Positions 1 through 64,000 of a stretch of 64,000 nt of DNA are shown piece by piece; the first letter of the stretch is position 1, and each line of letters starts with the position of its first letter. Origin of the DNA: Acetobacter garciniae (GTDB lineage Bacteria; Pseudomonadota; Alphaproteobacteria; Acetobacterales; Acetobacteraceae); the NCBI RefSeq assembly GCF_017377735.1, contig NZ_JAFVMH010000003.1:248001-312000 (forward strand), given 5' to 3'. The notes under the pieces were generated by a model. The model ran no database searches and had not been told where the DNA came from. It saw nothing but the letters and a program-made list of their open reading frames with translations. Position numbers and translations under genes: made by a program.

Positions 1-383
1 ACGATATCGCCCGCCTTGATGCTGACCTCCCGCCCGCCGGGACCGCCCAGCATCAGCCGGGCCGATCCACCGTAAAAGCCCAGCACTTCATGCCCGAGCG
101 TGTGATAATGGTGGAACGGATATACGCCATTGCGCCATTGCGGCGGCCAGCCATTGCGCTCGAACAGGTCCTCGAACGCGGATCCCGGGTCATCGCCCGC
201 AACCGGCAGCGCGTTGCGATAGACGATTACCGGCAGTTTCTGGTTGTTGGGCACCCAGTCATTGGCAGCAAGAAGAAAAGTCTGGACATTGGCCGGGGTG
301 GCGGCCCCCTGCGCGCGAACATGGCCGCCGCCCAGGGCCAGGCCAAGTCCGGCCAGTGTTGCGTTGAATGTACGACGTTCCAT
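1..383 (-). CDS. Secreted cupin-domain protein (YjlB-like), partial
   Basis: Only about 127 N-terminal residues are in the window; the gene continues past the left edge. The ATG at 383 has GGAGG about 10 bases upstream. Residues 1-25 form a Tat-like signal (RRTF at 3-6, then a hydrophobic Leu/Gly/Ala stretch and an Ala-rich cleavage region). The visible mature part has the YjlB-type cupin pattern: [14 protein letters not shown], then an aromatic/His run [17 protein letters not shown], then a Gly-rich turn. The His/Glu set is what such cupins use for metal, but the substrate of YjlB-type cupins is not known. Export by Tat would fit a folded metalloprotein; that is inference. Confidence 0.7.
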
Positions 384-1197
384 GTGGCCGTATCCTCCAT
401 GAGTGCGTCGGGAGGAGGTATTTGCTGCCCCCTCATTCTGGCGTGAAATAATCAGCCAGACCGGTCCGATCGGGTTTCGATGCAGCCTTCACGCCCGATG
501 TCACTCCATCCGCCACGGGTTTTCAACAGTTTTTCACCAAAGGTTGAAAAGGGTCGCCCACTTCTTCTCCCCTCAGCACAATCCGCGGCCAGGTGCGTGG
601 CGCTCAATGCGACAATCCCCATTCCTGTGAATGAATACTGATCCAGCCTGCCCAGAAACAGCAATGAGGCGGGGAGAGCAAAATTTCTATAGTCGTTCCA
701 GTCATTCCTGAACGCTTCCACCAACAGCGTTGCGACAGGCGCATTTTCTGGTTCATTGCCTGATGAGACGGCATTTTCTACTAAAGATAGTGTCCCTTTT
801 TCCTTGTCATCAAGAGTATAAATAAAGTCCTGTACGCATGTCGTCGCGTATCTGCAAGCGCCACGGCGTGGTAGTCAGAGCCGTGTTCCTGAAGAAATGG
901 GCCTGCTGCGTCGGAAACGGATCGGGTTTTCAGGACATGTCCCTGATCTCCTTTGCTTTGCCCTGTCGCGTTGAATGGCTTTTGCGCGGCTCTTTTGCCG
1001 GTTGGAAGAGTATGCGCATGTGCCTTTGACAGCCCGGCGGATATTGCCCCTTTGCGTTGCGCTGTGGGAGCAGGGCGGGCATGCCGTACGGGCCGATTAT
1101 CGTGTTGTGACGTGTCTTGCATTCCGGAATGGTTTTTACTAGATCGGGCGCTGGGCGAAGGCGGGTCCGGCGATCGACCGGGCGGAGAGCAAGCAGT
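384..1197. other. 814-base gap without a convincing gene
   Basis: Between the divergent cupin and DMT-transporter genes. Short open frames exist on both strands but none has a ribosome binding site, recognisable domain or natural-looking composition. The first 150 bases are likely to hold the cupin promoter. No structured RNA is recognised. Confidence 0.5.
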
Positions 1198-2124
1198 ATG
1201 GCAAGCAGCGTGCAGGAAAGCCTGGCTGACACAAAAGCTGTCGTGACAGGGTTGAGGGAGAGGCGCCTTTACGGCGTCGTGCTGATTACGCTGTCGACGG
1301 TCATGTGGAGCACGGCCGGTTTTTTCGTGCGCGAACTGCACATGGATGTGTGGAGCACAGTCGCCTGGCGCTCGCTCTTCGGCTTTATCCTGCTGTTTCC
1401 GCTGGCTTTCATCCTGCGCGGCAGCGCCCTGTTCCGCGTGCGTGAAAGTGTGGGGGTGGGCGGGTTGATGAGCATTCCGCTCATGGCCATGTCCGTGTTC
1501 GGTTATGTTCAGGCATTGCAGTTGACCAGTGTCGCCAATGTCATGGTGGTCTACGCCACCGTGCCCTTCCTTGCTGCGGGCCTGGCTTTTGTCGTACTGG
1601 GCGAACGGCCCGGCCTGCGTTCGCTCTGCGCCGCGGGCGTTGCCATTACCGGTGTGGTCATCATGGCGGGTTCGGCCACCAGCATGTCAGATCTGGCGGG
1701 GAATTTCTTTGCCTTTATCATGACATTGGGGTTTGCCGCGTCCATAGTCATCGCCCGGCGCTGGACCGATTACGACGCCACGCTGGTCACTGCCTTGTCC
1801 AGCGCCTTCGGGGCGATCATCTGCTTTGGCGCGGCCCTTGTCATGCTGCCGGTCGTGCCCATGCCCAACATGACGCAGCTTGCCCTGCTTTTTGTGTTCA
1901 GCCTGGCAACACAAAGTGTCAGCTACCTTTTCTTCCTCGAAGGCAGCCGCCACGTTCCTTCGTCCGAGGCCGGGCTGATCACCCTGCTCGACGTAGTGCT
2001 GGGCCCGTTATGGGTCTGGCTGGTATTTGGTGAAAAACCGGGCACGCCGGCGCTGATCGGCGGTGCGCTGGTGCTGCTGGCCGTGGTGGGCTACCTGGCC
2101 GCGCCGCGCGGGCGCTCGGCCTGA
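1198..2124 (+). CDS. DMT-superfamily (EamA) transporter
   Basis: 308 residues when started at the ATG at 1198, preceded by GGAGAG at 8 bases; an upstream in-frame extension to 1117 lacks a site. The protein is almost entirely hydrophobic with about ten membrane segments in two EamA halves. The first half opens with the typical STVMWSTAGFFVREL segment, and the second half contains FLEGSRHVPSSEAGLITLLDVVLGPLWVW, a usual EamA signature near the C-terminus (given here in part: SSEAGLITLLDVVLGPLW). The family exports metabolites and amino acids; the substrate cannot be read from sequence. It stands alone, with no partner gene on its strand. Confidence 0.85.
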   Translation: MASSVQESLADTKAVVTGLRERRLYGVVLITLSTVMWSTAGFFVRELHMDVWSTVAWRSLFGFILLFPLAFILRGSALFRVRESVGVGGLMSIPLMAMSVFGYVQALQLTSVANVMVVYATVPFLAAGLAFVVLGERPGLRSLCAAGVAITGVVIMAGSATSMSDLAGNFFAFIMTLGFAASIVIARRWTDYDATLVTALSSAFGAIICFGAALVMLPVVPMPNMTQLALLFVFSLATQSVSYLFFLEGSRHVPSSEAGLITLLDVVLGPLWVWLVFGEKPGTPALIGGALVLLAVVGYLAAPRGRSA

Positions 2125-2311
2125 ACAGACGGGTTTGACGCCTTGAACAGGGCGAAAAACCAGCGCATTCAGGCCCGACAAAACCCGCCCGCCCGATTTT
2201 TGAAAGGGTAGGCTCTAACACAAACGCAAAGGTTGCGCCTGCGCGGCCTGTCCTTGCCGCGGGGCATGGGAACGCCCCTTTTCCCCGACGACAGGCCATG
2301 CTGTGGGCGGC

Positions 2312-3349
2312 TTACGCCAGCCAGGGGGCGACGGGCAGGTCCTTGGCGCGCAGGAATTCGGGGTTGAACAGCTTGGATTCATACCGCGCGCCGCCATCGG
2401 CCAGGATGGTGACAATCCGGTGCCCCGGCCCCAGCTTGCGGGCGGTGCGAATGGCGGCCGCCACGTTGATGCCCGATGACCCGCCGACCGAAAGCCCTTC
2501 CTCACCCAGCAGGCTGTAGATGATCTCCAGCGCCTCGGGGTCGGGAATGCGCTCGGCATCGTCTATGGGCGCACCCTCGAGGTTGGCCGTCACACGGGAC
2601 TGGCCAATGCCCTCGGTAATGGATGAGCCTTCAATGGACAGGTCGCCCGACTTGACCCAGCCGTACAGGCCAGACCCTTCCGGGTCGGCCAGCACGATGC
2701 GGGGCGGGGTAACACCACTGCGGGCAGCCGCGTCGTGCAGGCCCAGCGCTGTGCCCGCCAGCGTTCCACCCGTGCCGCATGCGCAGGTAAACGCGTCCAC
2801 CCGCCCGCCGGCCTGCTGCCAGATTTCGGGTGCCGTGGTGGCGCGGTGGCCTTCGCGGTTGGCAAGGTTGTCGAACTGGTTGGCCCAGACCCAGCCGTTT
2901 TCTTCGGCCAGGCGGCGCGAGACATGGACGTAATTGCCCGGATCGCGATACGGCTTGGCGGGAACCAGCCGCAGATCGGCCCCGATCATGCGCAAGAAGC
3001 CGATTTTCTCGCGGCTTTGCGTTTCAGGCATGACAATGACGCAGCGATAGCCGCGTGCATTGGCCACCAGTGTCAGCCCGATGCCGGTATTGCCCGCCGT
3101 ACCTTCGACCAGCGTGCCACCGGGTTTGAGAACGCCGCGGCGTTCGGCGTCATCGATAATGGCCAGGGCCGCGCGGTCCTTGACCGAACCGCCGGGGTTC
3201 ATGAACTCGGCCTTGCCGTAAATCTCGCACCCCGTGGCGGCCGACGCCTTGCGCAGCAGGATAAGGGGTGTGCCCCCAACTGCCGCGGGCATGTCGGCGG
3301 ACGTGGCGGTCCAGCCGGGGTGGGGGACAGGAACGGCGTTCTGGGTCAT
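2312..3349 (-). CDS. Cysteine synthase / O-acetylserine sulfhydrylase-type PLP enzyme
   Basis: 345 residues. The start is taken at 3349 (MTQNAVPV) because homology-like sequence begins just after it; an upstream extension to 3457 is low in plausibility. PLP lysine is Lys57 in NPGGSVKDRAA. The phosphate/substrate loop reads EGTAGNTGIGL where classical CysK has TSGNTG, so a Ser-to-Ala change sits in the loop. GTGGTLAGTA and GGSSGINVAAA complete the fold type II pattern. It would make cysteine from O-acetylserine and sulfide. The TAGNTG variant is seen in a CysK/CBS-like subgroup, so strict CysK specificity is not certain. Confidence 0.85.
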   Translation of the reverse strand: MTQNAVPVPHPGWTATSADMPAAVGGTPLILLRKASAATGCEIYGKAEFMNPGGSVKDRAALAIIDDAERRGVLKPGGTLVEGTAGNTGIGLTLVANARGYRCVIVMPETQSREKIGFLRMIGADLRLVPAKPYRDPGNYVHVSRRLAEENGWVWANQFDNLANREGHRATTAPEIWQQAGGRVDAFTCACGTGGTLAGTALGLHDAAARSGVTPPRIVLADPEGSGLYGWVKSGDLSIEGSSITEGIGQSRVTANLEGAPIDDAERIPDPEALEIIYSLLGEEGLSVGGSSGINVAAAIRTARKLGPGHRIVTILADGGARYESKLFNPEFLRAKDLPVAPWLA

Positions 3350-3518
3350 GGGATCTGCCTTGATGACTATGGGCCAAAGTGACGCGACGGAGGGCGGGAC
3401 AGGCTTTTTGCCGGCTCCGCCCGGTCGTGCGCGCACGGCAACCGGGAGGAAAAGCACGGGGTGGAGTTTTGTGCCCTGACCTTACCTTGCGTGCGTCGGG
3501 GGCACGGTGCCGGTGTTC

Positions 3519-4415
3519 CTACTGACCGGCATCGGGCTCCGCCTCGGCGTCGTATAACACTTCCAGCACGGCGCACCAAGGATAGCGCGGATCGTAGCTG
3601 GCCCCATCGGCCGAGGCCAGGCGGCCCTGCGTGTCGGTGGGGACATGGGTCAGGGCCACGGCATCGTCGATATTGCCGCCGATAATGCTGATCTGGTGGC
3701 CAAAGGGCGGCCCGTTCTGGCCCGTGGTCACCACGTAGCCGCAATGGGCGGGAAAGCCGTAGCTGGTGGGCAGGTTGGCAAAGCGGATGGTCTGCTTGCT
3801 GCTGCCGCGCGCGACACAGATCAGGTCCCCCGCCTTGGGCGTATAGGCGGCAGGGTCGTGGGCGCGCAGAATGGGCGACTGCCCGGCCGCCGCCGCGTTG
3901 ATATAGGTGGCGTGGTTGGGGGAATAGGGAAAGCGCTCATTCGCCCCGGCCACGCGCATGACGTAGGAAATAAAGGCGGCCGACCATGCATAGGTGCTGT
4001 CATGCACGAAATCCGTCACCTGGCCATTGGCGTCGTGCTTGCCGCTCCAGGAGGTTTCGGTCATGCTCGGGTCCATGCCGATCCACCAGTATTCGCCCAC
4101 GCGCTGCCACAGGCCGGGGGCGCGTTCGGGCTTGAGAGCCGCAAACTGGGGTTCGGGGCGCTGTTCGGGGTCGTCGTCATTGACCGGGCTGCCGAACAGC
4201 CGCCATTCGCGCATGGCAATGGCCACGACATCCTGACGGTTGAAGGGTTCGAAGTTCCGCGCCGCGAAATCGGGCACATGGCCCCCATTGGCACTTATGT
4301 CGCCCTGGTTCCGGGCCCACCACGCGGTGGACGGACGGGACGTGCCGGAAGGTTGGGGTGTGCAGGCCGCAAGGCCCAGTGTTGCCAGCAGGATGGCGGC
4401 AAACGGACGTGACAT
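3519..4415 (-). CDS. DUF2272 lipoprotein
   Basis: 298 residues from the ATG at 4415 (GGAGAC upstream). The N-terminus is a lipoprotein signal: LATLGLAAC places the lipidated cysteine at residue 18. The rest matches the DUF2272 type, with WSAAFISYVMRVAG, a His-containing FPYSPNHATYINAAAA and a GDLICVARGSS segment followed by HCGYVVTTGQNG. The Cys/His layout resembles papain-like (NlpC/CHAP-type) folds, but no activity is established for the family. It probably sits in the cell envelope. Confidence 0.75.
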   Translation of the reverse strand: MSRPFAAILLATLGLAACTPQPSGTSRPSTAWWARNQGDISANGGHVPDFAARNFEPFNRQDVVAIAMREWRLFGSPVNDDDPEQRPEPQFAALKPERAPGLWQRVGEYWWIGMDPSMTETSWSGKHDANGQVTDFVHDSTYAWSAAFISYVMRVAGANERFPYSPNHATYINAAAAGQSPILRAHDPAAYTPKAGDLICVARGSSKQTIRFANLPTSYGFPAHCGYVVTTGQNGPPFGHQISIIGGNIDDAVALTHVPTDTQGRLASADGASYDPRYPWCAVLEVLYDAEAEPDAGQ

Positions 4416-4626
4416 GTCGTCTCCATACCAGAACGGCCCCCCGGCCGGGCCGGAGCGGTGGCGGCCAAGGGCCGCCTGCTCCACGAATAAGCGCCGTGCC
4501 CGCAGGGTGGAAGGGGCTTTCTAGGGTGGCCGCGGTCGCTGGTTTCCTCTTTACCGCAGCAAACCCCGTTTTGCCCAGACCGGGGTTTTGTCAGCCCAGC
4601 CTTGCCTGCCGGATTGCCCCGGCCTG

Positions 4627-5121
4627 TCAGGCGTCTGCATCCGTCGTTACATCCGCCACGCGCGCCTGCACGCAGGCCAGGGCATCGGCGGGGGCCAGGG
4701 CCACCACAAGCCCGCGCCCGCCGCCGTTGATATAAAGCCTGTCCAGCGCGTTCAGGCTTGCGTCGAACACGACCGGCACGCTCGTGCGCGCGCCGAACGG
4801 GCTGATCCCGCCCACCTTGAAACCGGTCAGGGCCTCGGCCTTTTCGGCTCCCAGCATGCGCGCATTGCGCCCGCCGAACAGGGCCGCCACCTTCTTGAGA
4901 TCCATTTTCAGGTGCACGGGCAGGGCGACGCACACCACCTTCGCCTTGTCGATTTCGACCATCAGGGTCTTGAATACCTTGTCGCGTTCAACGCCGATCC
5001 CGTCGGCCGCGTGCAACCCGATCCTGCCCGGGTCGGAAACGTAATCGTAGTCATGGACCACAAAGGCAATGCCGTGGGCGGCAAGAAAACGCGTGGTCGG
5101 GGTGTCGGCTGTTTCTGACAT
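4627..5121 (-). CDS. ybaK: YbaK/EbsC-type aminoacyl-tRNA deacylase
   Basis: 164 residues, start at 5121 with AAAGAGGC upstream. It shows the YbaK fold landmarks: KVFKTLMVEIDKAK (the conserved Lys of the family), LPVHLKMDLKKVAALFGG, and the GGISPFGAR loop near residue 105-115. YbaK removes mischarged cysteine from tRNA-Pro in the cytoplasm. Neighbouring mtnA lies 100 bases upstream on the same strand, without obvious functional link. Confidence 0.9.
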   Translation of the reverse strand: MSETADTPTTRFLAAHGIAFVVHDYDYVSDPGRIGLHAADGIGVERDKVFKTLMVEIDKAKVVCVALPVHLKMDLKKVAALFGGRNARMLGAEKAEALTGFKVGGISPFGARTSVPVVFDASLNALDRLYINGGGRGLVVALAPADALACVQARVADVTTDADA

Positions 5122-5221
5122 GGCCTGCCTCTTTCCGGTCGTTCCGGCTTTTGCCCCCGGGTGCGGGGCAGAAGCCGGGATTGAAGACTGTATGCGTTGT
5201 GGCACCCGCCAGGGGGCCGGC

Positions 5222-6322
5222 CTAGCCCCCCTTTTCGGGAAAGAGGCAAAGCAGGCCGGCCTGTGTCGCGGGGCAGCAGCCTTTTTCGGTAATCAGCCCG
5301 GTGACAAGGCGGGCGGGGGTGACATCGAATGCCGGGTTGGCGGCGGTGCTGCCATCGGGCGTTACCTGCACGCGCGCGATCTGGCCTGCATCATCCCGGC
5401 CCGCGACATGGGTGATCTCGGCTGCCGCGCGTTCCTCGATGGGAATTTCCGTGATTCCATCGGCAACCGTCCAGTCGATGGTGGTGGACGGCAGGGCCAC
5501 CCAGAACGGTACGGCGTTGTCACGCGCCGCCAGCGCCTTGAGATACGTGCCGATCTTGTTGGCGACATCGCCCGTGCGGGTGACGCGGTCCGTGCCGACA
5601 ATGACGATATCGACTTCTCCGTGCTGCATCAGATGCCCGCCTGCATTATCCGCAATGACGGTATGCGCGACACCATGGCTGCCCAGTTCCCACGCGGTCA
5701 GGGCCGCACCCTGGTTGCGGGGGCGCGTTTCATCGACCCAGACATGCACGTTCAGCCCTTCGTCATGGGCCATGTAGATGGGGGCAAGGGCGGTGCCCCA
5801 GTCGACCGTGGCGATCCAGCCCGCATTGCAATGCGTCAGGATATTGATCCGTTTTTGCGGCCCGTGCTTTGCCGCCAGCGCGCGCAGCAGTTCCAGCCCG
5901 TGGCGGCCAATGGCTTCGTTCTGGGCCACGTCTTCATCGCAGATCGCTGCGGCCTGGGCGTAGGCGGCCTGCGCGCGTGCGGCCGGTGGCAGGGGGCGCA
6001 GGTGGTTCAGCATTCTTTCAATCGCCCAGCGCAGGTTTATGGCGGTGGGGCGGGTGGCGGCCAGCATGGCGGCGGCGTCTTCCAGCGTTGCGTCATCTGC
6101 ATTGACGCGCAGGGCCAGTGCCAGCCCATAGGCCGCGACAGCCCCGATCAGCGGCGCGCCGCGCACCTGCATGGTCTTGATGGCGTGGGCGACCTCATCG
6201 GCGGTGACAAGGGTCAGTACATCCAGCGCGAAGGGTAGGCGGGTCTGGTCAAAAATATGGACGGACCAGCCGTCTTTTTCATCGATCCATACGCTGCGGT
6301 ACGGCGTTCCGTTGATTTTCAT
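5222..6322 (-). CDS. mtnA: Methylthioribose-1-phosphate isomerase
   Basis: 366 residues from the ATG at 6322, the usual length. Catalytic residues of the family are visible: Cys165 in ILTHCNAGW and Asp245 in VGTDRVTRTGD, plus RGAPLIGAVAAYG near residue 55. It converts 5-methylthioribose 1-phosphate to the ribulose form in the methionine salvage pathway. None of the other salvage genes (mtnB, mtnC, mtnD) is in the window, so the pathway is either dispersed or MtnA feeds a shortened route. The Shine-Dalgarno is weak (AGAGC). Confidence 0.93.
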   Translation of the reverse strand: MKINGTPYRSVWIDEKDGWSVHIFDQTRLPFALDVLTLVTADEVAHAIKTMQVRGAPLIGAVAAYGLALALRVNADDATLEDAAAMLAATRPTAINLRWAIERMLNHLRPLPPAARAQAAYAQAAAICDEDVAQNEAIGRHGLELLRALAAKHGPQKRINILTHCNAGWIATVDWGTALAPIYMAHDEGLNVHVWVDETRPRNQGAALTAWELGSHGVAHTVIADNAGGHLMQHGEVDIVIVGTDRVTRTGDVANKIGTYLKALAARDNAVPFWVALPSTTIDWTVADGITEIPIEERAAAEITHVAGRDDAGQIARVQVTPDGSTAANPAFDVTPARLVTGLITEKGCCPATQAGLLCLFPEKGG

Positions 6323-6709
6323 CGTGGGGCTCTTGCACAAAAAAGGAGAAAGACTGCCTGATAATATGGCGAGTTCCCGGCAACGGGCAACAGGGGGAAC
6401 CCGCATGGATTGCGCAAGGAGCGCCCCCGGCGCACAAAAAGCCCCGTCGTCCCGTCTGCCGGCCCGCAATCGCAAAACAAGAACAGTAAGAGAACATAAG
6501 CGACCCGTCCTGCCCGGAGCGGGGGTTTATTTGTGAAACAGGCCTAGTATTTTTTGCATTTCCACCAATTTTTGTTATGTAGTGTGAGAAATGGTCAGGT
6601 ATCTGTTATGACAGGTACACCTCCAGAATAAGGTCCTGCCGCATCGGGATTTTAAAATTCTGTTATATTTCCATCTTCTTTCAAAGAAGGCCTCGTAAGG
6701 ACAAGACGC
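6323..6709. other. 387-base gap between divergent mtnA and histone-like gene
   Basis: It must carry both divergent promoters. The half next to the histone-like gene is clearly richer in A/T. No gene or structured RNA is recognised. Confidence 0.4.
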
Positions 6710-7585
6710 ATGAGCGAGACAAAAAAACGCCGCAAGACGGTTGAAGCCGCCCCGGCCCCCGCCGCTGACACCGCCCGCCCCGCCCCCAGAAAACGTACCC
6801 CCCGGGCAAAAACAGCCGTGGTGGAAGAAATTTTTGAAGTGGACGTGGTGCCGGTGGATATGGTGGCTGAAACCGCTGCCACCCCGGCCCCTGCACGCAA
6901 GGCAGGCCGCGCGGAAAAAGCCGTGAAAGCCGCACCGGCTTCCCGCAGGAAGGCCGCAGCACCCGCTGCCCCCAAAACGGCCAAGGCCGAAAAGCCCGCG
7001 CGCGCAGCCCGCGCGACCAAGGCGACGAAAGAGGTCGTCAAGGACAGCGCGCCGGCAGCCAAGGCGGCACCCGCCCGCAAGACCACCAAGCCGAAAGACA
7101 GTGTGGAGACAAAGCCTGTTGCAGCCCCGCGTGGCCGCAAGGCCGCCAAGGCTGAAACGGCCAAGCCCGCCCCCAAGGCCGCGACGACCCCTGCCAAGTC
7201 CGGCCGGTCCGCCGCCAAGCCCGTAGCCAAATCCGCCGGGGCCAAGAGCGTTTCTGCAAAAGCGACGCAGGCCAAGTCGGTTTCCACCAAGGCGGCACCT
7301 GCGGCCAAGACCAAGGCGGTCAAGGCGAAGACGGCAAAAGCCCCGGTTGCTGCAACCACCAAGGCAACCCCCGCTACGCGCCGGCGCGCCGCTGCTGCGG
7401 ATACGGAACAGGGTACCAAGCATCTTTCCGCCGTGGACAAACTGCGCCATGTCCAGGAACGCCGTCGCCGCAAGCGCTATGAACGCCTGGCAGCGGAAGC
7501 AGCGGCTGTGGAACCGGAAAAGGCAGCGCCTGCCCGCAAGCGCAAAGCTGCACCCGCCAAGCGTACCCGTACTGCCAAGGCCTGA
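6710..7585 (+). CDS. Histone H1-like Lys/Ala/Pro-rich protein
   Basis: 291 residues, ATG at 6710 behind AAGGAC. It is a low-complexity, very basic protein made of degenerate KAAPA / AKxAK / KPA tracts like eukaryotic H1 tails and bacterial AlgP/HC2-type proteins. Only the last 60 residues look folded: AVDKLRHVQERRRRKRYERLAAEA, a charged helix. A short acidic segment (residues 42-55, VVEEIFEVDVVPVD) interrupts the basic N-terminal half. Proteins of this kind bind DNA without sequence specificity. A strong terminator follows. Long open frames on the opposite strand are by-products of the repeats: they have no ribosome binding site. Confidence 0.8.
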   Translation: MSETKKRRKTVEAAPAPAADTARPAPRKRTPRAKTAVVEEIFEVDVVPVDMVAETAATPAPARKAGRAEKAVKAAPASRRKAAAPAAPKTAKAEKPARAARATKATKEVVKDSAPAAKAAPARKTTKPKDSVETKPVAAPRGRKAAKAETAKPAPKAATTPAKSGRSAAKPVAKSAGAKSVSAKATQAKSVSTKAAPAAKTKAVKAKTAKAPVAATTKATPATRRRAAAADTEQGTKHLSAVDKLRHVQERRRRKRYERLAAEAAAVEPEKAAPARKRKAAPAKRTRTAKA

Positions 7586-7666
7586 TGAAACCACCCGTTA
7601 TCTGGCCCTGCGGGGTGCCAGGTAACGGGGGCACGACCTGACAAGCTCATGCGTTTCGGTCGTGGA

Positions 7667-7700
7667 AAGGCCCCACCTTGTAAGAGGCGGGGCCTTTTTT
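7667..7700 (+). terminator. Rho-independent terminator of the histone-like gene
   Basis: 11-base stem AAGGCCCCACC / GGCGGGGCCTT with an 8-base loop (one mismatch), followed by a run of six T. It lies 80 bases past the stop codon. Confidence 0.9.
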
Positions 7701-8062
7701 GTGTCCCCCGAACGGGCTTGGAATATGGCTGATATTTGAAGCTGTTTTCCATTAATGCGACATGGTGCGCTTTTTGAAAACGGTAGCGGGTTTTAATGGC
7801 TGTTTCAAAAGTCAGGCGGCGCAGGGCTGGCGAGGGATTTTTGGCCCCAAAAGGCGGACTTGAAGCCCCTATGCGGGGTACCGGGGCAAGAAGCCAATGC
7901 ATTCAGGCTAGAAAAGATCCGCGCAGACCGACCCGGCTGGCTTTCGAAACAGTTTCTTGATGCTGTTTCCTGTTCCGCCCTGTCGGATGGCGGCAGGTGC
8001 CGGCCAGTTTGTCGGCACCGCCTTGCCGTTGTTTTACTTTCGGGGTGGCCCGCCGGGCCTGT
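7701..8062. other. Gap of about 360 bases between convergent genes
   Basis: It lies between the histone-like terminator and the asparaginase stop. No gene-like frame is seen; several short A/T-rich inverted segments (for example GGGATTTTTGGCCCC) are present but none is a clear terminator. Confidence 0.4.
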
Positions 8063-9088
8063 TCAGTTCGCCTGGGCGGGCAGGTGTGCGCCGGCCAGTT
8101 CGGCAGCCGCGCGTAGTTCGCCCACGATCTGGCCGTTCCAGTTTTTCAATGTCCGGCGCATGAAATGTTGGATGTTGGGGCTGTCGAGTTTGCCGAACCG
8201 GGCGATCAGGGCGGCGGCGGCGGCTTCGGCCGCGCGAATGCCGCCGTCGCGGCATTTGATGGCAATGCCCAGGCCCTGTGTGGGCAGGGCCACGGTCATG
8301 ACGCCTTCGGCCCCCATCTTGGTCAGGGCATGGGGTGCCACATCCTGCATGACCAGCGTGTCGAACTGCCCGCTGCCCGCGACCATGAACGGGTTGGTGG
8401 CAATGGCCGTGCGCAGGCGGGTGGCCGCAGCCGCGTGTTCGGCATCCAGCCCCACACCCGTGCCAAAGCGTGCAAAGCCCAGGGCCAGTGCGGAAAGCGG
8501 AATGGCCCAGGTGGGAATGGCGCAACCATCCACCCCACGGTTTTCTTCCGTGTGGGGGGCGCCGGTCACCGCGGTCAGGGTGCGGGCCATGGTTTGCATG
8601 ATCGGGTGTTCTGGCCGGGTATAATGTTCGGGGTTCACCCCTGTTGCGCAGGCCAGGCAGATAAACCCGGCATGCTTGCCCGAACAGCAATTATGCAGGG
8701 CACAGGCTTCTTCCCCCGTGGCGGCCAGTGCGCGGGCACTTGCAGTGTCCAGCGGCCAGTGCGTGCCGCATTCCAGCGCCGTATAATCCCGCCCGGTGCG
8801 GCCCAGCATGTCGGTTGCGACCGCCACATGCGCAGGTTCCCCCTGGTGGGAGGCACAGGCCAGGGCCAGGGCCGCGTCAGGCAGGGCGTATTTGTCGGCA
8901 GCCCCCTGCGCGACCAGCGGCAGGGCCATGAACGCCTTGACCGTGGAGCGCGGAAAGACCGGACTTGTCACATCCCCTGCCGCAAAAACCACGCCGCCCT
9001 GGGCGTCCACCACCACTGCCGCACCATAATGGCGGGATTCGACCCGTCCACCGCGCGTTGTCTCGGCCAAAAGCACATCATCTGCCAT
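8063..9088 (-). CDS. L-asparaginase, Rhizobium etli (AnsA, class 3) type
   Basis: 341 residues. Residues that form the active site and zinc site in the R. etli enzyme ReAV fall at the same numbers here: Ser48 and Lys51 in FPRSTVKAF, Ser80 in CASHQGEP, Cys135 and Lys138 in HNCCSGKHAGF, and Cys189 in GVDGCAIP. This identity in numbering is strong support for the family, which hydrolyses asparagine to aspartate and ammonia. The Shine-Dalgarno before 9088 is weak. It lies 27 bases behind the unknown gene ending at 9116 and may share its transcript, although a link to zinc control (zur upstream) is only an inference from the enzyme being zinc-binding. Confidence 0.88.
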   Translation of the reverse strand: MADDVLLAETTRGGRVESRHYGAAVVVDAQGGVVFAAGDVTSPVFPRSTVKAFMALPLVAQGAADKYALPDAALALACASHQGEPAHVAVATDMLGRTGRDYTALECGTHWPLDTASARALAATGEEACALHNCCSGKHAGFICLACATGVNPEHYTRPEHPIMQTMARTLTAVTGAPHTEENRGVDGCAIPTWAIPLSALALGFARFGTGVGLDAEHAAAATRLRTAIATNPFMVAGSGQFDTLVMQDVAPHALTKMGAEGVMTVALPTQGLGIAIKCRDGGIRAAEAAAAALIARFGKLDSPNIQHFMRRTLKNWNGQIVGELRAAAELAGAHLPAQAN

Positions 9089-9115
9089 GAAAGCGATCCC
9101 GTTCTGGTGGCGCGG

Positions 9116-9967
9116 TCAGTTTCCGCTCAGCAGGTAGCACCGCGCCGCAAATTCCGCCGAATGATCCGGCTCGGGCTCCAGCGCCTGGGCAACCATGGCG
9201 CGCCGCAAGCGAAGGACCACGTTGGGGCATAGGGGTTCGTCTGTCACGTTTTCCGCCAGTTTGGCAAGCCAGGGGCCTATGCCGTCGCGTTCGGTCAGCA
9301 TGATGGGGGCGGTGCGGCTCAGCTTCAGGCCATCGGCAAGAAAGGCGGACGCGTTCTCGGCCGTGGTGACAAGGTAAAGGCAGGAATCCCCATCGCCCTG
9401 CATGCCGGTCTGGCTTTTCCCTGCCCTGGAGGTATGGCCCTGGCCCATCGGCAGGGCGGAGGTGGGCACGGGGGCCAGCCGCAGTTCATCGGGGGCGAAA
9501 TGGGTGCGCGGCAGGTCCTGCAGCGGCAGGGAAAACAGGTCCGTCTGGGCTGCCTGCGCAGGCAGGGGCAGGTTGCCGGGAGTGATCGGGTGGTCGTTGT
9601 GGGGGGCAAGGTCGCCCATCCCGGCATGTCCACCTTGCCGCATGCCCAGCCTGCTTGCCGGTATGGTATCCTGCCGGGTCGCGGTATCCGGCCTGTTATT
9701 TTCTGCCTGCCCATTCGGGCCGGGTCCGGGATTAGGGCTGCGACACGCACGGGGCCGGGCCGCGCGGGGTGTTTTGGGTGGCGTTTTATAGTCGCGGGCA
9801 CGGGATCTGCCTGCGCGCAGCCGGGCTTGCGGGTGTGCTGGTCCCAGGTCGCGCCCCGCACCGATAGCCGCAGCCGGACCAGGACCCGGACTGGCATCCC
9901 GACCTGTATCCAGGCTGGCATCCAAACCAGGAAAGCATGGCTGTGACCAGGAATGCGCGCGCGCCAT
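9116..9967 (-). CDS. Unknown protein with disordered N-terminus, downstream of zur
   Basis: 283 residues if started at 9967, eight bases past the zur stop with AGGG upstream; starts at 10033 or 9643 are also open. Residues 1-160 are Pro/Ala/Arg/Gly-rich and look disordered. The C-terminal 85 residues look folded: YLVTTAENASAFLADGL, then an acidic PIMLTERDGIGPWLAKLAE, ending in a LRLRRAMVAQALEPEP segment. Not recognised. The YLVT...GLKLSR...TERDG layout superficially recalls small RNA 2-prime-phosphotransferase/ADP-ribosyltransferase-like folds, but this is not claimed. Its position suggests co-transcription with zur. Confidence 0.55.
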   Translation of the reverse strand: MARAHSWSQPCFPGLDASLDTGRDASPGPGPAAAIGAGRDLGPAHPQARLRAGRSRARDYKTPPKTPRAARPRACRSPNPGPGPNGQAENNRPDTATRQDTIPASRLGMRQGGHAGMGDLAPHNDHPITPGNLPLPAQAAQTDLFSLPLQDLPRTHFAPDELRLAPVPTSALPMGQGHTSRAGKSQTGMQGDGDSCLYLVTTAENASAFLADGLKLSRTAPIMLTERDGIGPWLAKLAENVTDEPLCPNVVLRLRRAMVAQALEPEPDHSAEFAARCYLLSGN

Positions 9968-9974
9968 GCGGGCC

Positions 9975-10625
9975 CTACCGTTCGGGTTCTTTCGCCGCAT
10001 CATGCGGGGCGGTGTTGCGCAAATTCGCGGCACATTGCGCGCACAGGCCTTCCACCTCGACCGAGGCGCTGTGCATTGTAAAACTGTTGTCCTGGCAGAT
10101 GGTTCTCAGCAGGTCCAATATGGCCGTGGCATTGGCGATTTCCGTTACCGCGCCGCAGCCACTGCATATCAGGAACTGCGCCGTATGCATGGCGGCCGCC
10201 TGCGCGGGGTCGGTGGGCTGTGGGGCGTGCTGGCAAAGCCCGGCATGGCTGTGGCCCGTGTTTTCATGGTCGCAGCATTCGGTCGCGTTGTCGGGGGCAT
10301 CGTGCAGCAGATGCGTGCAGGGCACAAAGGCCGACAGGCGTTCAATCCGGTGGATCAGCCCGTGTTCGAGCAGAAAGTCCAGGGCCCGGTAGACGGTGGG
10401 CGGGGCCGGGCGGCCGCTGGCATGCTTGAGCTGTTCCAGCAGGTCATATGCGCCCACGGGGGTGGTGGCGCGCAGGATCAGGCCCAGCACATCGCGCCGT
10501 TGCGGGGTCATGCGGCCCCCCTGGTTGGCGCATAGCCGGGCGGCGTAGTCCAGTTGCTGGCGCGTGCGGGCTGAAAAACCGTAAACGTCCGCGCCGGGGG
10601 GGGCGTGCTGCGATGTGCTGGCCAT
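9975..10625 (-). CDS. zur: Zinc uptake regulator, Fur family
   Basis: 216 residues, longer than most Zur (about 160) because of a His-rich insert near residues 110-145 (CCDHENTGHSHAGLCQH). The winged helix lies at residues 38-95 (MTPQRRDVLGLILRAT and PTVYRALDFLLEHGL). The structural-zinc cysteines are in ICSGCG and LCAQCA. The ATG at 10625 has GGAAGA upstream. It lies divergent to znuACB with a candidate operator between, the usual arrangement for a zinc-sensing repressor of its own uptake system. The extra His/Cys loop could add metal-binding capacity; that is inference. Confidence 0.92.
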   Translation of the reverse strand: MASTSQHAPPGADVYGFSARTRQQLDYAARLCANQGGRMTPQRRDVLGLILRATTPVGAYDLLEQLKHASGRPAPPTVYRALDFLLEHGLIHRIERLSAFVPCTHLLHDAPDNATECCDHENTGHSHAGLCQHAPQPTDPAQAAAMHTAQFLICSGCGAVTEIANATAILDLLRTICQDNSFTMHSASVEVEGLCAQCAANLRNTAPHDAAKEPER

Positions 10626-10720
10626 GTTCGTCTTCCGTTCTCATTTTCTCTCTAGCGTAACCAAGCCGTGGGGGGAAGGCCAGATACGCGCGCAGGGGAG
10701 GTGACGGGCGGAAAAATTTA

Positions 10721-10737
10721 ATGTAACACTATTACAT
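10721..10737. promoter_or_regulatory. Candidate Zur operator between zur and znuA
   Basis: ATGTAACACTATTACAT is an inverted repeat with 6-base arms (ATGTAA / TTACAT) in an A/T-rich patch 24 bases before the znuA start. The reverse strand reads ATGTAATAGTGTTACAT, of the same style as alphaproteobacterial Zur boxes. One site could serve both divergent promoters. Confidence 0.65.
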
Positions 10738-10761
10738 AACGTAGGAGTGTTCAGGACAGAC

Positions 10762-11715
10762 ATGGCTTCAAGGACGCGCCATAGGCTTGCCGTGTGGCCG
10801 CGCGCCATGGCTGAAGGGGCAGCATGCGCCATCACGCGGGCGCTGGCTGCCATGCTTGCGGCCGTCTTGCTGGCATCCTTGCCCGGTCCGGCGGGCGGCG
10901 CGCGGGCGGCAACGCGTCCCTCGATCGTGGCGGCGGAAAACAGCTGGGGCGACCTGGCGGCCCAGGTCGCGGGGCCGGACATGGCTGTCACCACGCTGCT
11001 GGCCTCCCCCATTGCGGATCCGCATGTCTACGAACCCACCCCCGATGATGCCCGCCACATTGCCGATGCAACGCTGGTCGTGGCCAATGGCGCGGGATAT
11101 GACGGATGGGTGGACAGGCTGGTCGCCGCGGCCGGCTTGCCCGCGGTGCGCTACGTGCGGGCGGATTCGTGGCCCGGCTGGCGGGACGGGGGCAACCCGC
11201 ATCTATGGTTCGACCTGGACGCGGCGGCAGCCTTCGTGCGCCACGTCGCCACGGCCTGCCAGCAGGCCGACCCTGCCCATGCCAGTGCCTATGCCACGCG
11301 GGCGGCGGATGTGCTGGCCAGCATCGACACACTTGCGCAGACGCTCCAGGCCCTGCGTGCGCGGGTGGGTGGCCAGCATATTGCCGCGACCGAACCGCTT
11401 TTTGCCCCGCTGGCCGAACGGATGGGGCTGGTGATGGAAGAAAATGCCTATCAACTCGCGATCATGAACGGGGTTGAACCGGCCCCGGCCGCCATCGCCG
11501 CGTTCGAAACCGATCTTGCAGCCCGTAAACTGCGCCTTGTCGCGTATAACCAGCAGGTGGTCGAACCCTCGGTGGAGCGCATACTCGATCGGGCGCGCGC
11601 GGCGCATGTGCCCCTGCTGCCGCTGACCGAGACAATGCCCGCCGGCCAGCACTGGCAGGGCTGGGTGCGCACAACGGTGGAGCAGGCCGCCCACCTGCTG
11701 GAAACCGCCCCATGA
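10762..11715 (+). CDS. znuA: Zinc ABC transporter, periplasmic binding protein
   Basis: 317 residues from the ATG at 10762 (AGGAC five bases before); a GTG at 10747 is the alternative. Signal peptide through about residue 50 (hydrophobic AMLAAVLLASLPG, Ala-rich cleavage). Zinc ligands of the cluster A-I family are visible: His in ADPHVYEPTPDDAR, His in GNPHLWFDL, and a later His/Glu in GGQHIAATEPLF. The His-rich flexible loop of many ZnuA proteins is absent. First gene of a three-gene operon; its stop overlaps the znuC start by four bases. Likely repressed by Zur when zinc is plentiful. Confidence 0.9.
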   Translation: MASRTRHRLAVWPRAMAEGAACAITRALAAMLAAVLLASLPGPAGGARAATRPSIVAAENSWGDLAAQVAGPDMAVTTLLASPIADPHVYEPTPDDARHIADATLVVANGAGYDGWVDRLVAAAGLPAVRYVRADSWPGWRDGGNPHLWFDLDAAAAFVRHVATACQQADPAHASAYATRAADVLASIDTLAQTLQALRARVGGQHIAATEPLFAPLAERMGLVMEENAYQLAIMNGVEPAPAAIAAFETDLAARKLRLVAYNQQVVEPSVERILDRARAAHVPLLPLTETMPAGQHWQGWVRTTVEQAAHLLETAP

Positions 11716-12536
11716 CCCAACCTCCCGCCCTGCAGGCCAGCGGGCTGAGTGTTATGCGCCAGGGCCGCCTGGTGCTGGACTCGGTCAGTTTTAGCGTCCC
11801 TGCGGGCAGTTTTGTGGGTGTGCTGGGGGGCAATGGTGCGGGCAAGACAACCCTGTTCCGCGCCATTCTGGGGCTTGAGGCCGCAAGCCACGGCACGATC
11901 TGCATAGAAGGCCACCCCGCCGGGCAGAAGGGGGGGCATGCCGGGCGGGCGGGCATTGGCTACATGCCGCAACTGCGCAGGCTGGTCGCGGGGCAGTTGA
12001 GCGGGTGGCACATGGTGGCCGCCGCCCTTGGTGGGGGCAGGCCGGGCCTGCCGTGGTACGGGCGCGCGGCCCGGGCGCGGGTGGATGCGGCGTTGGACGC
12101 GGTGGATGCGCGGGGCCTTGCGCACCGTCCGCTGGCCGCCCTGTCAGGCGGGGAACGCCAGCGCCTGCTGCTGGCCCAGGCCCTTCTGGACGATCCGCGC
12201 ATTCTGCTGCTGGACGAACCCCTGGCCAGCCTGGACCCTGCGCGCATGCGCGAGACCGCACGGCGCATTTACGATCTGGCGCGGGCCCGGGGGCTGACGG
12301 TGCTGATGTCCACGCATGACATCAATCCTTTGCAGGGTTTCATGGACCACGTGCTGTACCTTGCACACGGCAAGGCGTTGCTCGGCCCGGTGGAGGAGGT
12401 GATGACCACATCGGCCCTTAGCGCGCTGTATGGGGCGCCGGTCGAGGTCATTCATGCCCAGGGCCGGGTGTTCGTGGTGGCCGAAGGCGGCGGGGACACG
12501 TTGCATTCATGCGATTGCGCGGGGCATATGGCCTGA
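11712..12536 (+). CDS. znuC: Zinc ABC transporter, ATPase
   Basis: 274 residues. Walker A is GGNGAGKTT (about residue 39), the ABC signature LSGGERQRLLLAQAL, Walker B ILLLDEP and the switch His in STHDINPL. The C-terminal end carries HSCDCAGHM, a small Cys/His cluster which ZnuC proteins often show and which may bind zinc. The start overlaps znuA (ATGA) and its stop overlaps the znuB start (TGATG), so the three are translationally coupled. Confidence 0.92.
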   Translation: MTQPPALQASGLSVMRQGRLVLDSVSFSVPAGSFVGVLGGNGAGKTTLFRAILGLEAASHGTICIEGHPAGQKGGHAGRAGIGYMPQLRRLVAGQLSGWHMVAAALGGGRPGLPWYGRAARARVDAALDAVDARGLAHRPLAALSGGERQRLLLAQALLDDPRILLLDEPLASLDPARMRETARRIYDLARARGLTVLMSTHDINPLQGFMDHVLYLAHGKALLGPVEEVMTTSALSALYGAPVEVIHAQGRVFVVAEGGGDTLHSCDCAGHMA

Positions 12537-13330
12537 TGTTCGCCTATGACTTCATGCGTTCGGCCTTCATGGCGGCCTTTTTCGTCTCGGCCGTATGCGG
12601 GCCTGTCGGCTGGTTCCTGGTCCTGCGCGGTCAGGGCTTTGCCAGCCATGCGCTGTCCCATGTGGGTTTTGCGGGGGCTGCGGCGGCATTGCTGGTGGGG
12701 CAGCCCGCCTTTACGGGTTTTGGCGCCAGTGCGGTGCTGAGCGGCGTTGCCATGGGGCTGGCGGGCGAACGGCTGATGGGGCGGGACGTGACAATCGGCC
12801 TCGTGCTCTCACTGGCCATGGGGCTGGGGGCTCTATGCCTGCATTTCCTCACCCGTTCGGCCGGGGCCGCCACATCGTTGTTGTTCGGCGATATTCTGGG
12901 TATCGCGCACGCGACCCTGTGGTGGCTGGCCGGGCTTACGGCCGTCTGCCTTGCGGCACTGGGGCTGATGGCGCGGCCCTTGCTGTTTGCCTCCCTCCAG
13001 CCCGACGTGGCGGAGGCCAAGGGCGTGTCGCTGCGTGTGCTCGATATCCTATTTCTGGCACTCGTAGCCCTGGCCACGGCCGAATGCGCGCAGATTACCG
13101 GGGCGTTGCTGGTCTTTACGCTGATGATCGCCCCGGCGGCGGCCGCGCTGCGGCTGGGGCTGGCGCCGGTTGCGGGCATGGCGGCGGCGGCGGGGCTGGC
13201 ATTGGTGGAATCGTGGGCGGGGCTGGCCCTGTCGTGGCAGAGCGGCTTTCCCGCCGTGTTCTGGATCGCGGCTTTGGGCTGCGGGGCCTGTGCGGCGGCC
13301 TTCGGGCTGGCCCGCGCCCTGGGGCGCTAA
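12536..13330 (+). CDS. znuB: Zinc ABC transporter, membrane permease
   Basis: 264 residues from the ATG at 12536, which overlaps the znuC stop; an in-frame ATG at 12509 would add nine residues. About eight membrane segments of the ABC-3 family, with the cytoplasmic coupling region in FASLQPDVAEAKGVSLRVLD and a Gly-rich FGDILGI segment. It imports zinc delivered by ZnuA. The gene ends just before a double hairpin that probably stops transcription. Confidence 0.92.
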   Translation: MFAYDFMRSAFMAAFFVSAVCGPVGWFLVLRGQGFASHALSHVGFAGAAAALLVGQPAFTGFGASAVLSGVAMGLAGERLMGRDVTIGLVLSLAMGLGALCLHFLTRSAGAATSLLFGDILGIAHATLWWLAGLTAVCLAALGLMARPLLFASLQPDVAEAKGVSLRVLDILFLALVALATAECAQITGALLVFTLMIAPAAAALRLGLAPVAGMAAAAGLALVESWAGLALSWQSGFPAVFWIAALGCGACAAAFGLARALGR

Positions 13331-13356
13331 ATCGAATCATTGATAAAGGTTTTTGG

Positions 13357-13406
13357 TGAAGCTTTTTTCAAAAAGCTTCAAAGACCGTCACCTTTTTGAA
13401 AAAAGG
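13357..13406. repeat. Double A/T-rich hairpin, acetic-acid-bacteria dispersed repeat type
   Basis: Hairpin one has arms TGAAGCTTTTT / AAAAAGCTTCA with a two-base loop (13357-13380). Hairpin two is CCTTTTTGAAAAAAGG (13391-13406). From memory, near-identical pairs occur in many Komagataeibacter intergenic regions. Placed after znuB it can also act as a bidirectional terminator. Confidence 0.65.
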
Positions 13407-13440
13407 CGACTAAAGGCCCGAATGGAACCCGGTGGCTCGC

Positions 13441-13668
13441 CTAGCGGGGGATGGACCAGCCCAGCCAGGCCCAGAGCCCGATAAAGGCCAGCAATGCGCC
13501 CTGCATGACAAGGAGGACCCGCCCGGTCAGCACCGGCACATGCACGCCGTCGTCCCCCGCCGCCGCACCGGCCTGCGGTGCGCCATGGCCCTTCTGCCCG
13601 CCCGGCGTATTCCCCGGCAGCCGGAGTGCAGCGGCGGGAAAGGGAGCGGCGGGTGCGGGGCGGGTCAT
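13441..13668 (-). CDS. Small membrane protein, unknown
   Basis: 75 residues, start at 13668 with AAAGG upstream. The N-terminal half is a flexible Pro/Ala/Gly stretch; one membrane segment lies near the C-terminus (VLLVMQGALLAFIGLWAWLG), followed by a short basic tail. Not recognised. Orientation opposes znuB, and the flavin reductase gene ends 74 bases upstream on the same strand, so the two could share a transcript. Confidence 0.5.
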   Translation of the reverse strand: MTRPAPAAPFPAAALRLPGNTPGGQKGHGAPQAGAAAGDDGVHVPVLTGRVLLVMQGALLAFIGLWAWLGWSIPR

Positions 13669-13742
13669 GGGCGGAACCTTTCTGGCTGGCGCGCGCCTGT
13701 GGCGGGGCGATGACCCCGGCCGCAGGCACCTTTACGGCCCGA

Positions 13743-14237
13743 TCAGGCCGTGGCTGCGGGCAGGGTGTGGTAGGAGCGGTTGAAATACATCAGCCCGCCA
13801 TGGGTTTCATGGCTGCGCAGGGCCGCCACCACGCCGAACATCACGCTATGGGTGCCGACTTCGACAATCTGGCTGATACGGCAGTCGAATGTCGCCACGG
13901 CCTCGTTCAGGACGGGCGCACCTGTAACCATGCTGCTCCAGTGGCCACGGGCGAAGCGCTCTTCCATGGTCAGCGGGCTGGCGAAATGCCCGGCCAGGTC
14001 CTGCTGCGGGGCGGCCAGCACGTTCACGCACAGGGCACTGCCTTCGTGGAAGGCGGCGCGTGCGCGGCTGTTACGGTTCAGGCAGACAAGCAGGGTTGGT
14101 GGCGTATCCGTGACCGAACATACGGCGGACGCCGTAAACCCGACCGGGGCTTCGAGCGTTCCTGTTGTAATAATGTTCACAGCTGCGCCAAGTTTGGCCA
14201 TGGTATCGCGATAGGCGCTGGTCTCGGGGGCCAACAT
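13743..14237 (-). CDS. Flavin reductase-domain protein (RutF/HpaC type)
   Basis: 164 residues, start at 14237 with a clear GGAGAG. The sequence LGAAVNIITTGT, FTASAVCSVTDTPPTLLVCLNR and the final GVVAALRSHETHGGLMYFNRSYH follow RutF/HpaC closely. Such proteins supply reduced FMN to a partner monooxygenase. No rut or other monooxygenase gene is near, so the partner is unknown. Divergent from the enoyl-CoA hydratase gene with 62 bases between starts. Confidence 0.85.
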   Translation of the reverse strand: MLAPETSAYRDTMAKLGAAVNIITTGTLEAPVGFTASAVCSVTDTPPTLLVCLNRNSRARAAFHEGSALCVNVLAAPQQDLAGHFASPLTMEERFARGHWSSMVTGAPVLNEAVATFDCRISQIVEVGTHSVMFGVVAALRSHETHGGLMYFNRSYHTLPAATA

Positions 14238-14299
14238 CTGCTCTCCTTTTTTTATACGAATGTGGAATTGTTTTTGTGCATGAAATGAAGAGGAAAGCA

Positions 14300-15337
14300 A
14301 TGACGGAAGATGCCCTTTCCGCCACCCCCAGCGTGCGGACCAAGTGTGAAGGGCATTTGGGGCGGATCATCCTGGACCGTCCCGCCAAGCTGAACGCCCT
14401 GGATGCCGATACGGCGGCGGGAATCAGCCGCGTGCTGGCGGCCTGGGCGAATGAAGGCGGGGTGCGGCAGATCCTGCTGGAAAGCAGCAGCCCGCGGGCC
14501 TTCTGCGCGGGCGGCGATCTCAAGACCATTCGCGAGGTGCTGCTGAATGCCGGCCCCGATGAAGGCTTCGCCCGCATGGACCGCGCCTATGACACCATGC
14601 TGCAACTGGCGCGCTATACCAAGCCGGTCGTGTCCTTTCTGGACGGGATCGTCATGGGTGGGGGAGTGGGCATCGGCTGCCATGTGGGCTACCGCGTGGT
14701 GACGGAGCGCTCGGTCCTGGCCATGCCCGAAACCGCCATCGGGCTGGTGACGGATGCGGGCGGGTCGTGGCTGCTGTCCCGCGCGGCGGGGCATGAAGGG
14801 CTGCGCCTTGCCCTGACAGGCCAGCGCATGAGCGGGCAGGACGCGGTGCGCCTGGGCCTGGCCGACCGGCTTGTGCCTGCCGAAAGCCTGGAGTCCCTGC
14901 GTGACAGCCTGGCCCTTGAAGATGTGGAGGAGGTGTTCGCAAACCTGCCTACCGGCCCGGCCACGCTGGTCGGGGCTGACGCGGAACCGGGCTATGCGCT
15001 TGAAAGCTGCTACGCGGCCCCCGACCTGCCGAGTGCTATGGAGCGCCTGCGCGCAAGCCCGCTGGAATCCGCCCACCAGGATATGGACGAACTGTCACGC
15101 GCCTGCCCGTTTTCACTTTATGCGGCGTGGCACGCCTGGCACCGGGCGCGCAAGGCCCGCTCATTGGAGGAGGCATTCGACATCGAACGCCGTCTGGTGC
15201 GGTGCGTGCTGGGCCGTGCGGATATTGTGGAAGGGGTGCGCGCACGCCTTGTGGACCGTGACAATGCGCCTGTCTGGCAGCCTGCAAGCCTGCAAGCCAT
15301 GACTCCGGCGGAATTGCAGGAAATCCAGGCAGCCTGA
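14300..15337 (+). CDS. Enoyl-CoA hydratase/isomerase family, 3-hydroxyisobutyryl-CoA hydrolase-like
   Basis: 345 residues from the ATG at 14300 behind AGAGGAAA; an upstream ATG at 14285 is less well placed. The crotonase core shows the oxyanion loop FCAGGDLKTIRE, the catalytic region FLDGIVMGGGVGIGCHVGYRV and the MPETAIGLVTDAGGSWLLSR segment. The long C-terminal part (after residue 200) is what separates 3-hydroxyisobutyryl-CoA hydrolases (valine breakdown) from plain hydratases. No other valine-pathway genes are close, so the substrate is inferred from family only. Confidence 0.8.
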   Translation: MTEDALSATPSVRTKCEGHLGRIILDRPAKLNALDADTAAGISRVLAAWANEGGVRQILLESSSPRAFCAGGDLKTIREVLLNAGPDEGFARMDRAYDTMLQLARYTKPVVSFLDGIVMGGGVGIGCHVGYRVVTERSVLAMPETAIGLVTDAGGSWLLSRAAGHEGLRLALTGQRMSGQDAVRLGLADRLVPAESLESLRDSLALEDVEEVFANLPTGPATLVGADAEPGYALESCYAAPDLPSAMERLRASPLESAHQDMDELSRACPFSLYAAWHAWHRARKARSLEEAFDIERRLVRCVLGRADIVEGVRARLVDRDNAPVWQPASLQAMTPAELQEIQAA

Positions 15338-15342
15338 AAATG

Positions 15343-15380
15343 CAGCAAGGGGGAGGACCAAATGGTCCTCCCCCCTGCTG
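15343..15380 (+). terminator. Strong hairpin after the hydratase gene
   Basis: Perfect 12-base stem GGGGGAGGACCA / TGGTCCTCCCCC with an AA loop, extended by CAGCA / TGCTG. No T-run, so the stop is by structure or the hairpin stabilises the mRNA end. Confidence 0.6.
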
Positions 15381-15461
15381 GAAAGTGGTCTGCCACGCCT
15401 TCGGACATCCAATATCGGTCGGGTAAAGTCGGTCGGCGCGGTTTTGAAGGGAGCTTTTGCA

Positions 15462-15485
15462 GGCCCGGATGCGGGCCGGCTTTTT
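15462..15485 (+). terminator. Second terminator-like hairpin between convergent genes
   Basis: GGCCCG / CGGGCC stem with GATG loop, followed by GGCTTTTT on the plus strand. Confidence 0.5.
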
Positions 15486-15501
15486 CCTGCCGATCAGGCA
15501 G

Positions 15502-15529
15502 CAGACTGGCGCAGGGTAGCGCCAGTCTG
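15502..15529 (-). terminator. Hairpin just past the acetate-transporter gene
   Basis: Perfect 11-base stem CAGACTGGCGC / GCGCCAGTCTG, six-base loop, ten bases past the stop on the minus strand. A clear T-run is lacking. Confidence 0.55.
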
Positions 15530-15538
15530 GCGGGTGTT

Positions 15539-16168
15539 TCAGGCCGCGACGGGAACGGAAAAAGTCATGGGAGCGCGGGTGGCCCGGCCCACGGGCAGGA
15601 CATCATGGCCGAACTGGGCTTCAAGAATTTCGGCGGCGGCCAGGTAGACAGCCGACAGGCCACAGAACAGCCCTTCATACCCGCCGATTACGGCCAGGGC
15701 CGGCATGTCCATCAGGTCCGCAAGGCCCAGCAGCGCGAACAGCACGGTCAGGGACGAGAAAATAATCTGGTGCGCGCGGGTTGCGCGCAGCGTGCCAAAG
15801 AACATGATGAGCGTGAAAAGACCCCACAGCAGAAGGTAGCTGCCCACCATGGCGGGCGTGCTGGCGGGCACCACGCCGGTATGCGGCATGGCGACCAGTA
15901 CTACCAGCGAAATCCAGAATGCCCCGTAGGAGATAAAGGCTGTCAGCCCGAAGGTGTTGCCGGTGCCAAATTCGAGCATTCCGGCCAGAATCTGGGCCAG
16001 TCCGCCAAAAACCAGCCCCATGGCCAGAATGGCCGAGCCCATGGGCAGAAGACCGGCGTTATGCAGGTTGAGCAAAATGGTGGTGAGCCCGAACGCGACA
16101 AGTCCCAGAGGGGCCGGATTGGCCTTGGGCCGCGGGGCGGTGAGCTCGGAGGAGCCTATATGTGCCAT
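15539..16168 (-). CDS. satP: Acetate/succinate transporter, GPR1/FUN34/YaaH family
   Basis: 209 residues from the ATG at 16168. It carries the family signature NPAPLGLVAFGLTT, a FEFGTGNTFG-like segment (LEFGTGNTFGLTAF) and the SYGAFWISL motif, within six membrane segments. SatP-type proteins take up acetate or succinate with protons; in acetic acid bacteria such proteins also bear on acetate tolerance and reuse. The C-terminal tail after residue 185 is longer than in E. coli SatP. A 262-base gap upstream holds its promoter and no gene. Confidence 0.9.
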   Translation of the reverse strand: MAHIGSSELTAPRPKANPAPLGLVAFGLTTILLNLHNAGLLPMGSAILAMGLVFGGLAQILAGMLEFGTGNTFGLTAFISYGAFWISLVVLVAMPHTGVVPASTPAMVGSYLLLWGLFTLIMFFGTLRATRAHQIIFSSLTVLFALLGLADLMDMPALAVIGGYEGLFCGLSAVYLAAAEILEAQFGHDVLPVGRATRAPMTFSVPVAA

Positions 16169-16431
16169 GGTACGTCTTCTTAATAATTGTTTGTATGACA
16201 CTTATATAAAAGATGAAGAGCGTTCTGGTTCGTTAAAAACGCCTTTAAGCTGGTAAAATAAAGTTCATTGAAAAGTCTTTTATGCATATGGAACTTTCAC
16301 GCTCCAGCCTGCCCCCGCATTCCCGCAGCAGGGTGCCAGGCCGCCGGGCGCAAGGGTTGGGCGGCCTGGCCAGTTGCCCGGTCTCCATGGTCCAGTCCCC
16401 ATGATTCAGTCCCATGGCCTGGTCCTGTGGT

Positions 16432-18720
16432 CTAGCCCAGCCGCAGGCCGGGCTGTTCGGGCATGGTGGAAACGGGCTCTGCCGCCCGGCGGGCCTGCAT
16501 CGGGTGCTGGATGGGGCCGTTGTGGTGGAAAAATCCGGGCACGGCCATGATGATGTTGGCCGCCTGTTCCAGGCATGACACCGTGCGTTCGCGCGTCAAG
16601 GCCAGCCCCTGTTCCTCATGCGGGATGGAGCGGATCGCAAAGGATGCCTTGCGCAGCGTGTCGGCGGTGGCGGCGGGGTCCTGGCGCAGGGTGGAAAAAG
16701 ACTCCAGCGCCGCATCCAGCGTCCTGCGCGCCAGCGGGTCCAGGCTGGCATGGGTGGCGTTCCAGCGCAGCCTGACGATCAGCCTGCCAAGGGACAGCGC
16801 GGCAAAGGCCGCATCCGTATAACCCTGCCGGTCCAGCCCGGTGGGAATAAAGGAAAGCCGCATCATCAGCCGCGAAATTTTCTGTAGTTGCAGCCCTTCC
16901 CACGCAACCCACTGCATGGCGCGGTCATGGGGTGCGCGGGCAAGCTTCTGCACCCCGCGCGAAAGCGAGGTGACAAGGCGTGCCGCATCAAGCCGGTGGT
17001 CGGCGGGCAGGATCACACGGAACACAATGGCCAGTAGCGCGCAGGCGGCCAGCATGGTCATCCAGTTATTGGTCAGTTCCAGGTCGTTATAGGTGATGGG
17101 GTTGTTGATCGAGAGCATCATCAGGAAGAACACCACATAACCGAAGGCGGGCAGGCCCAATTTGGGGTGAAACTGCAGCCACACGCCGGGCAGCAGGAAC
17201 ACGCACAGGCTCAGCCATAAAAGCGGGTAGCCGTCTATGCGCGGCAGGGCGAGCGTGTGGCACAGGAAGCCTGCCGGCACGCCAAGGGCTGTGCCTGCCG
17301 CCATCATCGGGCTGGCCTTGGCGGCTGATGGCAGGGTGGCCAGCAGGCTGGATGCGGCCACCACATACAGGATCAGCAGCGGGCCGGTGCTCCAGTGGAA
17401 CACATACCACAACATGCCCGCCAGCATGGCGATGGCGGCCCCGCGCGCACCGTTGCGCAGGGCCATGGGCCATTCCAGATAGGGCACGATGGCCGCACGC
17501 GCCTTTTCGCGCCGCAGGCTGGTCAGGTTGTACAGGGCCAGGTCCATCTGCACCAGGGCGTCGCGCGTATTGTCCAGGGCCGCCAGCATGGCCGGGGCCA
17601 GCGGGGTGGCCGGGTCGCGTGTCAGGTGTTCCAGCGCCTTGAGCGCATCGTGCAGGCAGGCTGAAAGCGGGGCGGGGTTTTCAAGCCAGGCCGGTGTTTC
17701 GGTCATGTCCAGTATACGGGCCAGCGTATCGGCCATCAGCGCATGTACGCCGTGCGTTTCGTCCCCCGCTTCGGCCAGGGTCAGCCAGTAGGGATGGTAG
17801 CTGACGATCAGCCCGGTCAGGCGGCTCAGCCCCAGGCGCAGGTTGCCGATGCGCGCGAGCATGTCCGGGTCGTCGGCGGCTGCATATTCTATGGCCGGGG
17901 CCAGCCCCGCCATATGGGCCAGCAGCTTCGCGCGGCTGTCATAGACCGGCTGGGGCAGGTTGCGAAAGCTCGGCGCGGTTTCAGCCTCTTCGCGCTTTTC
18001 CAGCAGTTCCAGCACGGCCTCATCCCCCGTGGGGGCGTTGGTGGCGTGGGTCGTGGTGCGCTCGCTTTCCGCGATATGGAAGATCCAGGCATGGCGGATC
18101 GTGTCGCGAAAGGCGTCCCCCAGCTTGGCCAGCACCCCGCTTGGCTTTCGGGGCGATGTGGCCATGAACACGAACGCCGTCACCACCACACCCACCACCA
18201 CGGCGGACAGGCGGCTCATGGCCGAGAGAAAGATGTTCTCGGGCTCGGCAAAGGCGGGGGCCGCGATAATGACGATGGTATAGCCCACCAGCACCGCCGC
18301 GTAGGAGCGGAAGAACCGCAAGAATGTGGCGACAGCGCAGGCAATGCCCACAAAGACCGACAGGGCGGCAAAATACAGCACGGGGGCCTGCACGAAAACC
18401 GCCATGACCCCCACGGCAATCGTGGCCCCGATAATGGTGCCCACCACGCGCCACAGGCTTTTGGACACCATGGCCCCGACCGTGGGGTTGGCCACGATCA
18501 GCACCGTGGTGGCCGCACTCAGCGGGGATTGGAGTTGGAACATGAAGGCGCAGAACACCGCAATGCCAATGGCCAGCAGCGTGCGCGCCGTATACGCACC
18601 CGTGCGCAGGAAGGCAGCCCAGCGTGCATCGTCCGCGAAGGGGGTGGCGTTGAGCACGCCTTGTAGCGCGGCCCGCAGCGGCAGCACCCAGTGGGTGCGC
18701 GGTTCAACCTGCGTGGACAT
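16432..18720 (-). CDS. FUSC-family inner-membrane efflux protein
   Basis: 762 residues from 18720; a start at 18771 is possible. Two membrane blocks of about five segments each (residues 45-190 and 430-590) are separated by a soluble domain, the YccS/AaeB architecture. It contains STVLIVANPTVGAMVSK-like FUSC sequence (TTVLIVANPTVGAMVSKSL). Members export aromatic acids or biocides, usually with a periplasmic adaptor; no adaptor gene is nearby. The start overlaps the MarR gene by 17 bases, so the regulator and transporter are co-translated and the regulator likely controls both. Confidence 0.85.
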   Translation of the reverse strand: MSTQVEPRTHWVLPLRAALQGVLNATPFADDARWAAFLRTGAYTARTLLAIGIAVFCAFMFQLQSPLSAATTVLIVANPTVGAMVSKSLWRVVGTIIGATIAVGVMAVFVQAPVLYFAALSVFVGIACAVATFLRFFRSYAAVLVGYTIVIIAAPAFAEPENIFLSAMSRLSAVVVGVVVTAFVFMATSPRKPSGVLAKLGDAFRDTIRHAWIFHIAESERTTTHATNAPTGDEAVLELLEKREEAETAPSFRNLPQPVYDSRAKLLAHMAGLAPAIEYAAADDPDMLARIGNLRLGLSRLTGLIVSYHPYWLTLAEAGDETHGVHALMADTLARILDMTETPAWLENPAPLSACLHDALKALEHLTRDPATPLAPAMLAALDNTRDALVQMDLALYNLTSLRREKARAAIVPYLEWPMALRNGARGAAIAMLAGMLWYVFHWSTGPLLILYVVAASSLLATLPSAAKASPMMAAGTALGVPAGFLCHTLALPRIDGYPLLWLSLCVFLLPGVWLQFHPKLGLPAFGYVVFFLMMLSINNPITYNDLELTNNWMTMLAACALLAIVFRVILPADHRLDAARLVTSLSRGVQKLARAPHDRAMQWVAWEGLQLQKISRLMMRLSFIPTGLDRQGYTDAAFAALSLGRLIVRLRWNATHASLDPLARRTLDAALESFSTLRQDPAATADTLRKASFAIRSIPHEEQGLALTRERTVSCLEQAANIIMAVPGFFHHNGPIQHPMQARRAAEPVSTMPEQPGLRLG

Positions 18721-19279
18721 TGCGGGCCTGGGGCAGGGGGTGGGCAGGGGGGCGGGCACTGGATCGGGCATTGCCGGACGGACCGTCCGGCTGCGCGTTC
18801 AGGCCCGGCTGGGACTGGGCGTTGTGGGAGACAAGCAGCGTGCTCAGCCCCTCTATCAGATCCTTGATGGTAGCGGGTGCCAGGCTTTCGCAGCTTTCAC
18901 GTTCCAGTTCTGCGGCAATACTGTGGAACAGCGCGCAGCGGGCGTGCCCGGCTTCCGTCAGCACCAGCCTTTTGGCCCGGCGATCCTGCCTGTCGGGCCG
19001 GCGTGAGACAAAGCCCTGTTTTTGCAAAAGGTCGAGCACGCGCACCAGGGCCGAACAGTCCACATTCATGGCGGCGGCCAATTCGCTCTGTGTCGCACCT
19101 TCGGGCAGCATGGTCAGGTAGGCGAGCGGGCGCATCAGCGCCAGTGTCATGTCATGCGGGCGCAGGGCCCGGTCCAGCCGTGTGCGCCATAATGTTGCCA
19201 GCCGTGCCACGCGCAGGGTCAGCGCCATGCCGGGAAAGCGGGTTTCATCCAACGCGGGGGAGACGCGCAGGTCAGTCAT
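18704..19279 (-). CDS. MarR-family transcriptional regulator
   Basis: 191 residues from the ATG at 19279. Winged helix at about residues 60-115: GATQSELAAAMNVDCSALVRVLD, then QGFVSRRPDRQDRRAKRLVLT, whose DxRxxR-like wing is typical of the family. Residues 160-191 form an extra Pro/Ala-rich tail overlapping the transporter start. The regulator probably senses a phenolic or other ligand and de-represses the FUSC exporter. Confidence 0.88.
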   Translation of the reverse strand: MTDLRVSPALDETRFPGMALTLRVARLATLWRTRLDRALRPHDMTLALMRPLAYLTMLPEGATQSELAAAMNVDCSALVRVLDLLQKQGFVSRRPDRQDRRAKRLVLTEAGHARCALFHSIAAELERESCESLAPATIKDLIEGLSTLLVSHNAQSQPGLNAQPDGPSGNARSSARPPAHPLPQARNVHAG

Positions 19280-19314
19280 GGAGGTCTCTTTTGTTAGTAT
19301 GAGTATATTTGATA

Positions 19315-19330
19315 TGGCAAATTTATGCCA
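19315..19330. promoter_or_regulatory. Candidate MarR operator
   Basis: TGGCAAATTTATGCCA, arms TGGCA / TGCCA with six-base spacer, inside an A/T-rich patch 36 bases before the MarR start. Size and place suit an autorepression site. Confidence 0.5.
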
Positions 19331-19600
19331 AGATATTAGCATGCTGGGCATTGCGGTCAATCATGCCCGAACACACGGTGTTGAGACCGCCCCCGCACTG
19401 CGTCATCCACCGCCTGCATCAAGCCGCGCCCGGCCTGGATACCGGCCCCCCATATGGGCTTTTTGCAGGGCCGGGCCTTTGGCGCGCGATGGCGCGGGGC
19501 GGGTTGTTCGCGCAAGGGTGAGCGGCCATGTCACGCAATGGGTTGCGCTGGCGGGGCGGGGCTGGTTGGCTGGTTCCGACGCAATGATAAAAGGTGGAGC

Positions 19601-20182
19601 ATGCGCCTATTTCCGGTAATGCTGGTCAGGCACGCGGCGGTGGCTGTACCTGAAGGGGTCTGTTACGGCCGCACGGATGTCGCACTGCAACCGGGGTGGG
19701 AGAGCATTGCATCCGGCCTGTCGGTGCTGGCCAAGGGTGTTCTGTGCCGGGTCCTGTATACCTCTCCCGCGCGGCGTTGCCGGGATATGGCGCGGTTTGT
19801 CGCCCATGCCACGGGTATGGAGATCAGGGTGGACCAGCGCCTGGCGGAGCTGGATTTCGGCGGGTGGGAAGGCCGGAAATGGCAGGACATAGACCGCGCC
19901 GCACTTGATGCCTGGGCGGCCGATCCCGCAGGCTTTGCCCCCCCGGGCGGTGAAAGCGGCCAGGCGCTGCGCCAGCGTGCCCAGGCGTTCTGGCAGGATA
20001 TGCGCGCAGGCGGGCAAAATGCCTGCGTGCTTTCCCATGGCGGGCCGTTGCGCATTCTCTCGGCCCTGGCCCGCGGGGTGGAACCGCATCTGCTGGCTTC
20101 GTCCATGCCGCAGGGATTTGCACGCGTCATCATGGTGCCGCAGCACGCCCCACAGCCCGCCTACAGCCACGAGTCGCCCTGA
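19601..20182 (+). CDS. cobC: Alpha-ribazole phosphatase / histidine phosphatase
   Basis: 193 residues, ATG at 19601 after GGTGGAG. Phosphohistidine motif LVRHAAVAV (RHA instead of the usual RHG), the Glu of the family in LAELDFGGWEGRKWQDI, and the second His in LSHGGPLR. It would remove the 5-prime phosphate from alpha-ribazole phosphate or cobalamin phosphate. Specificity is supported by the flanking bluB, cobS, cobT and cobU. Confidence 0.85.
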   Translation: MRLFPVMLVRHAAVAVPEGVCYGRTDVALQPGWESIASGLSVLAKGVLCRVLYTSPARRCRDMARFVAHATGMEIRVDQRLAELDFGGWEGRKWQDIDRAALDAWAADPAGFAPPGGESGQALRQRAQAFWQDMRAGGQNACVLSHGGPLRILSALARGVEPHLLASSMPQGFARVIMVPQHAPQPAYSHESP

Positions 20183-20303
20183 CGCCGCACCGCTCCACGC
20201 CAGAAGGCGGGGATGCGTCACCGGGCTGGCGTATATGCGCCCCCTCAGCCGCCTTCAGGCCTGCCCGATCCGGCGTGGCAATGCGCGGTTGCGGGGTGGC
20301 GGT

Positions 20304-20960
20304 TCAGCGGTGCAGCCAGCGGCGGCGGGCGGGGTTGCGCCGTTCCCAGCCCCGGCGTTCGAGTTCGGGCGTGTCCGAAGGGTCTGCGGGGTAGCCCACA
20401 CACAGATAGGCCAGGAACTGCCAGTGCGGGTTGATGCTCAACTCGGCGATAGCGGCATCGGGGTCCAGGATGGACACCCACCCCACCCCTATGCCGCGCG
20501 CGGTCGCCGCCAGCCAGAACGTGTGAATGGCCATGACGGCGGACCATGTGGTGGTCTGCGGCATGGTGGACCGCCCCAGCCCCCGGCCCTGTTCGGGGTT
20601 GGTGTCGCAGAAGACGGCAATATGGTGCGGCGCGTCGTCCAGCCCCGCGAGCTTGAGCGTTGCGTAGCGCTGGGCGTCTTCCCCGCTGCGGCCTTCCAGC
20701 GCGCGGGCGTTGCAGTGCAGGAAGTTCTGCCGGATGGCGGCGCGGCGCTGCGGGTTGTCCACCCGCACGAAGCGCCAAGGTTCGCTCAGCCCCACGGACG
20801 GGGCCAGGCAGGCCGTGCGCAGCAGGTGGTCCAGCACCGCTTCGGGCAGAGGTTCGGTATGGAAATGGCGGACATCGCGCCGCCAGACAAAAAGCTGGTC
20901 CAGTTCCTCCTGCCAGTGGGCGGAAAACGTGACGGGAAAAGGATCGGGGGCGGAGGTCAT
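20304..20960 (-). CDS. bluB: 5,6-dimethylbenzimidazole synthase
   Basis: 218 residues. BluB hallmarks: RRDVRHFHTEPLPEAVLDHLL, APSVGLSEPWRFVRV, the FMN-binding nitroreductase fold, TTWSAVMAIHTFWLAATARGIGVGWVSI and the conserved Asp of WVSILDPDA. It cuts FMNH2 with oxygen to give the lower ligand of vitamin B12. It lies 60 bases behind cobS on the same strand, giving the order cobT-cobS-bluB. Confidence 0.93.
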   Translation of the reverse strand: MTSAPDPFPVTFSAHWQEELDQLFVWRRDVRHFHTEPLPEAVLDHLLRTACLAPSVGLSEPWRFVRVDNPQRRAAIRQNFLHCNARALEGRSGEDAQRYATLKLAGLDDAPHHIAVFCDTNPEQGRGLGRSTMPQTTTWSAVMAIHTFWLAATARGIGVGWVSILDPDAAIAELSINPHWQFLAYLCVGYPADPSDTPELERRGWERRNPARRRWLHR

Positions 20961-21020
20961 GGGCGTATCATGCTGGCAAGTGCTTTCCTGGGCAAGACGC
21001 TGGGTGATATCGCGCCGTTC

Positions 21021-21893
21021 TCATGCGGCCAGTGCGGCGAAGGTTGCCAGCACCAGGCATTCCACAACCACCACGCACGCCCCCAGCACATCACCCGTAT
21101 AGCCCCCCAGCAGGCGGCGCGCGGCCCATGCCATGCCAATCACCCCCAGGCAGGCAGCGATAATCGGTGCCAGGGTAAGGCTTAACGCCGTGGGGTGCGT
21201 GCCGGTCGCCCACTCTTTGGTCCAGTTTTCTCCCCACAGGGTCATGAGCCACAGCGTCAATGCGCCGGCACTGGCCAGGGCCACCCCAAGGGGCGCGCGT
21301 GGCAGGGGCGAAAGGGCACGGGCCAGCCCGTCTGTCCGGGCGGGTGGCAGGCGGGCAGGCAGGACCAGCATGGCCGCACGGCCCAGCACCCCCGCCAGAA
21401 TGCAGGAGATCATGCCCACTTTACCCGGCTGCACGGCAAGGGCCGCCAAGGCTGCAACACGAATGCCAAAGGCCAGGCACAAGGCGCTTGTGCCAAAACT
21501 GCCGATATGGCTGTCGCGCATGATTTCAAGCCTGCGTTCGCGCGTGCGGCCCCCCGCGGCGTCGGCCATGTCGGCCAGGCCATCCTCATGCAATGCGCCA
21601 CTCAGCAGGGTTTGCGCGGCCAGCGCCATGCAGGCCGCGACCAGCGGCGGCATATGGACCCGGTGTAAAAGAACCAGCACACAGCCGGTCACCGCGCCAA
21701 CGCCACCCCCGATCAGCGGCCAGCACCAGATGGAGCGGCCCAGCGGCCACGGAGGCGGCGGCTGGGTGTCGGCGCCACCTCGGTAGCTGGCGGGCAGAAG
21801 CCAGTCCACGGGCAGGCGGGTCAGCAGTGCGAGCCCGCATGCCAGGTGCAGGCGCAGCACGGCCAGGGCGGGAAGGACGGCACGGCGCGTCAT
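21021..21893 (-). CDS. cobS: Adenosylcobinamide-GDP ribazoletransferase
   Basis: 290 residues with about seven membrane segments. Signature ALHEDGLADMADAAGG holds the acidic metal-binding residues; TLLSGALHEDG and GCVLVLLH are typical. It joins alpha-ribazole to adenosylcobinamide-GDP in the membrane. Its start overlaps the cobT stop by four bases. Confidence 0.93.
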   Translation of the reverse strand: MTRRAVLPALAVLRLHLACGLALLTRLPVDWLLPASYRGGADTQPPPPWPLGRSIWCWPLIGGGVGAVTGCVLVLLHRVHMPPLVAACMALAAQTLLSGALHEDGLADMADAAGGRTRERRLEIMRDSHIGSFGTSALCLAFGIRVAALAALAVQPGKVGMISCILAGVLGRAAMLVLPARLPPARTDGLARALSPLPRAPLGVALASAGALTLWLMTLWGENWTKEWATGTHPTALSLTLAPIIAACLGVIGMAWAARRLLGGYTGDVLGACVVVVECLVLATFAALAA

Positions 21894-23050
21894 GTCTGGC
21901 GCAGGATCGCGGCCTGTTCGAACGTGGCCATGCCCGTATGGCAGGCAAGGGCCGCCCGCAGCAGCGGCACCGCCAGGGTAGCGCCCGAGCCTTCACCGAG
22001 TCGTAGCCCCAGCCCCAGCAGGGGCTCCATGCCCAGGAAATCCGCCAGCCTGCGGGTCTGCCCCGTCTGTGTCGCGCAATGCGACAGGCAGGCATGGGCC
22101 AGCCCGCCCGGGGCCAGCAAGGTCAGCGGCGCCGTGGCGGCAAGGCACACAAAACCATCCAGCAGCACGGGAATGTTGCGGTGCCGGGCGGCCAGCGTGG
22201 CCCCCAGCAGGGCGGCCAGTTCGTATCCGCCCAAGCGCCTTGCGGCCTCCAACGGGTCGGGCGTGGATCTGGCCGATGTGGGGGAAAGCCCGTCTGCTAC
22301 CGGCTGGTTCACCGCGTGCTCCAGCCCCACTTTCAGCCCCAGTGCCGGGCCATGGCAGGCCAGGGCGGCATCGATCATCCGCGCCTTGTGGGACAGTCCG
22401 GCATCATCCAGCCCGGTGCCACGTCCGGCCCAGTTCTGGCCGGGTGTGAGCGTCATGTCCGGAGCACCGTTTGCACTCAAGGCCGCCGCCAGGGCCGAAG
22501 CCGCCGTGGTGTTGCCGATCCCCATCTCCCCCAGGCAGAGCAGGTCGCATTGTGCAGGTACGCTGTTGAAGCCCGTGGCCACGGCGGCCACAAAAGCGGC
22601 CTCGGTCATGGCGGGTCGGGTGGTGAAATCCGCCGTCGGAGCCAGTGCGTGAACGGGCACCGCCTTGAGTTCCGCCCCCACGCTGCGGGCGATCTGGTTG
22701 ATGGCGGCCCTACCTTGCGCAAACGTGGCCAGCATCTGCGCCGTGACCTCAGTCGGCCAGGGTGACACCCCACGCGCCGCAACCCCGTGGTTGCCTGCAA
22801 AAATCAGCACATGCACGTGCTCCAGCCGGGGTGTGGCGCGTCTTTGCCACCCGCCCAGCCAGCGTGTCAGGTCTTCCAGCCGCCCCAGGCTGCCCGCGGG
22901 TTTGCACAGCGTGGCCTCCCGCGCGGCAATGGCGTCTTGCGCGTTGGTGTCCGCCTGGGGGAGCGCCACGCATAAAGCGCGCAGTTCCTCCATGCATATG
23001 GGGGCCGCGGGCAGGGTATGGGGGTGCTGGGCGGTGCTGTGGGTATCCAT
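21890..23050 (-). CDS. cobT: Nicotinate-nucleotide-dimethylbenzimidazole phosphoribosyltransferase
   Basis: 386 residues from 23050, near the family length (about 350); starts at 23074, 23086 and 23119 are open and no start has a good ribosome binding site. Landmarks: KPAGSLGRLEDL, VLIFAGNHGVAARGVSPWP, LCLGEMGIGNTTAASAL with the catalytic-region Glu and the C-terminal LGLRLGEGSGATLAVPLL. It makes alpha-ribazole phosphate from the BluB product. Divergent from cobU with about 97 bases between starts. Confidence 0.92.
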   Translation of the reverse strand: MDTHSTAQHPHTLPAAPICMEELRALCVALPQADTNAQDAIAAREATLCKPAGSLGRLEDLTRWLGGWQRRATPRLEHVHVLIFAGNHGVAARGVSPWPTEVTAQMLATFAQGRAAINQIARSVGAELKAVPVHALAPTADFTTRPAMTEAAFVAAVATGFNSVPAQCDLLCLGEMGIGNTTAASALAAALSANGAPDMTLTPGQNWAGRGTGLDDAGLSHKARMIDAALACHGPALGLKVGLEHAVNQPVADGLSPTSARSTPDPLEAARRLGGYELAALLGATLAARHRNIPVLLDGFVCLAATAPLTLLAPGGLAHACLSHCATQTGQTRRLADFLGMEPLLGLGLRLGEGSGATLAVPLLRAALACHTGMATFEQAAILRQT

Positions 23051-23147
23051 CAAGGCGGTCACACGGGCTTTCATAAAAGGCGGCATGGGCGCGAGTTTTG
23101 TGCTTTTATGCGCTGTCATGCAACGGAAATGAAAGCAGGCATTGGCC

Positions 23148-23705
23148 ATGGGCAACACGGCGCTTTCCCCCACCGATACGGGCCTGCGGGGCACGGTCCT
23201 TGTGCTGGGGGGTGCGCGTTCGGGCAAGAGCCGCCTGTCCGAAGCCATGCTGACGGCCCTGCCCGCACCGTGGGTGTACCTGGCTACCGGCCGCGCATGG
23301 GATGAGGAAATGCACGAGCGTATTCTCCACCATCGGGCCGAACGCGGCAGCACGGGCTGGCTGACGGTGGAAGAACCGTTGGAGGTGCAGACCGTCATGC
23401 GCGAGCACGCCCATACCCCCCTGCTGCTGGATTGCCTGACCCTGTGGCTGTCCAACCTGCTGCTGGAGGAGCGCGACGTGCAGGCCGCCACAGCTGATTT
23501 CATGGCCTGCCTTGCCGCGCGCCGGGCCCCCACCGTTCTGGTCGGCAACGAGGTGGGGCTGGGCATTGTGCCCGAAAACCGACTGGCCCGCCGTTTCCGG
23601 GACGAGGCAGGCCGCCTGCACCAGCGTATCGCGCGCGACGTGCCCCGGGTGCTGTTTGTCGCAGCCGGGCTGCCGCTTACACTCAAGAACGAAGTGCCGC
23701 ACTGA
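23148..23705 (+). CDS. cobU: Bifunctional adenosylcobinamide kinase / guanylyltransferase
   Basis: 185 residues from the ATG at 23148. P-loop [14 protein letters not shown] at about residue 22, the guanylylated-His region [32 protein letters not shown], and [28 protein letters not shown], all CobU/CobP hallmarks. It makes adenosylcobinamide-GDP, the co-substrate of CobS. With cobC, bluB, cobS and cobT the whole nucleotide-loop assembly lies in about 4 kb; no corrin-ring genes are in the window. Confidence 0.93.
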
Positions 23706-23906
23706 AAGCGTCAGCCCCGGCGATGAGCGACAACGACCACCGCTGGCTTTTGCTTCCACCACTTCTGTGTCAGGTTACTGCCCACGAAACCACGGCGCGC
23801 AGGACGTGTTCAACGCCGCAGGCCCGGACTGCTTGCAGGCTCAGCCAGGCAGGAAATGCGGCATGTTCCGTTTTGCGCCCACCGCGATATTAGGTGAGAG
23901 AAACAG

Positions 23907-25361
23907 ATGTCGGATCATGCAGTAAACACGCAACTTCTGATCGGGGGGCAGTGGCGCAACGCTGCGGATGGCCGCACCATTGCCGTGCTGGACCCCGCGA
24001 CGGCGGAGCTTATCGGCCATGTCGCCCATGCGGGCAAGGCTGATCTGGAACAGGTTGTGGCGGGTGCTGCCACGGGCTTTGCGGCCTGGCGCGCCCTGAC
24101 CGCGTGGGACCGGTTCGTGATCATGCGCAAGGCCGCCAACCTGCTGCGTGAACGTGCCGAGACGATCGGCCGGATCATGAGCCGCGAACAGGGCAAGCCG
24201 CTGGCCCAGGCGGTGATGGAAATCAACGGTGCCGCCGGGATCATCGAATATTTCGGTGAGGAAGGCCGCCGCCTGAATGACGAGCTTATTCCCGCCCGCG
24301 TGCCCAATGTCGAACAGCGCGTGCTGCGCCGCCCGGTGGGCGTTGTGGCGGCCTTCACACCGTGGAATTTCCCCGTCAACCAGATCGCCCGCAAGCTGGG
24401 TGCCGCCCTTGGGGCGGGCTGCGCGGTTATCGTCAAGGCCCCGGAAGATACACCGGCATCCCCCGCCGAATTGATCCGCTGCTTTTGCGATGCGGGCATT
24501 CCCGCCGGCGCGGTCTCGCTCGTTTATGGCGAGCCCGCCGAAATTTCGGAATACCTGATCGCCCATCCCGTGGTGCGCAAGATCTCCTTTACCGGCTCCA
24601 CCCCCGTGGGCAAGCATCTTGCGGCCCTGGCCGGCGCGCAGATGAAGCCTGTCACCATGGAACTGGGCGGGCACGGTCCGGTCATTGTCTGCCCCGATGC
24701 CGATCTGGACGTGGCGGCAGAACGCCTGGCCGCAGCCAAGTTCCGCAATGCCGGGCAGGTCTGCATTGCCCCCACGCGCTTTTTGCTGCACCGCGACATT
24801 GCCCCGGCTTTCGTGGAAAAATTCAAGGCCCAGATGAGCGCGCTCAAGGTCGGCAACGGCCTGCAGGACGGTGTGACCATGGGCCCGGTGGTGAGCGAAC
24901 GCCGTCTCAAGGCCCTGACCGAACTGGTGGAGGACGCCCGGCAGAAAGGGGCGGAACTGTGGCAGCCCGAGATCGCCCTGCCCAACAAGGGCTTTTTCTT
25001 CCCGCCCACCATGGTGTGCAAGCCCACGCTGGAAATGCGCCTTTTGAACGAGGAACCCTTCGGCCCCATCGCCATCATGGACGAATATTCCGAACTGGAG
25101 AGTGCGGTGCGTGAAGCCAACCGGCTTCCCTACGGTCTGGCGGCCTATGTCTATACCCGCAACGAACGCACCGAACGCCTGCTGGGCGAGGCATTGGAAG
25201 CGGGCATGGTGGCCGTCAACCACCACGGCCTGGGCGCGCCGGAAGTCCCGTTCGGCGGCATGAAGGATTCCGGTTACGGCACGGAGGGCGGGCCCGAAGC
25301 CCTGCGCGCCCATACCATCATCCGTCTTGTCTGCAGCCAGCACGACCGCCCCGATTTCTGA
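23907..25361 (+). CDS. NAD(P)-dependent aldehyde dehydrogenase (succinate-semialdehyde type)
   Basis: 484 residues, full length for the family. Catalytic Glu in MELGGHGPVIV, catalytic Cys in FRNAGQVCIAPTRFL, cofactor segment FTPWNFPVNQIARKLG and FTGSTPVGKHL. The sequence style is that of GabD/succinate-semialdehyde dehydrogenases, but glycolaldehyde or other short aldehydes are possible. It stands alone, so no pathway is indicated. Preceded by GAGAGAA at the ATG at 23907. Confidence 0.85.
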   Translation: MSDHAVNTQLLIGGQWRNAADGRTIAVLDPATAELIGHVAHAGKADLEQVVAGAATGFAAWRALTAWDRFVIMRKAANLLRERAETIGRIMSREQGKPLAQAVMEINGAAGIIEYFGEEGRRLNDELIPARVPNVEQRVLRRPVGVVAAFTPWNFPVNQIARKLGAALGAGCAVIVKAPEDTPASPAELIRCFCDAGIPAGAVSLVYGEPAEISEYLIAHPVVRKISFTGSTPVGKHLAALAGAQMKPVTMELGGHGPVIVCPDADLDVAAERLAAAKFRNAGQVCIAPTRFLLHRDIAPAFVEKFKAQMSALKVGNGLQDGVTMGPVVSERRLKALTELVEDARQKGAELWQPEIALPNKGFFFPPTMVCKPTLEMRLLNEEPFGPIAIMDEYSELESAVREANRLPYGLAAYVYTRNERTERLLGEALEAGMVAVNHHGLGAPEVPFGGMKDSGYGTEGGPEALRAHTIIRLVCSQHDRPDF

Positions 25362-25436
25362 TCGGGCGCCCTATCCCCGGCGCCCCCGATCCGCGCCGGG
25401 GGGATGCGACCTTTCCTTCTTCACGCTCTTTCAACC

Positions 25437-25457
25437 CCCCACGGTTTGCCCGTGGGG
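25437..25457 (+). terminator. Hairpin between aldehyde dehydrogenase and tRNA-Glu
   Basis: CCCCACGG / CCGTGGGG perfect stem, five-base loop TTTGC. No T-run follows. Confidence 0.45.
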
Positions 25458-25540
25458 CGGCCTCTCACGGGCTTTCATGCCTAGTAATAGGACTTGTGCC
25501 GGGCGCTGTTTTCCCGTAGGAAGCGCCCATGTCCGCGCCT

Positions 25541-25616
25541 GTCCCATTCGTCTAGAGGCCTAGGACGCCGCCCTCTCACGGCGGCAACACGGGTTCGAAT
25601 CCCGTATGGGACACCA
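25541..25616 (+). tRNA. tRNA-Glu (anticodon CTC)
   Basis: 76 bases including encoded CCA. The acceptor GTCCCAT pairs with ATGGGAC; the anticodon stem CCGCC / GGCGG closes the loop CTCTCAC, giving anticodon CTC; the T arm is CGGGTTCGAATCCCG. The sequence just after it holds an integrase relic, so this tRNA has been a phage or island attachment site. Confidence 0.97.
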
Positions 25617-25674
25617 TTGATTTTCCTGGATATTATTCATTTTCTAGGCCATGGTTTGTGGTTCAGTTGGACCA

Positions 25675-25851
25675 TTAAATCTCAAAATCATCGACGATGC
25701 TCCCAAGATAAGATGAATCGAATTTCAGGCAGACATGCCGGAGCGTTGTCGGGTCTGTCGCTAGCCAGTCTGCGGCCTGATCGATCGGCACGCCGTCCAT
25801 CGCAAACCATGATGCAACGGAATGCTTGAGATGGTGGGGGGCGGCTTCTGT
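25675..25851 (-). pseudogene. C-terminal relic of a tyrosine recombinase
   Basis: About 58 codons on the minus strand, ending at a TAA at 25675, read HHLKHSVASWFAMDGVPI then a DQAADWLATDPTTLRHVCLKF stretch. This is the usual C-terminal layout of phage integrases (HxxxH, an alpha-helix with GVPI, then the tail following the tyrosine region). The N-terminal two thirds are missing and the motif Tyr and Arg are replaced (CLKF where YxH/HH is expected). It lies 58 bases behind tRNA-Glu and points back to it, as left behind after a deletion of an integrated element. Confidence 0.6.
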
Positions 25852-26173
25852 GTCAGGCTGGCACCGGGCACGCCCCGGCAAATGACCACCGGGCCTGTAG
25901 GCCGGCCTTCCTATGCCACTGGATCACAACCGGGCATGGGCTCGGTGTTGCGTCCGTTCTATCTCTGCGTACGAGGTAGTCGATGACCGTCCGCTCCAGC
26001 AAATCTTCTTGATTGTCGGTTTGAGGCTGGCTCAATGAGACCGCAGTCAAGGTAGGATTTGGGCTGTTCACGAATACAGACACATTCGACAGGATGAGCA
26101 TGGATGAATAACGCGATATCTGAAAGTTGGCGGGATCGGGCAGGCCTGTCTCATTATGAGGCTTTTTGGTATT
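25852..26173. other. 320-base gap, probably element remnant
   Basis: Mixed composition compared with the flanking GC-rich genes, with no convincing gene. A weak minus-strand frame (25853-26101) has no recognisable domain. Confidence 0.35.
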
Positions 26174-26186
26174 GTTATATTATAAC
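26174..26186. promoter_or_regulatory. Candidate Zur operator upstream of the COG0523 GTPase
   Basis: GTTATATTATAAC is a perfect 13-base palindrome (arms GTTATA / TATAAC, central T), followed by GTAACAT. It sits 36 bases before the start in a strongly A/T-rich patch and matches the style of alphaproteobacterial Zur boxes. Confidence 0.6.
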
Positions 26187-26221
26187 GTAACATATAGATT
26201 TGGCGGATCTCAACCGAATGA

Positions 26222-27454
26222 ATGGTGTCCGTCATGCGCGAAAGACTTCCGGTAACGGTTCTGTCCGGCTTTCTGGGAGCGGGAAAAACGACACTACTCA
26301 ACCACGTGCTCAATAACCGCGAGGGCCGGAAAGTCGCGGTTATCGTCAATGACATGAGCGACGTGAACATTGACGCGGATCTGGTGCGCGACGGCAGCGA
26401 TCTGTCTCGCACGAACGAAACGCTTGTGGAGATGAGTAATGGCTGCATCTGCTGCACGTTGCGTGACGATCTGCTGCACGAAGTGCGGCGGCTTGCCGAC
26501 GCGGGGCGCTTCGATTACCTCCTGATTGAATCGACAGGGATCGCGGAGCCCCTGCCGGTTGCGGCGACTTTCGAGTTTCGGGACGAGACGGGCGAAAGCC
26601 TGTCCGACATCGCGCGGCTGGATACGATGGTAACGGTGGTGGATGCCGTCAATCTGTTGAAAGACTACGCGTCAACCGATTTTCTGCGCGACCGGGGCGA
26701 GACAGCGGGCGAAGGGGATGACAGGGCGCTGGTTGACCTGCTGGTCGAGCAGATCGAGTTCGCGGATGTCGTGGTGCTGAACAAGGTTTCGACCGCAACA
26801 GCCGCGCAGCGCGAGGCCGCCCGGCAGGTTGTTCAGGCCCTTAATGCCGATGCGGATATTATCGAAACGGATCAGGGCATAGTGCCCTGTGCGCGTATTC
26901 TGGACACATATCGGTTCGATTATGACCGTGCTCATAAACATCCCCTATGGTACAAGGAACTGTTCGAATTTCATAACCATGTTCCCGAGACCGAGGAATA
27001 CGGCATCCACACCTTTGTCTGGCGTGCACGCCGTCCCCTGGTGCCGGACCGGTTCAAAGCCTTTATCGATGCCGCATGGCCGGGAGTGATCCGGGCGAAG
27101 GGCCATTTCTGGCTGGCGACCCGTCCGCAATGGGTGGGCGAACTGGGGCAGGCAGGCGCATTGGTCCGCACACAGGCAACGGGACACTGGTGGGTGACGA
27201 TTCCCAAAAACCATTGGCCAGACAGCGATGAATGGCGGGATCTGATTCTGTCCAGATGGGACCGGGTTTATGGTGACCGTCGGCAGGAAATTGTGTTTAT
27301 CGGCACGACAGCAATGGATGACGCCGCCCTTGGCGCGGCCCTGAATGCCTGCCTTGTGCCGGAGTTCGACACGCAGCCGTTCGATCCATTGCTGTTCGCG
27401 CATCTACCTGATCCATTCCCTGTCTGGGGAAACGGAGAAATGGCGGATGCGTAG
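26222..27454 (+). CDS. COG0523 zinc metallochaperone GTPase (ZigA/YeiR-like)
   Basis: 410 residues; ATG at 26222, with an in-frame ATG at 26234 as alternative. Walker [10 protein letters not shown] at about residue 17-25, the metal-binding CxCC in [25 protein letters not shown], and the GTPase motif LNKVS, which replaces NKxD as is usual in ZigA-type members. The C-terminal CobW_C domain contains FWLATRP and a GHWW stretch. ZigA-type proteins pass zinc to client enzymes during zinc shortage. The upstream Zur-like palindrome and the zur-znu locus 15 kb away support a zinc role. No CobN gene is near, so a cobalamin role is less likely. Confidence 0.85.
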
Positions 27455-27779
27455 GGCCGAGGCGGATAACGAGCGGACATTGCGGAACGAGATGTGGCGA
27501 CGGTATGCAGGCGATGACTGGGCAGCCTTCGACACGCTTCCCGGCACGATCCGCAAACGGGTGGCAGTGCATGCCTACGATGCCTGGTCGGTCAATGTGA
27601 TGATGCTCTGGCAGCATTATAAACGGCTCTATGGGCGCACGGCGCGCGCCGAGCGGGCTCTGATCCGCTATCTCGATTATTGCGAGCGGCTGGAGCGGGA
27701 GGCTTTTGCTTCACGCTACAGCGAGGTTTACGGCATCGCTCTGCCTCATGATGCAGCGCGCGTTACGGTCCTGAGATGA
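27447..27779 (+). CDS. DUF6525 family protein
   Basis: 110 residues; the ATG at 27447 overlaps the last codons of the GTPase gene, so it is coupled to it. Charged, mostly helical protein: [35 protein letters not shown] is the core (quoted in part: [19 protein letters not shown]). The family is small and uncharacterised. The coupling to a zinc-chaperone GTPase suggests a shared stress response, which is inference. Confidence 0.7.
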
Positions 27780-28044
27780 CGTTGACACCTGCACCGTACA
27801 TCTGCCGCGCAGCCCTGGTCATGTTCTGGTTATGAGCCCTGAGCCTACGCGATCTGAGTAGACTGGACGTGATCTCGCCGCGAACGTGCCCTAAGTTTTG
27901 AGTCAGGGTCTGTGGGTTTCTATATGCCGCTTTGGCGTGCTGAACGAAAGCCTCTGGCATCATACCATTGAACCTGCTGCCGGCGCCCGTGGCGCCGACC
28001 CATCGGTTGTGACGCTTTGCACGATTGTCGCCCGCCATGCGCTC

Positions 28045-29166
28045 TTACTGGAATGGCCATTCTGCCAGGTGGTTCGGCAGGTTCAGCCAGCCTGTCGTTG
28101 TATGCAGGAGGTAGGCGATATCATATGGAAAGACAGACCATTTGGGGCGGCCCATCCAGACCCAACTCAAAGGCATGAGGCTCCATGCGGTCAGGAGCAA
28201 TGAGGCTTCGCGCCGGGATATTGTCTCCAGGAAATCGGGATTCGAAAGCCAGTAAACATACAATAAGGGAAAGGTTACGATCGCAAGAACCCGGGTCTGG
28301 TCTTCGACAATGGCAAGTAAAGGGCATAAAAACGACAGGGCGACAAAAAAAGGAATGGATTTTTTTCCGTAATCGGAAAATTTCAGGGCGACCATCCATC
28401 CAAGGCCCAGAACGGACCACAGGATATATTGGAAGTGGAAGCAGAATTCATTAATGATCCTATCAAAGCTCTTTGATAAATAATAGACTCTTCCAGAATT
28501 GACGGTGATGTGATGGGCGTGGAATATCCCTAAAAGGATTATTTTTCCACAAATGACGCCGAGAAAAAAGACGAGGCAGAATGATTGTGAGAATTTCAGT
28601 TTAACATTGAATTTTTTATTCAATGTCGTGGCCAGTACCAGGCCCAGAGTTGCAAAAAAACCTTGTTCGAAATGCTGCATGCCCAGAAGGGTGCCGCTGA
28701 TAAACGTAACAGGCAGCGTTTCTGGGAATGCGAGAGTAAGCATCATAAGGAATAACGTGATTGAATCCGTGCTTATCCAGAAATAAGCCGTTGCGGATAC
28801 AGGTAAAATGCTAAAAACAACAATCGCAATTCGCGCGGTCCCGTTCGGAAAATGCGCAAAGGCCGTCCTTATGAAAAGAAATGTAAAAGCGAAGGAAAAA
28901 AAGAGATGGAACAGTAAAAAACCCGCGGCATGGTTTGCACCAATCGTCCAGGCTACGAAAGGGCCAAGCCAGTTCCAGAACAGGTACTGTGCATTGGGAT
29001 CGGTAAACGGATTGACGAAAGGGTTCTGGGCAATGAGGCGCGATGCCTTCAAGTTGGGAATATACCACAGGCCAGTCTTGAATAATTCCAGGAACCCGAT
29101 GGAAAAAAGAAACTTCCACAACGATGTCTCGAATATAAATTTTTCGATTTTATCCATAGTCGGCAA
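28045..29166 (-). CDS. AT-rich multi-pass membrane protein, unknown
   Basis: 373 residues with about nine membrane segments, rich in Phe, Leu, Ile, Lys. The base composition is far more A/T-rich than the genes around it, which points to transfer. A TTG at 29166 has AGGA eight bases before; the ATG at 29157 lacks a site. No domain recognised; conserved-looking loops include NPFTDPNAQYLFWNWLGP (residues 50-66) and FWISTDS, the latter between membrane segments, which recalls polytopic glycosyltransferase-like or mannosyltransferase-like proteins without their catalytic motifs. A following methyltransferase gene on the same strand could belong with it. Confidence 0.7.
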   Translation of the reverse strand: MPTMDKIEKFIFETSLWKFLFSIGFLELFKTGLWYIPNLKASRLIAQNPFVNPFTDPNAQYLFWNWLGPFVAWTIGANHAAGFLLFHLFFSFAFTFLFIRTAFAHFPNGTARIAIVVFSILPVSATAYFWISTDSITLFLMMLTLAFPETLPVTFISGTLLGMQHFEQGFFATLGLVLATTLNKKFNVKLKFSQSFCLVFFLGVICGKIILLGIFHAHHITVNSGRVYYLSKSFDRIINEFCFHFQYILWSVLGLGWMVALKFSDYGKKSIPFFVALSFLCPLLAIVEDQTRVLAIVTFPLLYVYWLSNPDFLETISRREASLLLTAWSLMPLSWVWMGRPKWSVFPYDIAYLLHTTTGWLNLPNHLAEWPFQ

Positions 29167-29231
29167 GTAATCTGGTCCTGTTAAATATAGCTTGAATTTT
29201 AAAATGGGAAAGAGCGATCGGGTATGGGGTT

Positions 29232-30029
29232 TTACCTGACTCGGTGGAAAAAGGCCGAATGGGCGGGGGTGCTTTTTCGGTGCCGTTTCATGGGCTCGAA
29301 ACCGTATTGGGCGAAAAGCATGTTCAGGTTGGTTTCATTGAACCATTGCAGATGTTCGGGGGGGCAGATATCCGACCATTCCGCAATATTGGCCGGGGTC
29401 GTGTGGTGGCCTGCATCGGGGGCGGACAGGTAGACGACCGAACCTGGTCGTGTAATGGCGTGAACCGTTGTCATGAATTCGTCCGGGCTGCGTAAATGCT
29501 CAAGCAGTTCCGATGAAAAGACAAAATCGAACTGGCGGCCGCGGCCTGCGAACGCTGACAGGCCTTCAGCATAAAATGTCTGGCGCGGAAAATGCTTTTT
29601 TGCAAAGGCGATGCTGTTCGCGCTGACATCCACCCCCACGCCGCTGCGTGCGAACCGGCACAGGGCTGCAAGCATATGCCCGCCCCCGCAGCCCAGATCC
29701 ACGATATCGCGGTTGAAGATATAGGGAATGAAAGGCAGGCTCCGCCAGAAGGCCCGCCAGCGGCGCGAACGGTCCTTGGGGTAGAAATCCGCATTGGCCG
29801 CGCGATAGTTGGTGGCATAATATTCCACGATCTGGGCATCCGAAGGCATGGGATGCACGAACAGGAAGTCGCATTTCGTACACTGGACGATCGGATAACC
29901 ATCCTTTTCGAAACACTTATGGCTCGGTGCGTGGCAGATCGGGCATGGCGTGGGCGTGGGCTCGGGCTCGGCGGCGGATGGCGGGGTCGCGTTTGCGGAA
30001 AGCTCGGTGGGCAGCACGTCTTGGACCAT
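29232..30029 (-). CDS. Class I SAM-dependent methyltransferase with N-terminal zinc ribbon
   Basis: 265 residues, ATG at 30029 after AAGGCG. Residues 29-52 form a four-Cys ribbon (CPIC and CTKC). SAM motif I is DLGCGGGHMLAAL at about residue 115; SSELLEHLRSPDEF follows. This two-part layout occurs in methyltransferases of sugar or polyketide pathways and often in polysaccharide clusters. It ends 65 bases before the AT-rich membrane gene on the same strand, so the two may be an acquired pair involved in a surface glycan; that is inference. Confidence 0.8.
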   Translation of the reverse strand: MVQDVLPTELSANATPPSAAEPEPTPTPCPICHAPSHKCFEKDGYPIVQCTKCDFLFVHPMPSDAQIVEYYATNYRAANADFYPKDRSRRWRAFWRSLPFIPYIFNRDIVDLGCGGGHMLAALCRFARSGVGVDVSANSIAFAKKHFPRQTFYAEGLSAFAGRGRQFDFVFSSELLEHLRSPDEFMTTVHAITRPGSVVYLSAPDAGHHTTPANIAEWSDICPPEHLQWFNETNLNMLFAQYGFEPMKRHRKSTPAHSAFFHRVR

Positions 30030-30268
30030 GGTATCGCCTTGTCTTGTCGCCTTGCAGCCGGGGCCACCGGCCGCGTGCTGTGCTGATTGCCCTCAGTCTA
30101 CCCGGCAGGGCGGTTTGTTGCGCACTCAAACTGTTATGATAGACTATGCCATGATTAGCACATGAACCGGCCGCGACCAAATCCGTGCCGGCCATGGGTG
30201 GGCGTCCGGCGGGCGGGTTTGTGGCCGTGACGTCGGGCGTCCGCATGCAACATGGGGAAGGAAAAGCC

Positions 30269-31072
30269 ATGCAGTTGGATGCGCAGAGCCCGGAATGGTA
30301 CCGGGCCCGGTACGAGCAGATGCGCGAACGCGCACGGCAGGCGGACAGGCAGCCCCGCCCGGCCCACCGGCCCGTTCCCATGGACGAGACGGCCGTGCTG
30401 GCGCGCGAGAATGTTGCGGGCGGGTGGTACTGGAGCACCTATCTGCCCCGTGGACAGGCTTTGCGGCTGGTCAACACGGCGGGCAATCACGGTGTTGCCG
30501 TGATGCTATGGAACGCGAATGACGTCAGCGAGCGTTACAACCCCGCCGATACGATCAAGCAGCAATGGACCACGCGCATTACGGCGGGGCATGTGCTGTT
30601 ATCGGACATGGAGCGTGTTCTGGCCTCGGTCCTGAACGATAGCTGCGGGCATTGCGACACGCTGGTGGGGGGCAGTTCGCCGGACAGCAATGCCCGCAAC
30701 TTCGGGGATGCACGCCTGCGCAACACGCGCGATAACATGCGCCTGATCGTGGGCAAGCACGGGATGGATGTGCGGGATATTCCCGTCTGTATCTCGTTCT
30801 TCTCGCATGTGCAGGTGGATGGGGACGGACGTTTTTCCTGGGTGGAAGGTGGTGTCCGCGCAGGCGATCATGTCGATCTGCGGGCGGAAATGAACCTGCT
30901 GGTGGGTGTGTCCAACTGCCCGCATCCGTTCAGTTCCCACACCACCTACAACCCCGGCCCGATCGAGGTGGTGCGCTGGCAGGCTCCGCCACCCGGCGCG
31001 GGCGATCCACGCGCCCTGGCGGGCGAGGAAATGCGCCGTGCCTTCGATGCGACAGATGCCCTGTTCGCCTGA
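30269..31072 (+). CDS. DUF1989 protein, urea-carboxylase-associated family (first of pair)
   Basis: 267 residues; start at 30269 with AAGGAAAA. DUF1989 landmarks: LPRGQALRLVNTAGNHGVAV, NDVSERYNPADTIKQQWTTRI, SCGHCDTLVGGSS and SNCPHPFSSHTTYNPGPIEVV. Proteins of this family, in pairs, are known as UAAP1/UAAP2 and, in guanidine-degrading bacteria, as the two subunits of carboxyguanidine deiminase (CgdAB). Here there is no urea or guanidine carboxylase gene nearby, and no ykkC-type riboswitch is apparent in the 239 bases upstream. The role is therefore open. Confidence 0.82.
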   Translation: MQLDAQSPEWYRARYEQMRERARQADRQPRPAHRPVPMDETAVLARENVAGGWYWSTYLPRGQALRLVNTAGNHGVAVMLWNANDVSERYNPADTIKQQWTTRITAGHVLLSDMERVLASVLNDSCGHCDTLVGGSSPDSNARNFGDARLRNTRDNMRLIVGKHGMDVRDIPVCISFFSHVQVDGDGRFSWVEGGVRAGDHVDLRAEMNLLVGVSNCPHPFSSHTTYNPGPIEVVRWQAPPPGAGDPRALAGEEMRRAFDATDALFA

Positions 31073-31090
31073 TACGGGAGAGTACGAAAA

Positions 31091-31720
31091 ATGACCGATA
31101 TATCAGGCAGGATCGTTCTTGATGCTGTTATTCCGGCCCGGGCACCCTGGTCCGCCGTGGTCAGGCAGGGGCAGGTGCTGCGCATTATCGATACGCACGG
31201 CCAGCAGGCGGTGGATGCGCTGTTCTACAACGCCCATGCCTATCACGAACGGTACAGCGTGCAGGAAACGCTGATCAACCAGGGTTCGGCCTATATCGGG
31301 CTGGGAACGGCACTGTATTCGAGCGAAAGCCGCGTGCTCATGTCCGTGGTGGCGGATACCTGCGGGCGGCACGATACGGTGGCCGGCGCATGCAGTTGCG
31401 AAGGCAATGCCGTGCGCTTTGGCCCCCAGACCCGCTACATGCATGCCTGCCGCGAGAATTTTCTGCTCGAACTGGCGCGGTACGGCATGAGCAAGCGCGA
31501 TATCGTCAGCAACGTCAATTTCTTCATGAACGTGCCGATCCTGCAAAACGGTGAACTGGCGATCGATGACGGTATTTCCGAACCCGGCGGCTATGTGGAC
31601 CTGCTGGCCCATATGGACACGCTGGTCGTGCTGTCCAACTGCCCGCAGGTGAACAATCCGTGCAATGGCTTCACCCCCACGCCCATTCGCGTCATCATCA
31701 GCGAGGGGCCGCGATCCTGA
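31091..31720 (+). CDS. DUF1989 protein, urea-carboxylase-associated family (second of pair)
   Basis: 209 residues, starting 18 bases after the first DUF1989 gene, with GGGAGAG upstream. It shows IDTHGQQAVDALFYNAH, SVQETLINQGSAYIGLG, CGRHDTVAGACSCEGNAV and SNCPQVNNPCNGFTPTPIRVII. The GRHDT and GACS motifs hold the Cys/His residues thought to bind metal in this family. It probably forms a heteromer with its neighbour. The next gene, pta, starts 102 bases on. Confidence 0.82.
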   Translation: MTDISGRIVLDAVIPARAPWSAVVRQGQVLRIIDTHGQQAVDALFYNAHAYHERYSVQETLINQGSAYIGLGTALYSSESRVLMSVVADTCGRHDTVAGACSCEGNAVRFGPQTRYMHACRENFLLELARYGMSKRDIVSNVNFFMNVPILQNGELAIDDGISEPGGYVDLLAHMDTLVVLSNCPQVNNPCNGFTPTPIRVIISEGPRS

Positions 31721-31822
31721 GCCCTGCGTCATGTCGTGATTTTTGCTTGGCGGTCGTCCGCGCTACCATGCGCCTGACCGTCCGGGAACTGACGTGGCGG
31801 GGAGTGTAAGGAACGCAGCGGC

Positions 31823-32992
31823 ATGACACAGCACAAGGGGTGGGAAAAAGGGCCGGACCCCATGGAACAGCGCGCCCGTTACACGGCCCATGCGGCGGAT
31901 ATCTCGGCTCCGGCTGGTGGGGGAGGTGGCCCGGGTGCGCATGACCGGCAGGCCCCGAAGGCGGACGACCCCGCAGCCACCGCACACCGGGAGGATGCCG
32001 AGAGCCTGCACGCCTTTACCCGGCTGATCGCCCGTGCGTCGAACGGGGCAGGCGCATCGGCAGCGCCCCCTGCCATGGCGGTGGTCTGGCCGTGCGAACA
32101 GCATGCGCTGGAAGCGGCGGTGGATGCCGCGCGGGCGGGTATTGCAACGCCCGTCCTGGTGGGTTGTGCGCGTACGATCGGGGCTGTGGCCCGGCATGCG
32201 GGGCTGGACCTGCATGGCTGCGCGATCGAGGACACATCCACCCCCCAGGCCGCGGCGGAGACAGCGGTGGCCATGGTGCATGCGGGCCGTGCGCACGCGC
32301 TCATGAAAGGCAGCCTGCATACGGACAATCTGATGCACGCCATCGTCGCACCCCAAACGGGGTTGTGTACGCAAAGGCGGGTCAGCCACGTCTTTATCAT
32401 CGCCACCGCCCGGTATGATGAGCTGCTTTTCGTGACCGATGCCGCCATCAACATCGCCCCGGACCTGATGGCCAAGCGCGATATCGTGCAAAACGCCATC
32501 GACCTGCATGTGGGGCTGGGCCTTGGCACGCCGCGCGTGGCGCTTCTTTCGGCGGTGGAAACGCTCAACCCCCGTATCCAGGGCACGATCGATGCCGCCT
32601 GCCTGTGCAAGATGGCCGAACGCGGGCAGATTACCGGCGGCTTGCTGGACGGCCCGCTGGCCATGGACAACGCGGTGGACCCCCAGGCCGCACGGATCAA
32701 GGGCATTGTCTCCCCCGTGGCGGGGCGGGCCCAGATTCTCGTCGCCCCGGATCTGGAGGCCGGCAACATGCTGGCCAAGAACCTGATCTACATGACGCAG
32801 GCGGATTCGGCGGGGCTGGTGCTGGGGGCCAAGGTGCCCGTGGTGCTGACCAGCCGGGCCGACAGCGTGCGCGCCCGCATGGCCTCCATCGCCATGGGGG
32901 CGGTTTACGCGCGCTACCTGGCCACGCGGGCGGATGGGGGGCAGGGCCACACATCCGCCCGCGACCCGGCCCGTTCGCGGACCGGCGGCTGA
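31823..32992 (+). CDS. pta: Phosphate acetyl/butyryltransferase family protein
   Basis: 389 residues from the ATG at 31823 (AAGGAAC upstream); the first 65 residues are a low-complexity extension and M14 is another possible start. The catalytic body matches the single-domain Pta/Ptb family: ALMKGSLHTDNLMHAIV, VSHVFIIATARYDELLFVTDAAINIAP and YMTQADSAGLVLGAKVPVVL. It would exchange acyl-CoA and acyl phosphate. The following ackA gene, 17 bases downstream, argues for acetyl-CoA as substrate. Confidence 0.85.
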   Translation: MTQHKGWEKGPDPMEQRARYTAHAADISAPAGGGGGPGAHDRQAPKADDPAATAHREDAESLHAFTRLIARASNGAGASAAPPAMAVVWPCEQHALEAAVDAARAGIATPVLVGCARTIGAVARHAGLDLHGCAIEDTSTPQAAAETAVAMVHAGRAHALMKGSLHTDNLMHAIVAPQTGLCTQRRVSHVFIIATARYDELLFVTDAAINIAPDLMAKRDIVQNAIDLHVGLGLGTPRVALLSAVETLNPRIQGTIDAACLCKMAERGQITGGLLDGPLAMDNAVDPQAARIKGIVSPVAGRAQILVAPDLEAGNMLAKNLIYMTQADSAGLVLGAKVPVVLTSRADSVRARMASIAMGAVYARYLATRADGGQGHTSARDPARSRTGG

Positions 32993-33009
32993 GTACGGCA
33001 GGCACGGAT

Positions 33010-34230
33010 ATGGTCCAGCTTGTCATGGCCCTGAACGCGGGGTCTTCGAGCGTGAAGTTTTCCGTCTGCCGGGCTGGCGAAGGCGTGCGGGCCCAGGCCG
33101 TGGGGCCGGTGGAGACCGTGCTGGCGGGCCAGGTCGAACGGATCGGCATTGCCCCGCGGCTGAGCCTGCATGACGGGGCGGGCACGGTACTCGCGGAGCG
33201 GAGATGGGCCGAAGCGGACGTGCCTTTCGCAACTCTGCTGGCGGAAATCCTGGCCCAGCTCGACCGTACCCTGGGCGGGCAGGCCATAACCGCCCTTGGC
33301 CACCGCGTGGTGCATGGCGGCCCCGATCACGCAGCCCCGCAGCGTGTCACGCCCGAACTGATCGCAGCACTTGAAGCCCTGACACCGCTGGCCCCGTTGC
33401 ACATGCCCCATAACCTGGCCCCCATGCGGGCCATGGCCGCCCTGCGCCCCGATCTGCCGCAGGTGGCGTGTTTCGATACGGCGTTTCACCACGACCTGCC
33501 CTTATGTGCCCGGCGCTTCGCACTGCCGCAGTGTTACGAGGCCGACGGGATCAGGCGGTACGGCTTTCATGGCCTGTCCTATGACTATGTGGCGCGCTAC
33601 CTGCGGCATGCCCTGCCGCATCTGGCGCAAGGGCGTGTGGTCGTGGCCCATCTGGGCAGCGGGGCCAGCCTGTGCGCGCTATCGGGCGGGCGCAGCATGG
33701 ATACGACCATGGGGTTCTCGCCGCTGGACGGGCTGATCATGGGCACGCGCTGCGGCGCGCTGGACCCGGCTATCGTGCTCTACCTGCAGGAGCATTACGG
33801 CCTGGGCATCGAGGCTATACGAACCCTGCTGTACCAGAAATCGGGCCTGCTGGCGTTATCGGGCGGGTTGTCGAGTGACATGCATGTCCTGCTGGGCGAT
33901 CCGTCCCCACTGGCGGCGCAGGCGGTGGAACAGTTCGTCTACCGGCTGGCCCAGGATGCCGCGGCCATGGTCAGCGCGCTGGGCGGGGTGGACGGCTTCG
34001 TGTTCACCGCCGGTATCGGCGAGCACGAACCCCCCATTCGCGCCCGTCTTGCCCAAAGCCTGGCCTGGCTGGGCATGCGGATCGATGCGGGTGCCAATGC
34101 GCGCAATAGCGGGCTGATCAGCACGGCGGACAGCGCCATGGAGGTGCATGTACTCCCCACGGATGAGGACGCCATGATCGTCCTGCATACGACCGAGCTT
34201 TTATCCGCGCAGGGTGGGCCTGCGGCCTGA
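33010..34230 (+). CDS. ackA: Acetate kinase
   Basis: 406 residues, the usual length. Start at 33010 with GGCAGG upstream. Landmarks: MALNAGSSSVKFSV, GHRVVHGGPDH, FDTAFHHDLP, RYGFHGLSYDYV, VAHLGSGASLCALSGG, the GTRCGALDPAI loop and FTAGIGEHEP. With Pta it links acetyl-CoA and acetate with ATP. Acetic acid bacteria mostly handle acetate through acetyl-CoA synthetase or AarC, so a Pta-AckA pair attached to DUF1989 genes is of interest. A strong hairpin follows. Confidence 0.92.
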   Translation: MVQLVMALNAGSSSVKFSVCRAGEGVRAQAVGPVETVLAGQVERIGIAPRLSLHDGAGTVLAERRWAEADVPFATLLAEILAQLDRTLGGQAITALGHRVVHGGPDHAAPQRVTPELIAALEALTPLAPLHMPHNLAPMRAMAALRPDLPQVACFDTAFHHDLPLCARRFALPQCYEADGIRRYGFHGLSYDYVARYLRHALPHLAQGRVVVAHLGSGASLCALSGGRSMDTTMGFSPLDGLIMGTRCGALDPAIVLYLQEHYGLGIEAIRTLLYQKSGLLALSGGLSSDMHVLLGDPSPLAAQAVEQFVYRLAQDAAAMVSALGGVDGFVFTAGIGEHEPPIRARLAQSLAWLGMRIDAGANARNSGLISTADSAMEVHVLPTDEDAMIVLHTTELLSAQGGPAA

Positions 34231-34233
34231 CGG

Positions 34234-34263
34234 GCAAGGCCGGAACATATGGGCCGGCCTTGC
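34234..34263 (+). terminator. Terminator-like hairpin after ackA
   Basis: Perfect 10-base stem GCAAGGCCGG / CCGGCCTTGC with a ten-base loop, starting four bases past the ackA stop. No long T-run. Confidence 0.7.
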
Positions 34264-34428
34264 GTTGTCTGCTGTGGCCATGCACCCTCATGCCCGCGCG
34301 GTTGCCCGGCCCTTGCAGCAAAGGGGGGCGTGCCGTGCGGTCTATCGGTCAAGCTTGAGGCGGGCAGGAATAGGCTTTATGGATCAAAGTGATATGTGCC
34401 GTTTTTATTCTGGTGGATATGATTTGAC

Positions 34429-35892
34429 ATGACAGACAAGAGTGTTCCCGCCAGTCAAGGCGGTGTTTCCTATTCCGGCACGGTGGTGCCTGTTATTCTT
34501 TCCGGCGGGTCGGGCAGCAGGTTGTGGCCGGTATCGCGCAAGAGCTACCCCAAGCAGTTCTGGCCCCTGCTGGGCGAGAAAACCCTTTTGCAGGAAACCG
34601 CCCTGCGCGGACAAAAGGCCGGGCTGGGCGCACCCGTCATTGTCAGCAATGCCGAACATCGCTTCGTTATTGCCGAGCAACTGCGTGAAGCCGGGGTGCA
34701 TGACGCGCGAATCCTGCTTGAACCGGTCGGTCGCAATTCCGCCCCGGCCATTGCGGCGGCGGCCTTCACCATTGCCGAACAGGACCCCGATGCCGTGCTG
34801 TGGGTCATGGCGGCGGATGCGGCCATTTCCGATCATGGGAGCCTTAAATCCGGCCTCGATGCGGCGGTGGCGGCGGCCCGCAAGGGGTATATCGTCACCT
34901 TCGGCATAAAGCCCACCCGGCCCGAGACCGGGTACGGCTATATCGAACAGGGCACCGCGCTCGACGGCGTGGACGGCGTCTATGCCGTGGCCCGCTTTGT
35001 GGAAAAACCCGATGCCGCCACGGCGGAACATCTGGCGGGGCAGGGCAATTACCTGTGGAATTCGGGCATGTTCGTTGCCAGCGCCGCCACGTTCCTGAGC
35101 GAGATCGAAAAGTTCGAGCCCGCCTTGTACGCCTGCGTGCAGCAGGCCGTGGCACAACGCAAGACCGACATGGATTTCGAACGCCTGGATCCGGAAAGCT
35201 TCAAGAAAGCGCCTGATATTTCGGTGGACTACGCGGTGGCGGAACGCACGACGCGCGCAGCAGTCGTCCCGGCCGGCTTTGGCTGGTCCGATATCGGCAG
35301 TTGGGACGCCCTGTGGGAACTGGGCGACAAGGATGCAAGCGGCAATGTCGCGGTGGGCGATGTGCTTTTGCAGGATGTGCGCAATTCCTATGTCCGCACG
35401 AACGGGGTGCTGACCGTGGCCCTGGGGGTGGAAAACCTGATCGTGGTCGTAACGCAGGATGCCGTGCTGGTTGCCGACAAGGCCCATGCGCAGGATGTGA
35501 AGACCGTTGTGCAGCGCCTGAAGGATACGGGCCGGCCCGAAGCGGAGAACCATCGCCTGATCTACCGGCCCTGGGGTTTTTACGAAGGGCTGATCGAAGG
35601 GCGGCGTTTCCAGGTCAAGCGGATCGTGGTCAATCCGGGGCAGAAACTGTCCCTGCAAAAGCACTTTCACCGGTCGGAACACTGGGTCGTGGTCGGTGGC
35701 ACGGCGATCGTGACCCGTGGGGAGGAGGAAATTCTCCTGCATGAGAACGAAAGCGTCTACCTGCCGCTGGGCATCATGCACCGGCTGGAAAACCCCGGCC
35801 GCATTCCCCTGACCCTGATCGAGGTGCAGTCCGGCGCGTATCTGGGCGAAGACGATATCGTCCGGGTGGAAGATATCTACAGCCGCCCCTGA
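34429..35892 (+). CDS. manC: Mannose-1-phosphate guanylyltransferase / mannose-6-phosphate isomerase
   Basis: 487 residues, two domains. Nucleotidyltransferase domain (to about 340): ILSGGSGSRLWPVSRKSYPKQF signature (part: LSGGSGSRLWPVSRKSYPKQ), GYGYIEQG, FVEKPD, WNSGMF. C-terminal cupin isomerase domain: RPWGFYEGL, KRIVVNPGQKLSLQKHFHR with zinc-type His, and LGIMHRLENPG. It makes GDP-mannose, which in cellulose/acetan-producing acetic acid bacteria feeds exopolysaccharide. No glycan cluster is adjacent. The ribosome binding site is weak and the 198-base leader holds no gene. Confidence 0.93.
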   Translation: MTDKSVPASQGGVSYSGTVVPVILSGGSGSRLWPVSRKSYPKQFWPLLGEKTLLQETALRGQKAGLGAPVIVSNAEHRFVIAEQLREAGVHDARILLEPVGRNSAPAIAAAAFTIAEQDPDAVLWVMAADAAISDHGSLKSGLDAAVAAARKGYIVTFGIKPTRPETGYGYIEQGTALDGVDGVYAVARFVEKPDAATAEHLAGQGNYLWNSGMFVASAATFLSEIEKFEPALYACVQQAVAQRKTDMDFERLDPESFKKAPDISVDYAVAERTTRAAVVPAGFGWSDIGSWDALWELGDKDASGNVAVGDVLLQDVRNSYVRTNGVLTVALGVENLIVVVTQDAVLVADKAHAQDVKTVVQRLKDTGRPEAENHRLIYRPWGFYEGLIEGRRFQVKRIVVNPGQKLSLQKHFHRSEHWVVVGGTAIVTRGEEEILLHENESVYLPLGIMHRLENPGRIPLTLIEVQSGAYLGEDDIVRVEDIYSRP

Positions 35893-35940
35893 TCCTGCCG
35901 TCTGCGGTCCTGTAGCCCCTGCCTGTCGCTCCCCCGCCCT

Positions 35941-37236
35941 TCAGCCCGGCGTGGGGGCGGCCAGGGCAAGGGCCGCGGCGGTGGCTACATCCTGGCGCAG
36001 CTTCACCACCGATGCCTTGCCGTCGGGGTGGACACGGTTGGTCAGGATCAGGACAAAGCCGCGGGTTTCGGGCACCAGCCACAGCGACGTGCCCGTAAAG
36101 CCCGTATGCCCGAACGAGGTAGGCGGAAAATACGCCCCGCGCGGTGTGGAATAATGGGTGGCGATATCCCAGCCCAGCCCGCGCAGGTCGGGTTTGCCTG
36201 CCGGTTGCTGGGGGGTGGACATCAGCACGACCGTATCGGTTCGTAAGGGAAAAGGGCTAGGCAGGCCTACACGTTTGTCCAGCAGGGCCTGGGCATAGCG
36301 GATCATGTCATCGGCGCAGGAAAACAGCCCGGCATGGCCCGCCACCCCGCCCATGCGCCGCGCGGTGGGATCATGCACGACACCGCGCAGAAGGTGGCCA
36401 TTTTCGTCATATTGCGTGGGGGCAATGCGGGCGATCAGGCCCGCCTGCGGGTTGAAGACGGACTGCTTCAGGCCCAGCGGTGCAAGAATATGGCGGCTGG
36501 CATACTGCGCCAGGGGCTGGCCAGTCAGTTTTTCGACAATCAGCCCAAGGGTTATGAAATTGATATCGCTATACACGAAGCGTTCCCCTGGCAGGTTGAC
36601 CGGGCGGGTTTCCGTGACAAGCTGAATAGCCCGCGCGCGCCCCTGCCATCGCGTGTCGAGCGGGAGGTCGGGGGCCAGGCCGGAATAATGGGTCAACAGC
36701 AGGCGGATGGTAATGTCCTGCTTGCCGTTTGCTGCGAACCACGGCAGGTAACGGGCTGCGGGCGTATCCAGCCCGACCAGCCCGCGTTCGAAAAGCTGCA
36801 TGATGGCGGGCGCGGTTATCAGAACCTTGGTCAGGGACGCCATGTCGAACAGCGTGTCCCATGTCATGGGCTCGGGCGTGGGGGTCAGGGCACGCTGGCC
36901 GAACACGCCTTTCCACAACACGCGCCCTTCATGGCCAATGGCGGCGACCGCGCCGGGTGTCTTGCCCGTGGCAATGGCGTTATGAAAAATCTCTTCCACC
37001 TGCGTGAAGCGTTCATCGCCCACCGGCGGGGCCGGCACGGTGTGCTGCGCTGTGGCTAACGGGTCGGCCCCCACGCCGGGCCCCACGTCAGCCCCGGCTG
37101 ACGTGACAGGTGGGCCCGATGTCGGCCCTGCCATGGCCGCGCGGGGCCGGGTGGCCAGAACGCCAGAAACCAGCAGGGACTGCACAAGGCCGGATCGCAC
37201 AAGGCCGCGCCGGGTCCACAGGAACGGGGGAGACAT
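35941..37236 (-). CDS. Exported class C beta-lactamase-like serine hydrolase
   Basis: 431 residues from 37236. N-terminal Tat-like signal (TRRGLVRSG, then a hydrophobic run to about residue 38) and an Ala/Pro/Gly-rich linker up to residue 75. Catalytic SxxK is SLTK in FDMASLTKVLITAPAIM; the Tyr motif is YSDINF; HTGFTGTSLW stands in place of the third KTG motif. The family includes esterases, D-Ala peptidases and lactamases; without a KTG motif, esterase or peptidase activity is more likely than antibiotic hydrolysis. Confidence 0.85.
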   Translation of the reverse strand: MSPPFLWTRRGLVRSGLVQSLLVSGVLATRPRAAMAGPTSGPPVTSAGADVGPGVGADPLATAQHTVPAPPVGDERFTQVEEIFHNAIATGKTPGAVAAIGHEGRVLWKGVFGQRALTPTPEPMTWDTLFDMASLTKVLITAPAIMQLFERGLVGLDTPAARYLPWFAANGKQDITIRLLLTHYSGLAPDLPLDTRWQGRARAIQLVTETRPVNLPGERFVYSDINFITLGLIVEKLTGQPLAQYASRHILAPLGLKQSVFNPQAGLIARIAPTQYDENGHLLRGVVHDPTARRMGGVAGHAGLFSCADDMIRYAQALLDKRVGLPSPFPLRTDTVVLMSTPQQPAGKPDLRGLGWDIATHYSTPRGAYFPPTSFGHTGFTGTSLWLVPETRGFVLILTNRVHPDGKASVVKLRQDVATAAALALAAPTPG

Positions 37237-37353
37237 AGCCGGGATCGAGCCTTTCGGTTTGCGTTGACCTGCCAGACGGTTTTGCGCGCACAAAGGGACA
37301 GCACAGCCCATGGACCGCAGAACAATTCACCAAGCCCGGGGGGGGCATGGGCC

Positions 37354-38088
37354 TTACCCTGCGGCGCGCGCAACGTATCTGAGCGTGATATTGTAGCGCA
37401 GTTCGCCCGTCAGGGGGTGGGTTTCATGGCCAAGGGGTTTGATGCCGTGAAAAAAAAGCCGTGCGGGCCCACCCCAGACCACGGCATCGCCGTGGTGGAG
37501 CACAATGCTGCGCACGGCATCCGTCCGCCTGGCCCCGCCCCACTGGAAAACGGCCGACCGGCCCAGCGAGAAGGAGACAACCGGCTGGCTGGTCTCGCCT
37601 TCGTCGCGGTCCTGGTGCAGGCCCATCCGGCTGCCGGGGCCATACCGGTTCAGCAGGGCCGTGTTGGGGGTAAAATCCGCAAAACCGGCCTGGCGTGCCG
37701 CCTGTTCGCCCAGGCTCCGCAGCAGGGGCGGCAAGGCGGGCCATGGCTGGCCGCTGCGCGGGTCGTGGGTGGTGTAGCGATAGCCCGAACGATCCGTTAC
37801 CCACACCGCCGCACCGCAGCCGGTCATGGCGGCGGACATAAGGCCACCGCCCGGTGTTTCCATCTGTCGGAACGGCGCAATGGTTGCCACCTGTTCGATC
37901 AGCCGCAACAGATGTGCCCCCTCCTTGCTGACAAAGCCGGGCAGCAGAACTGCCCCTTCGTCCAGCGCCATGCTGGGCGGTCGCGTATCGGGCAGGCCAA
38001 GAACCATCTGCCCTTGCGACGGGGATATTAGGGGGGAAGGCGGGCTGGATCGCCGGGCGGATGGCGGGCGGCGCGATGGCGGTTTCAT
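37354..38088 (-). CDS. alkB: AlkB-type 2-oxoglutarate/Fe(II) DNA-repair dioxygenase
   Basis: 244 residues from 38088 (GGGAGG upstream). Iron ligands His158 and Asp160 in GLHQDRDE and His214 in RLFFHGIKPLG; 2-oxoglutarate arginines Arg231 and Arg237 in RYNITLRY, with the same six-residue spacing as E. coli AlkB. The first 40 residues are basic and Pro/Ser-rich. It reverses 1-methyladenine and 3-methylcytosine damage. Its upstream region overlaps no other gene; no ada gene is near. Confidence 0.92.
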   Translation of the reverse strand: MKPPSRRPPSARRSSPPSPLISPSQGQMVLGLPDTRPPSMALDEGAVLLPGFVSKEGAHLLRLIEQVATIAPFRQMETPGGGLMSAAMTGCGAAVWVTDRSGYRYTTHDPRSGQPWPALPPLLRSLGEQAARQAGFADFTPNTALLNRYGPGSRMGLHQDRDEGETSQPVVSFSLGRSAVFQWGGARRTDAVRSIVLHHGDAVVWGGPARLFFHGIKPLGHETHPLTGELRYNITLRYVARAAG

Positions 38089-38417
38089 GGTACAATGGCC
38101 TCCCTTGCTTTCGGGTGTTAGGGGAATGGTAGCCGGCCAGCGTGTGTGCAAGCAGGCGGTGCAACAGGCCAGCGTCCGGCCGGTCATGTTATGCGCCAGC
38201 CTTATCCCCGGCCGGCAACGCCCGGCGCGGGAAGGTGCCGGGGCCCTGCGTGGTTCGGCCCGCCGGTTTGGCCTCGGGCCCGTTATCCTGCTGCGTGTTA
38301 TTCTCCGCTACGTTCCACTGGCGCGGTATGGCCCGTACAGTGTAGCATCGGTGCTGTTTTCGTAGCCAGCCCGCAAGGATCTCTCTCATTTCCATGCTTT
38401 TGCCCGTTCAGGACATC

Positions 38418-38804
38418 ATGCTTATCGGCGGCGTGCCTGCTGCTGTCACCGTAAACGCGTCGGGCCGCCTGATGCGCGGCGTGTTCATGGGGCTGAATGC
38501 CGATGTGGATTTCTACGCCCCTACTCAAAGCGAACTGGCAAGCCAGGGCACCACGGCGCTGGTCGATTTTTTTGCCGTCTGCCGCCGCACGAACCGCTCG
38601 CCCCTCAAGCCCCGTGGGAATGGCCAGCCCGGCTATGTGGTGGAAGATCTGTACAAGGCGCTGGAAGAACCCGCCCGCAGGCGTGGTATAGACCTGTACC
38701 GTGTTGTCACGGAGCAGGCCCGTGCACTGGACCATGAGCCCACGCCGGGCAGCCGCGACTGGGTGAAGCCGGTGGATGCCGCCCCCATCCTGATCAGCCT
38801 GTAG
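38418..38804 (+). CDS. Conserved hypothetical protein
   Basis: 128 residues from the ATG at 38418, which has AGGAC at the right spacing; an upstream ATG at 38394 has none. Mixed alpha/beta look: LIGGVPAAVTVNASGRLM, an acidic DVDFYAP, and LVDFFAVCRRTNRSPLKPRG. No domain recognised. A strong terminator follows, which supports it being real. Confidence 0.6.
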   Translation: MLIGGVPAAVTVNASGRLMRGVFMGLNADVDFYAPTQSELASQGTTALVDFFAVCRRTNRSPLKPRGNGQPGYVVEDLYKALEEPARRRGIDLYRVVTEQARALDHEPTPGSRDWVKPVDAAPILISL

Positions 38805-38840
38805 GGCCCCCCGACACACAGCGTATGACAATCGCGCATG

Positions 38841-38878
38841 AAAAAAGGGGCGGCCTTGCGGCTGCCCCTTTTTTTTGC
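38841..38878. terminator. Bidirectional terminator
   Basis: AAAAAAGGGGC / GCCCCTTTTTT stem with a GGCCTTGCGGCT loop that can fold on itself. A-run and T-run on either side make it active in both directions, between two convergent genes. Confidence 0.9.
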
Positions 38879-38899
38879 TTGGCCGGGGAAGGGCAGGTG

Positions 38900-40378
38900 T
38901 TACGCCGCTTCCTTGAACAGTTCCGGCTTGGCGGTGCTGGTGCTGCGGGCGGGCCACAGCAGGGAGACCACCAGAACCACCACGATATTGACCACCAGAG
39001 ACAGCAGACCGGTGGACACATTGCCCGAGATCAGGCCGAAATGGACCGGGTGAATGGGCTTGAGCCCGTCCATCCAGCACAGCCCCAGCCCGAAGACGGA
39101 ACCGACAAGCCAGCCCGCCAGCATGCCGGGGGATGACAGGCGCAGGGGGGTCAGGCCAAGGATCAGGGCGGGGAAGGTCTGCAGGATGATGACACCGCCC
39201 AGAAGTTGCAGGTCGATCGCGAACTTGGCGTTCAGGAACAGCACGCAAAGCAGTGCGCCGACCTTGACCACGAAAGCCGTGATACGGCTGGCCCGCACCG
39301 GGTTTTTCTGGGGCGGCAGCAGGTTGCTGGTCACCAGGTTGGCCGCACCAATGGCCATGACGGCGGCAGGCACCAGTGCCCCCACGGCAATGGATGCCAG
39401 GCAGAACCCGGCGAACCATGACGGAAACACCGCCTGGAACAGCAAGGGCACGACAAGCGTGTTGTTGGTGGTGGTAATCCCCGCCGCATGCGCCATGAAG
39501 CCCAGCATGGCGATCAGCCCCAGCACGATCGTGTAGACCGGCAGGTACACCGCGTTCTGGCGGATGGTATCGGCCGAACGTGACGCCAGGATACCGGTCA
39601 GCGTATGGGGGTAAAGGAACGCCGCCAGGGCGGAGGACAGCGCGAGTGTCGCATAGGGCATGCCCTGGCCGGGTTGCAGCACGGCCTGCGGGTGATCGGC
39701 CGTGACCGATGCGAACAGCGCCGCGTAGCCGCCGGTATGCATGGGAATGACCGTAATCGCCACCAGCACGGCGATATAGATCATGATATCCTTGATGAAC
39801 GCCGTCAGTGCGGGGGCGTGCAGCCCGCCCATCCACGTATAGGCGGCCAGCGAGATGAAGGCGATGATCAGCGGCAGGTCGCCCGGCAGGCCCAGCGCCT
39901 GCACCACCGTGCGGATGCCGATAAGCTGGAGCGCGATATACGGCATGACCGCGACAAGCCCGGTCAGCGCCACCACGATCTCAAGCGTGCGGCTGTTGAA
40001 GCGCCCGCGAATGATATCGGCCGAGGTGGAATAGCCGTTGGCATGCGCTATTTTCCACAGCTTGGGCATGACGACGAAAATGAACGGGTAGACGATGATG
40101 GTGTAGGGTAGGGCAAAGAAGCCGTAAGCCCCCACGGCATAGACCAGCGCCGGCACGGCAATGACCGTGTAGGCAGTGTAAAAATCGCCACCCACCAGGA
40201 ACCACGTGACCCAGGGGCCGAATTCACGCCCGCCCAGTCCCCATTCTTCCTGCGCGTTGGCGTTTTTGCCGTGACCGCGTGTCAGCCGGCGAATCCACTG
40301 GATGGATGAGCCGATGACAATGGTGGTTGCGAAAAAGAAGATGAAGACGCCAAGCGCCCACGGATCGATGGTCTTCAT
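38900..40378 (-). CDS. Sodium:solute symporter (MctP-like)
   Basis: 492 residues with about 13 membrane segments, SSS family. EEWGLGGREFGPWVTWFLVGGDFYTAYT and AYTWMGGLHAPALTAFIKDIMIY (quoted in part: GGREFGPWVTWFLVGGDF) are typical of permeases for monocarboxylates. Its start overlaps the DUF3311 stop by four bases, an arrangement common for monocarboxylate or acetate/pyruvate carriers. In an acetic acid bacterium lactate, pyruvate or acetate is a likely substrate; not proven. Confidence 0.88.
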   Translation of the reverse strand: MKTIDPWALGVFIFFFATTIVIGSSIQWIRRLTRGHGKNANAQEEWGLGGREFGPWVTWFLVGGDFYTAYTVIAVPALVYAVGAYGFFALPYTIIVYPFIFVVMPKLWKIAHANGYSTSADIIRGRFNSRTLEIVVALTGLVAVMPYIALQLIGIRTVVQALGLPGDLPLIIAFISLAAYTWMGGLHAPALTAFIKDIMIYIAVLVAITVIPMHTGGYAALFASVTADHPQAVLQPGQGMPYATLALSSALAAFLYPHTLTGILASRSADTIRQNAVYLPVYTIVLGLIAMLGFMAHAAGITTTNNTLVVPLLFQAVFPSWFAGFCLASIAVGALVPAAVMAIGAANLVTSNLLPPQKNPVRASRITAFVVKVGALLCVLFLNAKFAIDLQLLGGVIILQTFPALILGLTPLRLSSPGMLAGWLVGSVFGLGLCWMDGLKPIHPVHFGLISGNVSTGLLSLVVNIVVVLVVSLLWPARSTSTAKPELFKEAA

Positions 40379-40554
40379 GCGTCACGTCCCTTTTTCCAGA
40401 CAATCCAGATCAACGCCGAGGTCACCGGAACCCAGGCGAACTGATACCAGTAGAAAAAAGGGAAGCCGAGCAGGACAGGATCGTGCCGGTCGTACAGGGG
40501 CATCCATAACAAGCCCAAAAAGGGCAGCAGCAGCAGGAGATTGAGATATTTCAT
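40375..40554 (-). CDS. DUF3311 small membrane subunit
   Basis: 59 residues, start at 40554. Two membrane segments: YLNLLLLLPFLGLLWMPLY and YWYQFAWVPVTSALIWIVW. The FxYWYQFAWV pattern is typical of DUF3311, which regularly precedes SSS permeases and is thought to be their small partner, as seen here with a four-base overlap. Confidence 0.88.
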   Translation of the reverse strand: MKYLNLLLLLPFLGLLWMPLYDRHDPVLLGFPFFYWYQFAWVPVTSALIWIVWKKGRDA

Positions 40555-41032
40555 TGCGGAAAACCGCCTCTTTTTGTTCTTTTTATGCTTGACGGACAGA
40601 GATGACGATGGAATCCGCCGCATGTCAATTACACAATGCGAAATTTACGCAAATGAAAAGGTGGGAGTTGCTTGGGACGGGGTAGTATTTTCTGTTATAA
40701 CGATGTTGTTACAACAATAACCATGTAACGGGCAGGTAGTCCGCGGTTGACCGCCCGCATTCGGGGACCACGGGCCTCCCGCCCCTTTCGGCCAACCCTG
40801 CATGTTCGCGGTGCGGTTGGCGGGCCAGGACCAAGGCCGAGGCCAGGGAACAGGCTGGGTGCAGGTTTCGGGGCGGGATTGGCAGCAGTCCTGCAACGCT
40901 GCCGGGGCCGCCGGGGCTACCGGAGCACGGCTATGCCATACGCCGCCGCCTGGCACGGTGGGCGGTTGCAGGGGCGTAGGGCCAAGCGTGCCTGACCGGC
41001 CGGCCCGATAGGCGGTAGGGCAGGCCCTGCCG
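40555..41032. other. 478-base gap with AT-rich palindromes and GC-rich structured tract
   Basis: Holds the promoter of the DUF3311-symporter operon. At 40691-40730 lies an A/T-rich cluster (TGTTATAACG, GTTGTTACAAC, ATAACCATGTAAC) resembling zinc or iron repressor boxes. From 40740 to 41030 the plus strand is very GC-rich with many short stems and AGGGAA / CCTGCAAC segments which recall parts of a cobalamin riboswitch, but no gene follows on that strand. No coding frame is convincing. Confidence 0.4.
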
Positions 41033-41581
41033 CTAGCGGGCTATGCTGCGGCGGTGGTGTTGCAGCAGGTCGTTCAATTTATCGCTGTACTGGCGGTAGC
41101 TGCCTTCGGGAACGCAGCCCAGTTCTTCCAGCGCCTCCAGATCCGCACCGTGGTTGATCCACTGGTTCGCCTGCCCCGGATCGATGCTCGCGGGCAGGGC
41201 ATGGGCCTGGAAAACGACGGGCTCATCCCCGTCTTCCTGCGCGCCGAAGGGCATGAAGCTGTCATCGGCAGGCCTTGCGGTGGGGTCCAGGCTGATCTGG
41301 CCGCACAGAACCTGCTTCTTGTCGGCATTGGTATGGGTGCTCAACTGGCGGAACGTGGCCGTACCGCCAAAATGCGCCACCAGGGATTTCAGCGTGGCCC
41401 GACCAAAGGGGGACGCCGCGGCCTGGCCACTGCCATCCACCACGGTCTGCCCTGGCCCGTTCTGGGTGGCACCCTGGCTTGCCCGGCCGCCATGCGGCCC
41501 GGCGGCAGAGGCCGCATGCCCGTAGCCCAGCGGGGCCCCGAGTCCAGGCAGGATGAAACAAAGAGCCAAAAAGCGTTTCAT
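41033..41581 (-). CDS. Secreted hypothetical protein
   Basis: 182 residues with a signal peptide (MKRFLALCFILPGLGAPLGYG, cleavage near HAASA; quoted in full length 21 only as positions 1-21). A Gly/Gln-rich linker follows, then a compact domain: LVAHFGGTATFRQLSTH, a Cys pair (VLCGQI and LGCVPEG) and a helical end. Not recognised. Convergent with nothing on the plus strand; start at 41581 with GGAAAG. Confidence 0.65.
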   Translation of the reverse strand: MKRFLALCFILPGLGAPLGYGHAASAAGPHGGRASQGATQNGPGQTVVDGSGQAAASPFGRATLKSLVAHFGGTATFRQLSTHTNADKKQVLCGQISLDPTARPADDSFMPFGAQEDGDEPVVFQAHALPASIDPGQANQWINHGADLEALEELGCVPEGSYRQYSDKLNDLLQHHRRSIAR

Positions 41582-41675
41582 GAGGCAGTTCTTTCCTGTC
41601 TTCGTTCACAGTCTTGCTAGCGCGTGCTGGCAGCGTCGTAAATGGTCCCGAAAAGGGAGTTTTGCAGGGGGCGGC

Positions 41676-42905
41676 CTAGAGAATGCGCCCGCCTTCGCGC
41701 ATGCCCCACGGGGTAATGCCCGCACAGGTCAGCTGTCCGCCCCGCAACGGGGTGGGCACGCCGGTGGTGGCGGGCAGGGACAAAGGCAGGCCGCGCAGGC
41801 TGCGAACCGCCAGAAAGCCAAAACATTCGGCCTCCAGCGCGTCACCCTTCCAGCCCAGGTCTTCCACCGGCCGCACAGGCCCCGCCAGGCGCTGGGCAAG
41901 GGCTGCCATAATGGCCGGATTATGCCGCCCGCCCCCGCAGACATACCAGGCCCCGGGCTGTTCGGGCAGGGGTGTTCGGGCCACGGCTTCGGCCGTGAAG
42001 GCGGCAAGGGTGGCTGCCCCGTCAGCGGCATCCAGCCGGGCAATCTGTTCCAACCCTGCATGAAAGCTGAGCCGGTCGAGCGATTTGGGGGGTGGTGCGG
42101 CAAAGAACGGGTGCGCCATCAGGGCTGCCAGGCTGGGGCCGTGCACCGTGCCGCGGGCGGCCAGCGCGCCGTCCCTGTCGTAGGGCTGGCCGGTATGGCG
42201 CTGTGTCCAGTCATCGAGCAGGGCGTTGCCCGGCCCGGTATCGCAGGCCCAGACATGCCCCGTCGCCCCCAGCAGTGTCAGATTGGCCACCCCGCCGATA
42301 TTGAGAACCGCGACCGGCCCCGGCCGGCCTTGCAGCAACGCCGCGTGATATAGCGGGGCCAGCGGCGCGCCTTGCCCCCCGGCCTGCACATCCGCACTGC
42401 GGAAGTCATGCACCACAGGCAGGCCCGTGGAGGCGGACAGCCGGGCGGCATCGCCAATCTGCCACGTGCGGCCATGCTGCCCCATGGGCGGTTCGTCCTG
42501 CCGGGCGGCGCAGGGCGTAGCAGGCGACTGCTCCCGCGCAGACTCGCATGCATGGGCCCCATCACGCCCCCCTTCGGGCCGGGCCGCTGGGCCGGGGGCG
42601 TGCAGGATGGTCTGGCCATGAAAACCTACGACATCCGCCACCATGTCGGGTGCTGCCGCGCGGATCAGCCTGACCGCCTGGGCGTGGATATCGGTTACCT
42701 CCCGCTCGATCTCCAGAACCTGCGCCGATTGCGCGGTCAGGTGCGGGGCCTCGTCCAGCAGGGCGCGCAGGCGGGTGCGCAAGCCGGGCGGGTAGGGCAC
42801 GGTCAGCGACGGGCCGTGCGCGAACACGCAAGCCCCATCCGTTCGCACCAGGGCCGCATCCACACCGTCAAGCGATGTGCCGCTCATCAGCCCTATGGCG
42901 TTCAT
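41676..42905 (-). CDS. anmK: 1,6-anhydro-N-acetylmuramic acid kinase
   Basis: 409 residues from 42905, slightly longer than usual because of a Pro/Gly/Ala-rich insert around residues 105-150 with unlike codon use. Landmarks: AIGLMSGTSLDGVDAAL, VVGFHGQTILH, NIGGVANLT, CDTGPGNALLDDW and VCGGGRHNP. It phosphorylates anhydro-MurNAc in cell-wall recycling. No ribosome binding site is visible at 42905. It follows a small membrane gene and pdxJ on the same strand. Confidence 0.9.
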   Translation of the reverse strand: MNAIGLMSGTSLDGVDAALVRTDGACVFAHGPSLTVPYPPGLRTRLRALLDEAPHLTAQSAQVLEIEREVTDIHAQAVRLIRAAAPDMVADVVGFHGQTILHAPGPAARPEGGRDGAHACESAREQSPATPCAARQDEPPMGQHGRTWQIGDAARLSASTGLPVVHDFRSADVQAGGQGAPLAPLYHAALLQGRPGPVAVLNIGGVANLTLLGATGHVWACDTGPGNALLDDWTQRHTGQPYDRDGALAARGTVHGPSLAALMAHPFFAAPPPKSLDRLSFHAGLEQIARLDAADGAATLAAFTAEAVARTPLPEQPGAWYVCGGGRHNPAIMAALAQRLAGPVRPVEDLGWKGDALEAECFGFLAVRSLRGLPLSLPATTGVPTPLRGGQLTCAGITPWGMREGGRIL

Positions 42906-42937
42906 CCGGGCGTGGGGTTGAATGTCCAACGCGGGCC

Positions 42938-43306
42938 TCAGGGTGCGGCCGGGGCGTCCAGCCCGGTCCAGACCTGCCCGCTTGTTGCATCCCACAGGAC
43001 CAGCCTGTCGCCACGCGGGCCGCCGATATGCAGGGCCAGCACATTGTCACGCACGCGGGTGGTGCTGAGCACGCGCTCCCCCGTGCCAAGGGACAGATGA
43101 GCGGCAGCCGGGGGAACCTCAGCCCTGGATGGCTCCATGCGGGGGGTATCCACCAGCGGCACGGTGGCAGTCGTGGGGGCGTGCGGGGCGTTCATGCGGT
43201 GAAGGATCACGCCGACCAGCCCGGCCGTGCCCAGCACGATCAGCACGCCCATGCCAATGACGGCCGCCATCAGCGCCTTGGGGGTTTTATATTCCTGCTG
43301 TTCCAT
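42938..43306 (-). CDS. Single-pass membrane protein, unknown
   Basis: 122 residues. The ATG at 43306 starts one base past the pdxJ stop, so translation is coupled. One membrane segment at residues 12-37 (ALMAAVIGMGVLIVLGTAGL), then a Pro-rich periplasmic linker and a small C-terminal domain ending in LHIGGPRGDRLVLWDATSG, a beta-propeller-like blade phrase. Acetic acid bacteria carry it between pdxJ and anmK, as far as memory goes; function unknown. Confidence 0.65.
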   Translation of the reverse strand: MEQQEYKTPKALMAAVIGMGVLIVLGTAGLVGVILHRMNAPHAPTTATVPLVDTPRMEPSRAEVPPAAAHLSLGTGERVLSTTRVRDNVLALHIGGPRGDRLVLWDATSGQVWTGLDAPAAP

Positions 43307-43307
43307 G

Positions 43308-44027
43308 TCAGGCCGCACCGTGGGCGATGCGGCGTTGCATTTCCGCGATAACGGCGGGCAGCCCGTCAAAAATGGCCTGCCCGATCAGGAAATGCCCGAT
43401 ATTGAGTTCCCGGACTTCCGGCACGGCGGCAATGGGGCCCACGTTTTCGAAAGTCAGCCCGTGTCCGGCATGCACCTCCAGCCCCAGTGCAGCGGCCTGG
43501 GTGGCACCTGCACGCAGCCTTGCCAGTTCGTTCAAGCGCCCTTCGGCATAAGCACCGGTGTGCAGTTCCACCACCTGCGCGCCCGTTTGCGCGGCGGCGG
43601 TAATCTGCGTGGGATCGGCATCGATAAACAGTGAGACGCGAATACCCGCCCCCGCCAGCGCTTTCACCCTGGGGGTCAGGGAGAGCATCTGCCCCGCCGC
43701 GTCCAGCCCGCCTTCGGTCGTCAGTTCCGCCCGGCGTTCGGGCACGATGCAGCAGGCATGGGGGGCCAGGCCCAGGGCAATGCCCACCATTTCGTCCGTT
43801 GCGGCCATTTCCATGTTCAGGGGGGCGGCGATTTCGGCCTTCAGGCGGTGCAGGTCCGCATCGCGGATATGGCGGCGGTCTTCGCGCAGATGCGCGGTAA
43901 TGCCATCCGCCCCGGCCTGTATGGCCAGCAGCGCGGCGGCCACGGGGTCGGGGTGCTGGCCGCCCCGCGCGTTGCGCAGGGTTGCGACGTGGTCGATATT
44001 CACGCCAAGCCTGATAGGCGGTCTCAT
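43308..44027 (-). CDS. pdxJ: Pyridoxine 5-phosphate synthase
   Basis: 239 residues with AAGGAC before the ATG at 44027. Landmarks: [59 protein letters not shown] and [11 protein letters not shown]. It condenses 1-deoxyxylulose 5-phosphate with the product of PdxA, whose gene ends 86 bases upstream on the same strand. Together they make the pyridoxal phosphate ring. Confidence 0.95.
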
Positions 44028-44113
44028 GCAGGGGTCCTTATGCTGGCGGTCTTATCAAAGGGACGGTTTCGCGGGGTGCGGCGCAGGGTGCGGGCAGCAC
44101 CTTACGCAGCTTT

Positions 44114-45103
44114 CTATACCGGGTGGGCCGTACTGGCCGCCCGCCTGTTGTCGGCCAGTCTGGCGGCCAGATGCAAGGCCGCGCACAGGCTGGACGGGTC
44201 GGCCTTGCCCTGCCCCGCGATATCGAAGGCCGTGCCATGATCGGGCGACGTGCGGATAATGGGCAGCCCCAGCGTGACATTCACCCCCTCATCCATTTCC
44301 AGCGTCTTGATCGGGATCAGCGCCTGGTCATGGTACATGCACAAGGCGGCGTCGTACCGGCTGCGGGCCTGGGGCGTGAACAGGGTATCGGCGGGCAGGG
44401 GGCCTGTTACGTCCAGCCCTTCGGCGCGCAGGATCTCGATGGCGGGGATAATGATATCCAGCTCCTCCCGCCCCATCAGCCCGCCTTCCCCCGCATGGGG
44501 GTTCAAACCCGCCACCGTCAGGCGGGGCGGGGCCAGCAGCCCGAAATCGCGCGCAAGCCCACGGGCCACGGTGCGCGCGGTGCGTACGATCAGCTCGGTA
44601 TTAAGCTGGTCCAGCGCCTTGCGCAGGGCCACGTGTACCGTCACCGGCACCACCCGCAGGGACGGGCCCGCCAGCATCATCACATCCTGGCCCGGCACGC
44701 CGCACAGTTCCGCCAGGAAACTGGTATGGCCAGGATGGGTGAAATCCGCACTTTGCACCACATCCTTGCTGATGGGGTTGGTGACGACGGCACTGGCCTG
44801 CCCGCGCAATGCCAGGTCCACCCCCATGCGGATACTGTCCAGAATGGCCGGCCCGTTCCGCCGGTCCGGCTTGCCGGGAATGGCGGGGGCAACCAGTGGC
44901 AACGGCAGGACGGGCACCGCATGGCCGAACACCGCACCGGCCTGCGCCAGGTCGTGTATGGGCTGCACGGGGGCGTGGGCAGCCAGCAGGCCGGGGTCTC
45001 CGATCCAGGCAAAGGCCGGGCCCCCCTTATGCAGGGCATGCCAGCTCTTGCCCGTAATTTCGGGGCCGATGCCCGAAGGATCGCCCTGGGTCAGGACCAG
45101 CAT
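44114..45103 (-). CDS. pdxA: 4-hydroxythreonine-4-phosphate dehydrogenase
   Basis: 329 residues; the start at 45103 has GGAGA at seven bases, while 45118 and 45130 lie upstream without a site. Landmarks: LTQGDPSGIGPEIT, VVTNPISKDVV, FTHPGHTSFLAELCG, NPHAGEGGLMGREE and MYHDQALIPIKTL with the metal-binding His. Supplies the amino-ketone partner for PdxJ. Probably the first gene of the pdxA-pdxJ-membrane protein-anmK transcript. Confidence 0.94.
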   Translation of the reverse strand: MLVLTQGDPSGIGPEITGKSWHALHKGGPAFAWIGDPGLLAAHAPVQPIHDLAQAGAVFGHAVPVLPLPLVAPAIPGKPDRRNGPAILDSIRMGVDLALRGQASAVVTNPISKDVVQSADFTHPGHTSFLAELCGVPGQDVMMLAGPSLRVVPVTVHVALRKALDQLNTELIVRTARTVARGLARDFGLLAPPRLTVAGLNPHAGEGGLMGREELDIIIPAIEILRAEGLDVTGPLPADTLFTPQARSRYDAALCMYHDQALIPIKTLEMDEGVNVTLGLPIIRTSPDHGTAFDIAGQGKADPSSLCAALHLAARLADNRRAASTAHPV

Positions 45104-45432
45104 GCCGCATCTCCACATCAGGTGCCCCATCTTCGGGGTAGGACGGGCAAGAAAACCTCAGAAAAAGGCTGGCGTAAAGGTGCCCGGGAACGGGTGCGCC
45201 AGATTGGGCCACGCCGGGCCGGACCATCTGCACCGCCCGGAGCGCAGGGCCTGACCGGTTTGCGGCTATGAAGCAGGCATGGCGGCGGCCCATCGCGTGC
45301 GGGATCATGCAGCGGGCTGCGGGTAAATTCTCTACAGGCCTGTTTTTTCATGCGTTCGGGGCGCAGGGTCGGTATGATGCAGCGGCGGCGATCCGCCTTG
45401 TTCTTTAAGACCGATAAGGCTACGAGTGTGGC
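45104..45432. other. 329-base promoter gap between divergent pdxA and lapA
   Basis: No coding frame with a ribosome binding site. Expected to carry both promoters; no structured RNA is recognised. Confidence 0.4.
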
Positions 45433-45819
45433 ATGATCAGGCTTGTTATTGTTGTTCCGTTCCTGCTGGCGCTTGTTGTTTTCAGCGCCAGTAATCAGGA
45501 CCCGCTGGATATGTGGCTGCTGACCTATAGCTGGAAAAGCTCGGCCGGGGTTCTGGCGCTGCTGGTGGCGGCCCTGGCCTTCCTGCTTGGGGCGTTCTGC
45601 CTGTGGGTGGTGGAACTGCGCCAGCGCCGCCGCGCGCGCAAGGCGGAACAGCAGGTCCGGGAATTGCAGGCCCAGCTTGCCCAGGTCCAGGCCCAGTTGC
45701 AGGCACAACTGCAAGCGCAGATGCAGACCTTCGCACCACCGGGCCCCCAAGGGGCCGACGGGCAGCCTTTGTCTTCGGCACCCGTGATCACGCCAGGTGG
45801 AAGCGTGACCCATGACTGA
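45433..45819 (+). CDS. lapA: LapA-family (DUF1049) membrane protein
   Basis: 128 residues. Two membrane segments (VVPFLLALVVFSASN and the region around residues 38-60), then a basic stretch and a coiled coil of QAQLAQVQAQLQ repeats. LapA-like proteins take part in envelope lipopolysaccharide assembly and control with LapB. LapB is not present here. It overlaps pyrF by eight bases, as it does in several alphaproteobacteria. Confidence 0.8.
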   Translation: MIRLVIVVPFLLALVVFSASNQDPLDMWLLTYSWKSSAGVLALLVAALAFLLGAFCLWVVELRQRRRARKAEQQVRELQAQLAQVQAQLQAQLQAQMQTFAPPGPQGADGQPLSSAPVITPGGSVTHD

Positions 45820-46540
45820 CGGCGTTCAGACTGATGGCGCACGCCGCACGGGGCTGATTGTCGCACTCGATACGCAAAGCCCCGCGCAGGCCCGGCAATG
45901 GGCGACGCAGGTTGGCGCGGCCGCAGGAATGCTCAAGCTGGGTATGGAATTCGCCTATGCCGCGGGCTTTGGTGCCGTGGCCGAGGTGGCGGCGGCGCGC
46001 CCGATCTTTCTTGACCTCAAGCTGCACGATATTCCCAACACAGTGGCCTCTGCCATCAAGGCGCTGTCCTATCTGCGGCCGCGCATGCTCACCCTGCATG
46101 CCAGCGGCGGCCAGGCGATGATGGAGGCTGCCCGCAAGGCCTGTGACGAGGCATTTCCCCAAGGCGCGCGACCCGTGCTGTTGGCGGTGACGGTGCTGAC
46201 CAGCATGGATGACCAGGGCCTGGCGGCGATAGGTGTCGCTGACGGCACGGCGGCTCAGGTCGGGCGGCTGGGCAGGATCGCTGTGCGTTCGGGCATGGAT
46301 GGGCTGGTCTGTTCCGCACAGGAACTGACCCTGCTGCGTGATGCGTTGGGGGAGACGCCGGTTCTCGTCACCCCCGGTATTCGCCCCGCCGGGGCCAGCA
46401 AGGGCGATCAGAAACGGGTCATGACCCCGGCACAGGCGCGTGCCGCCGGGGCGGACTGGATCGTGGTGGGCCGGCCCATTACCCAGGCGGCCGATCCGGG
46501 CGCTGCTGCTGCTGCCATTGCGGCTGAACTGGCTGGCTGA
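45812..46540 (+). CDS. pyrF: Orotidine 5-phosphate decarboxylase
   Basis: 242 residues. Active-site cluster DLKLHDIPNTV with the Lys/Asp pair, IVALDTQSPAQA, VTVLTSMDD, VCSAQEL and VTPGIRPAG near the C-terminus. It makes UMP. Lies between lapA (overlapping by eight bases) and trpF (two bases on), so the three form one transcript. Confidence 0.95.
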   Translation: MTDGVQTDGARRTGLIVALDTQSPAQARQWATQVGAAAGMLKLGMEFAYAAGFGAVAEVAAARPIFLDLKLHDIPNTVASAIKALSYLRPRMLTLHASGGQAMMEAARKACDEAFPQGARPVLLAVTVLTSMDDQGLAAIGVADGTAAQVGRLGRIAVRSGMDGLVCSAQELTLLRDALGETPVLVTPGIRPAGASKGDQKRVMTPAQARAAGADWIVVGRPITQAADPGAAAAAIAAELAG

Positions 46541-46542
46541 GC

Positions 46543-47196
46543 ATGACCGCCGCGGCTGACCCGGTATCGGGCGTTAAAATCTGCGGCTTGACGGAACCCG
46601 CGGGGTTCGACGCCTGTGTGGAGCACGGGGCGGATTGGGTTGGCTTCGTGTTTTTCCAGCGCTCTCCCCGTTTCGTCACGCCAGCACAGGCGGGGCTGCT
46701 TTCTGCCCGCACAAAAGGGGGGCCGGGCCGCGTGGGGCTGTTTGTCCAGCCTGATGAGCAGGCCATAGCCGACACATTGCGCCATGTCGCACTCGATGTC
46801 CTTCAGGTCTATGGCGTGGACGACCAGCAGGCCCACGCCATTGCCCAGCGCTTTGGCCTGCCGGTATGGCTGTCCCGCCCGGTTGCCACGCGCGCCGATC
46901 TGCCCGTCACCACCCTGGCGCAACGCGTGCTGGTCGAACCCCGTCCCCCCGCTTCCGCCACGCGGCCGGGGGGTAATGCGCAGCAGCTCGACTGGGCGTT
47001 GCTGGCAGGCTGGCAGCCGGATTTCCGCTGGATGCTGGCAGGTGGGCTGACCCCGCAAAACGTGGCCACGGCCATAGGCCAGACAGGAGCCCCCGCGGTC
47101 GATACGTCATCCGGGGTGGAAAGTGCGCCCGGCATCAAGGACGGCTCTGCCATCGCAGCATTCATCCGCAATGCCCGGGCCGCGTTGCGCGGCTGA
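46543..47196 (+). CDS. trpF: Phosphoribosylanthranilate isomerase
   Basis: 217 residues, starting two bases after the pyrF stop. Landmarks: VKICGLTEPAGFD with the catalytic Cys, DWVGFVFFQRSPRFVTP, VGLFVQPD, the catalytic Asp region DVLQVYG, and VDTSSGVESAPGIKD. Third step of tryptophan synthesis from anthranilate. In related genomes trpB and trpA often follow; here the tRNA-Ser and a prophage lie next instead. Confidence 0.94.
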   Translation: MTAAADPVSGVKICGLTEPAGFDACVEHGADWVGFVFFQRSPRFVTPAQAGLLSARTKGGPGRVGLFVQPDEQAIADTLRHVALDVLQVYGVDDQQAHAIAQRFGLPVWLSRPVATRADLPVTTLAQRVLVEPRPPASATRPGGNAQQLDWALLAGWQPDFRWMLAGGLTPQNVATAIGQTGAPAVDTSSGVESAPGIKDGSAIAAFIRNARAALRG

Positions 47197-47322
47197 AAAC
47201 CCCCGTGCGACCTGCACCAAAACGCAATGGTGCATGAAGGGTGCCGACAGGCAAAAAAGCACACGCGCATACGCTTTCCCTCTTGCCTGATCCGATAATC
47301 TTGCTATTACCTCTCTCGCGCT

Positions 47323-47413
47323 GGAGAGATGGCCGAGCGGCTTAAGGCGCACGCTTGGAAAGCGTGTGTACGTTAATAGCGTACCGAGGGTTCGAATCCC
47401 TCTCTCTCCGCCA
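47323..47413 (+). tRNA. tRNA-Ser (anticodon GGA)
   Basis: 91 bases with the long variable arm expected for Ser. Acceptor GGAGAGA / TCTCTCC, anticodon loop TTGGAAA (anticodon GGA) on stem CACGC / GCGTG, T arm GAGGGTTCGAATCCCTC, encoded CCA. A phage integrase follows directly. Confidence 0.97.
47384..47413. other. Putative prophage attachment site (3-prime end of tRNA-Ser)
   Basis: The T arm and acceptor 3-prime half of tRNA-Ser, from ACCGAGGGTTCGAATCC on. P4-type integrases most often use this part of a tRNA. The second copy would lie beyond the right edge, so the crossover is not confirmed. Confidence 0.45.
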
Positions 47414-47526
47414 GATATCATTCCCATGAATATCCAGAACTTCCCGCAGGCCTTGATTTCCTAAGGTTTTTGCGCTTTCTGTATTCCCACGTGTTCCCGT
47501 TTTATTCCGTATAAGCCCGGCAGTTT

Positions 47527-47567
47527 GTGGGTAACGCGTGGGTAAAATTTCCGGGCATGTGGGTAAC
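47527..47567. repeat. Three direct repeats, possible integrase arm sites
   Basis: GTGGGTAAC at 47527 and 47559 and GTGGGTAA at 47538, just before the integrase start. Short direct repeats beside the attachment site are typical arm-type binding sites for the integrase N-terminal domain. Confidence 0.5.
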
Positions 47568-47574
47568 GAAGCAC

Positions 47575-48810
47575 ATGCTGACAGATACCAAGATCAAGAC
47601 TGCCAAGGCGCAGGAAAAGGCCTACAGGCTCGCAGATAGCGAAGGCCTGTTCATTCATGTGATGCCGACTGGCAAGAAGTTCTGGCGCATGCGCTACCGG
47701 GCGTCCAGCGGGAAAGAGCAGACCCTGACGTTTGGGCCGTATCCGGCTGTGTCCCTACGTGATGCGCGTGCCATGCGTGACAGTGCCAAGGACATGATGC
47801 GGCACGGGATCGATCCAAGTCAGGCGGGTAAGCTTTCACCAGTTCTGGCTGCGTCCAGGGAGGAAGACAGTTTCGAGACCGTGGCCCGGGAATGGTACGC
47901 CCTGCGACGCGATCTGTGGCGCCCGCGGCATGCTCATGACGTGATCCATAGTCTTGAGCGCGATGTGTTCCCGTTGATCGGCAAGTTGCCGCCTGCCCAG
48001 ATCAATGCACGGGTGGTACTTCATGTGCTCAACCAGATCGAGGAACGCGGGGCTATCGAAACAGCGCACCGGGTCCGGCAGCGGATGAGTGACGTCTTTG
48101 TCCACGCCATTGCGACTGGACGCGCGGATAACGACCCTGCAACCGTTGTGAAGGCCGCTCTTCGGCCTGTCCAGCACGGCCGCCAGCCCGCGATTACGGA
48201 TTTGGCGCAGGCCCGGGAGATGATAGCGAAGGTCGAAGGCAGCCCAGCCCACCCGGTGACGTTGCTGGCGCTGCGTCTGTTGTATCTGACGGCCGTCAGG
48301 CCGGGGGAAATTAGGGGGGCATTGTGGGAGGAGTTCCATGACCTGGACGGCCCCGAACCACTATGGATCATTCCGGCCGAACGCATGAAGATGGGCCGTG
48401 ACCACATTGTGCCGTTGAGCCCCCAGGCAGTCGAGGTTGTGCAGGCCGTGCGCCCGTTTTCAGAACGCTGGGCGCATCTATTCCCAAATGCCAGGCGCCC
48501 GAGGGTTCCAATGTGCGAGAATGCTCTCGGCTACCTATTGAACCGGGCTGGCTATCATGGACGGCATGTGCCGCATGGCTTTCGGTCTACGTTCTCCAGC
48601 GTGATGAATGAGCGGCACCCGCAGGACCATGCGGTGATTGAGCTGATGCTCGCTCATGTTTCGAGAGACAAGGTGGCTGGGGCCTACAACCGGGCGCTGC
48701 ATCTCTCTCGCAGGAGAGAGTTATCCCGAATCTGGATGGAACTGATTTTAGAGGGCCAAGTCGATACAAAAACCTTGGTCAGCGGAAGGCGCAAACCTAT
48801 GGCTGGCTGA
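47575..48810 (+). CDS. Prophage integrase, P4-type tyrosine recombinase
   Basis: 411 residues from 47575; ATG at 47557 is possible. N-terminal arm-binding domain (DUF4102) with LTDTKIKTAKAQEKAYRLAD and LTFGPYPAVSLRDAR. Catalytic Arg in VRPGEIRGALWEE, HGFRSTFSS box, and Tyr in GAYNRALHLS. Inserts phage DNA at the tRNA-Ser 3-prime end. Transcribed away from the tRNA, opposite in direction to the early genes. Confidence 0.92.
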   Translation: MLTDTKIKTAKAQEKAYRLADSEGLFIHVMPTGKKFWRMRYRASSGKEQTLTFGPYPAVSLRDARAMRDSAKDMMRHGIDPSQAGKLSPVLAASREEDSFETVAREWYALRRDLWRPRHAHDVIHSLERDVFPLIGKLPPAQINARVVLHVLNQIEERGAIETAHRVRQRMSDVFVHAIATGRADNDPATVVKAALRPVQHGRQPAITDLAQAREMIAKVEGSPAHPVTLLALRLLYLTAVRPGEIRGALWEEFHDLDGPEPLWIIPAERMKMGRDHIVPLSPQAVEVVQAVRPFSERWAHLFPNARRPRVPMCENALGYLLNRAGYHGRHVPHGFRSTFSSVMNERHPQDHAVIELMLAHVSRDKVAGAYNRALHLSRRRELSRIWMELILEGQVDTKTLVSGRRKPMAG

Positions 48811-49050
48811 TTAATCGTTCTCTTGCCGTGCCTGGATCGGCACGTTTGTGGGCAGTTCCGGAATGCTCACGCCCTGCCGCAACGGGTCCACGGCGTCTGC
48901 GGCTGCGACGGCTGCGACAATGGCCCGTCTGAATTCCTCTGCGGCATAGGAAGAAACATCCTTCCATTGCTCAAAGGTCTGCCCGTTTTCATGCTGGGTT
49001 GTGTGTTGCCACGCGGCTTTGAGAGCTGCCTCAATGCGTGGGTCAGTCAT
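48811..49050 (-). CDS. Small phage protein, unknown
   Basis: 79 residues, GGAGTAGG before the ATG at 49050. Acidic and helical, with EEFRRAIVAAVAAADAV near the C-terminus. The last gene of the leftward operon; its stop lies at the integrase stop, so the two converge. Confidence 0.6.
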   Translation of the reverse strand: MTDPRIEAALKAAWQHTTQHENGQTFEQWKDVSSYAAEEFRRAIVAAVAAADAVDPLRQGVSIPELPTNVPIQARQEND

Positions 49051-49057
49051 GGATTGC

Positions 49058-49561
49058 CTACTCCGTTATCTTCACCACTTCAGCCGTTGCTGCGCCGGTC
49101 CACTTCTTGGGTGGCGATTTTTCCCGCTCTGCCAATTCCAGGGCCTTCCCAACGGCGCCAAAAGTGTCAGAGGGGAAAATTCCTCTATCGCAGTGCGGGC
49201 AGGTTGGTACGGTTCCCCGCCTGCGCCATGCCGTCTCGATAGTTTGGGCGGCTTTGAGCCGCAGGGTCTTTGTTTCGCGTTTCCTTTGTAAGGCCTGCAT
49301 CCTGCGCAGCTTTTCATATTCGCGTCGATATTGGGTTATGAGCATTCCAAGAGCCCAATATGCGGATACCTGCTTTTTACAATCGTCGCATGTGCAGGTG
49401 TGTCCGTTGTCATCCATGACAAGGCTTCGGTGCGGACAATCTTTGCCGATCGCAATGCCATCATACCCCGATTTCGTGCGCTCTATGCGGTAGTCGCCAA
49501 TGTTGACGACGTTATGAGGCATTTCTTTCAGGTCATCCGAGTTGGCTTCATCCTCTGTCAT
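49058..49561 (-). CDS. Phage protein with two Cys-pair zinc-binding motifs
   Basis: 167 residues from 49561 (GGGAG upstream). A first CTCDDCKKQ and a later CPHCDRG motif lie about 60 residues apart, around a long basic helix rich in Arg/Gln (REYEKLRRMQALQRKRETK). Not recognised. The start overlaps the previous gene by 14 bases. Confidence 0.6.
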   Translation of the reverse strand: MTEDEANSDDLKEMPHNVVNIGDYRIERTKSGYDGIAIGKDCPHRSLVMDDNGHTCTCDDCKKQVSAYWALGMLITQYRREYEKLRRMQALQRKRETKTLRLKAAQTIETAWRRRGTVPTCPHCDRGIFPSDTFGAVGKALELAEREKSPPKKWTGAATAEVVKITE

Positions 49562-49940
49562 TGTCGAACTCCCGCGCCGCGTCGATGGCTTTTGTCGCTG
49601 CCTGCTCTGCTTCTGCGCGCGTAGAATATTCGTGAATTTCTCCATCCTTATCTTGGAACGCAAAGAAGATACGAATATCAGCAGCCTCAGCAGTTTCTAT
49701 GATTTCAAAAGGCTTTGTCTCGCAAAGCATGTCAGCCATATCGGCATGACCGCTTTCAGGGTCATCAACCATGTAAAACCATGTATGCCGCTTGGCGATC
49801 TCCGCCCGCACGCGCTGCTCTGCCCGACGCTCGGCTTCGAGGATGTATTTCCGGGCAAGTTTAATACATTCATCAATATCGGCGTACTGGTTAAACAGTG
49901 CGACCGATAAATGAGAAATCTGCTCCTCTCTCGTCCTCAT
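49548..49940 (-). CDS. Phage hypothetical protein
   Basis: 130 residues, start at 49940 with AAAGGAAA. The N-terminal half is a charged helix (ILEAERRAEQRVRAEIAK); the C-terminal half has a small beta-rich segment, IRIFFAFQDKDGEIHEYSTRAEAEQAATKAID (quoted only by its edges: FAFQDKDGEIHEYSTRAEAE), of the type seen in small phage proteins binding nothing known. Four-base overlap with the gene above it. Confidence 0.55.
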   Translation of the reverse strand: MRTREEQISHLSVALFNQYADIDECIKLARKYILEAERRAEQRVRAEIAKRHTWFYMVDDPESGHADMADMLCETKPFEIIETAEAADIRIFFAFQDKDGEIHEYSTRAEAEQAATKAIDAAREFDNDRG

Positions 49941-50233
49941 GCCACTTTCCTTTCTGCCGGAACAAACTGTCTCCGCCGAACTCGGCCGGTATACCCGCAC
50001 TCGCGGCATCCACTTCCGCGCTCTGGCACCGTGGTCATTTCTGGGTATTCATTGCATCCAGTGCAGTGTTGGGACCACGATATCATCTCGCACAGGTCGA
50101 TTCCGTCCCGTTCTGTTTCGATAAAAGCCCATGCCTTACGCCGGTCCAGACGAAACCCTGCAAGTGCGTCTCCCTGTTTGAAGGTGAGAGGCGTATCGGT
50201 TCCATTCTTCCTTGCTATGACGCTGCCGGTCAA
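49937..50233 (-). CDS. Phage zinc-ribbon-like protein with TTG start
   Basis: 98 residues. The start is decided by TAGGAG seven bases before a TTG at 50233, which also makes the standard four-base overlap (TTGA) with the preceding gene; the ATG at 50284 would overlap it by 55. C-terminal Cys motifs CTGCNEYP and CRECGYTGRVRRR suggest a zinc ribbon. Confidence 0.6.
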   Translation of the reverse strand: MTGSVIARKNGTDTPLTFKQGDALAGFRLDRRKAWAFIETERDGIDLCEMISWSQHCTGCNEYPEMTTVPERGSGCRECGYTGRVRRRQFVPAERKVA

Positions 50234-50625
50234 GGTGCGTCTCCTAGGTTCCGGATTTCTCGGGCAGCCTTGCGATACGCCCAAAGAACGTCATGCGCCT
50301 CTTCTCCGTAGACTTGATTTTCTTCCTCAATGAGACCGGAGATTGCCTTCGCGCACCGCCCCCTTTCCCCCGCCAGCATCTCGGTTATTTGCGTGGGGGT
50401 GAGGATGGGGCCAACATACACCCACCCGATAAGATCATATCCTTCAAGCGCATCTTCAGGGCCTTCATGATCGTATTCGACCCAGACTTGATGTTCTGAT
50501 TTCCAGTAATAGACAAGATTTCCATCGCCTTCAGGATCAGTGCAGAGAACATGGCCGCCATCCCGCTCAGGGAACATCGGCACACCGGGCCGCTCGGGGT
50601 TGGGCCAGTTTGTGGGGGTTGTCAT
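50230..50625 (-). CDS. Phage hypothetical protein
   Basis: 131 residues, AGGGAA before the ATG at 50625. The N-terminal third is Pro-rich; the middle has an aromatic acidic strand pattern (LVYYWKSEHQVWVEYDHE), and the C-terminus is helical. Not recognised. Overlaps both neighbours by four bases or so. Confidence 0.55.
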   Translation of the reverse strand: MTTPTNWPNPERPGVPMFPERDGGHVLCTDPEGDGNLVYYWKSEHQVWVEYDHEGPEDALEGYDLIGWVYVGPILTPTQITEMLAGERGRCAKAISGLIEEENQVYGEEAHDVLWAYRKAAREIRNLGDAP

Positions 50626-50948
50626 ATCGAAGATTCCCTGTCTAGGCGCTCGATTTCAGCGATTATAAGTGCGGCAGCTTTAATGAGGTTTCTACGTGGC
50701 GTAGTGGGTTTCCACCACACCTTACCCCATGGCCAGCCAGAAGGAGACAGATTACCAGACGTCACCATCCGGCCATACGCACCCGGAGCAGACGCTAGCG
50801 CGTAGTAACCGGCAGCACGGGCTAGTTCGCCTTTCACATACTCGTCGTCCTCCGCGACGCTGAATCTTTCTCTGGTGGTTTGTCGCTTACGTTCTTCCAG
50901 AATTTCCTCAGCGACTGACTCGCCGACAGATTTAAGTCGCAGCGACAT
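50622..50948 (-). CDS. Conserved small phage protein
   Basis: 108 residues from 50948 with a strong AGGAGAG. It has an EEILEERKRQTTRERFSVAEDDEYVKGELARAAGYYAL core (quoted in part: ERKRQTTRERFSVAEDDE), a recurring phage pattern, followed by Trp-rich WPWGKVWWKPTTPRRNLIKAAAL. The start overlaps the preceding Lar-like gene by one base (TGATG). Function unknown. Confidence 0.65.
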   Translation of the reverse strand: MSLRLKSVGESVAEEILEERKRQTTRERFSVAEDDEYVKGELARAAGYYALASAPGAYGRMVTSGNLSPSGWPWGKVWWKPTTPRRNLIKAAALIIAEIERLDRESSI

Positions 50949-51112
50949 CACTTCTCTCCTGCGCGGGTGTTCCATGCGGTGATGCCCTGTTCTTTGGTTT
51001 CCGCATAAGGCCCTTCGCCCCAACATTGCCGGCAGGTTACCCAATCTGCATGCTCGTGGAGCACGACGTCATTGCTCCCACAAAACGGGTAGCTCTTCAG
51101 TTCCTCGCTCAT
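50948..51112 (-). CDS. Lar-family restriction-alleviation-like small protein
   Basis: 54 residues only, missed by length filters. It reads ELKSYPFCGSNDVVLHEH, then WVTCRQCWGEGPYAETKEQG and ends AWNTRAGEK. This is the Lar layout (PFCGS, CxxC, GP.AET, AWN.R), with the first Cys of CPFC changed to Tyr. Lar of Rac prophage boosts host methylation so that phage DNA escapes type I restriction. Starts inside the preceding gene (four-base overlap). Confidence 0.7.
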   Translation of the reverse strand: MSEELKSYPFCGSNDVVLHEHADWVTCRQCWGEGPYAETKEQGITAWNTRAGEK

Positions 51113-51555
51113 GCTGCACTGCCTTCCAGGGCCGAGCTGATGTAATCCACCAGTGTTTCACCTGGGCCAGCCCAGACGGTGCAAACGATGCTGCTCTTGT
51201 TTTCGTCTGAAGTTATGGCTTCCCGCGCATGCGAAAGAGCCTCTCGTAAGCGTGCATTCTCAGCCTGCAAAGCGGCAATCGCGGCTTGGGCGTCGGAATG
51301 GCGGACGAGGGGGACTGTGCTTGTCTCGTCTGGCTTTGCGTTAATATCCGCAGTCCAGTTTGTCGGGCCCCCGTCCTCTAGCGGCAAGCCTACTGCGTCT
51401 GCATATCCAAACACCTCCAACTTCCCGCCCGTGACAGGGGTGCCGATGGGGCTCAGGCGCTCATTAAGGGTTCCTATGGGGGCGAGTAGCTTCCCGATCT
51501 GCTCATTACTCAACGGCAACCGCACGAACACGCCTGTGGGTTTCTGGTCGGTCAT
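51109..51555 (-). CDS. Phage hypothetical protein with C-terminal coiled coil
   Basis: 148 residues from 51555. The N-terminal half is loop-rich; residues 90-115 are a coiled coil (AAIAALQAENARLREALSHA), the usual layout of ea-type early phage proteins. Function unknown. Overlaps neighbours by four bases on both sides. Confidence 0.6.
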   Translation of the reverse strand: MTDQKPTGVFVRLPLSNEQIGKLLAPIGTLNERLSPIGTPVTGGKLEVFGYADAVGLPLEDGGPTNWTADINAKPDETSTVPLVRHSDAQAAIAALQAENARLREALSHAREAITSDENKSSIVCTVWAGPGETLVDYISSALEGSAA

Positions 51556-51740
51556 TGTGCTGCGTTCTCCGCGAGTTCGTTCCAGCCTTCATGTGCTAAT
51601 GCCTCGGTATCTTCCAACGGGCCTTCTTCGCCGCAGACCTGGCAGAAGCATTCGAAACCGTGGTACCCGAAGAACTCGCTTGGCCTGGTGCCAATGGTTT
51701 GGCTTGCGCAGGTCGGGCAGTTTTTTAATTCGCTGCTCAT
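51552..51740 (-). CDS. Second Lar-like zinc protein
   Basis: 62 residues: ELKNCPTCASQTIGTRPSEF, CQVCGEEGPLEDTEALAH, GWNELAEN. The spacing (CPxC, then CxxCGxEGP...E, then a Trp/Asn end) matches the Lar family, and all four Cys are present. A paralogue of the Lar-like gene at 50948, separated by one gene. Confidence 0.65.
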   Translation of the reverse strand: MSSELKNCPTCASQTIGTRPSEFFGYHGFECFCQVCGEEGPLEDTEALAHEGWNELAENAAQ

Positions 51741-51928
51741 GCTGCGGCCTCTGCGTGCTTATCCACCCAGTTGCGGACGTCGCTTTCGCGCCACCGCACG
51801 CAGCGCGTGGTGAAGCGGATGGGGGAGGGGAATGTGCCTTCCTGCATCCAGCGGTAGATGGTCGTGCATTTGATGTTGACCATCTGCTCGACCTCTTTGC
51901 GGGTCATCATCCGATCAGTGTTTGTCAT
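51737..51928 (-). CDS. AlpA-family DNA-binding regulator
   Basis: 63 residues. Typical AlpA/excisionase-type helix-turn-helix: MTRKEVEQMVNIKCTTIYRWMQEGTFPSPIRF (quoted in part: KEVEQMVNIKCTTIYRWMQE) and a WRESDVRNWVDKH end. Such proteins regulate prophage excision genes or act as recombination directionality factors. Located within the leftward operon upstream of the integrase. Confidence 0.85.
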   Translation of the reverse strand: MTNTDRMMTRKEVEQMVNIKCTTIYRWMQEGTFPSPIRFTTRCVRWRESDVRNWVDKHAEAAA

Positions 51929-52635
51929 GACCCTGCTCCCAGGTATCGGGTTTCACGGATCTGGCTTTTTTTATCGGCCTGGACGCCAGCATGCAGGCGG
52001 GTCTTTTGGCCGTCTCTGATGCCGTCCCGCCAGGCGTCACTGGAATCGCTGGCACTCAGGCCGGATCCGCGTTGCTCCATGGTGCCTAGGCGGGGGAATT
52101 TCTGGCTCGTGAAAAGCGTCGTCAGGCGCTTTTCCTTTTCAGAAAGCTTTTCCTCAACAATGTTTTTGCTGACGCCATGCACCCAGCCTTCGCAGTAGGT
52201 GTCCGCCTTGGCCGCACGCCGCCCAGGGTTTCGTTCCTGCAATATGGCGGTAAAGATGTATTCGGCACGCCTGGTCTTGAGCAGACGGGCCAGAACGCTC
52301 CAACTGTACGCGGAAATCTGCGCCTTGGAGTTTGGCCCCAGCCACAGCACTGTTGCATCGGAGAAAATGGCTTTGCATCCGAAAGCCTTTTCAACGACAT
52401 TGGCAAGCATTCCGCCGTAAATTGGCAGCTTGTGCCCAGGCTTTATGAGAATGATCAAGCTTTCGACCGTGGTGTAGTCTGCCAGGTCGAGGTCATCTTC
52501 CGTGATGGCGAGTTCACGCATCATTTCCTGGGCTTTTGCCAGGGCGGCCGCGGCCTCGTGCTCGTTTGCGCTACGGCTGAGTGCGAGTAGCCTTTTCAGC
52601 CGCTCCATCATTTTTTTCTTTTGATCTTCGGTCAT
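51925..52635 (-). CDS. DUF2786-domain protein
   Basis: 236 residues. N-terminal DUF2786: RLKRLLALSRSANEHEAAAALAKAQEMM and the acidic LAITEDDLD. The middle domain (residues 65-165) has a WLGPNSKAQISAYSWSVLARLL helix region, as in DUF7168. Common in phages and islands; no function known. Overlaps the AlpA gene by four bases. Confidence 0.8.
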   Translation of the reverse strand: MTEDQKKKMMERLKRLLALSRSANEHEAAAALAKAQEMMRELAITEDDLDLADYTTVESLIILIKPGHKLPIYGGMLANVVEKAFGCKAIFSDATVLWLGPNSKAQISAYSWSVLARLLKTRRAEYIFTAILQERNPGRRAAKADTYCEGWVHGVSKNIVEEKLSEKEKRLTTLFTSQKFPRLGTMEQRGSGLSASDSSDAWRDGIRDGQKTRLHAGVQADKKSQIRETRYLGAGS

Positions 52636-52637
52636 TT

Positions 52638-52916
52638 TTACATACCCAAAGCACGTCGGTAGACATCGAGCAGGGTTTCCTGCTCCTCTACCTCTGATGG
52701 ATCCTGTTTGCGGATACGGATAAGCTGGCGGATGATTTTCACATCGAACCCGGCTGACTTCGCTTCCGAGAAAATGTCCTTGATGTCGCTGGACAGGTTT
52801 TTGCGTTCTTCTTCCAGCCGCTCCACACGCTCGACAATGCTGCGCAGGCGGTCTGCGGATATTCCGGCAACAGAGCGATCAGGATCGTTCTGGCCGTCGA
52901 ATTCATCCTCGGTCAT
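52638..52916 (-). CDS. GapR-like DUF2312 nucleoid protein
   Basis: 92 residues, close to Caulobacter GapR. The core is RLRSIVERVERLEEERKNLSSDIKDIFSEAKSAGFDVKIIRQLIRIRKQD (quoted in part: RLEEERKNLSSDIKDIFSEA and GFDVKIIRQLIRIRK) ending in LDVYRRALGM. GapR clamps overtwisted DNA ahead of replication and transcription forks. A phage copy could help phage replication or reshape host chromatin. Coupled to the XRE gene by four bases. Confidence 0.85.
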   Translation of the reverse strand: MTEDEFDGQNDPDRSVAGISADRLRSIVERVERLEEERKNLSSDIKDIFSEAKSAGFDVKIIRQLIRIRKQDPSEVEEQETLLDVYRRALGM

Positions 52917-53266
52917 GGTTCACGTTCCTTACGGCTCTTTTGCGAATGCTCTGACGCTTCGAAAAACCATGTCAGGGGCACATCCAAAGCGCTGGCGAGC
53001 TTGGGCAGGACAGAGGCCTTTACGGCGTTCCGCCCACTTTCGTATTTCTGAATCTGCTGATAGGTGACCCCCAGGGCTTCCCCCAGTTTCCCCATGCTCC
53101 ACCCCAGCTCGCGGCGTCGCCTGCGGATGCGCTGACCGATTGCCTGATCCACGTTCTGGCGGCCGCTGGTTGGTGCCGTGGGCTGTTGACCCAAAGTGCC
53201 CAGCAGCTGCTCGATGTCGATCTGGGTTGCCGGGCTGGCCATGGTCAGTGCCGCGTCTGTGCGCAT
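52913..53266 (-). CDS. XRE-family regulator
   Basis: 117 residues from 53266; M9 at 53242 is the alternative, neither with a clear site. Helix-turn-helix: RRRRRELGWSMGKLGEALGVTYQQIQKYESGRNAV (quoted in part: MGKLGEALGVTYQQIQKYES), then LPKLASALDVPLTWFFE. An Arg-rich patch precedes it. A second regulator besides the S24 repressor, inside the left operon, so it may be a late-acting or antirepressor-type regulator. Confidence 0.8.
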   Translation of the reverse strand: MRTDAALTMASPATQIDIEQLLGTLGQQPTAPTSGRQNVDQAIGQRIRRRRRELGWSMGKLGEALGVTYQQIQKYESGRNAVKASVLPKLASALDVPLTWFFEASEHSQKSRKEREP

Positions 53267-53607
53267 GGCACGCCCCCAGCCGAACCTTGTGGGGAGGACG
53301 GCGTTTCCAGCCCGGCACCCAAAAGCAGGGCCTGCGCAAACGCACCGACATACTGCGTTACCGTATGCGGCGGTGCTTCCTTGAGGGCTGTCATTGCTAT
53401 GCAGGCGCCAGCGGTCAGGTTGTGTTCCAACTGGCCATGCACCAGCCCGAACGTGTCCATCTGCCACCCGCCGGGCGGCAGTATGCCCACCCCCGACACG
53501 ACCGAAAACGCGGCATCGTCATCCGCTGCCATGATTTCGGCCTGCACCTGCCGGTACTGTTCGTCCAGCGCCGTCAGGGCATCGCTTTTACCGGTCATGA
53601 CGTGCAT
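53245..53607 (-). CDS. Phage hypothetical protein
   Basis: 120 residues from 53607 (GGGGAAG). N-terminal charged helix (LDEQYRQVQAEIMAADDD), then a Gly-rich VSGVGILPPGGWQMD segment and helical C-terminus ALKEAPPHTVTQYVGAFAQ. Not recognised. Overlaps the XRE gene by about 22 bases and the next by 13. Confidence 0.55.
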   Translation of the reverse strand: MHVMTGKSDALTALDEQYRQVQAEIMAADDDAAFSVVSGVGILPPGGWQMDTFGLVHGQLEHNLTAGACIAMTALKEAPPHTVTQYVGAFAQALLLGAGLETPSSPQGSAGGVPCAQTRH

Positions 53608-53819
53608 GTCGCTTCCCCCAGAATGAACCGGCGCAGGGTGCTGCGGCGTGCTGCATGCTGGGCGCACAGGCGGTTGTTGGTAATGGCCTGTTCCTGCGCC
53701 ATGGCGTCGCCCATCTGGCGCACGTGGTGCAGCATGGCTATGGCCACACGGTCACTTGGCGCGTGGGCATGGATCATCTGTTCCAGCACGGCGCGGCTGG
53801 TTTCAAACTGCTGGTTCAT
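53595..53819 (-). CDS. Small helical phage protein
   Basis: 74 residues from 53819, AGGAAC upstream. Rich in Gln, His and Met, all-helical: FETSRAVLEQMIHAHAPSD and VAIAMLHHVRQMGDAM. Unknown. Confidence 0.5.
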   Translation of the reverse strand: MNQQFETSRAVLEQMIHAHAPSDRVAIAMLHHVRQMGDAMAQEQAITNNRLCAQHAARRSTLRRFILGEATCTS

Positions 53820-54214
53820 CGGGCGTGTTCCTGCAGCCGGTCCGCCCGCCGCACATATTCGTGCGCCTCGTTCCGGGTGTGGTTGGCCAGGCGCTGCCAT
53901 GTGGCCGCGCCATCGGGGTTGTTGCTGGCAGCGCATGCCTTGCGCCACTGTTCCATTTGGTCAGCATTGGCGAACAGGGTGTCCGCCATGGCCCGGAACA
54001 GGTCGATCTTGCGGCGGTTTGCAGCATTATGCTGGCGGCCTGCCAGATGGGCGGGGCACAGGGTCAGCGGCGCAAATGATTTCGAGACTCGGGCAGCTTC
54101 ACGCCTTGCGGAAGCTTGCTCGCTGGTTTCGCCCTTTCTGGGGCGTCCTCTGACAGCGGATATCTCCGGCATTGGTGGCGGATTGGGCCGGGGTGGCGCG
54201 GGTGCGCAGGCCAT
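53816..54214 (-). CDS. Phage protein with AT-hook-like GRPRKGE motif, first gene of the left operon
   Basis: 132 residues, GGAGAAA before the ATG at 54214. The N-terminus is Pro-rich; then VRGRPRKGETSEQASARREAAR, an AT-hook-like basic stretch (quoted in part: GRPRKGETSEQASARRE). The rest is helical (QHNAANRRKIDLFRAMADTLF). The same GRPRKGET(S/A)EQA phrase recurs in the replication-type protein at 58049. First gene behind the left operators, a place where lambda has N. Confidence 0.6.
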   Translation of the reverse strand: MACAPAPPRPNPPPMPEISAVRGRPRKGETSEQASARREAARVSKSFAPLTLCPAHLAGRQHNAANRRKIDLFRAMADTLFANADQMEQWRKACAASNNPDGAATWQRLANHTRNEAHEYVRRADRLQEHAR

Positions 54215-54251
54215 GGGGTTTCTCCATCACGGGTTGTGATGGATGTATATG

Positions 54252-54310
54252 TGCATAAATGCAAACGTGCACGCAAGGAGAAATTTGCAAAAACGCAAAT
54301 ATCACGCAAA
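54252..54310. promoter_or_regulatory. Left operator cluster (TTTGC...GCAAA repeats)
   Basis: Within 60 A/T-rich bases: TGCATAAATGCAAA (54252), TGCACGCAAG (54268), TTTGCAAAAACGCAAA (54284) and CACGCAAA (54303). These are variants of one inverted repeat, TTTGC-N6-GCAAA. They lie just before the leftward operon, as an OL region would. Confidence 0.65.
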
Positions 54311-54402
54311 AAAAAGATATTAGCTCTGATTAATTTGTTTAGATGTAACAAAATTTCCTATGATAAAATAATCGAATAAGATTTTAAAATATGGAGACTA
54401 TA

Positions 54403-54783
54403 ATGCTAAAAAAAATTGTGATTTGTTGCGCATTTTTTATTTCAACTACAGCTTCGGCTCAATCATATAGCGACAAAGAAAAGGAAAATGCTCAGGCTTT
54501 ATTGTCTGATATAGAGCATACATATTCTTATATGCAGGAAAAACATATTGATGAAATGGCAAACTTGTTCGCATGCACAAGAGTAAATGCCCAACGTTTG
54601 AACGTTGTCGGCGATATTACTGCTGCCGGAACGTTGAATAAACTTTGTGCCGAGCAAAGGCATTCTTATGTGAGTGCCTGCCAAGCAAGTAGCACATTAA
54701 AAACAGATAGAATATTGAAGATGTGCGACGGCGCAGCAGGGCTTGTCATGGCATCTGGTTTATTGCCAGACCAAGAAAAATAA
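54403..54783 (+). CDS. AT-rich secreted small protein (phage moron)
   Basis: 126 residues from the ATG at 54403 with GGAGAC upstream. Signal peptide MLKKIVICCAFFISTTASA. The mature part is helical with two Cys pairs in all (ACTRV, LCAEQ, ACQAS, MCDGA), which could form disulfides. Strongly A/T-rich and on the opposite strand from both flanking leftward genes, between the left operators and the repressor. This is the place of lysogenic-conversion genes such as rex in lambda. No known domain. Confidence 0.75.
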   Translation: MLKKIVICCAFFISTTASAQSYSDKEKENAQALLSDIEHTYSYMQEKHIDEMANLFACTRVNAQRLNVVGDITAAGTLNKLCAEQRHSYVSACQASSTLKTDRILKMCDGAAGLVMASGLLPDQEK

Positions 54784-54791
54784 ATATCCTT

Positions 54792-55409
54792 CTAAATGCG
54801 TTTTCGGTTTCTTCTGTCTACGAAAGTAATGGGAGAAACCCATTCTATTTCTCTACTGAAAATAGGAGCAGCATTATAGCTTGATAGTATAAATTCCCCT
54901 GAGTTTCTTCCCTGTTGAATTTGCTTTACATATGCTTCGCCGGTTCGAAGGTAAGCAACGCATTCCATAAATAGGCAATCTTCGGGTCTCATGCGTTTTT
55001 CAGAATCAAAAAAAACGATATCGCCGTCCCAATAGGCAGGAAACATGCTGTCGCCCTTCACAATGAGAGCTGTTGTCCCGTCTTCAGCCCAAATTGGCGC
55101 ATCTGCGCTGTCGATGACACATCCATCATCAGGCGGTATCACTCTTTCACCTGCTCCGACATAACCAAATACCGGGACGAATTTTGATGGTATTTTCCCG
55201 TTTTCTGCAAGCGGGTTCGGGATTCCGGCAAAATCTGATATTTTGAGGATGGTCCTGGCACTTAAAGTGGTGGTGGCCGTGCCATTGAGAAGACGCGTAA
55301 GCGTTGACGGTGCGACTTTAGATTGTCGCGCCAAGTTGGTCGCGTCCAAGCCAGTCTTTTCCATCGCAGTTTTGATAAATTCTACCGTCTTCTTCTGAGT
55401 ATCATCCAT
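54792..55409 (-). CDS. CI-like phage repressor with S24 peptidase domain
   Basis: 205 residues from the ATG at 55409 (55418 also possible); no Shine-Dalgarno, as in leaderless cI mRNAs. Helix-turn-helix at residues 22-45 (ATNLARQSKVAPSTLTRLLNG). Self-cleavage site Ala86-Gly87 in GYVGAGERV; catalytic Ser121 in KGDSMFPAYWDGD and Lys162 in GEAYVKQIQQ. It should hold the prophage silent and fall apart under RecA activation. It lies between two sets of matching operators and back to back with the Cro-like gene. Confidence 0.93.
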   Translation of the reverse strand: MDDTQKKTVEFIKTAMEKTGLDATNLARQSKVAPSTLTRLLNGTATTTLSARTILKISDFAGIPNPLAENGKIPSKFVPVFGYVGAGERVIPPDDGCVIDSADAPIWAEDGTTALIVKGDSMFPAYWDGDIVFFDSEKRMRPEDCLFMECVAYLRTGEAYVKQIQQGRNSGEFILSSYNAAPIFSREIEWVSPITFVDRRNRKRI

Positions 55410-55412
55410 AGA

Positions 55413-55483
55413 TTGCATTTTTGCACGCAACGGAAAATATGTCCGTTTGCGATTGCGCACTTGATCTGTTTGCGTAAATGCAA
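55413..55483. promoter_or_regulatory. Right operator cluster between repressor and Cro-like gene
   Basis: TTGCATTTTTGCACGCAA (55413), TTTGCGATTGCGC (55446) and TTTGCGTAAATGCAA (55469). The last has exact arms TTGC / GCAA and shares TAAATGCAA with a left site. Three sites about 25-30 bases apart, covering the divergent start region, as OR1-OR3 do. Confidence 0.7.
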
Positions 55484-55496
55484 TTATGGTCTGTCC

Positions 55497-55703
55497 ATGC
55501 ATGACCTGATGACCCCAAGGCAGATTGAAGAGATGGCAAGGCGGAACGGCCTGTCGATGCAACAGGTGTGTCAGACAGCTGGCATAGCTTTCTCGACATT
55601 TACGCGCTGGAGGCAACAGAAAACGGAGCCTCGAATCGGTATATATAGCCGCCTTGTCAGTGCTGCATCTGCGCCTAAAAGCATGGACCCGTTGGTATCA
55701 TGA
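55497..55703 (+). CDS. Cro-like regulator
   Basis: 68 residues from 55497. Short helix-turn-helix protein: RQIEEMARRNGLSMQQVCQTAGIAFSTFTRWR (quoted in part: GLSMQQVCQTAGIAFSTFTR). First rightward gene after the operators, so it is the Cro counterpart. Its stop overlaps the next start by four bases. Confidence 0.8.
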   Translation: MHDLMTPRQIEEMARRNGLSMQQVCQTAGIAFSTFTRWRQQKTEPRIGIYSRLVSAASAPKSMDPLVS

Positions 55704-55765
55704 CAATCTCTCATGACCCCCACCATGCCGCCGGTCCTGCGGCGTGTCAGCCGGATGTGGTTCGG
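55700..55765 (+). repeat. Duplicated 22-codon segment, copy 1
   Basis: 66 bases starting at the ATG. Copy 2 is at 56323-56388. Of the nine differing codons four are synonymous, and the last seven codons before the end (TGT CAG CCG GAT GTG GTT CGG) are the same. This pattern suggests that the segment is, or was, translated. Confidence 0.75.
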
Positions 55766-56326
55766 GCGGTGATGGTTGGATGCGCTACGGCGTTGACGAT
55801 CGGGCTGGCCAATCTGTGGATGCGCGAACGGGAGTACGAGTTAGAAGTTTCGCGGATTGCCTTGTCTTACGCAGTCGCTATCAATGAGTGTGTTGAGAAG
55901 GATAATCGGGAAGATAGTGGCGAAAATTTTGAGAATCTTCGCACCCTGACAAAGATAGTGGGCCGTAGCCTGCGCCAAAATCCGCGACGCAGGCTGTGGC
56001 TTTCAGCCTGCTATTTTCGCAGAACGTTTTCTGATTACTTCAGGCGATGCCTTGGGGATTTTTTTCTTTGTCGGCACGCGTGCGCCATCCACGGCCTGGG
56101 CAATCTCGGAGATAAGATCAAGCGCCTGCTCCTTGGTGTCGGCACCGGCGCAGAACGCGTTGTAGAGCCGCGCAATCAATCCTTCGCGCGTGATCTGATC
56201 TTCAAGTTTTTGAAGAGACATACAGGTTCATCCTTTGTGAGTCGTGACAGATCAACAATGGATGAAGCAGGCGGCAGTGGCAACGCTGCCGCCTGCACGG
56301 ACACCATGCAGGGGGGCAGCCTATGA
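55700..56326 (+). CDS. Rightward phage frame overlapping an opposite-strand gene
   Basis: 208 codons, opening with ATGA overlap to Cro and closing with ATGA overlap to the next frame. Residues 1-22 (MTISHDPHHAAGPAACQPDV...) reappear at 56323; residues 23-95 contain a possible membrane segment (MVGCATALTIGLANLW) and look natural. From residue 95 on, the frame lies antisense to the 56003-56221 gene and looks unnatural until a last 20-residue part that again resembles the end of the next frame. Either a real gene interrupted by an insertion or a split gene kept open by chance. Confidence 0.35.
   Translation: MTISHDPHHAAGPAACQPDVVRAVMVGCATALTIGLANLWMREREYELEVSRIALSYAVAINECVEKDNREDSGENFENLRTLTKIVGRSLRQNPRRRLWLSACYFRRTFSDYFRRCLGDFFLCRHACAIHGLGNLGDKIKRLLLGVGTGAERVVEPRNQSFARDLIFKFLKRHTGSSFVSRDRSTMDEAGGSGNAAACTDTMQGGSL
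55989..56011. terminator. Hairpin at the end of the opposite-strand gene
   Basis: Perfect 8-base stem GCAGGCTG / CAGCCTGC, seven-base loop, overlapping the TGA at 56003. Followed by TATTTT on the plus strand, so it may stop rightward transcription too. Confidence 0.5.
56003..56221 (-). CDS. Small phage protein on the opposite strand of the right operon
   Basis: 72 residues with a good AAAGGATG before the ATG at 56221. Natural-looking: EDQITREGLIARLYNAF, DTKEQALDLISEIAQAV, then a Lys-rich tail. Not recognised. It lies inside the rightward operon yet is read against it, in the middle of the first copy of the duplicated module. Confidence 0.65.
   Translation of the reverse strand: MSLQKLEDQITREGLIARLYNAFCAGADTKEQALDLISEIAQAVDGARVPTKKKIPKASPEVIRKRSAKIAG
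56270..56326 (+). repeat. Conserved hairpin-plus-start module, copy 1
   Basis: Hairpin GGCGGCAG / CTGCCGCC with loop TGGCAACG, then ATGCAGGGGGGCAGCCTATGA. Copy 2 at 57271 has a different stem but the same TGGCAAC loop core and the same ATGCAGGG...ATGA end. Confidence 0.6.
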
Positions 56327-56388
56327 CGGTCTCTCATCGCCCCTACCATGTCGCCGGGCCGACGGCATGTCAGCCGGATGTGGTTCGG
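56323..56388 (+). repeat. Duplicated 22-codon segment, copy 2
   Basis: Begins ATGACGGTCTCTCATCGC and ends GATGTGGTTCGG. The frame stays open to 57330, but all of it beyond about 56395 is antisense to a convincing gene, so only this short N-terminal part is likely to derive from a rightward gene. Confidence 0.7.
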
Positions 56389-56394
56389 GTGTTC

Positions 56395-57228
56395 TCAGGC
56401 ATTCTCACGGGGAATTACGTCTGCAAGGAAAAACCGGGACATGTCGTCGATGCCGGCTTCGTGGTCGGCAATCCATACCTGTTGGATTCGCTCGGCCTTG
56501 AAGCGCTGGCGTTCGGTCTTTCCTTCCATCATCCCGTCGACAAACAGCAGCGTCCAGTTGCGGTGGTCACCATTGCTTTCTTCAGAATATCCTATGACCT
56601 CCGGCTTGACGGTGACCCGTTTGAAGGTGGGGGCACGGAACTGGTACTCGAGTATGACGGGCGGCAGATCAACAGTGTGCAGGATCGCTGTCTTTCGCTC
56701 GAACGCGACTGTCTGCGGGGCGGAGAGCAGGACGGACATGAGGTCGGACACGCCTTCTCCCGTATTGGCTATGGCGCATTCCAGTATTCGGTCGGCGCGG
56801 AAGTTACGCTTTGCCTTCCGCAACTCGCAAAATGCCTCCAGGTTATAAGGCACGACTTCCCCGTCTGGCGTTGCCGCCGTGGAAAAAGCCATTACGTCGA
56901 TAATGCGGGAAGTCACGTCTTCTTTGGCATCCGCATAAGCTATGACCAGGCGGCAGAACATCTCGGACCTGCCGCCGGCTGCCAATGTCAGCGCATCGCC
57001 GTATGCGCCGGCGGTGTAGCGGCCCAGCCGCATGCCATTGCCGTAGTCAATCCGCTGGGGCCGCGGGGCAACAGCCTGTTTTCTGCTGCCCGCCACGGTG
57101 ACTTTGACGTCGTGGTCTTTCTCAAAAAGGGCGGAAAATACGGCGTAGAGGATCATCCCTACCCACGAAATGGCCGCCACGCCGATCAGGACGATAATGG
57201 CGACGACGATCGTATAAAGCATTCTCAA
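56395..57228 (-). CDS. Membrane-anchored protein with two tandem WYL-like halves
   Basis: 277 residues. Residues 3-38 form one or two membrane segments (LYTIVVAIIVLIGVAAISWV). The cytoplasmic part has two similar halves: residues 95-150, LVIAYADAKEDVTSRIIDVM ... CELRKAKRNFRADRI, and residues 205-265, VIGYSEESNGDHRNW ... ERQRFKAERIQQVW. Each ends in a basic-aromatic R.FRADRI / RFKAERI phrase as WYL domains do. WYL domains sense nucleic acids or nucleotides, usually in cytoplasmic regulators, so a membrane form is unusual. Start at 57228 with GAGA; read against the rightward operon. Confidence 0.65.
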   Translation of the reverse strand: MRMLYTIVVAIIVLIGVAAISWVGMILYAVFSALFEKDHDVKVTVAGSRKQAVAPRPQRIDYGNGMRLGRYTAGAYGDALTLAAGGRSEMFCRLVIAYADAKEDVTSRIIDVMAFSTAATPDGEVVPYNLEAFCELRKAKRNFRADRILECAIANTGEGVSDLMSVLLSAPQTVAFERKTAILHTVDLPPVILEYQFRAPTFKRVTVKPEVIGYSEESNGDHRNWTLLFVDGMMEGKTERQRFKAERIQQVWIADHEAGIDDMSRFFLADVIPRENA

Positions 57229-57270
57229 ATTCTCACGATGGTTAGGTCTAGCAACCCCATCGTGAGGGCC

Positions 57271-57330
57271 ACGGGCCGGTCTGGCAACACTCCGGCCCGT
57301 GTTGCATCCATGCAGGGAGCACGCCCATGA
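57271..57330 (+). repeat. Conserved hairpin-plus-start module, copy 2
   Basis: Stem ACGGGCCGG / CCGGCCCGT, loop TCTGGCAACACT, then ATGCAGGGAGCACGCCCATGA, ending at the start of the CII-like gene. Matches copy 1 at 56270. Confidence 0.6.
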
Positions 57331-57824
57331 TATCCCCCTTTTCGGCGGCCTTTGTGCCTGCCCTTAAAACTGCGACCAAGCGGGCTGTGGCCCATGTGGG
57401 CGGTATAGATGCTGCGGCCGTTGTCAGCCGGGTCGGGCGCACGCAGTTTTCCGACTATTCCAACCGCCAGCGTGATGCGGTGATTCCGCTGGACGTGGCG
57501 CTGGATCTGGACCATTGCGCGGAACACCCGTTCATTCTGCACGCCATGGCGCATGCGCTGGGTTTTCTGATGCTGCCTCTGCATGTCGGCCCGGGCGATT
57601 TCGGGCAGGACATGAGCGAATATGCCCAGGCATCGGGCGATATCCTGGCTACCGCCGTGCGGATTCTGGAAGACGGCGTGGTCGACCTGGATGAGGCGAA
57701 CGAGATCGCCCCCAAGCTGACACGCGCCAAGCAGCTGCTTGAGCGTGCGTTGGCCCATGTGCATTCCGTGCAGGTCCAGAACAGGCCGCGCGTTGTTACC
57801 GGCCGGGACGCCGCCAATGGCTGA
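57327..57824 (+). CDS. Phage CII-family regulator
   Basis: 165 residues; GCAGGGAGC upstream of the ATG at 57327. Matches the phage regulatory protein CII family: TATKRAVAHVGGIDAAAVVSRVGRTQFSDYSN (quoted in part: GGIDAAAVVSRVGRTQFSDY), then VIPLDVALDLDHC. A second helical domain is at 95-150. In the lambda-like layout it would activate repressor and integrase promoters. Follows the Cro-like gene after the unusual region 55700-57330. Confidence 0.8.
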   Translation: MISPFSAAFVPALKTATKRAVAHVGGIDAAAVVSRVGRTQFSDYSNRQRDAVIPLDVALDLDHCAEHPFILHAMAHALGFLMLPLHVGPGDFGQDMSEYAQASGDILATAVRILEDGVVDLDEANEIAPKLTRAKQLLERALAHVHSVQVQNRPRVVTGRDAANG

Positions 57825-58056
57825 CGATCTTATGACATTGGAACAGGTGTTTTCAGAACTGAATACACAGGTTGCAAAGGCGGGCGGCAACAATGCTTTT
57901 GCCCGCCGACACGGTCGGAACAAGTCCACCATATCGAACTGGGCGAACTGCAATAGGGAGGTCAGTGACGCCTGTCTGGATGCCCTAGGGCTGGAACGGG
58001 TTGAAATGTTCCGCCGTAAGCAGCCAACCGCAACAGGAGGTGCCCGGAATGGCTAG
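57817..58056 (+). CDS. Small helix-turn-helix phage protein
   Basis: 79 residues from 57817, overlapping the CII-like stop. Helix-turn-helix with NNAFARRHGRNKSTISNWANCNREVSDACLDALG (quoted in part: AFARRHGRNKSTISNWANCN), a YdaS/Cro-type pattern. Role in this operon unknown. Confidence 0.7.
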   Translation: MADDLMTLEQVFSELNTQVAKAGGNNAFARRHGRNKSTISNWANCNREVSDACLDALGLERVEMFRRKQPTATGGARNG

Positions 58057-59281
58057 TGGTGTGCTGCGCCCGAGTGTTGCTGAATTCGACCACACTGCGG
58101 TGACCCCGTTTAAGATGCTGCGCTCCATGCCCGCGGAAATGCGGGGGGTTGTGGTCAACCTGCGCGATGCGCTGAAGGAACTGCGGGGTACGGTTTTTCG
58201 TGCGGGGCAGATGGTCCTGACGGATGAACAGGTTGCCGTGCAGGCGTGGCTGCGGGCCGATATTCTGGCCAGTACGCTGCCCGCCATCATCCAGGCAGGC
58301 TTCATGGCGCGGGATGATGAGGGGGCACTGTTCAGCCCACAGCTTTATGCCGCGCAACTGCGGCGTGAGGAGCGGCAGGAACGCGCCGCCGCAGCCCAGG
58401 CCTACTGGGAGAGCGTTCAGGACGGTGCAGCGCTGCCCCCAGGTATGACGCGCAAGCAGCATACCGCGCAGGCCAATGGCGGCCGTGGCGGCCGACCGCG
58501 CAAGGGCGAAACGGCAGAGCAGGCCTATGAACGCCGCCTGCGCGAACAGGCAGCCGGGCAAAGCCAGCGGGAAATGCGTTTGCTGGGCACGATTGCGGGT
58601 GGCCGCGCAGAAAACCGAAACCGAAACGAGAAAACCAATCCGGTTTCGGTTTCTGTCAATTCCGGGTTTTCCGGTTCCGCAGAAGAAGAGAGAGAATATA
58701 TTAACCTAAACCAAAATACCTATCTTGGTTCTTCCTCTTCTTCTGCCCAAACCGGAAACCCGGAAAGTGGAAAACCCGAACCTGACCAAGCGCTGGTCAA
58801 CAGCGTAGCCCGTGCCGTTCTGGATGCGGCCGGTATGGGGCAGGAACAGGCCATCCATGCGCTTCAGGCAGTTCCGCATTGGCTGAGTGCCGGAGCGGAC
58901 GAGGCGCTGATTGTCTCGGCCATTGGCAGCCACATGCAGAAAATGGCCGCCAACGGTCAGAAACCCCGGCATTTTGGTGTTTTCAAGGCCCCGGTTGCAC
59001 GCGCTATAGCAGCGGCCCGCGCTACGCAGGCTGTTGCGTCCGCAGGATCGGCACCGCCAGTTGCCGTGGCAATGACGGAAACCGAAAAACTCGCTCATGA
59101 TGCCTGGACCCGCGCCGCGCCGATATTCGCGCGGATGATGGGCGAAAAGGGCTGCCTGAGCACAGTGCAACGGGAATGGCCTGCCGTGGCGGTAGAGCAC
59201 GGGTTACCCCCATGCGCTCCCCGCCGGGACGCTTACCTGGAGTTTTATCAAACCCACGCTGAAACCGGAGAGGCTGCATGA
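58049..59281 (+). CDS. Phage replication-type protein
   Basis: 410 residues, strong AGGAGGTG before the ATG at 58049. The N-terminal domain (1-120, VLTDEQVAVQAWLRADIL and a Phe/Leu-rich core) resembles DUF1376-type replication proteins. A basic AT-hook-like NGGRGGRPRKGETAEQAYERR lies at about 150, then an Asn/Ser-rich linker with a Ser run (LGSSSSSAQ), then a helical C-terminal domain. The A/T-rich linker may hold the replication origin, as in lambda O. Role is inferred from place and layout. Confidence 0.6.
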   Translation: MASGVLRPSVAEFDHTAVTPFKMLRSMPAEMRGVVVNLRDALKELRGTVFRAGQMVLTDEQVAVQAWLRADILASTLPAIIQAGFMARDDEGALFSPQLYAAQLRREERQERAAAAQAYWESVQDGAALPPGMTRKQHTAQANGGRGGRPRKGETAEQAYERRLREQAAGQSQREMRLLGTIAGGRAENRNRNEKTNPVSVSVNSGFSGSAEEEREYINLNQNTYLGSSSSSAQTGNPESGKPEPDQALVNSVARAVLDAAGMGQEQAIHALQAVPHWLSAGADEALIVSAIGSHMQKMAANGQKPRHFGVFKAPVARAIAAARATQAVASAGSAPPVAVAMTETEKLAHDAWTRAAPIFARMMGEKGCLSTVQREWPAVAVEHGLPPCAPRRDAYLEFYQTHAETGEAA

Positions 59282-59835
59282 AGGCCAGCGGTTTCGTCCG
59301 GCAGGCTGACGACTGGTATGTCGAGCCCGCTTGGTGCGTGGATGCACTTGTCCGAGCAGAAAGACCCTTCGTGGGGTCGGTACTGGACCCATGTTGCGGC
59401 GGCGGCAATATCGTCGGCAGGTTGGAAGCCGCAGGAGTTGCCGCGATCGGCAGTGATCTGCGAGATCGGACTGAGGGTTCTTTTCCTGTTATCGGGTTTG
59501 ATGACGCATTGCCGTTATTCAGGCCTGCCAGTGTGGTGAGCAACCCGCCGTACGGGCGGGCACAAGACATGATCGACCGATCGTTGGAATGCACGCAGGA
59601 CAGAGTTTGCGTGCTGTTACGCTTGGCTTTTCTGGAAGGGCAGAAACGTCGTGATTGGTTTGAGAATGTTCCGTTGGCACGTGTGTGGGTTTGCAGCCGC
59701 CGTGTTTCCATGCCGCCCGGCGGGACAGAGGTGAAACCTTCTGGTGGCGCAATAGCCTATGCTTGGTTCGTGTTTGAGCACGGCTGGCGCGGGCAGCCTG
59801 TTGTTGGCTTTTTGGCAGATGGGGAAACCACATAA
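59278..59835 (+). CDS. Phage DNA methyltransferase-like protein
   Basis: 185 residues, four-base overlap with the preceding gene. SAM motif I LDPCCGGGNIVGRLE and catalytic motif NPPYGRAQDMID, the (N/D)PPY of amino-methyltransferases acting on adenine or cytosine. No target-recognition domain is visible, so it is short for a stand-alone DNA methylase but similar to many phage ones. Could protect phage DNA from restriction together with the Lar-like proteins. Confidence 0.8.
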   Translation: MKASGFVRQADDWYVEPAWCVDALVRAERPFVGSVLDPCCGGGNIVGRLEAAGVAAIGSDLRDRTEGSFPVIGFDDALPLFRPASVVSNPPYGRAQDMIDRSLECTQDRVCVLLRLAFLEGQKRRDWFENVPLARVWVCSRRVSMPPGGTEVKPSGGAIAYAWFVFEHGWRGQPVVGFLADGETT

Positions 59836-60102
59836 ATGGGCTTCGCGCTTCTGCTCAGAAACCTGAGATTGAAGGCGCAGGGCAGACCAAACGCTATCGA
59901 CGCGATGGCGGCCCTGAAACATGAGCTGATGAAGGAAAGAAAACGGCGGGCAGAGGCGGAATTGGAAGCCAGCACCCTGCGCCGCCGTTTGTCACGTCTT
60001 GAGAAACCCCGTGACCCACAGGGACGGTACACGACAACACGCGGGGCAGCAACATGCGAGACATTCAGCCAACAGCCGAACGGCTGGCCAAAGGCGACGT
60101 AA
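59836..60102 (+). CDS. Small coiled-coil phage protein
   Basis: 88 residues, starting on the base after the methyltransferase stop. Basic N-terminus, then a charged coiled coil (KHELMKERKRRAEAELEAST and on), and a QGRYTTTRG tail. Unknown. Confidence 0.55.
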   Translation: MGFALLLRNLRLKAQGRPNAIDAMAALKHELMKERKRRAEAELEASTLRRRLSRLEKPRDPQGRYTTTRGAATCETFSQQPNGWPKAT

Positions 60103-60578
60103 CGGAAACCCTGATTGAGGATCCGTGCAGCAGGATCTCGGTCAAGCGGTCCCGTTCATCCGGCGCACTCTATGCCTTGCGGCGGGCAGGCACCCTTACC
60201 GATGCCCATGTGACCGCCGCCGAACATTGGGCGCGGGATTACGAAACAGGCATTCTGGGCGGCAGAGACCCCGAGGCTTCGCGCCAGTGTGGATGCGCCG
60301 ATGCTGAATATGCTCTCCTTTCTCGGATAGGAGCGGCTGACCGCTGTCGGTATGTTAAAAATCGCGTGGGTTCTGCCGGCGAAAAGCTGTTGATCTGCCT
60401 TATGATTGACGGCTTGAGCATAAGCATCATGTCGAACGATTCAGGAAAACCACGTGCTCGTCTGACTGGCTCAATCGAACTGTTGTTAGAGCAGCTTTCA
60501 GAAATTTATACGAATTTACCGCCTGGTCTTTTGTCTGACTGGTCTTCTATTCCAGCAGCAAAGAGCTTGCGATCATAG
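60054..60578 (+). CDS. Phage hypothetical protein, DUF6456-like
   Basis: 174 residues from 60054, overlapping the previous gene by 49 bases. ALYALRRAGTLTDAHVTAAEHWARDYETGILG looks like the helical RNA-polymerase or antiterminator-type phage proteins; the second half, with an AGEKLLICLMIDGLSIS segment, is more variable. Could be a DUF6456/antiterminator relative; not certain. Confidence 0.6.
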   Translation: MRDIQPTAERLAKGDVTETLIEDPCSRISVKRSRSSGALYALRRAGTLTDAHVTAAEHWARDYETGILGGRDPEASRQCGCADAEYALLSRIGAADRCRYVKNRVGSAGEKLLICLMIDGLSISIMSNDSGKPRARLTGSIELLLEQLSEIYTNLPPGLLSDWSSIPAAKSLRS

Positions 60579-60722
60579 GGACAACTTCATTCTCTGCGGG
60601 CCAAATTGCCATTTGGCTTGACCTGTTACAGAAAAGTCTCCTAAGAAGGTAAAATCTTCGAAGTCGTGTGCCCAAATCGGGCCACGGCTTTTTTTGTATC
60701 CATCCACACAAATGGAATCGGC

Positions 60723-61130
60723 ATGGGCGAAGGGCAGGAGTTCTGCCGTGGGTCCATCGCGCTTCACGGGCAAAAACCTGTTCTTATTCTGGTTGCAGGC
60801 CAGGCGGACTGTTTGGTGGTCCGGCTGATCCACTCACGTTTTCCCCGGCATCGGTCCGATGTCGATCTGGAAGAACAGCTTCCTCTTTTACGCAACACCA
60901 TTGCGCGGGCTGCACATTGTGCCCGCGTGGCGCGTGACACCCTGCGGCCCATGGCTGGCGGGGCGTTTCGTGTTGCAGAGGATGCTGTCGCACGTGTCGA
61001 GGCCTCGGCCCGGCGCGAGGGAGAGAGCCAGGCGATGGAACAGTTGCCTGCGGGCGTGGTGCGCTCCACCTGGCGTGGCCCCAGATGGGGCAGCAACGGG
61101 CGGAAAGTCGGCGGTGTTCCGTCCGAATAA
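60723..61130 (+). CDS. Phage hypothetical protein
   Basis: 135 residues from 60723 with GGAATCG upstream. Beta-rich N-terminus (KPVLILVAGQADCLVVRLIH), then Arg/Ala-rich helices. Unknown. Preceded by a 144-base gap without a gene and followed by the inverted-repeat array of the recombinase. Confidence 0.5.
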   Translation: MGEGQEFCRGSIALHGQKPVLILVAGQADCLVVRLIHSRFPRHRSDVDLEEQLPLLRNTIARAAHCARVARDTLRPMAGGAFRVAEDAVARVEASARREGESQAMEQLPAGVVRSTWRGPRWGSNGRKVGGVPSE

Positions 61131-61138
61131 TCCGCGAC

Positions 61139-61234
61139 GATAACCCGGAGTTATCACGCAGGCATGTAGGGCGCGGGCGCAAGATAACCCGCACGCACCC
61201 CCGGAAACCCGCAAGATAAGTGCAGTTATCACGC
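61139..61234. repeat. Inverted and direct repeat array upstream of the second recombinase
   Basis: Two imperfectly matched palindromes, GATAACCCGGAGTTATC (61139-61155) and GATAAGTGCAGTTATC (61215-61230), each followed by ACGC. Direct repeats: GTTATCACGC at 61150 and 61225, CGCAAGATAA at 61178 and 61210. The unit is GATAA...TTATC. It looks like a multi-site protein-binding region, with the recombinase gene starting 45 bases on. Confidence 0.7.
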
Positions 61235-61278
61235 GGATTTCGACCGGCCAAAATGAGCATGTAATGTAGGAAATTCAA

Positions 61279-62154
61279 ATGGTTAGCGGAGATCGTGCAA
61301 GATCGCCCGCGCCAGAGGCCAAAAAGGCCGCGCCTGTTACGGCTGATGATCTGCTGTTGCGGACGTGGCTGCACAATCGCAGCGAGAACACCCGCCGCGC
61401 CTACGAACGCGATGTGCGTGACCTGCTGGCGTATGTTGGCAGACCGCTGGTCGAGATCGGTCTGGCAGACCTGCAGGGATGGTTCGACAGCATGGCGGGC
61501 GCGTCTGACGCCACGCGGCGGCGCAAGCTTTCCGCTGCAAAGTCGCTGCTCGCCTACGCGGCGGGGACCGGCGCTCTCACACAGAATGCCGGCGCGGCCT
61601 TTCGCCTGGAGCGCGGGCGCGACACGCTGAATGAGCGCATTCTCTCTCGCGAGCAGGTTCTTGCCATGATCGAGGGCGAGGGCGAGCCGCGCCGGAAAGC
61701 GCTGCTGGACGTGCTCTACCGCATGGGGCTGCGCATTTCAGAGGCCTGCGCGCTCCGCTGGCGGGACGTTACGCGTCGCCAGCAGGGCGGCGTTGCCTCC
61801 GTGTTCGGCAAGGGCAACAAGACGCGGGCCGTCCAGGTGCCCGCCAAACTGTTCAAGCAGCTCGTGGCGCTGCGGGTTGAAAACGGGCCGGACGCGCCCG
61901 TGGTCCCCGGCCACGATGGCCGCCCGCTTTCGCATGATGCGGCCCATCGCATCGTCAAGCGGGCGGCGCGGCGTGCCGGATTGTCAGGGGCGGTTTCCGC
62001 GCACTGGCTCCGGCACGCCCATGCATCGCACGCGCTGGACAACAACGCGCCAGTGCATGTGGTCCAGGCCACGCTTGGGCATGCATCGCTTGCAACCACG
62101 ACACGATACAGCCACGTCCGCGAAGGCGATGGCTCCGCCAACTATCTGGACTGA
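61279..62154 (+). CDS. XerC/D-like tyrosine recombinase, second in the prophage
   Basis: 291 residues, AGGAAA before the ATG at 61279. N-terminal SAM-like domain SENTRRAYERDVRDLLAYVG; catalytic Arg in YRMGLRISEACALRW, Lys in GKGNKTRAVQVP, HWLRHAHASHAL, GHASLATTTRYSHV with the Tyr. Lacks the arm-binding domain of the integrase at 47575, so it is of the Xer or resolvase type. It may resolve phage multimers, flip a DNA segment, or act on the repeats before it. Confidence 0.9.
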   Translation: MVSGDRARSPAPEAKKAAPVTADDLLLRTWLHNRSENTRRAYERDVRDLLAYVGRPLVEIGLADLQGWFDSMAGASDATRRRKLSAAKSLLAYAAGTGALTQNAGAAFRLERGRDTLNERILSREQVLAMIEGEGEPRRKALLDVLYRMGLRISEACALRWRDVTRRQQGGVASVFGKGNKTRAVQVPAKLFKQLVALRVENGPDAPVVPGHDGRPLSHDAAHRIVKRAARRAGLSGAVSAHWLRHAHASHALDNNAPVHVVQATLGHASLATTTRYSHVREGDGSANYLD

Positions 62155-62161
62155 CGCCGCC

Positions 62162-62785
62162 ATGACGAACGAAGCCAATCCCGTGCCGGAAGGCTACATG
62201 AAGGATGCAAAGGGGCGCCTGGTTCCGATTGAATCCGTCAAGCCGGAACACCTGCTGGAAGACGAGGTGGTGCGTCGCCTGCATGAGAGCGGCCGGCAGC
62301 TTTCGGAGGCGCTGTCGGCGTTCAAACGGGAAGGGTTTGGCGAGGTCTCTGCACTGCAGGCAATCCTGCACGAAAAACATGGCGCCACCGTCGGCGGCGA
62401 AAAAGGCAACGTGACGCTGAGCACATACGACGGCTGCCTGCGGGCGACCGTCGCCATGGGCGACAGTATTTCGTTCGGCCCGGAACTGCAGGTCGCCAAA
62501 AATCTGCTGGATATCCTTTTCGAGCGGTGGACCGAAGGCGCCAACGCCAATCTGCGCGTGGTGGTCATGGACGCGTTCGACGTGGGCAAGGAGGGCAAGC
62601 TCCAGGCGAGCAAGATCCTCGCGTTGCGGCGTCTGAACGTGCCCGACCCTGAATGGAAACGCGCCATGGACGCGATCGCGGACAGCATCCGGATCGACAG
62701 CACGAAATCCTATCTGCGGCTGCACACCCGGAACACACCTGACCAGCAGTGGCAGATGGTGCCGCTTGATCTCGCCAAAGCATGA
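62162..62785 (+). CDS. DUF3164 family phage protein
   Basis: 207 residues. Matches DUF3164, usual in Mu-like phages: EGYMKDAKGRLVPIESVKPEHLLEDE, FKREGFGEVSALQAILHEKHGATVGGEKGNVTLSTYDG (quoted in part: GGEKGNVTLSTYDGCLRA), and LHTRNTPDQQWQMVPLDLA at the C-terminus. In Mu it is an early gene of unknown role. Its presence in a lambda-style phage with recombinase shows mosaic origin. Confidence 0.85.
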   Translation: MTNEANPVPEGYMKDAKGRLVPIESVKPEHLLEDEVVRRLHESGRQLSEALSAFKREGFGEVSALQAILHEKHGATVGGEKGNVTLSTYDGCLRATVAMGDSISFGPELQVAKNLLDILFERWTEGANANLRVVVMDAFDVGKEGKLQASKILALRRLNVPDPEWKRAMDAIADSIRIDSTKSYLRLHTRNTPDQQWQMVPLDLAKA

Positions 62786-62982
62786 GGCGGTGGCTCACCG
62801 ACGTGCTTTCGGGTCGTCGCGACAACTTTAGGCTCAGGCAGGAGTTGGGGCACCAAAAGAGGCTTCTGGCGCATTCCAAAATCGAAATTCGGAAATATCA
62901 ACTTCTTCTGCGCGGGGTTGAAAAGTATCTGGAGAAGACCGCATGCAGCAGCGAGACAATTCACCCCCCGGGCGTTGGCTGA
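62782..62982 (+). CDS. Small basic phage protein
   Basis: 66 residues, ATGA overlap with DUF3164. Basic helix (LRQELGHQKRLLAHSKIEIR) and IRKYQLLLRGVEKYLEK. Unknown. Confidence 0.5.
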   Translation: MRRWLTDVLSGRRDNFRLRQELGHQKRLLAHSKIEIRKYQLLLRGVEKYLEKTACSSETIHPPGVG

Positions 62983-63158
62983 AGCTTAAACAACGGTCGC
63001 GCGGCAGCAACTTGCCATCTGATTATGATGTGTGGTGCAGAGCAGCCCGCCACTATAGCAGGCTGAGCCAGAATGATCGTCGGCCGGGCATTCGTATCTG
63101 GGCAACAGGACGGGCTGCTGAATGTTCGGCCAAGGCAAATGCTGTTCTGAATGGCTGA
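62943..63158 (+). CDS. Small basic phage protein
   Basis: 71 residues with GGAGAAG before the ATG at 62943, overlapping the gene before by 40 bases. Arg/Ser-rich, WCRAARHYSRLSQND in the middle. Unknown. Confidence 0.5.
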   Translation: MQQRDNSPPGRWLKLKQRSRGSNLPSDYDVWCRAARHYSRLSQNDRRPGIRIWATGRAAECSAKANAVLNG

Positions 63159-63813
63159 TTTCAGTATCAAGATCGACAGTAAAGCCGTCCAGAAGCAGCT
63201 TTCTGACATGTCGCGCCAGATACCGTTCGCGCTGGCGACTGCAGTTAACGACCTGGCATTCAGGGTGATGCGGGCAGAAAATGAGGAGATGGTTGATCTT
63301 TTCGCAAGCCCCAGACCATTCACCCAGAAAGCAACACAGGTAGAGAAGCGGGCCAGCAAAACAGACCTGCTTGCGGTCGTATCGTTGCGGCCTGCCCAAG
63401 AGCGTTACCTGCTGCCCTATGAGACGGGCGGAGAACACGCTGTCATTGGTAATGGCGGCAAGCTGTTGGTTCCTGTCGATGGTCCCGTTGATCGGTATGG
63501 TCAGATACCAAAGGGAATGCTGGCCAAGCTGCTGGCGCGGCCTGACGTCTTCGCGGGAACGGTCAAGGGGATTGCTGGTATCTGGCAGCGCTCTGCGAAG
63601 GGTGGTCGTCGCGATGGAAGCCGCGGGACAAAGGGCGCCCTGAATAAGCTGGGTAGCAAGAGAACCAGTCTGAAGCTTTTGTATGTCTGGAAGCCGAACA
63701 CCGACGTCACCAAACGTCTCGGCTTTGTCGAGCGAGCCAGGCAGGTGGTCGCCACCGAGGGGCCTGACGCAATAGCAGCAGCCGTCCAGCGCGCCATCCG
63801 AACGGCCCGGTGA
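63151..63813 (+). CDS. Putative phage tail or head-tail protein
   Basis: 220 residues, overlapping the previous gene by eight bases. The layout MADFSIKIDSKAVQKQLSDMSRQIPFALATAVNDLAFRVM (quoted in part: VQKQLSDMSRQIPFALATAV) with KQTPFALAxAxNDxAF style helices is typical of minor tail protein Z / HK97 gp10-like virion proteins. A Gly/Lys-rich RDGSRGTKGALNKLGSK stretch follows and the C-terminus is helical. Unusual place, before the presumed terminase. Confidence 0.6.
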   Translation: MADFSIKIDSKAVQKQLSDMSRQIPFALATAVNDLAFRVMRAENEEMVDLFASPRPFTQKATQVEKRASKTDLLAVVSLRPAQERYLLPYETGGEHAVIGNGGKLLVPVDGPVDRYGQIPKGMLAKLLARPDVFAGTVKGIAGIWQRSAKGGRRDGSRGTKGALNKLGSKRTSLKLLYVWKPNTDVTKRLGFVERARQVVATEGPDAIAAAVQRAIRTAR

Positions 63814-63837
63814 CCGATGGCGGCAGGGCAGGGGGGG

Positions 63838-63935
63838 GTGTTTTGGGTCCTTCCTGGCCGATTTTAAACGCGGGTATTGCGCGAGCCCGTTTGATCCCTA
63901 GCTATGGCGAAATTTTCGGGTTGCAGTTGCAGGTG
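63838..63935. other. Possible phage DNA-packaging site (cos/pac-like block)
   Basis: After a run of G, TTTTGGGTCCTTCCTGGCCG then a GCGGGTATTGCGCGAGCCCG block with weak inverted symmetry (CGGG / CCCG). No gene fits. It stands between the early or tail gene and a partial gene at the edge, where cos or pac sites commonly lie near the small terminase gene. Recalled as similar to blocks before terminase in other temperate phages, not proved. Confidence 0.35.
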
Positions 63936-63940
63936 ATGTA

Positions 63941-64000
63941 TTGACGACGATCAGCCAGAGCGAAGCGGCCCGTCGCGCAGGCCTCAGCCGGGCTGCAATC
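63941..64000 (+). CDS. Partial phage gene at the edge, helix-turn-helix start (terminase small subunit candidate)
   Basis: 20 codons from a TTG at 63941 with AGGTG nine bases upstream: (M)TTISQSEAARRAGLSRAAI. The QSEAARRAGLSRAAI piece is a helix-turn-helix start as seen in terminase small subunits and in small regulators. Cut off by the window, so the call is tentative. Confidence 0.4.
   Translation, partial: MTTISQSEAARRAGLSRAAI

What the first reader, a model, noticed from the sequence alone, without database searches (positions are those of the whole stretch)
55700..57330. Duplicated coding module in the right operon with an opposite-strand gene inside each copy
The right operon reads through four ATGA overlaps (55700, 56323, 57327 and the Cro stop). 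Two frames in this chain share a 22-codon N-terminus with mostly conserved or synonymous codons, and a C-terminal end that also matches (hairpin with TGGCAAC loop, then ATGCAGGG...ATGA). In between lies, in each copy, a natural-looking gene on the other strand (56003-56221 and 56395-57228). This suggests an acceptor gene or site that was duplicated and that takes up reverse-oriented gene cassettes: a possible defined insertion slot for accessory genes in this phage group. Alternatively the two modules are tandem copies of an intergenic element of the reverse genes.
Basis: partly seen in the sequence, partly recalled or inferred. Interest (0 to 1): 0.75.

Follow-up and report, generated by a model that had tools for sequence, protein, structure and literature searches.

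The report
Inverted gene cassettes with ribosome track
In prophages of acetic acid bacteria, swappable backward-facing genes sit inside the early lytic operon, and the strand opposite each one is mostly kept free of stop codons, apparently so that ribosomes can pass through to the next operon gene.

Summary
The duplicated module is real. A 67-bp head (55700, 56323; 85% identical) and a two-hairpin tail (56218-56300, 57222-57304) bracket two reverse genes between cro and cII. Heads recur in 25 of 30 loci (window included) with different reverse genes between the ends, so the cassette-slot idea holds. The larger finding: from the first head to cII the operon strand is bridged by chained ORFs (54 of 74 joints ATGA or TGATG) in 25 of 25 head-bearing loci, through the antisense of the reverse genes. 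Synonymous recoding of those genes breaks the chain (P<=0.02 in 14 of 18 loci). Tails found by an RNA model in other loci and genera show it too (pre-set frame, p=1.6e-6). Reverse frames are protein-constrained; through-frames show no sign of it. Most likely the through-frame is a ribosome relay that lets lytic transcription and cII expression pass inverted, lysogeny-type genes. Expression, polarity and silencing are inferred. Closest known: noncontiguous operons, whose described antisense stretch is untranslated.

The parts
54792..55409 (-). CI-like repressor (HTH + S24 peptidase domain), left boundary
   Evidence: Pfam Peptidase_S24 8.8e-10, HTH_3 4.8e-5; PHROG 4 repressor 9.2e-21
55497..55703 (+). 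Cro-like HTH gene; its stop overlaps the first head (ATGA at 55700)
   Evidence: weak HTH matches; position opposite CI
55700..55766 (+). head copy 1 (start codon and 22-codon N-terminus)
   Evidence: head HMM, 32 copies in 25 of 30 loci
55700..56326 (+). relay ORF A, 208 aa: forward coding part, then open antisense of revA, ends in ATGA
56003..56221 (-). reverse gene revA, 72 aa, unknown function; relatives in L013, L018, L022
   Evidence: codon score +21; BLAST relatives; pN/pS 0.35 against L013
56218..56300 (+). tail copy 1: hairpin 1 + hairpin 2 on + RNA; promoter-like motif and leader of revA on the - strand
   Evidence: R1 75.6 bits
56267..56296 (+). hairpin 2 of tail 1, loop GGCAAC 56279-56284
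56255..56283 (-). putative revA promoter: TTGCCA - 17 - CATTGT
   Evidence: TTG, CA and T invariant in 26 of 26 non-redundant tails at fixed spacing; not called by the generic promoter scan
56323..56389 (+). head copy 2
56323..57330 (+). relay ORF B, 335 aa, mostly antisense to revB, ends in ATGA at cII
   Evidence: no sign of protein constraint in the antisense part
56395..57228 (-). reverse gene revB, 277 aa (275 from ATG 57222): N-terminal helix + two WYL-like beta domains
   Evidence: codon score +58; 49% identical to L023; model mean pLDDT 81.5; PADLOC WYL-type models 7.6e-11 and 2.1e-6
57222..57304 (+). tail copy 2
   Evidence: R1 66.7 bits
57271..57300 (+). hairpin 2 of tail 2, loop GGCAAC 57283-57288
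57259..57287 (-). putative revB promoter: TTGCCA - 17 - CACGAT
   Evidence: not called
57327..57824 (+). CII-like activator, start codon overlaps the stop of relay ORF B
   Evidence: PHROG 101 2.1e-20, Pfam Phage_CP76 5.9e-6

Best explanation
This is an array of inverted gene cassettes between cro and cII of a temperate phage early (rightward) operon. A full cassette has a head (start codon and N-terminal codons on the operon strand), sometimes a forward gene body, a reverse gene, and a tail (promoter-like motif and leader of the reverse gene on one strand; two RNA hairpins on the other). On the operon strand a frame runs without a stop through the antisense of the reverse gene, out through the tail, and ends in an ATGA (or TGATG or similar overlap) that starts the next unit or cII. 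Shown by sequence: the ends, the mosaic of different cargo, the open chain, selection on openness, no sign of protein constraint on the antisense part of the through-frame. Inferred: (1) in the lysogen the reverse genes are read from their own promoters, as lysogeny or exclusion functions; (2) on induction the rightward transcript crosses them head-on and shuts them down; (3) ribosomes handed on from cro through the relay frames keep that transcript covered, so that Rho-dependent polarity does not cut it in the otherwise untranslated antisense stretches, and deliver re-initiating ribosomes to cII.
For: 25 of 25 head-bearing loci have a relay from the first head to cII, 461-3925 nt, with at most 1 untranslated nt; 54 of 74 joints are -4 (ATGA) or -1 (TGATG) (joints counted by eye). 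Synonymous recoding of reverse genes: P<=0.02 in 14 of 18 loci tested. TTA/CTA/TCA (antisense stops in the face-to-face phase): 51 of 688 Leu+Ser codons in 34 reverse genes against 87 of 552 in non-array phiAP1 genes, while other A-ending codons are equal (23.8% vs 23.5%). Reverse genes of 99 aa or more: 13 of 21 with the face-to-face antisense frame open, against 23 of 150 control genes (2 of 54 on the minus strand). Second set, tails found by R1 outside the first set: pre-set frame 1, 12 of 23 fully open, median coverage 100%, p=1.6e-6; frames 0 and 2: 1 of 10 and 1 of 16. pN/pS 0.19-0.66 in the reverse frame, 0.91-2.36 in the through-frame, 12 pairs. Promoter-like columns invariant in 26 of 26 tails. 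Rho is present in the own genome. Two annotated phages of induced lysogens carry it: phiAP1 and phiKM1, where one relay stop is the start of PhiKM1_150.
Against: No RNA, ribosome or protein data. Four of 18 loci (L015, L018, L022, L062) are not unusual under recoding (P 0.05-0.39) and 7 head loci were not tested that way. Against the wider control set the codon depletion is smaller (7.4% in array genes, 10.1% in 150 control genes, which however use fewer A-ending codons, 15.8% against 23.8%). In GC-richer genera antisense frames are often open anyway, and most single genes of the second set are not significant. The -10 boxes are poor and the generic scan finds no reverse promoter. The conserved hairpins on the + RNA are not explained by the relay. 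A frame antisense to a constrained gene tends to show a high pN/pS for that reason alone, so cannot exclude weak constraint. Lysogenic expression of the reverse genes is assumed. The recoding null used phiAP1 codon usage for all loci. Loci are related, so counts are not independent.
Confidence: 0.6

Rival explanations
1. Dual coding: the through-frames make functional proteins, so head, middle and tail are one protein gene overlapping a reverse gene.
For: Conserved N-terminal peptide in 32 heads and shared C-terminal ends; head + frame pN/pS 0.75 against 1.01 and 1.41 in shifted frames and 0.90 on the minus strand. In phage Fc02 both strands of such a pair make proteins with exclusion activity (PMC9936078, passages).
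Against: In the antisense part the through-frame shows pN/pS 0.91-2.36 and 22-48% identity where the reverse protein is 39-80% identical; codon scores of many pass-through ORFs are low or negative, though window A and B score +18 and +20; relay ORF lengths vary from 17 to 478 aa.
Confidence: 0.12
2. The tail is mainly an RNA antitermination element (put- or nut-like) of the rightward transcript, repeated after each cassette; open frames are secondary.
For: Tandem hairpins on + RNA in the folded tails; hairpin 2 covaries (score 0.692 vs 0.240 shuffled, 0/500; cells paired 93.6 vs 69.6%), though two of the five measures are weaker (78/500 and 23/500); with symmetric scoring G.U pairs exceed A.C 33 to 8 in hairpin 2, pointing to + strand RNA; R1 matches also appear on the opposite strand a few kb away in several genomes, like left/right pairs. 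putRNA has two long stem-loops (PMC9378689, passages).
Against: Does not predict stop-free frames; tails lie behind cassettes; the loop can be explained by the -35 motif; hairpin 1 polarity is weak (28 vs 15); no relevant Rfam match.
Confidence: 0.2
3. Ordinary long antisense ORFs of GC-rich genes plus shared intergenic ends; no function of the through-frame.
For: Face-to-face antisense frames are open in 23 of 150 control genes; several GC-rich cassettes are individually unremarkable.
Against: as above; in phiAP1-type codon usage the depletion is confined to the three codons that make antisense stops.
Confidence: 0.05

Closest known systems
Noncontiguous operon (S. aureus menE-menC-MW1733-ytkD; phage 80alpha tha/ith)
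   Same: Gene or genes in opposite direction inside an operon with their own promoter; in 80alpha it ties a prophage function to the lysis-lysogeny state (passages of PMC7154746, and PMC11087260).
   Different: [quoted passage not shown] here that stretch is kept open and joined by overlapping starts. Here the cassettes are modular and recur with standard ends. Transcripts were not measured here.
Pseudomonas phage Fc02 olg1/olg2 versus gene 10
   Same: A lysogeny-expressed exclusion gene lies antisense to gene 10, the gene after ner in the early lytic operon (PMC9936078, passages).
   Different: A single locus; both Olg1 and ORF10 reported active in exclusion; no repeated ends or cassettes in the passages seen.
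HK022 put RNA / lambdoid nut sites
   Same: Stem-loops in early phage transcripts; putRNA has two.
   Different: Tails carry a reverse promoter-like motif in the loop, lie at cassette ends and have variable stems; antitermination not tested. A likeness to P22 boxB is recalled and comes from no call.
Prophage morons / lambda pRE
   Same: Accessory genes with own promoter in a prophage; leftward promoter in front of cII (both recalled).
   Different: Embedded antisense inside open operon frames.

Membership tests
Noncontiguous operon | gene(s) in opposite direction between genes of one operon | tested here: met
   Reverse genes with positive codon score and pN/pS 0.19-0.66 between cro and cII
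Noncontiguous operon | flanking genes lie on one transcript that crosses the embedded gene | not testable with these tools
   Inferred only from the chain of overlapping ORFs
Noncontiguous operon | embedded gene has its own promoter | tested here: inconclusive
   TTG-N20-CANNNT invariant in 26 of 26 tails, but generic scan negative
Noncontiguous operon | antisense stretch of the operon mRNA untranslated (as described for the S. aureus example; perhaps not part of the definition) | tested here: not met
   Open frames joined by overlaps across it in 25 of 25 loci; translation itself not measured
put-type RNA antiterminator | tandem stem-loops in the nascent early transcript | tested here: met
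   Predicted only:
put-type RNA antiterminator | suppresses termination in cis | not testable with these tools
   needs a reporter
Integron gene cassettes | integron integrase acting on attC | tested here: inconclusive
   Window has a tyrosine recombinase (61279-62154) matching XerC/XerD models; its integron-integrase score is 80 bits, cut-off 265; no att sites tested
WYL-domain proteins (revB) | WYL domain match | tested here: inconclusive
   Pfam WYL 16.7 bits, cut-off 21.8, for revB; relatives L016 23.4 and phiAP1 46.0 pass; top Foldseek hits are WYL regulators but E>=6e-3 and TM about 0.2 or less

The most novel reading that the evidence does not exclude
A reading frame can be selected only as a ribosome track: phages install exchangeable inverted genes in a working operon by keeping a stop-free, overlap-relayed frame on the operon strand, with a bifunctional connector whose one strand is a promoter for the inverted gene and whose other strand is a structured RNA of the lytic transcript.
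Probability: 0.5. Interest if true: 0.85.

Novelty: new variant of a known kind. Interest (0 to 1): 0.72.

Why it matters
Long antisense ORFs are usually dismissed as artefacts or argued over as hidden genes. Here is a third option that can be tested directly: frames kept open for passage, not product. It would explain how temperate phages carry lysogeny genes backward inside lytic operons without polarity, offers a natural set of dozens of cassettes in which to separate openness from protein selection, and marks a place where accessory (possibly defence or exclusion) genes of phages of acetic acid bacteria can be found by their ends. phiAP1 with its cured host strain makes it testable.

Tried and rejected
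Nucleotide search with the 81-base head region: 11 of 397 family genomes at E<=0.001, ten of them besides the own genome with short weak matches (best 1.4e-4); a tblastn of the array proteins found nothing in those ten loci. No match of the 81 bases in phages, none of the 5.5-kb region in plasmids. The cII protein was the useful bait. Rfam at E<=5 gave seven matches, none in the tails and none reaching its gathering score. The generic promoter scan is negative in the tails. I looked for copies of the reverse genes outside arrays as an openness control: DUF4145 type in 3 of 49 and revB type in 5 of 49 genus genomes, all hits at array loci, so that control was not available. Opposite-strand tail hits: the one I opened (L051 3127-3211) has hairpins and an ATGA but no clear embedded gene. 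phiAX1 and phiKX1 (first 50 kb each) gave no R1 match at E<=1. Papers were seen as passages only (PMC11087260, PMC7154746, PMC9378689, PMC9936078, PMC8566455, PMC9379143); all others as search listings. That I found no report of the relay rests on eight searches of an open-access library and is no proof of absence.

Full report
Observation. The 67-bp repeat, the two forward ORFs, the two reverse ORFs and the hairpin ends are at the stated places. The repeat is far above chance (copy 2 at E 2.0e-15 in the own genome). Left of it lie a CI-like repressor and a Cro-like gene, right of it a CII-like activator.

Relatives. The head DNA alone finds little. The CII protein finds 11 viral contigs, 5 Acetobacter genome contigs, 17 of 49 genus genomes with the own one counted, and the annotated phage phiAP1, one of the mitomycin-induced phages of PMC8566455 (abstract start and passages). 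That the genus is Acetobacter is inferred from equal contig lengths (51440, 68589, 201902, 63840, 237727). Oriented on cII, 37 sequences were reduced to 30 by leaving out 7 with identical DNA around cII; some of the 30 are still close relatives. Iterated HMMs find 32 heads in 25 of 30 loci (window included) and 39 tails (E<1e-3). The five without a head are L057-L060 and L068 (0.007).

Cargo. Between the same ends lie different reverse genes, in different orders: membrane WYL-type proteins (window, L014, L016, L020, L023, L025, phiAP1, L055), a 99-aa protein (L013, L017, L024, L028, L055), DUF4145-type proteins (L016, L020, L021, L024, L028, L056; Pfam run on L020 and L024 only), revA-type proteins (window, L013, L018, L022) and several small ones, some cassettes also holding a forward gene. 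PADLOC places revB's domain nearest to WYL parts of defence-linked proteins. The revB model has an N-terminal helix and two beta domains; fold matches are WYL regulators but weak, in the viral library small WYL-type phage proteins among others, none at E<=0.001. In 49 genus genomes these two families were found only at array loci (E<=1e-5).

The relay. In 25 of 25 head-bearing loci a chain of + ORFs covers every base from the first head to cII (1 nt missing in L065); 54 of 74 joints are -4 (ATGA) or -1 (TGATG), the rest overlaps of 7 to 37 nt, one joint of 0 and one gap of 1 (counted by eye). The 22- and 28-nt overlaps at cII in L056, L063-L066 probably mean that cII starts 18-24 nt further on. 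L020 is the clearest case: one 478-aa frame crosses two reverse genes of 171 and 247 aa.

Codons. In the face-to-face phase only TTA, CTA and TCA make antisense stops. In 34 reverse genes (41 listed, 7 near-duplicates dropped, a few close pairs kept) they are 51 of 688 Leu+Ser codons, against 87 of 552 in non-array phiAP1 genes; other A-ending codons do not differ. In the subset where that phase has the fewest stops it is 11 of 546, but that subset was chosen by its stops and is partly circular. Controls, 150 genes picked by codon score from 15 loci: 518 of 5119 (10.1%), with 15.8% A-ending elsewhere, so these genes are less A-rich to begin with; 23 of 150 open in the face-to-face phase, against 13 of 21 array genes of at least 99 aa.

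Second set. A covariance model of the tail finds it in 22 of 49 genus genomes and 47 of 397 family genomes, 19 of 102 genera (the weakest hits are near the threshold, some short). Of 33 loci outside the first set listed, 31 were given; 5 had no convincing reverse gene and 1 was a duplicate, leaving 25, of which 23 have frame 1 open in the tail. Frame 1 is the relay frame of the window, so it was fixed by the first set. 12 of 23 are fully open and the combined p is 1.6e-6; frames 0 and 2 give 0.10 and 1.0. Most of the 23 are not significant one by one. In 21 of the 32 loci printed with frames the frame-1 stop is an ATGA or a stop followed by an overlapping ATG (counted by eye). L132 shows the same layout in another prophage. 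phiKM1 of Komagataeibacter has two tails; the relay across its WYL membrane gene ends at the start of PhiKM1_150.

What is selected. For 12 pairs of homologous reverse genes the reverse frame has pN/pS 0.19-0.66, the face-to-face through-frame 0.91-2.36. The through-frame is kept open with no sign of selection on its protein, with the caveat that a frame opposite a constrained gene is pushed to high values. The head is different: its + frame has pN/pS 0.75 (shifted 1.01 and 1.41, minus 0.90).

The tail. On the minus strand, 26 of 26 non-redundant tails share TTG, then at a fixed distance CANNNT, i.e. a -35/-10 pair with a 17-nt spacer, and one other invariant column in the region. On the + strand hairpin 2 covaries strongly; G.U excess (33 vs 8 A.C, symmetric scoring) points to a + strand RNA, weaker for hairpin 1 (28 vs 15); the + strand folds more stably in 22 of 26 (counted). 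Hairpin 1 overlaps what looks like the reverse gene's ribosome-binding site (by eye), so read-through leftward RNA could hide it while RNA from the own promoter could not; this is inference.

Mechanism and standing. I take the arrays as noncontiguous operons with exchangeable inverted cassettes and a bridge that can be translated. The regulatory half (lysogeny-on, lytic-off) is by analogy with 80alpha tha/ith and Fc02. The bridge half is what I have not seen described; the described noncontiguous operon has an untranslated antisense stretch. The polarity argument rests on general knowledge of Rho and the presence of Rho. The hairpins of the lytic RNA remain unexplained; a put-like role is the main rival or addition.

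Noticed in passing
window 61279-62154: A tyrosine recombinase (XerC/XerD-like, below the NCBIfam cut-offs of all models it matched) downstream in the rightward direction; phiAP1 (PhiAP1_290) and phiKM1 (PhiKM1_290) have an 'integrase' at a like place. It could act on cassettes or be unrelated.
   Followed up: partly
G405 C5 137926-138010 (L051 3127-3211), G254 C19, G337 C3, G323 C24, G242 C113, G397 C1, G423 C1: Tail-model matches on the opposite strand about 2-6 kb from others, probably on the leftward-operon side.
   Followed up: partly
head, e.g. window 55751-55765: Heads hold a small inverted repeat CCGRA-N5-TYCGG with a few paired changes (seen in the head alignment).
   Followed up: no
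window 58645-58780: Imperfect 52-nt inverted repeat (73%) inside ORF 58049-59281, where most of the weak Rfam matches fall.
   Followed up: no
L148 7431-7940: PhiKM1_140 is annotated from an internal ATG; its frame can start at 7940 at the tail, adding a hydrophobic N-terminus.
   Followed up: yes
window 55989-56011: A terminator-like hairpin with T-run on the + strand at the 3' end of revA, inside relay ORF A; translation would be expected to override it.
   Followed up: no
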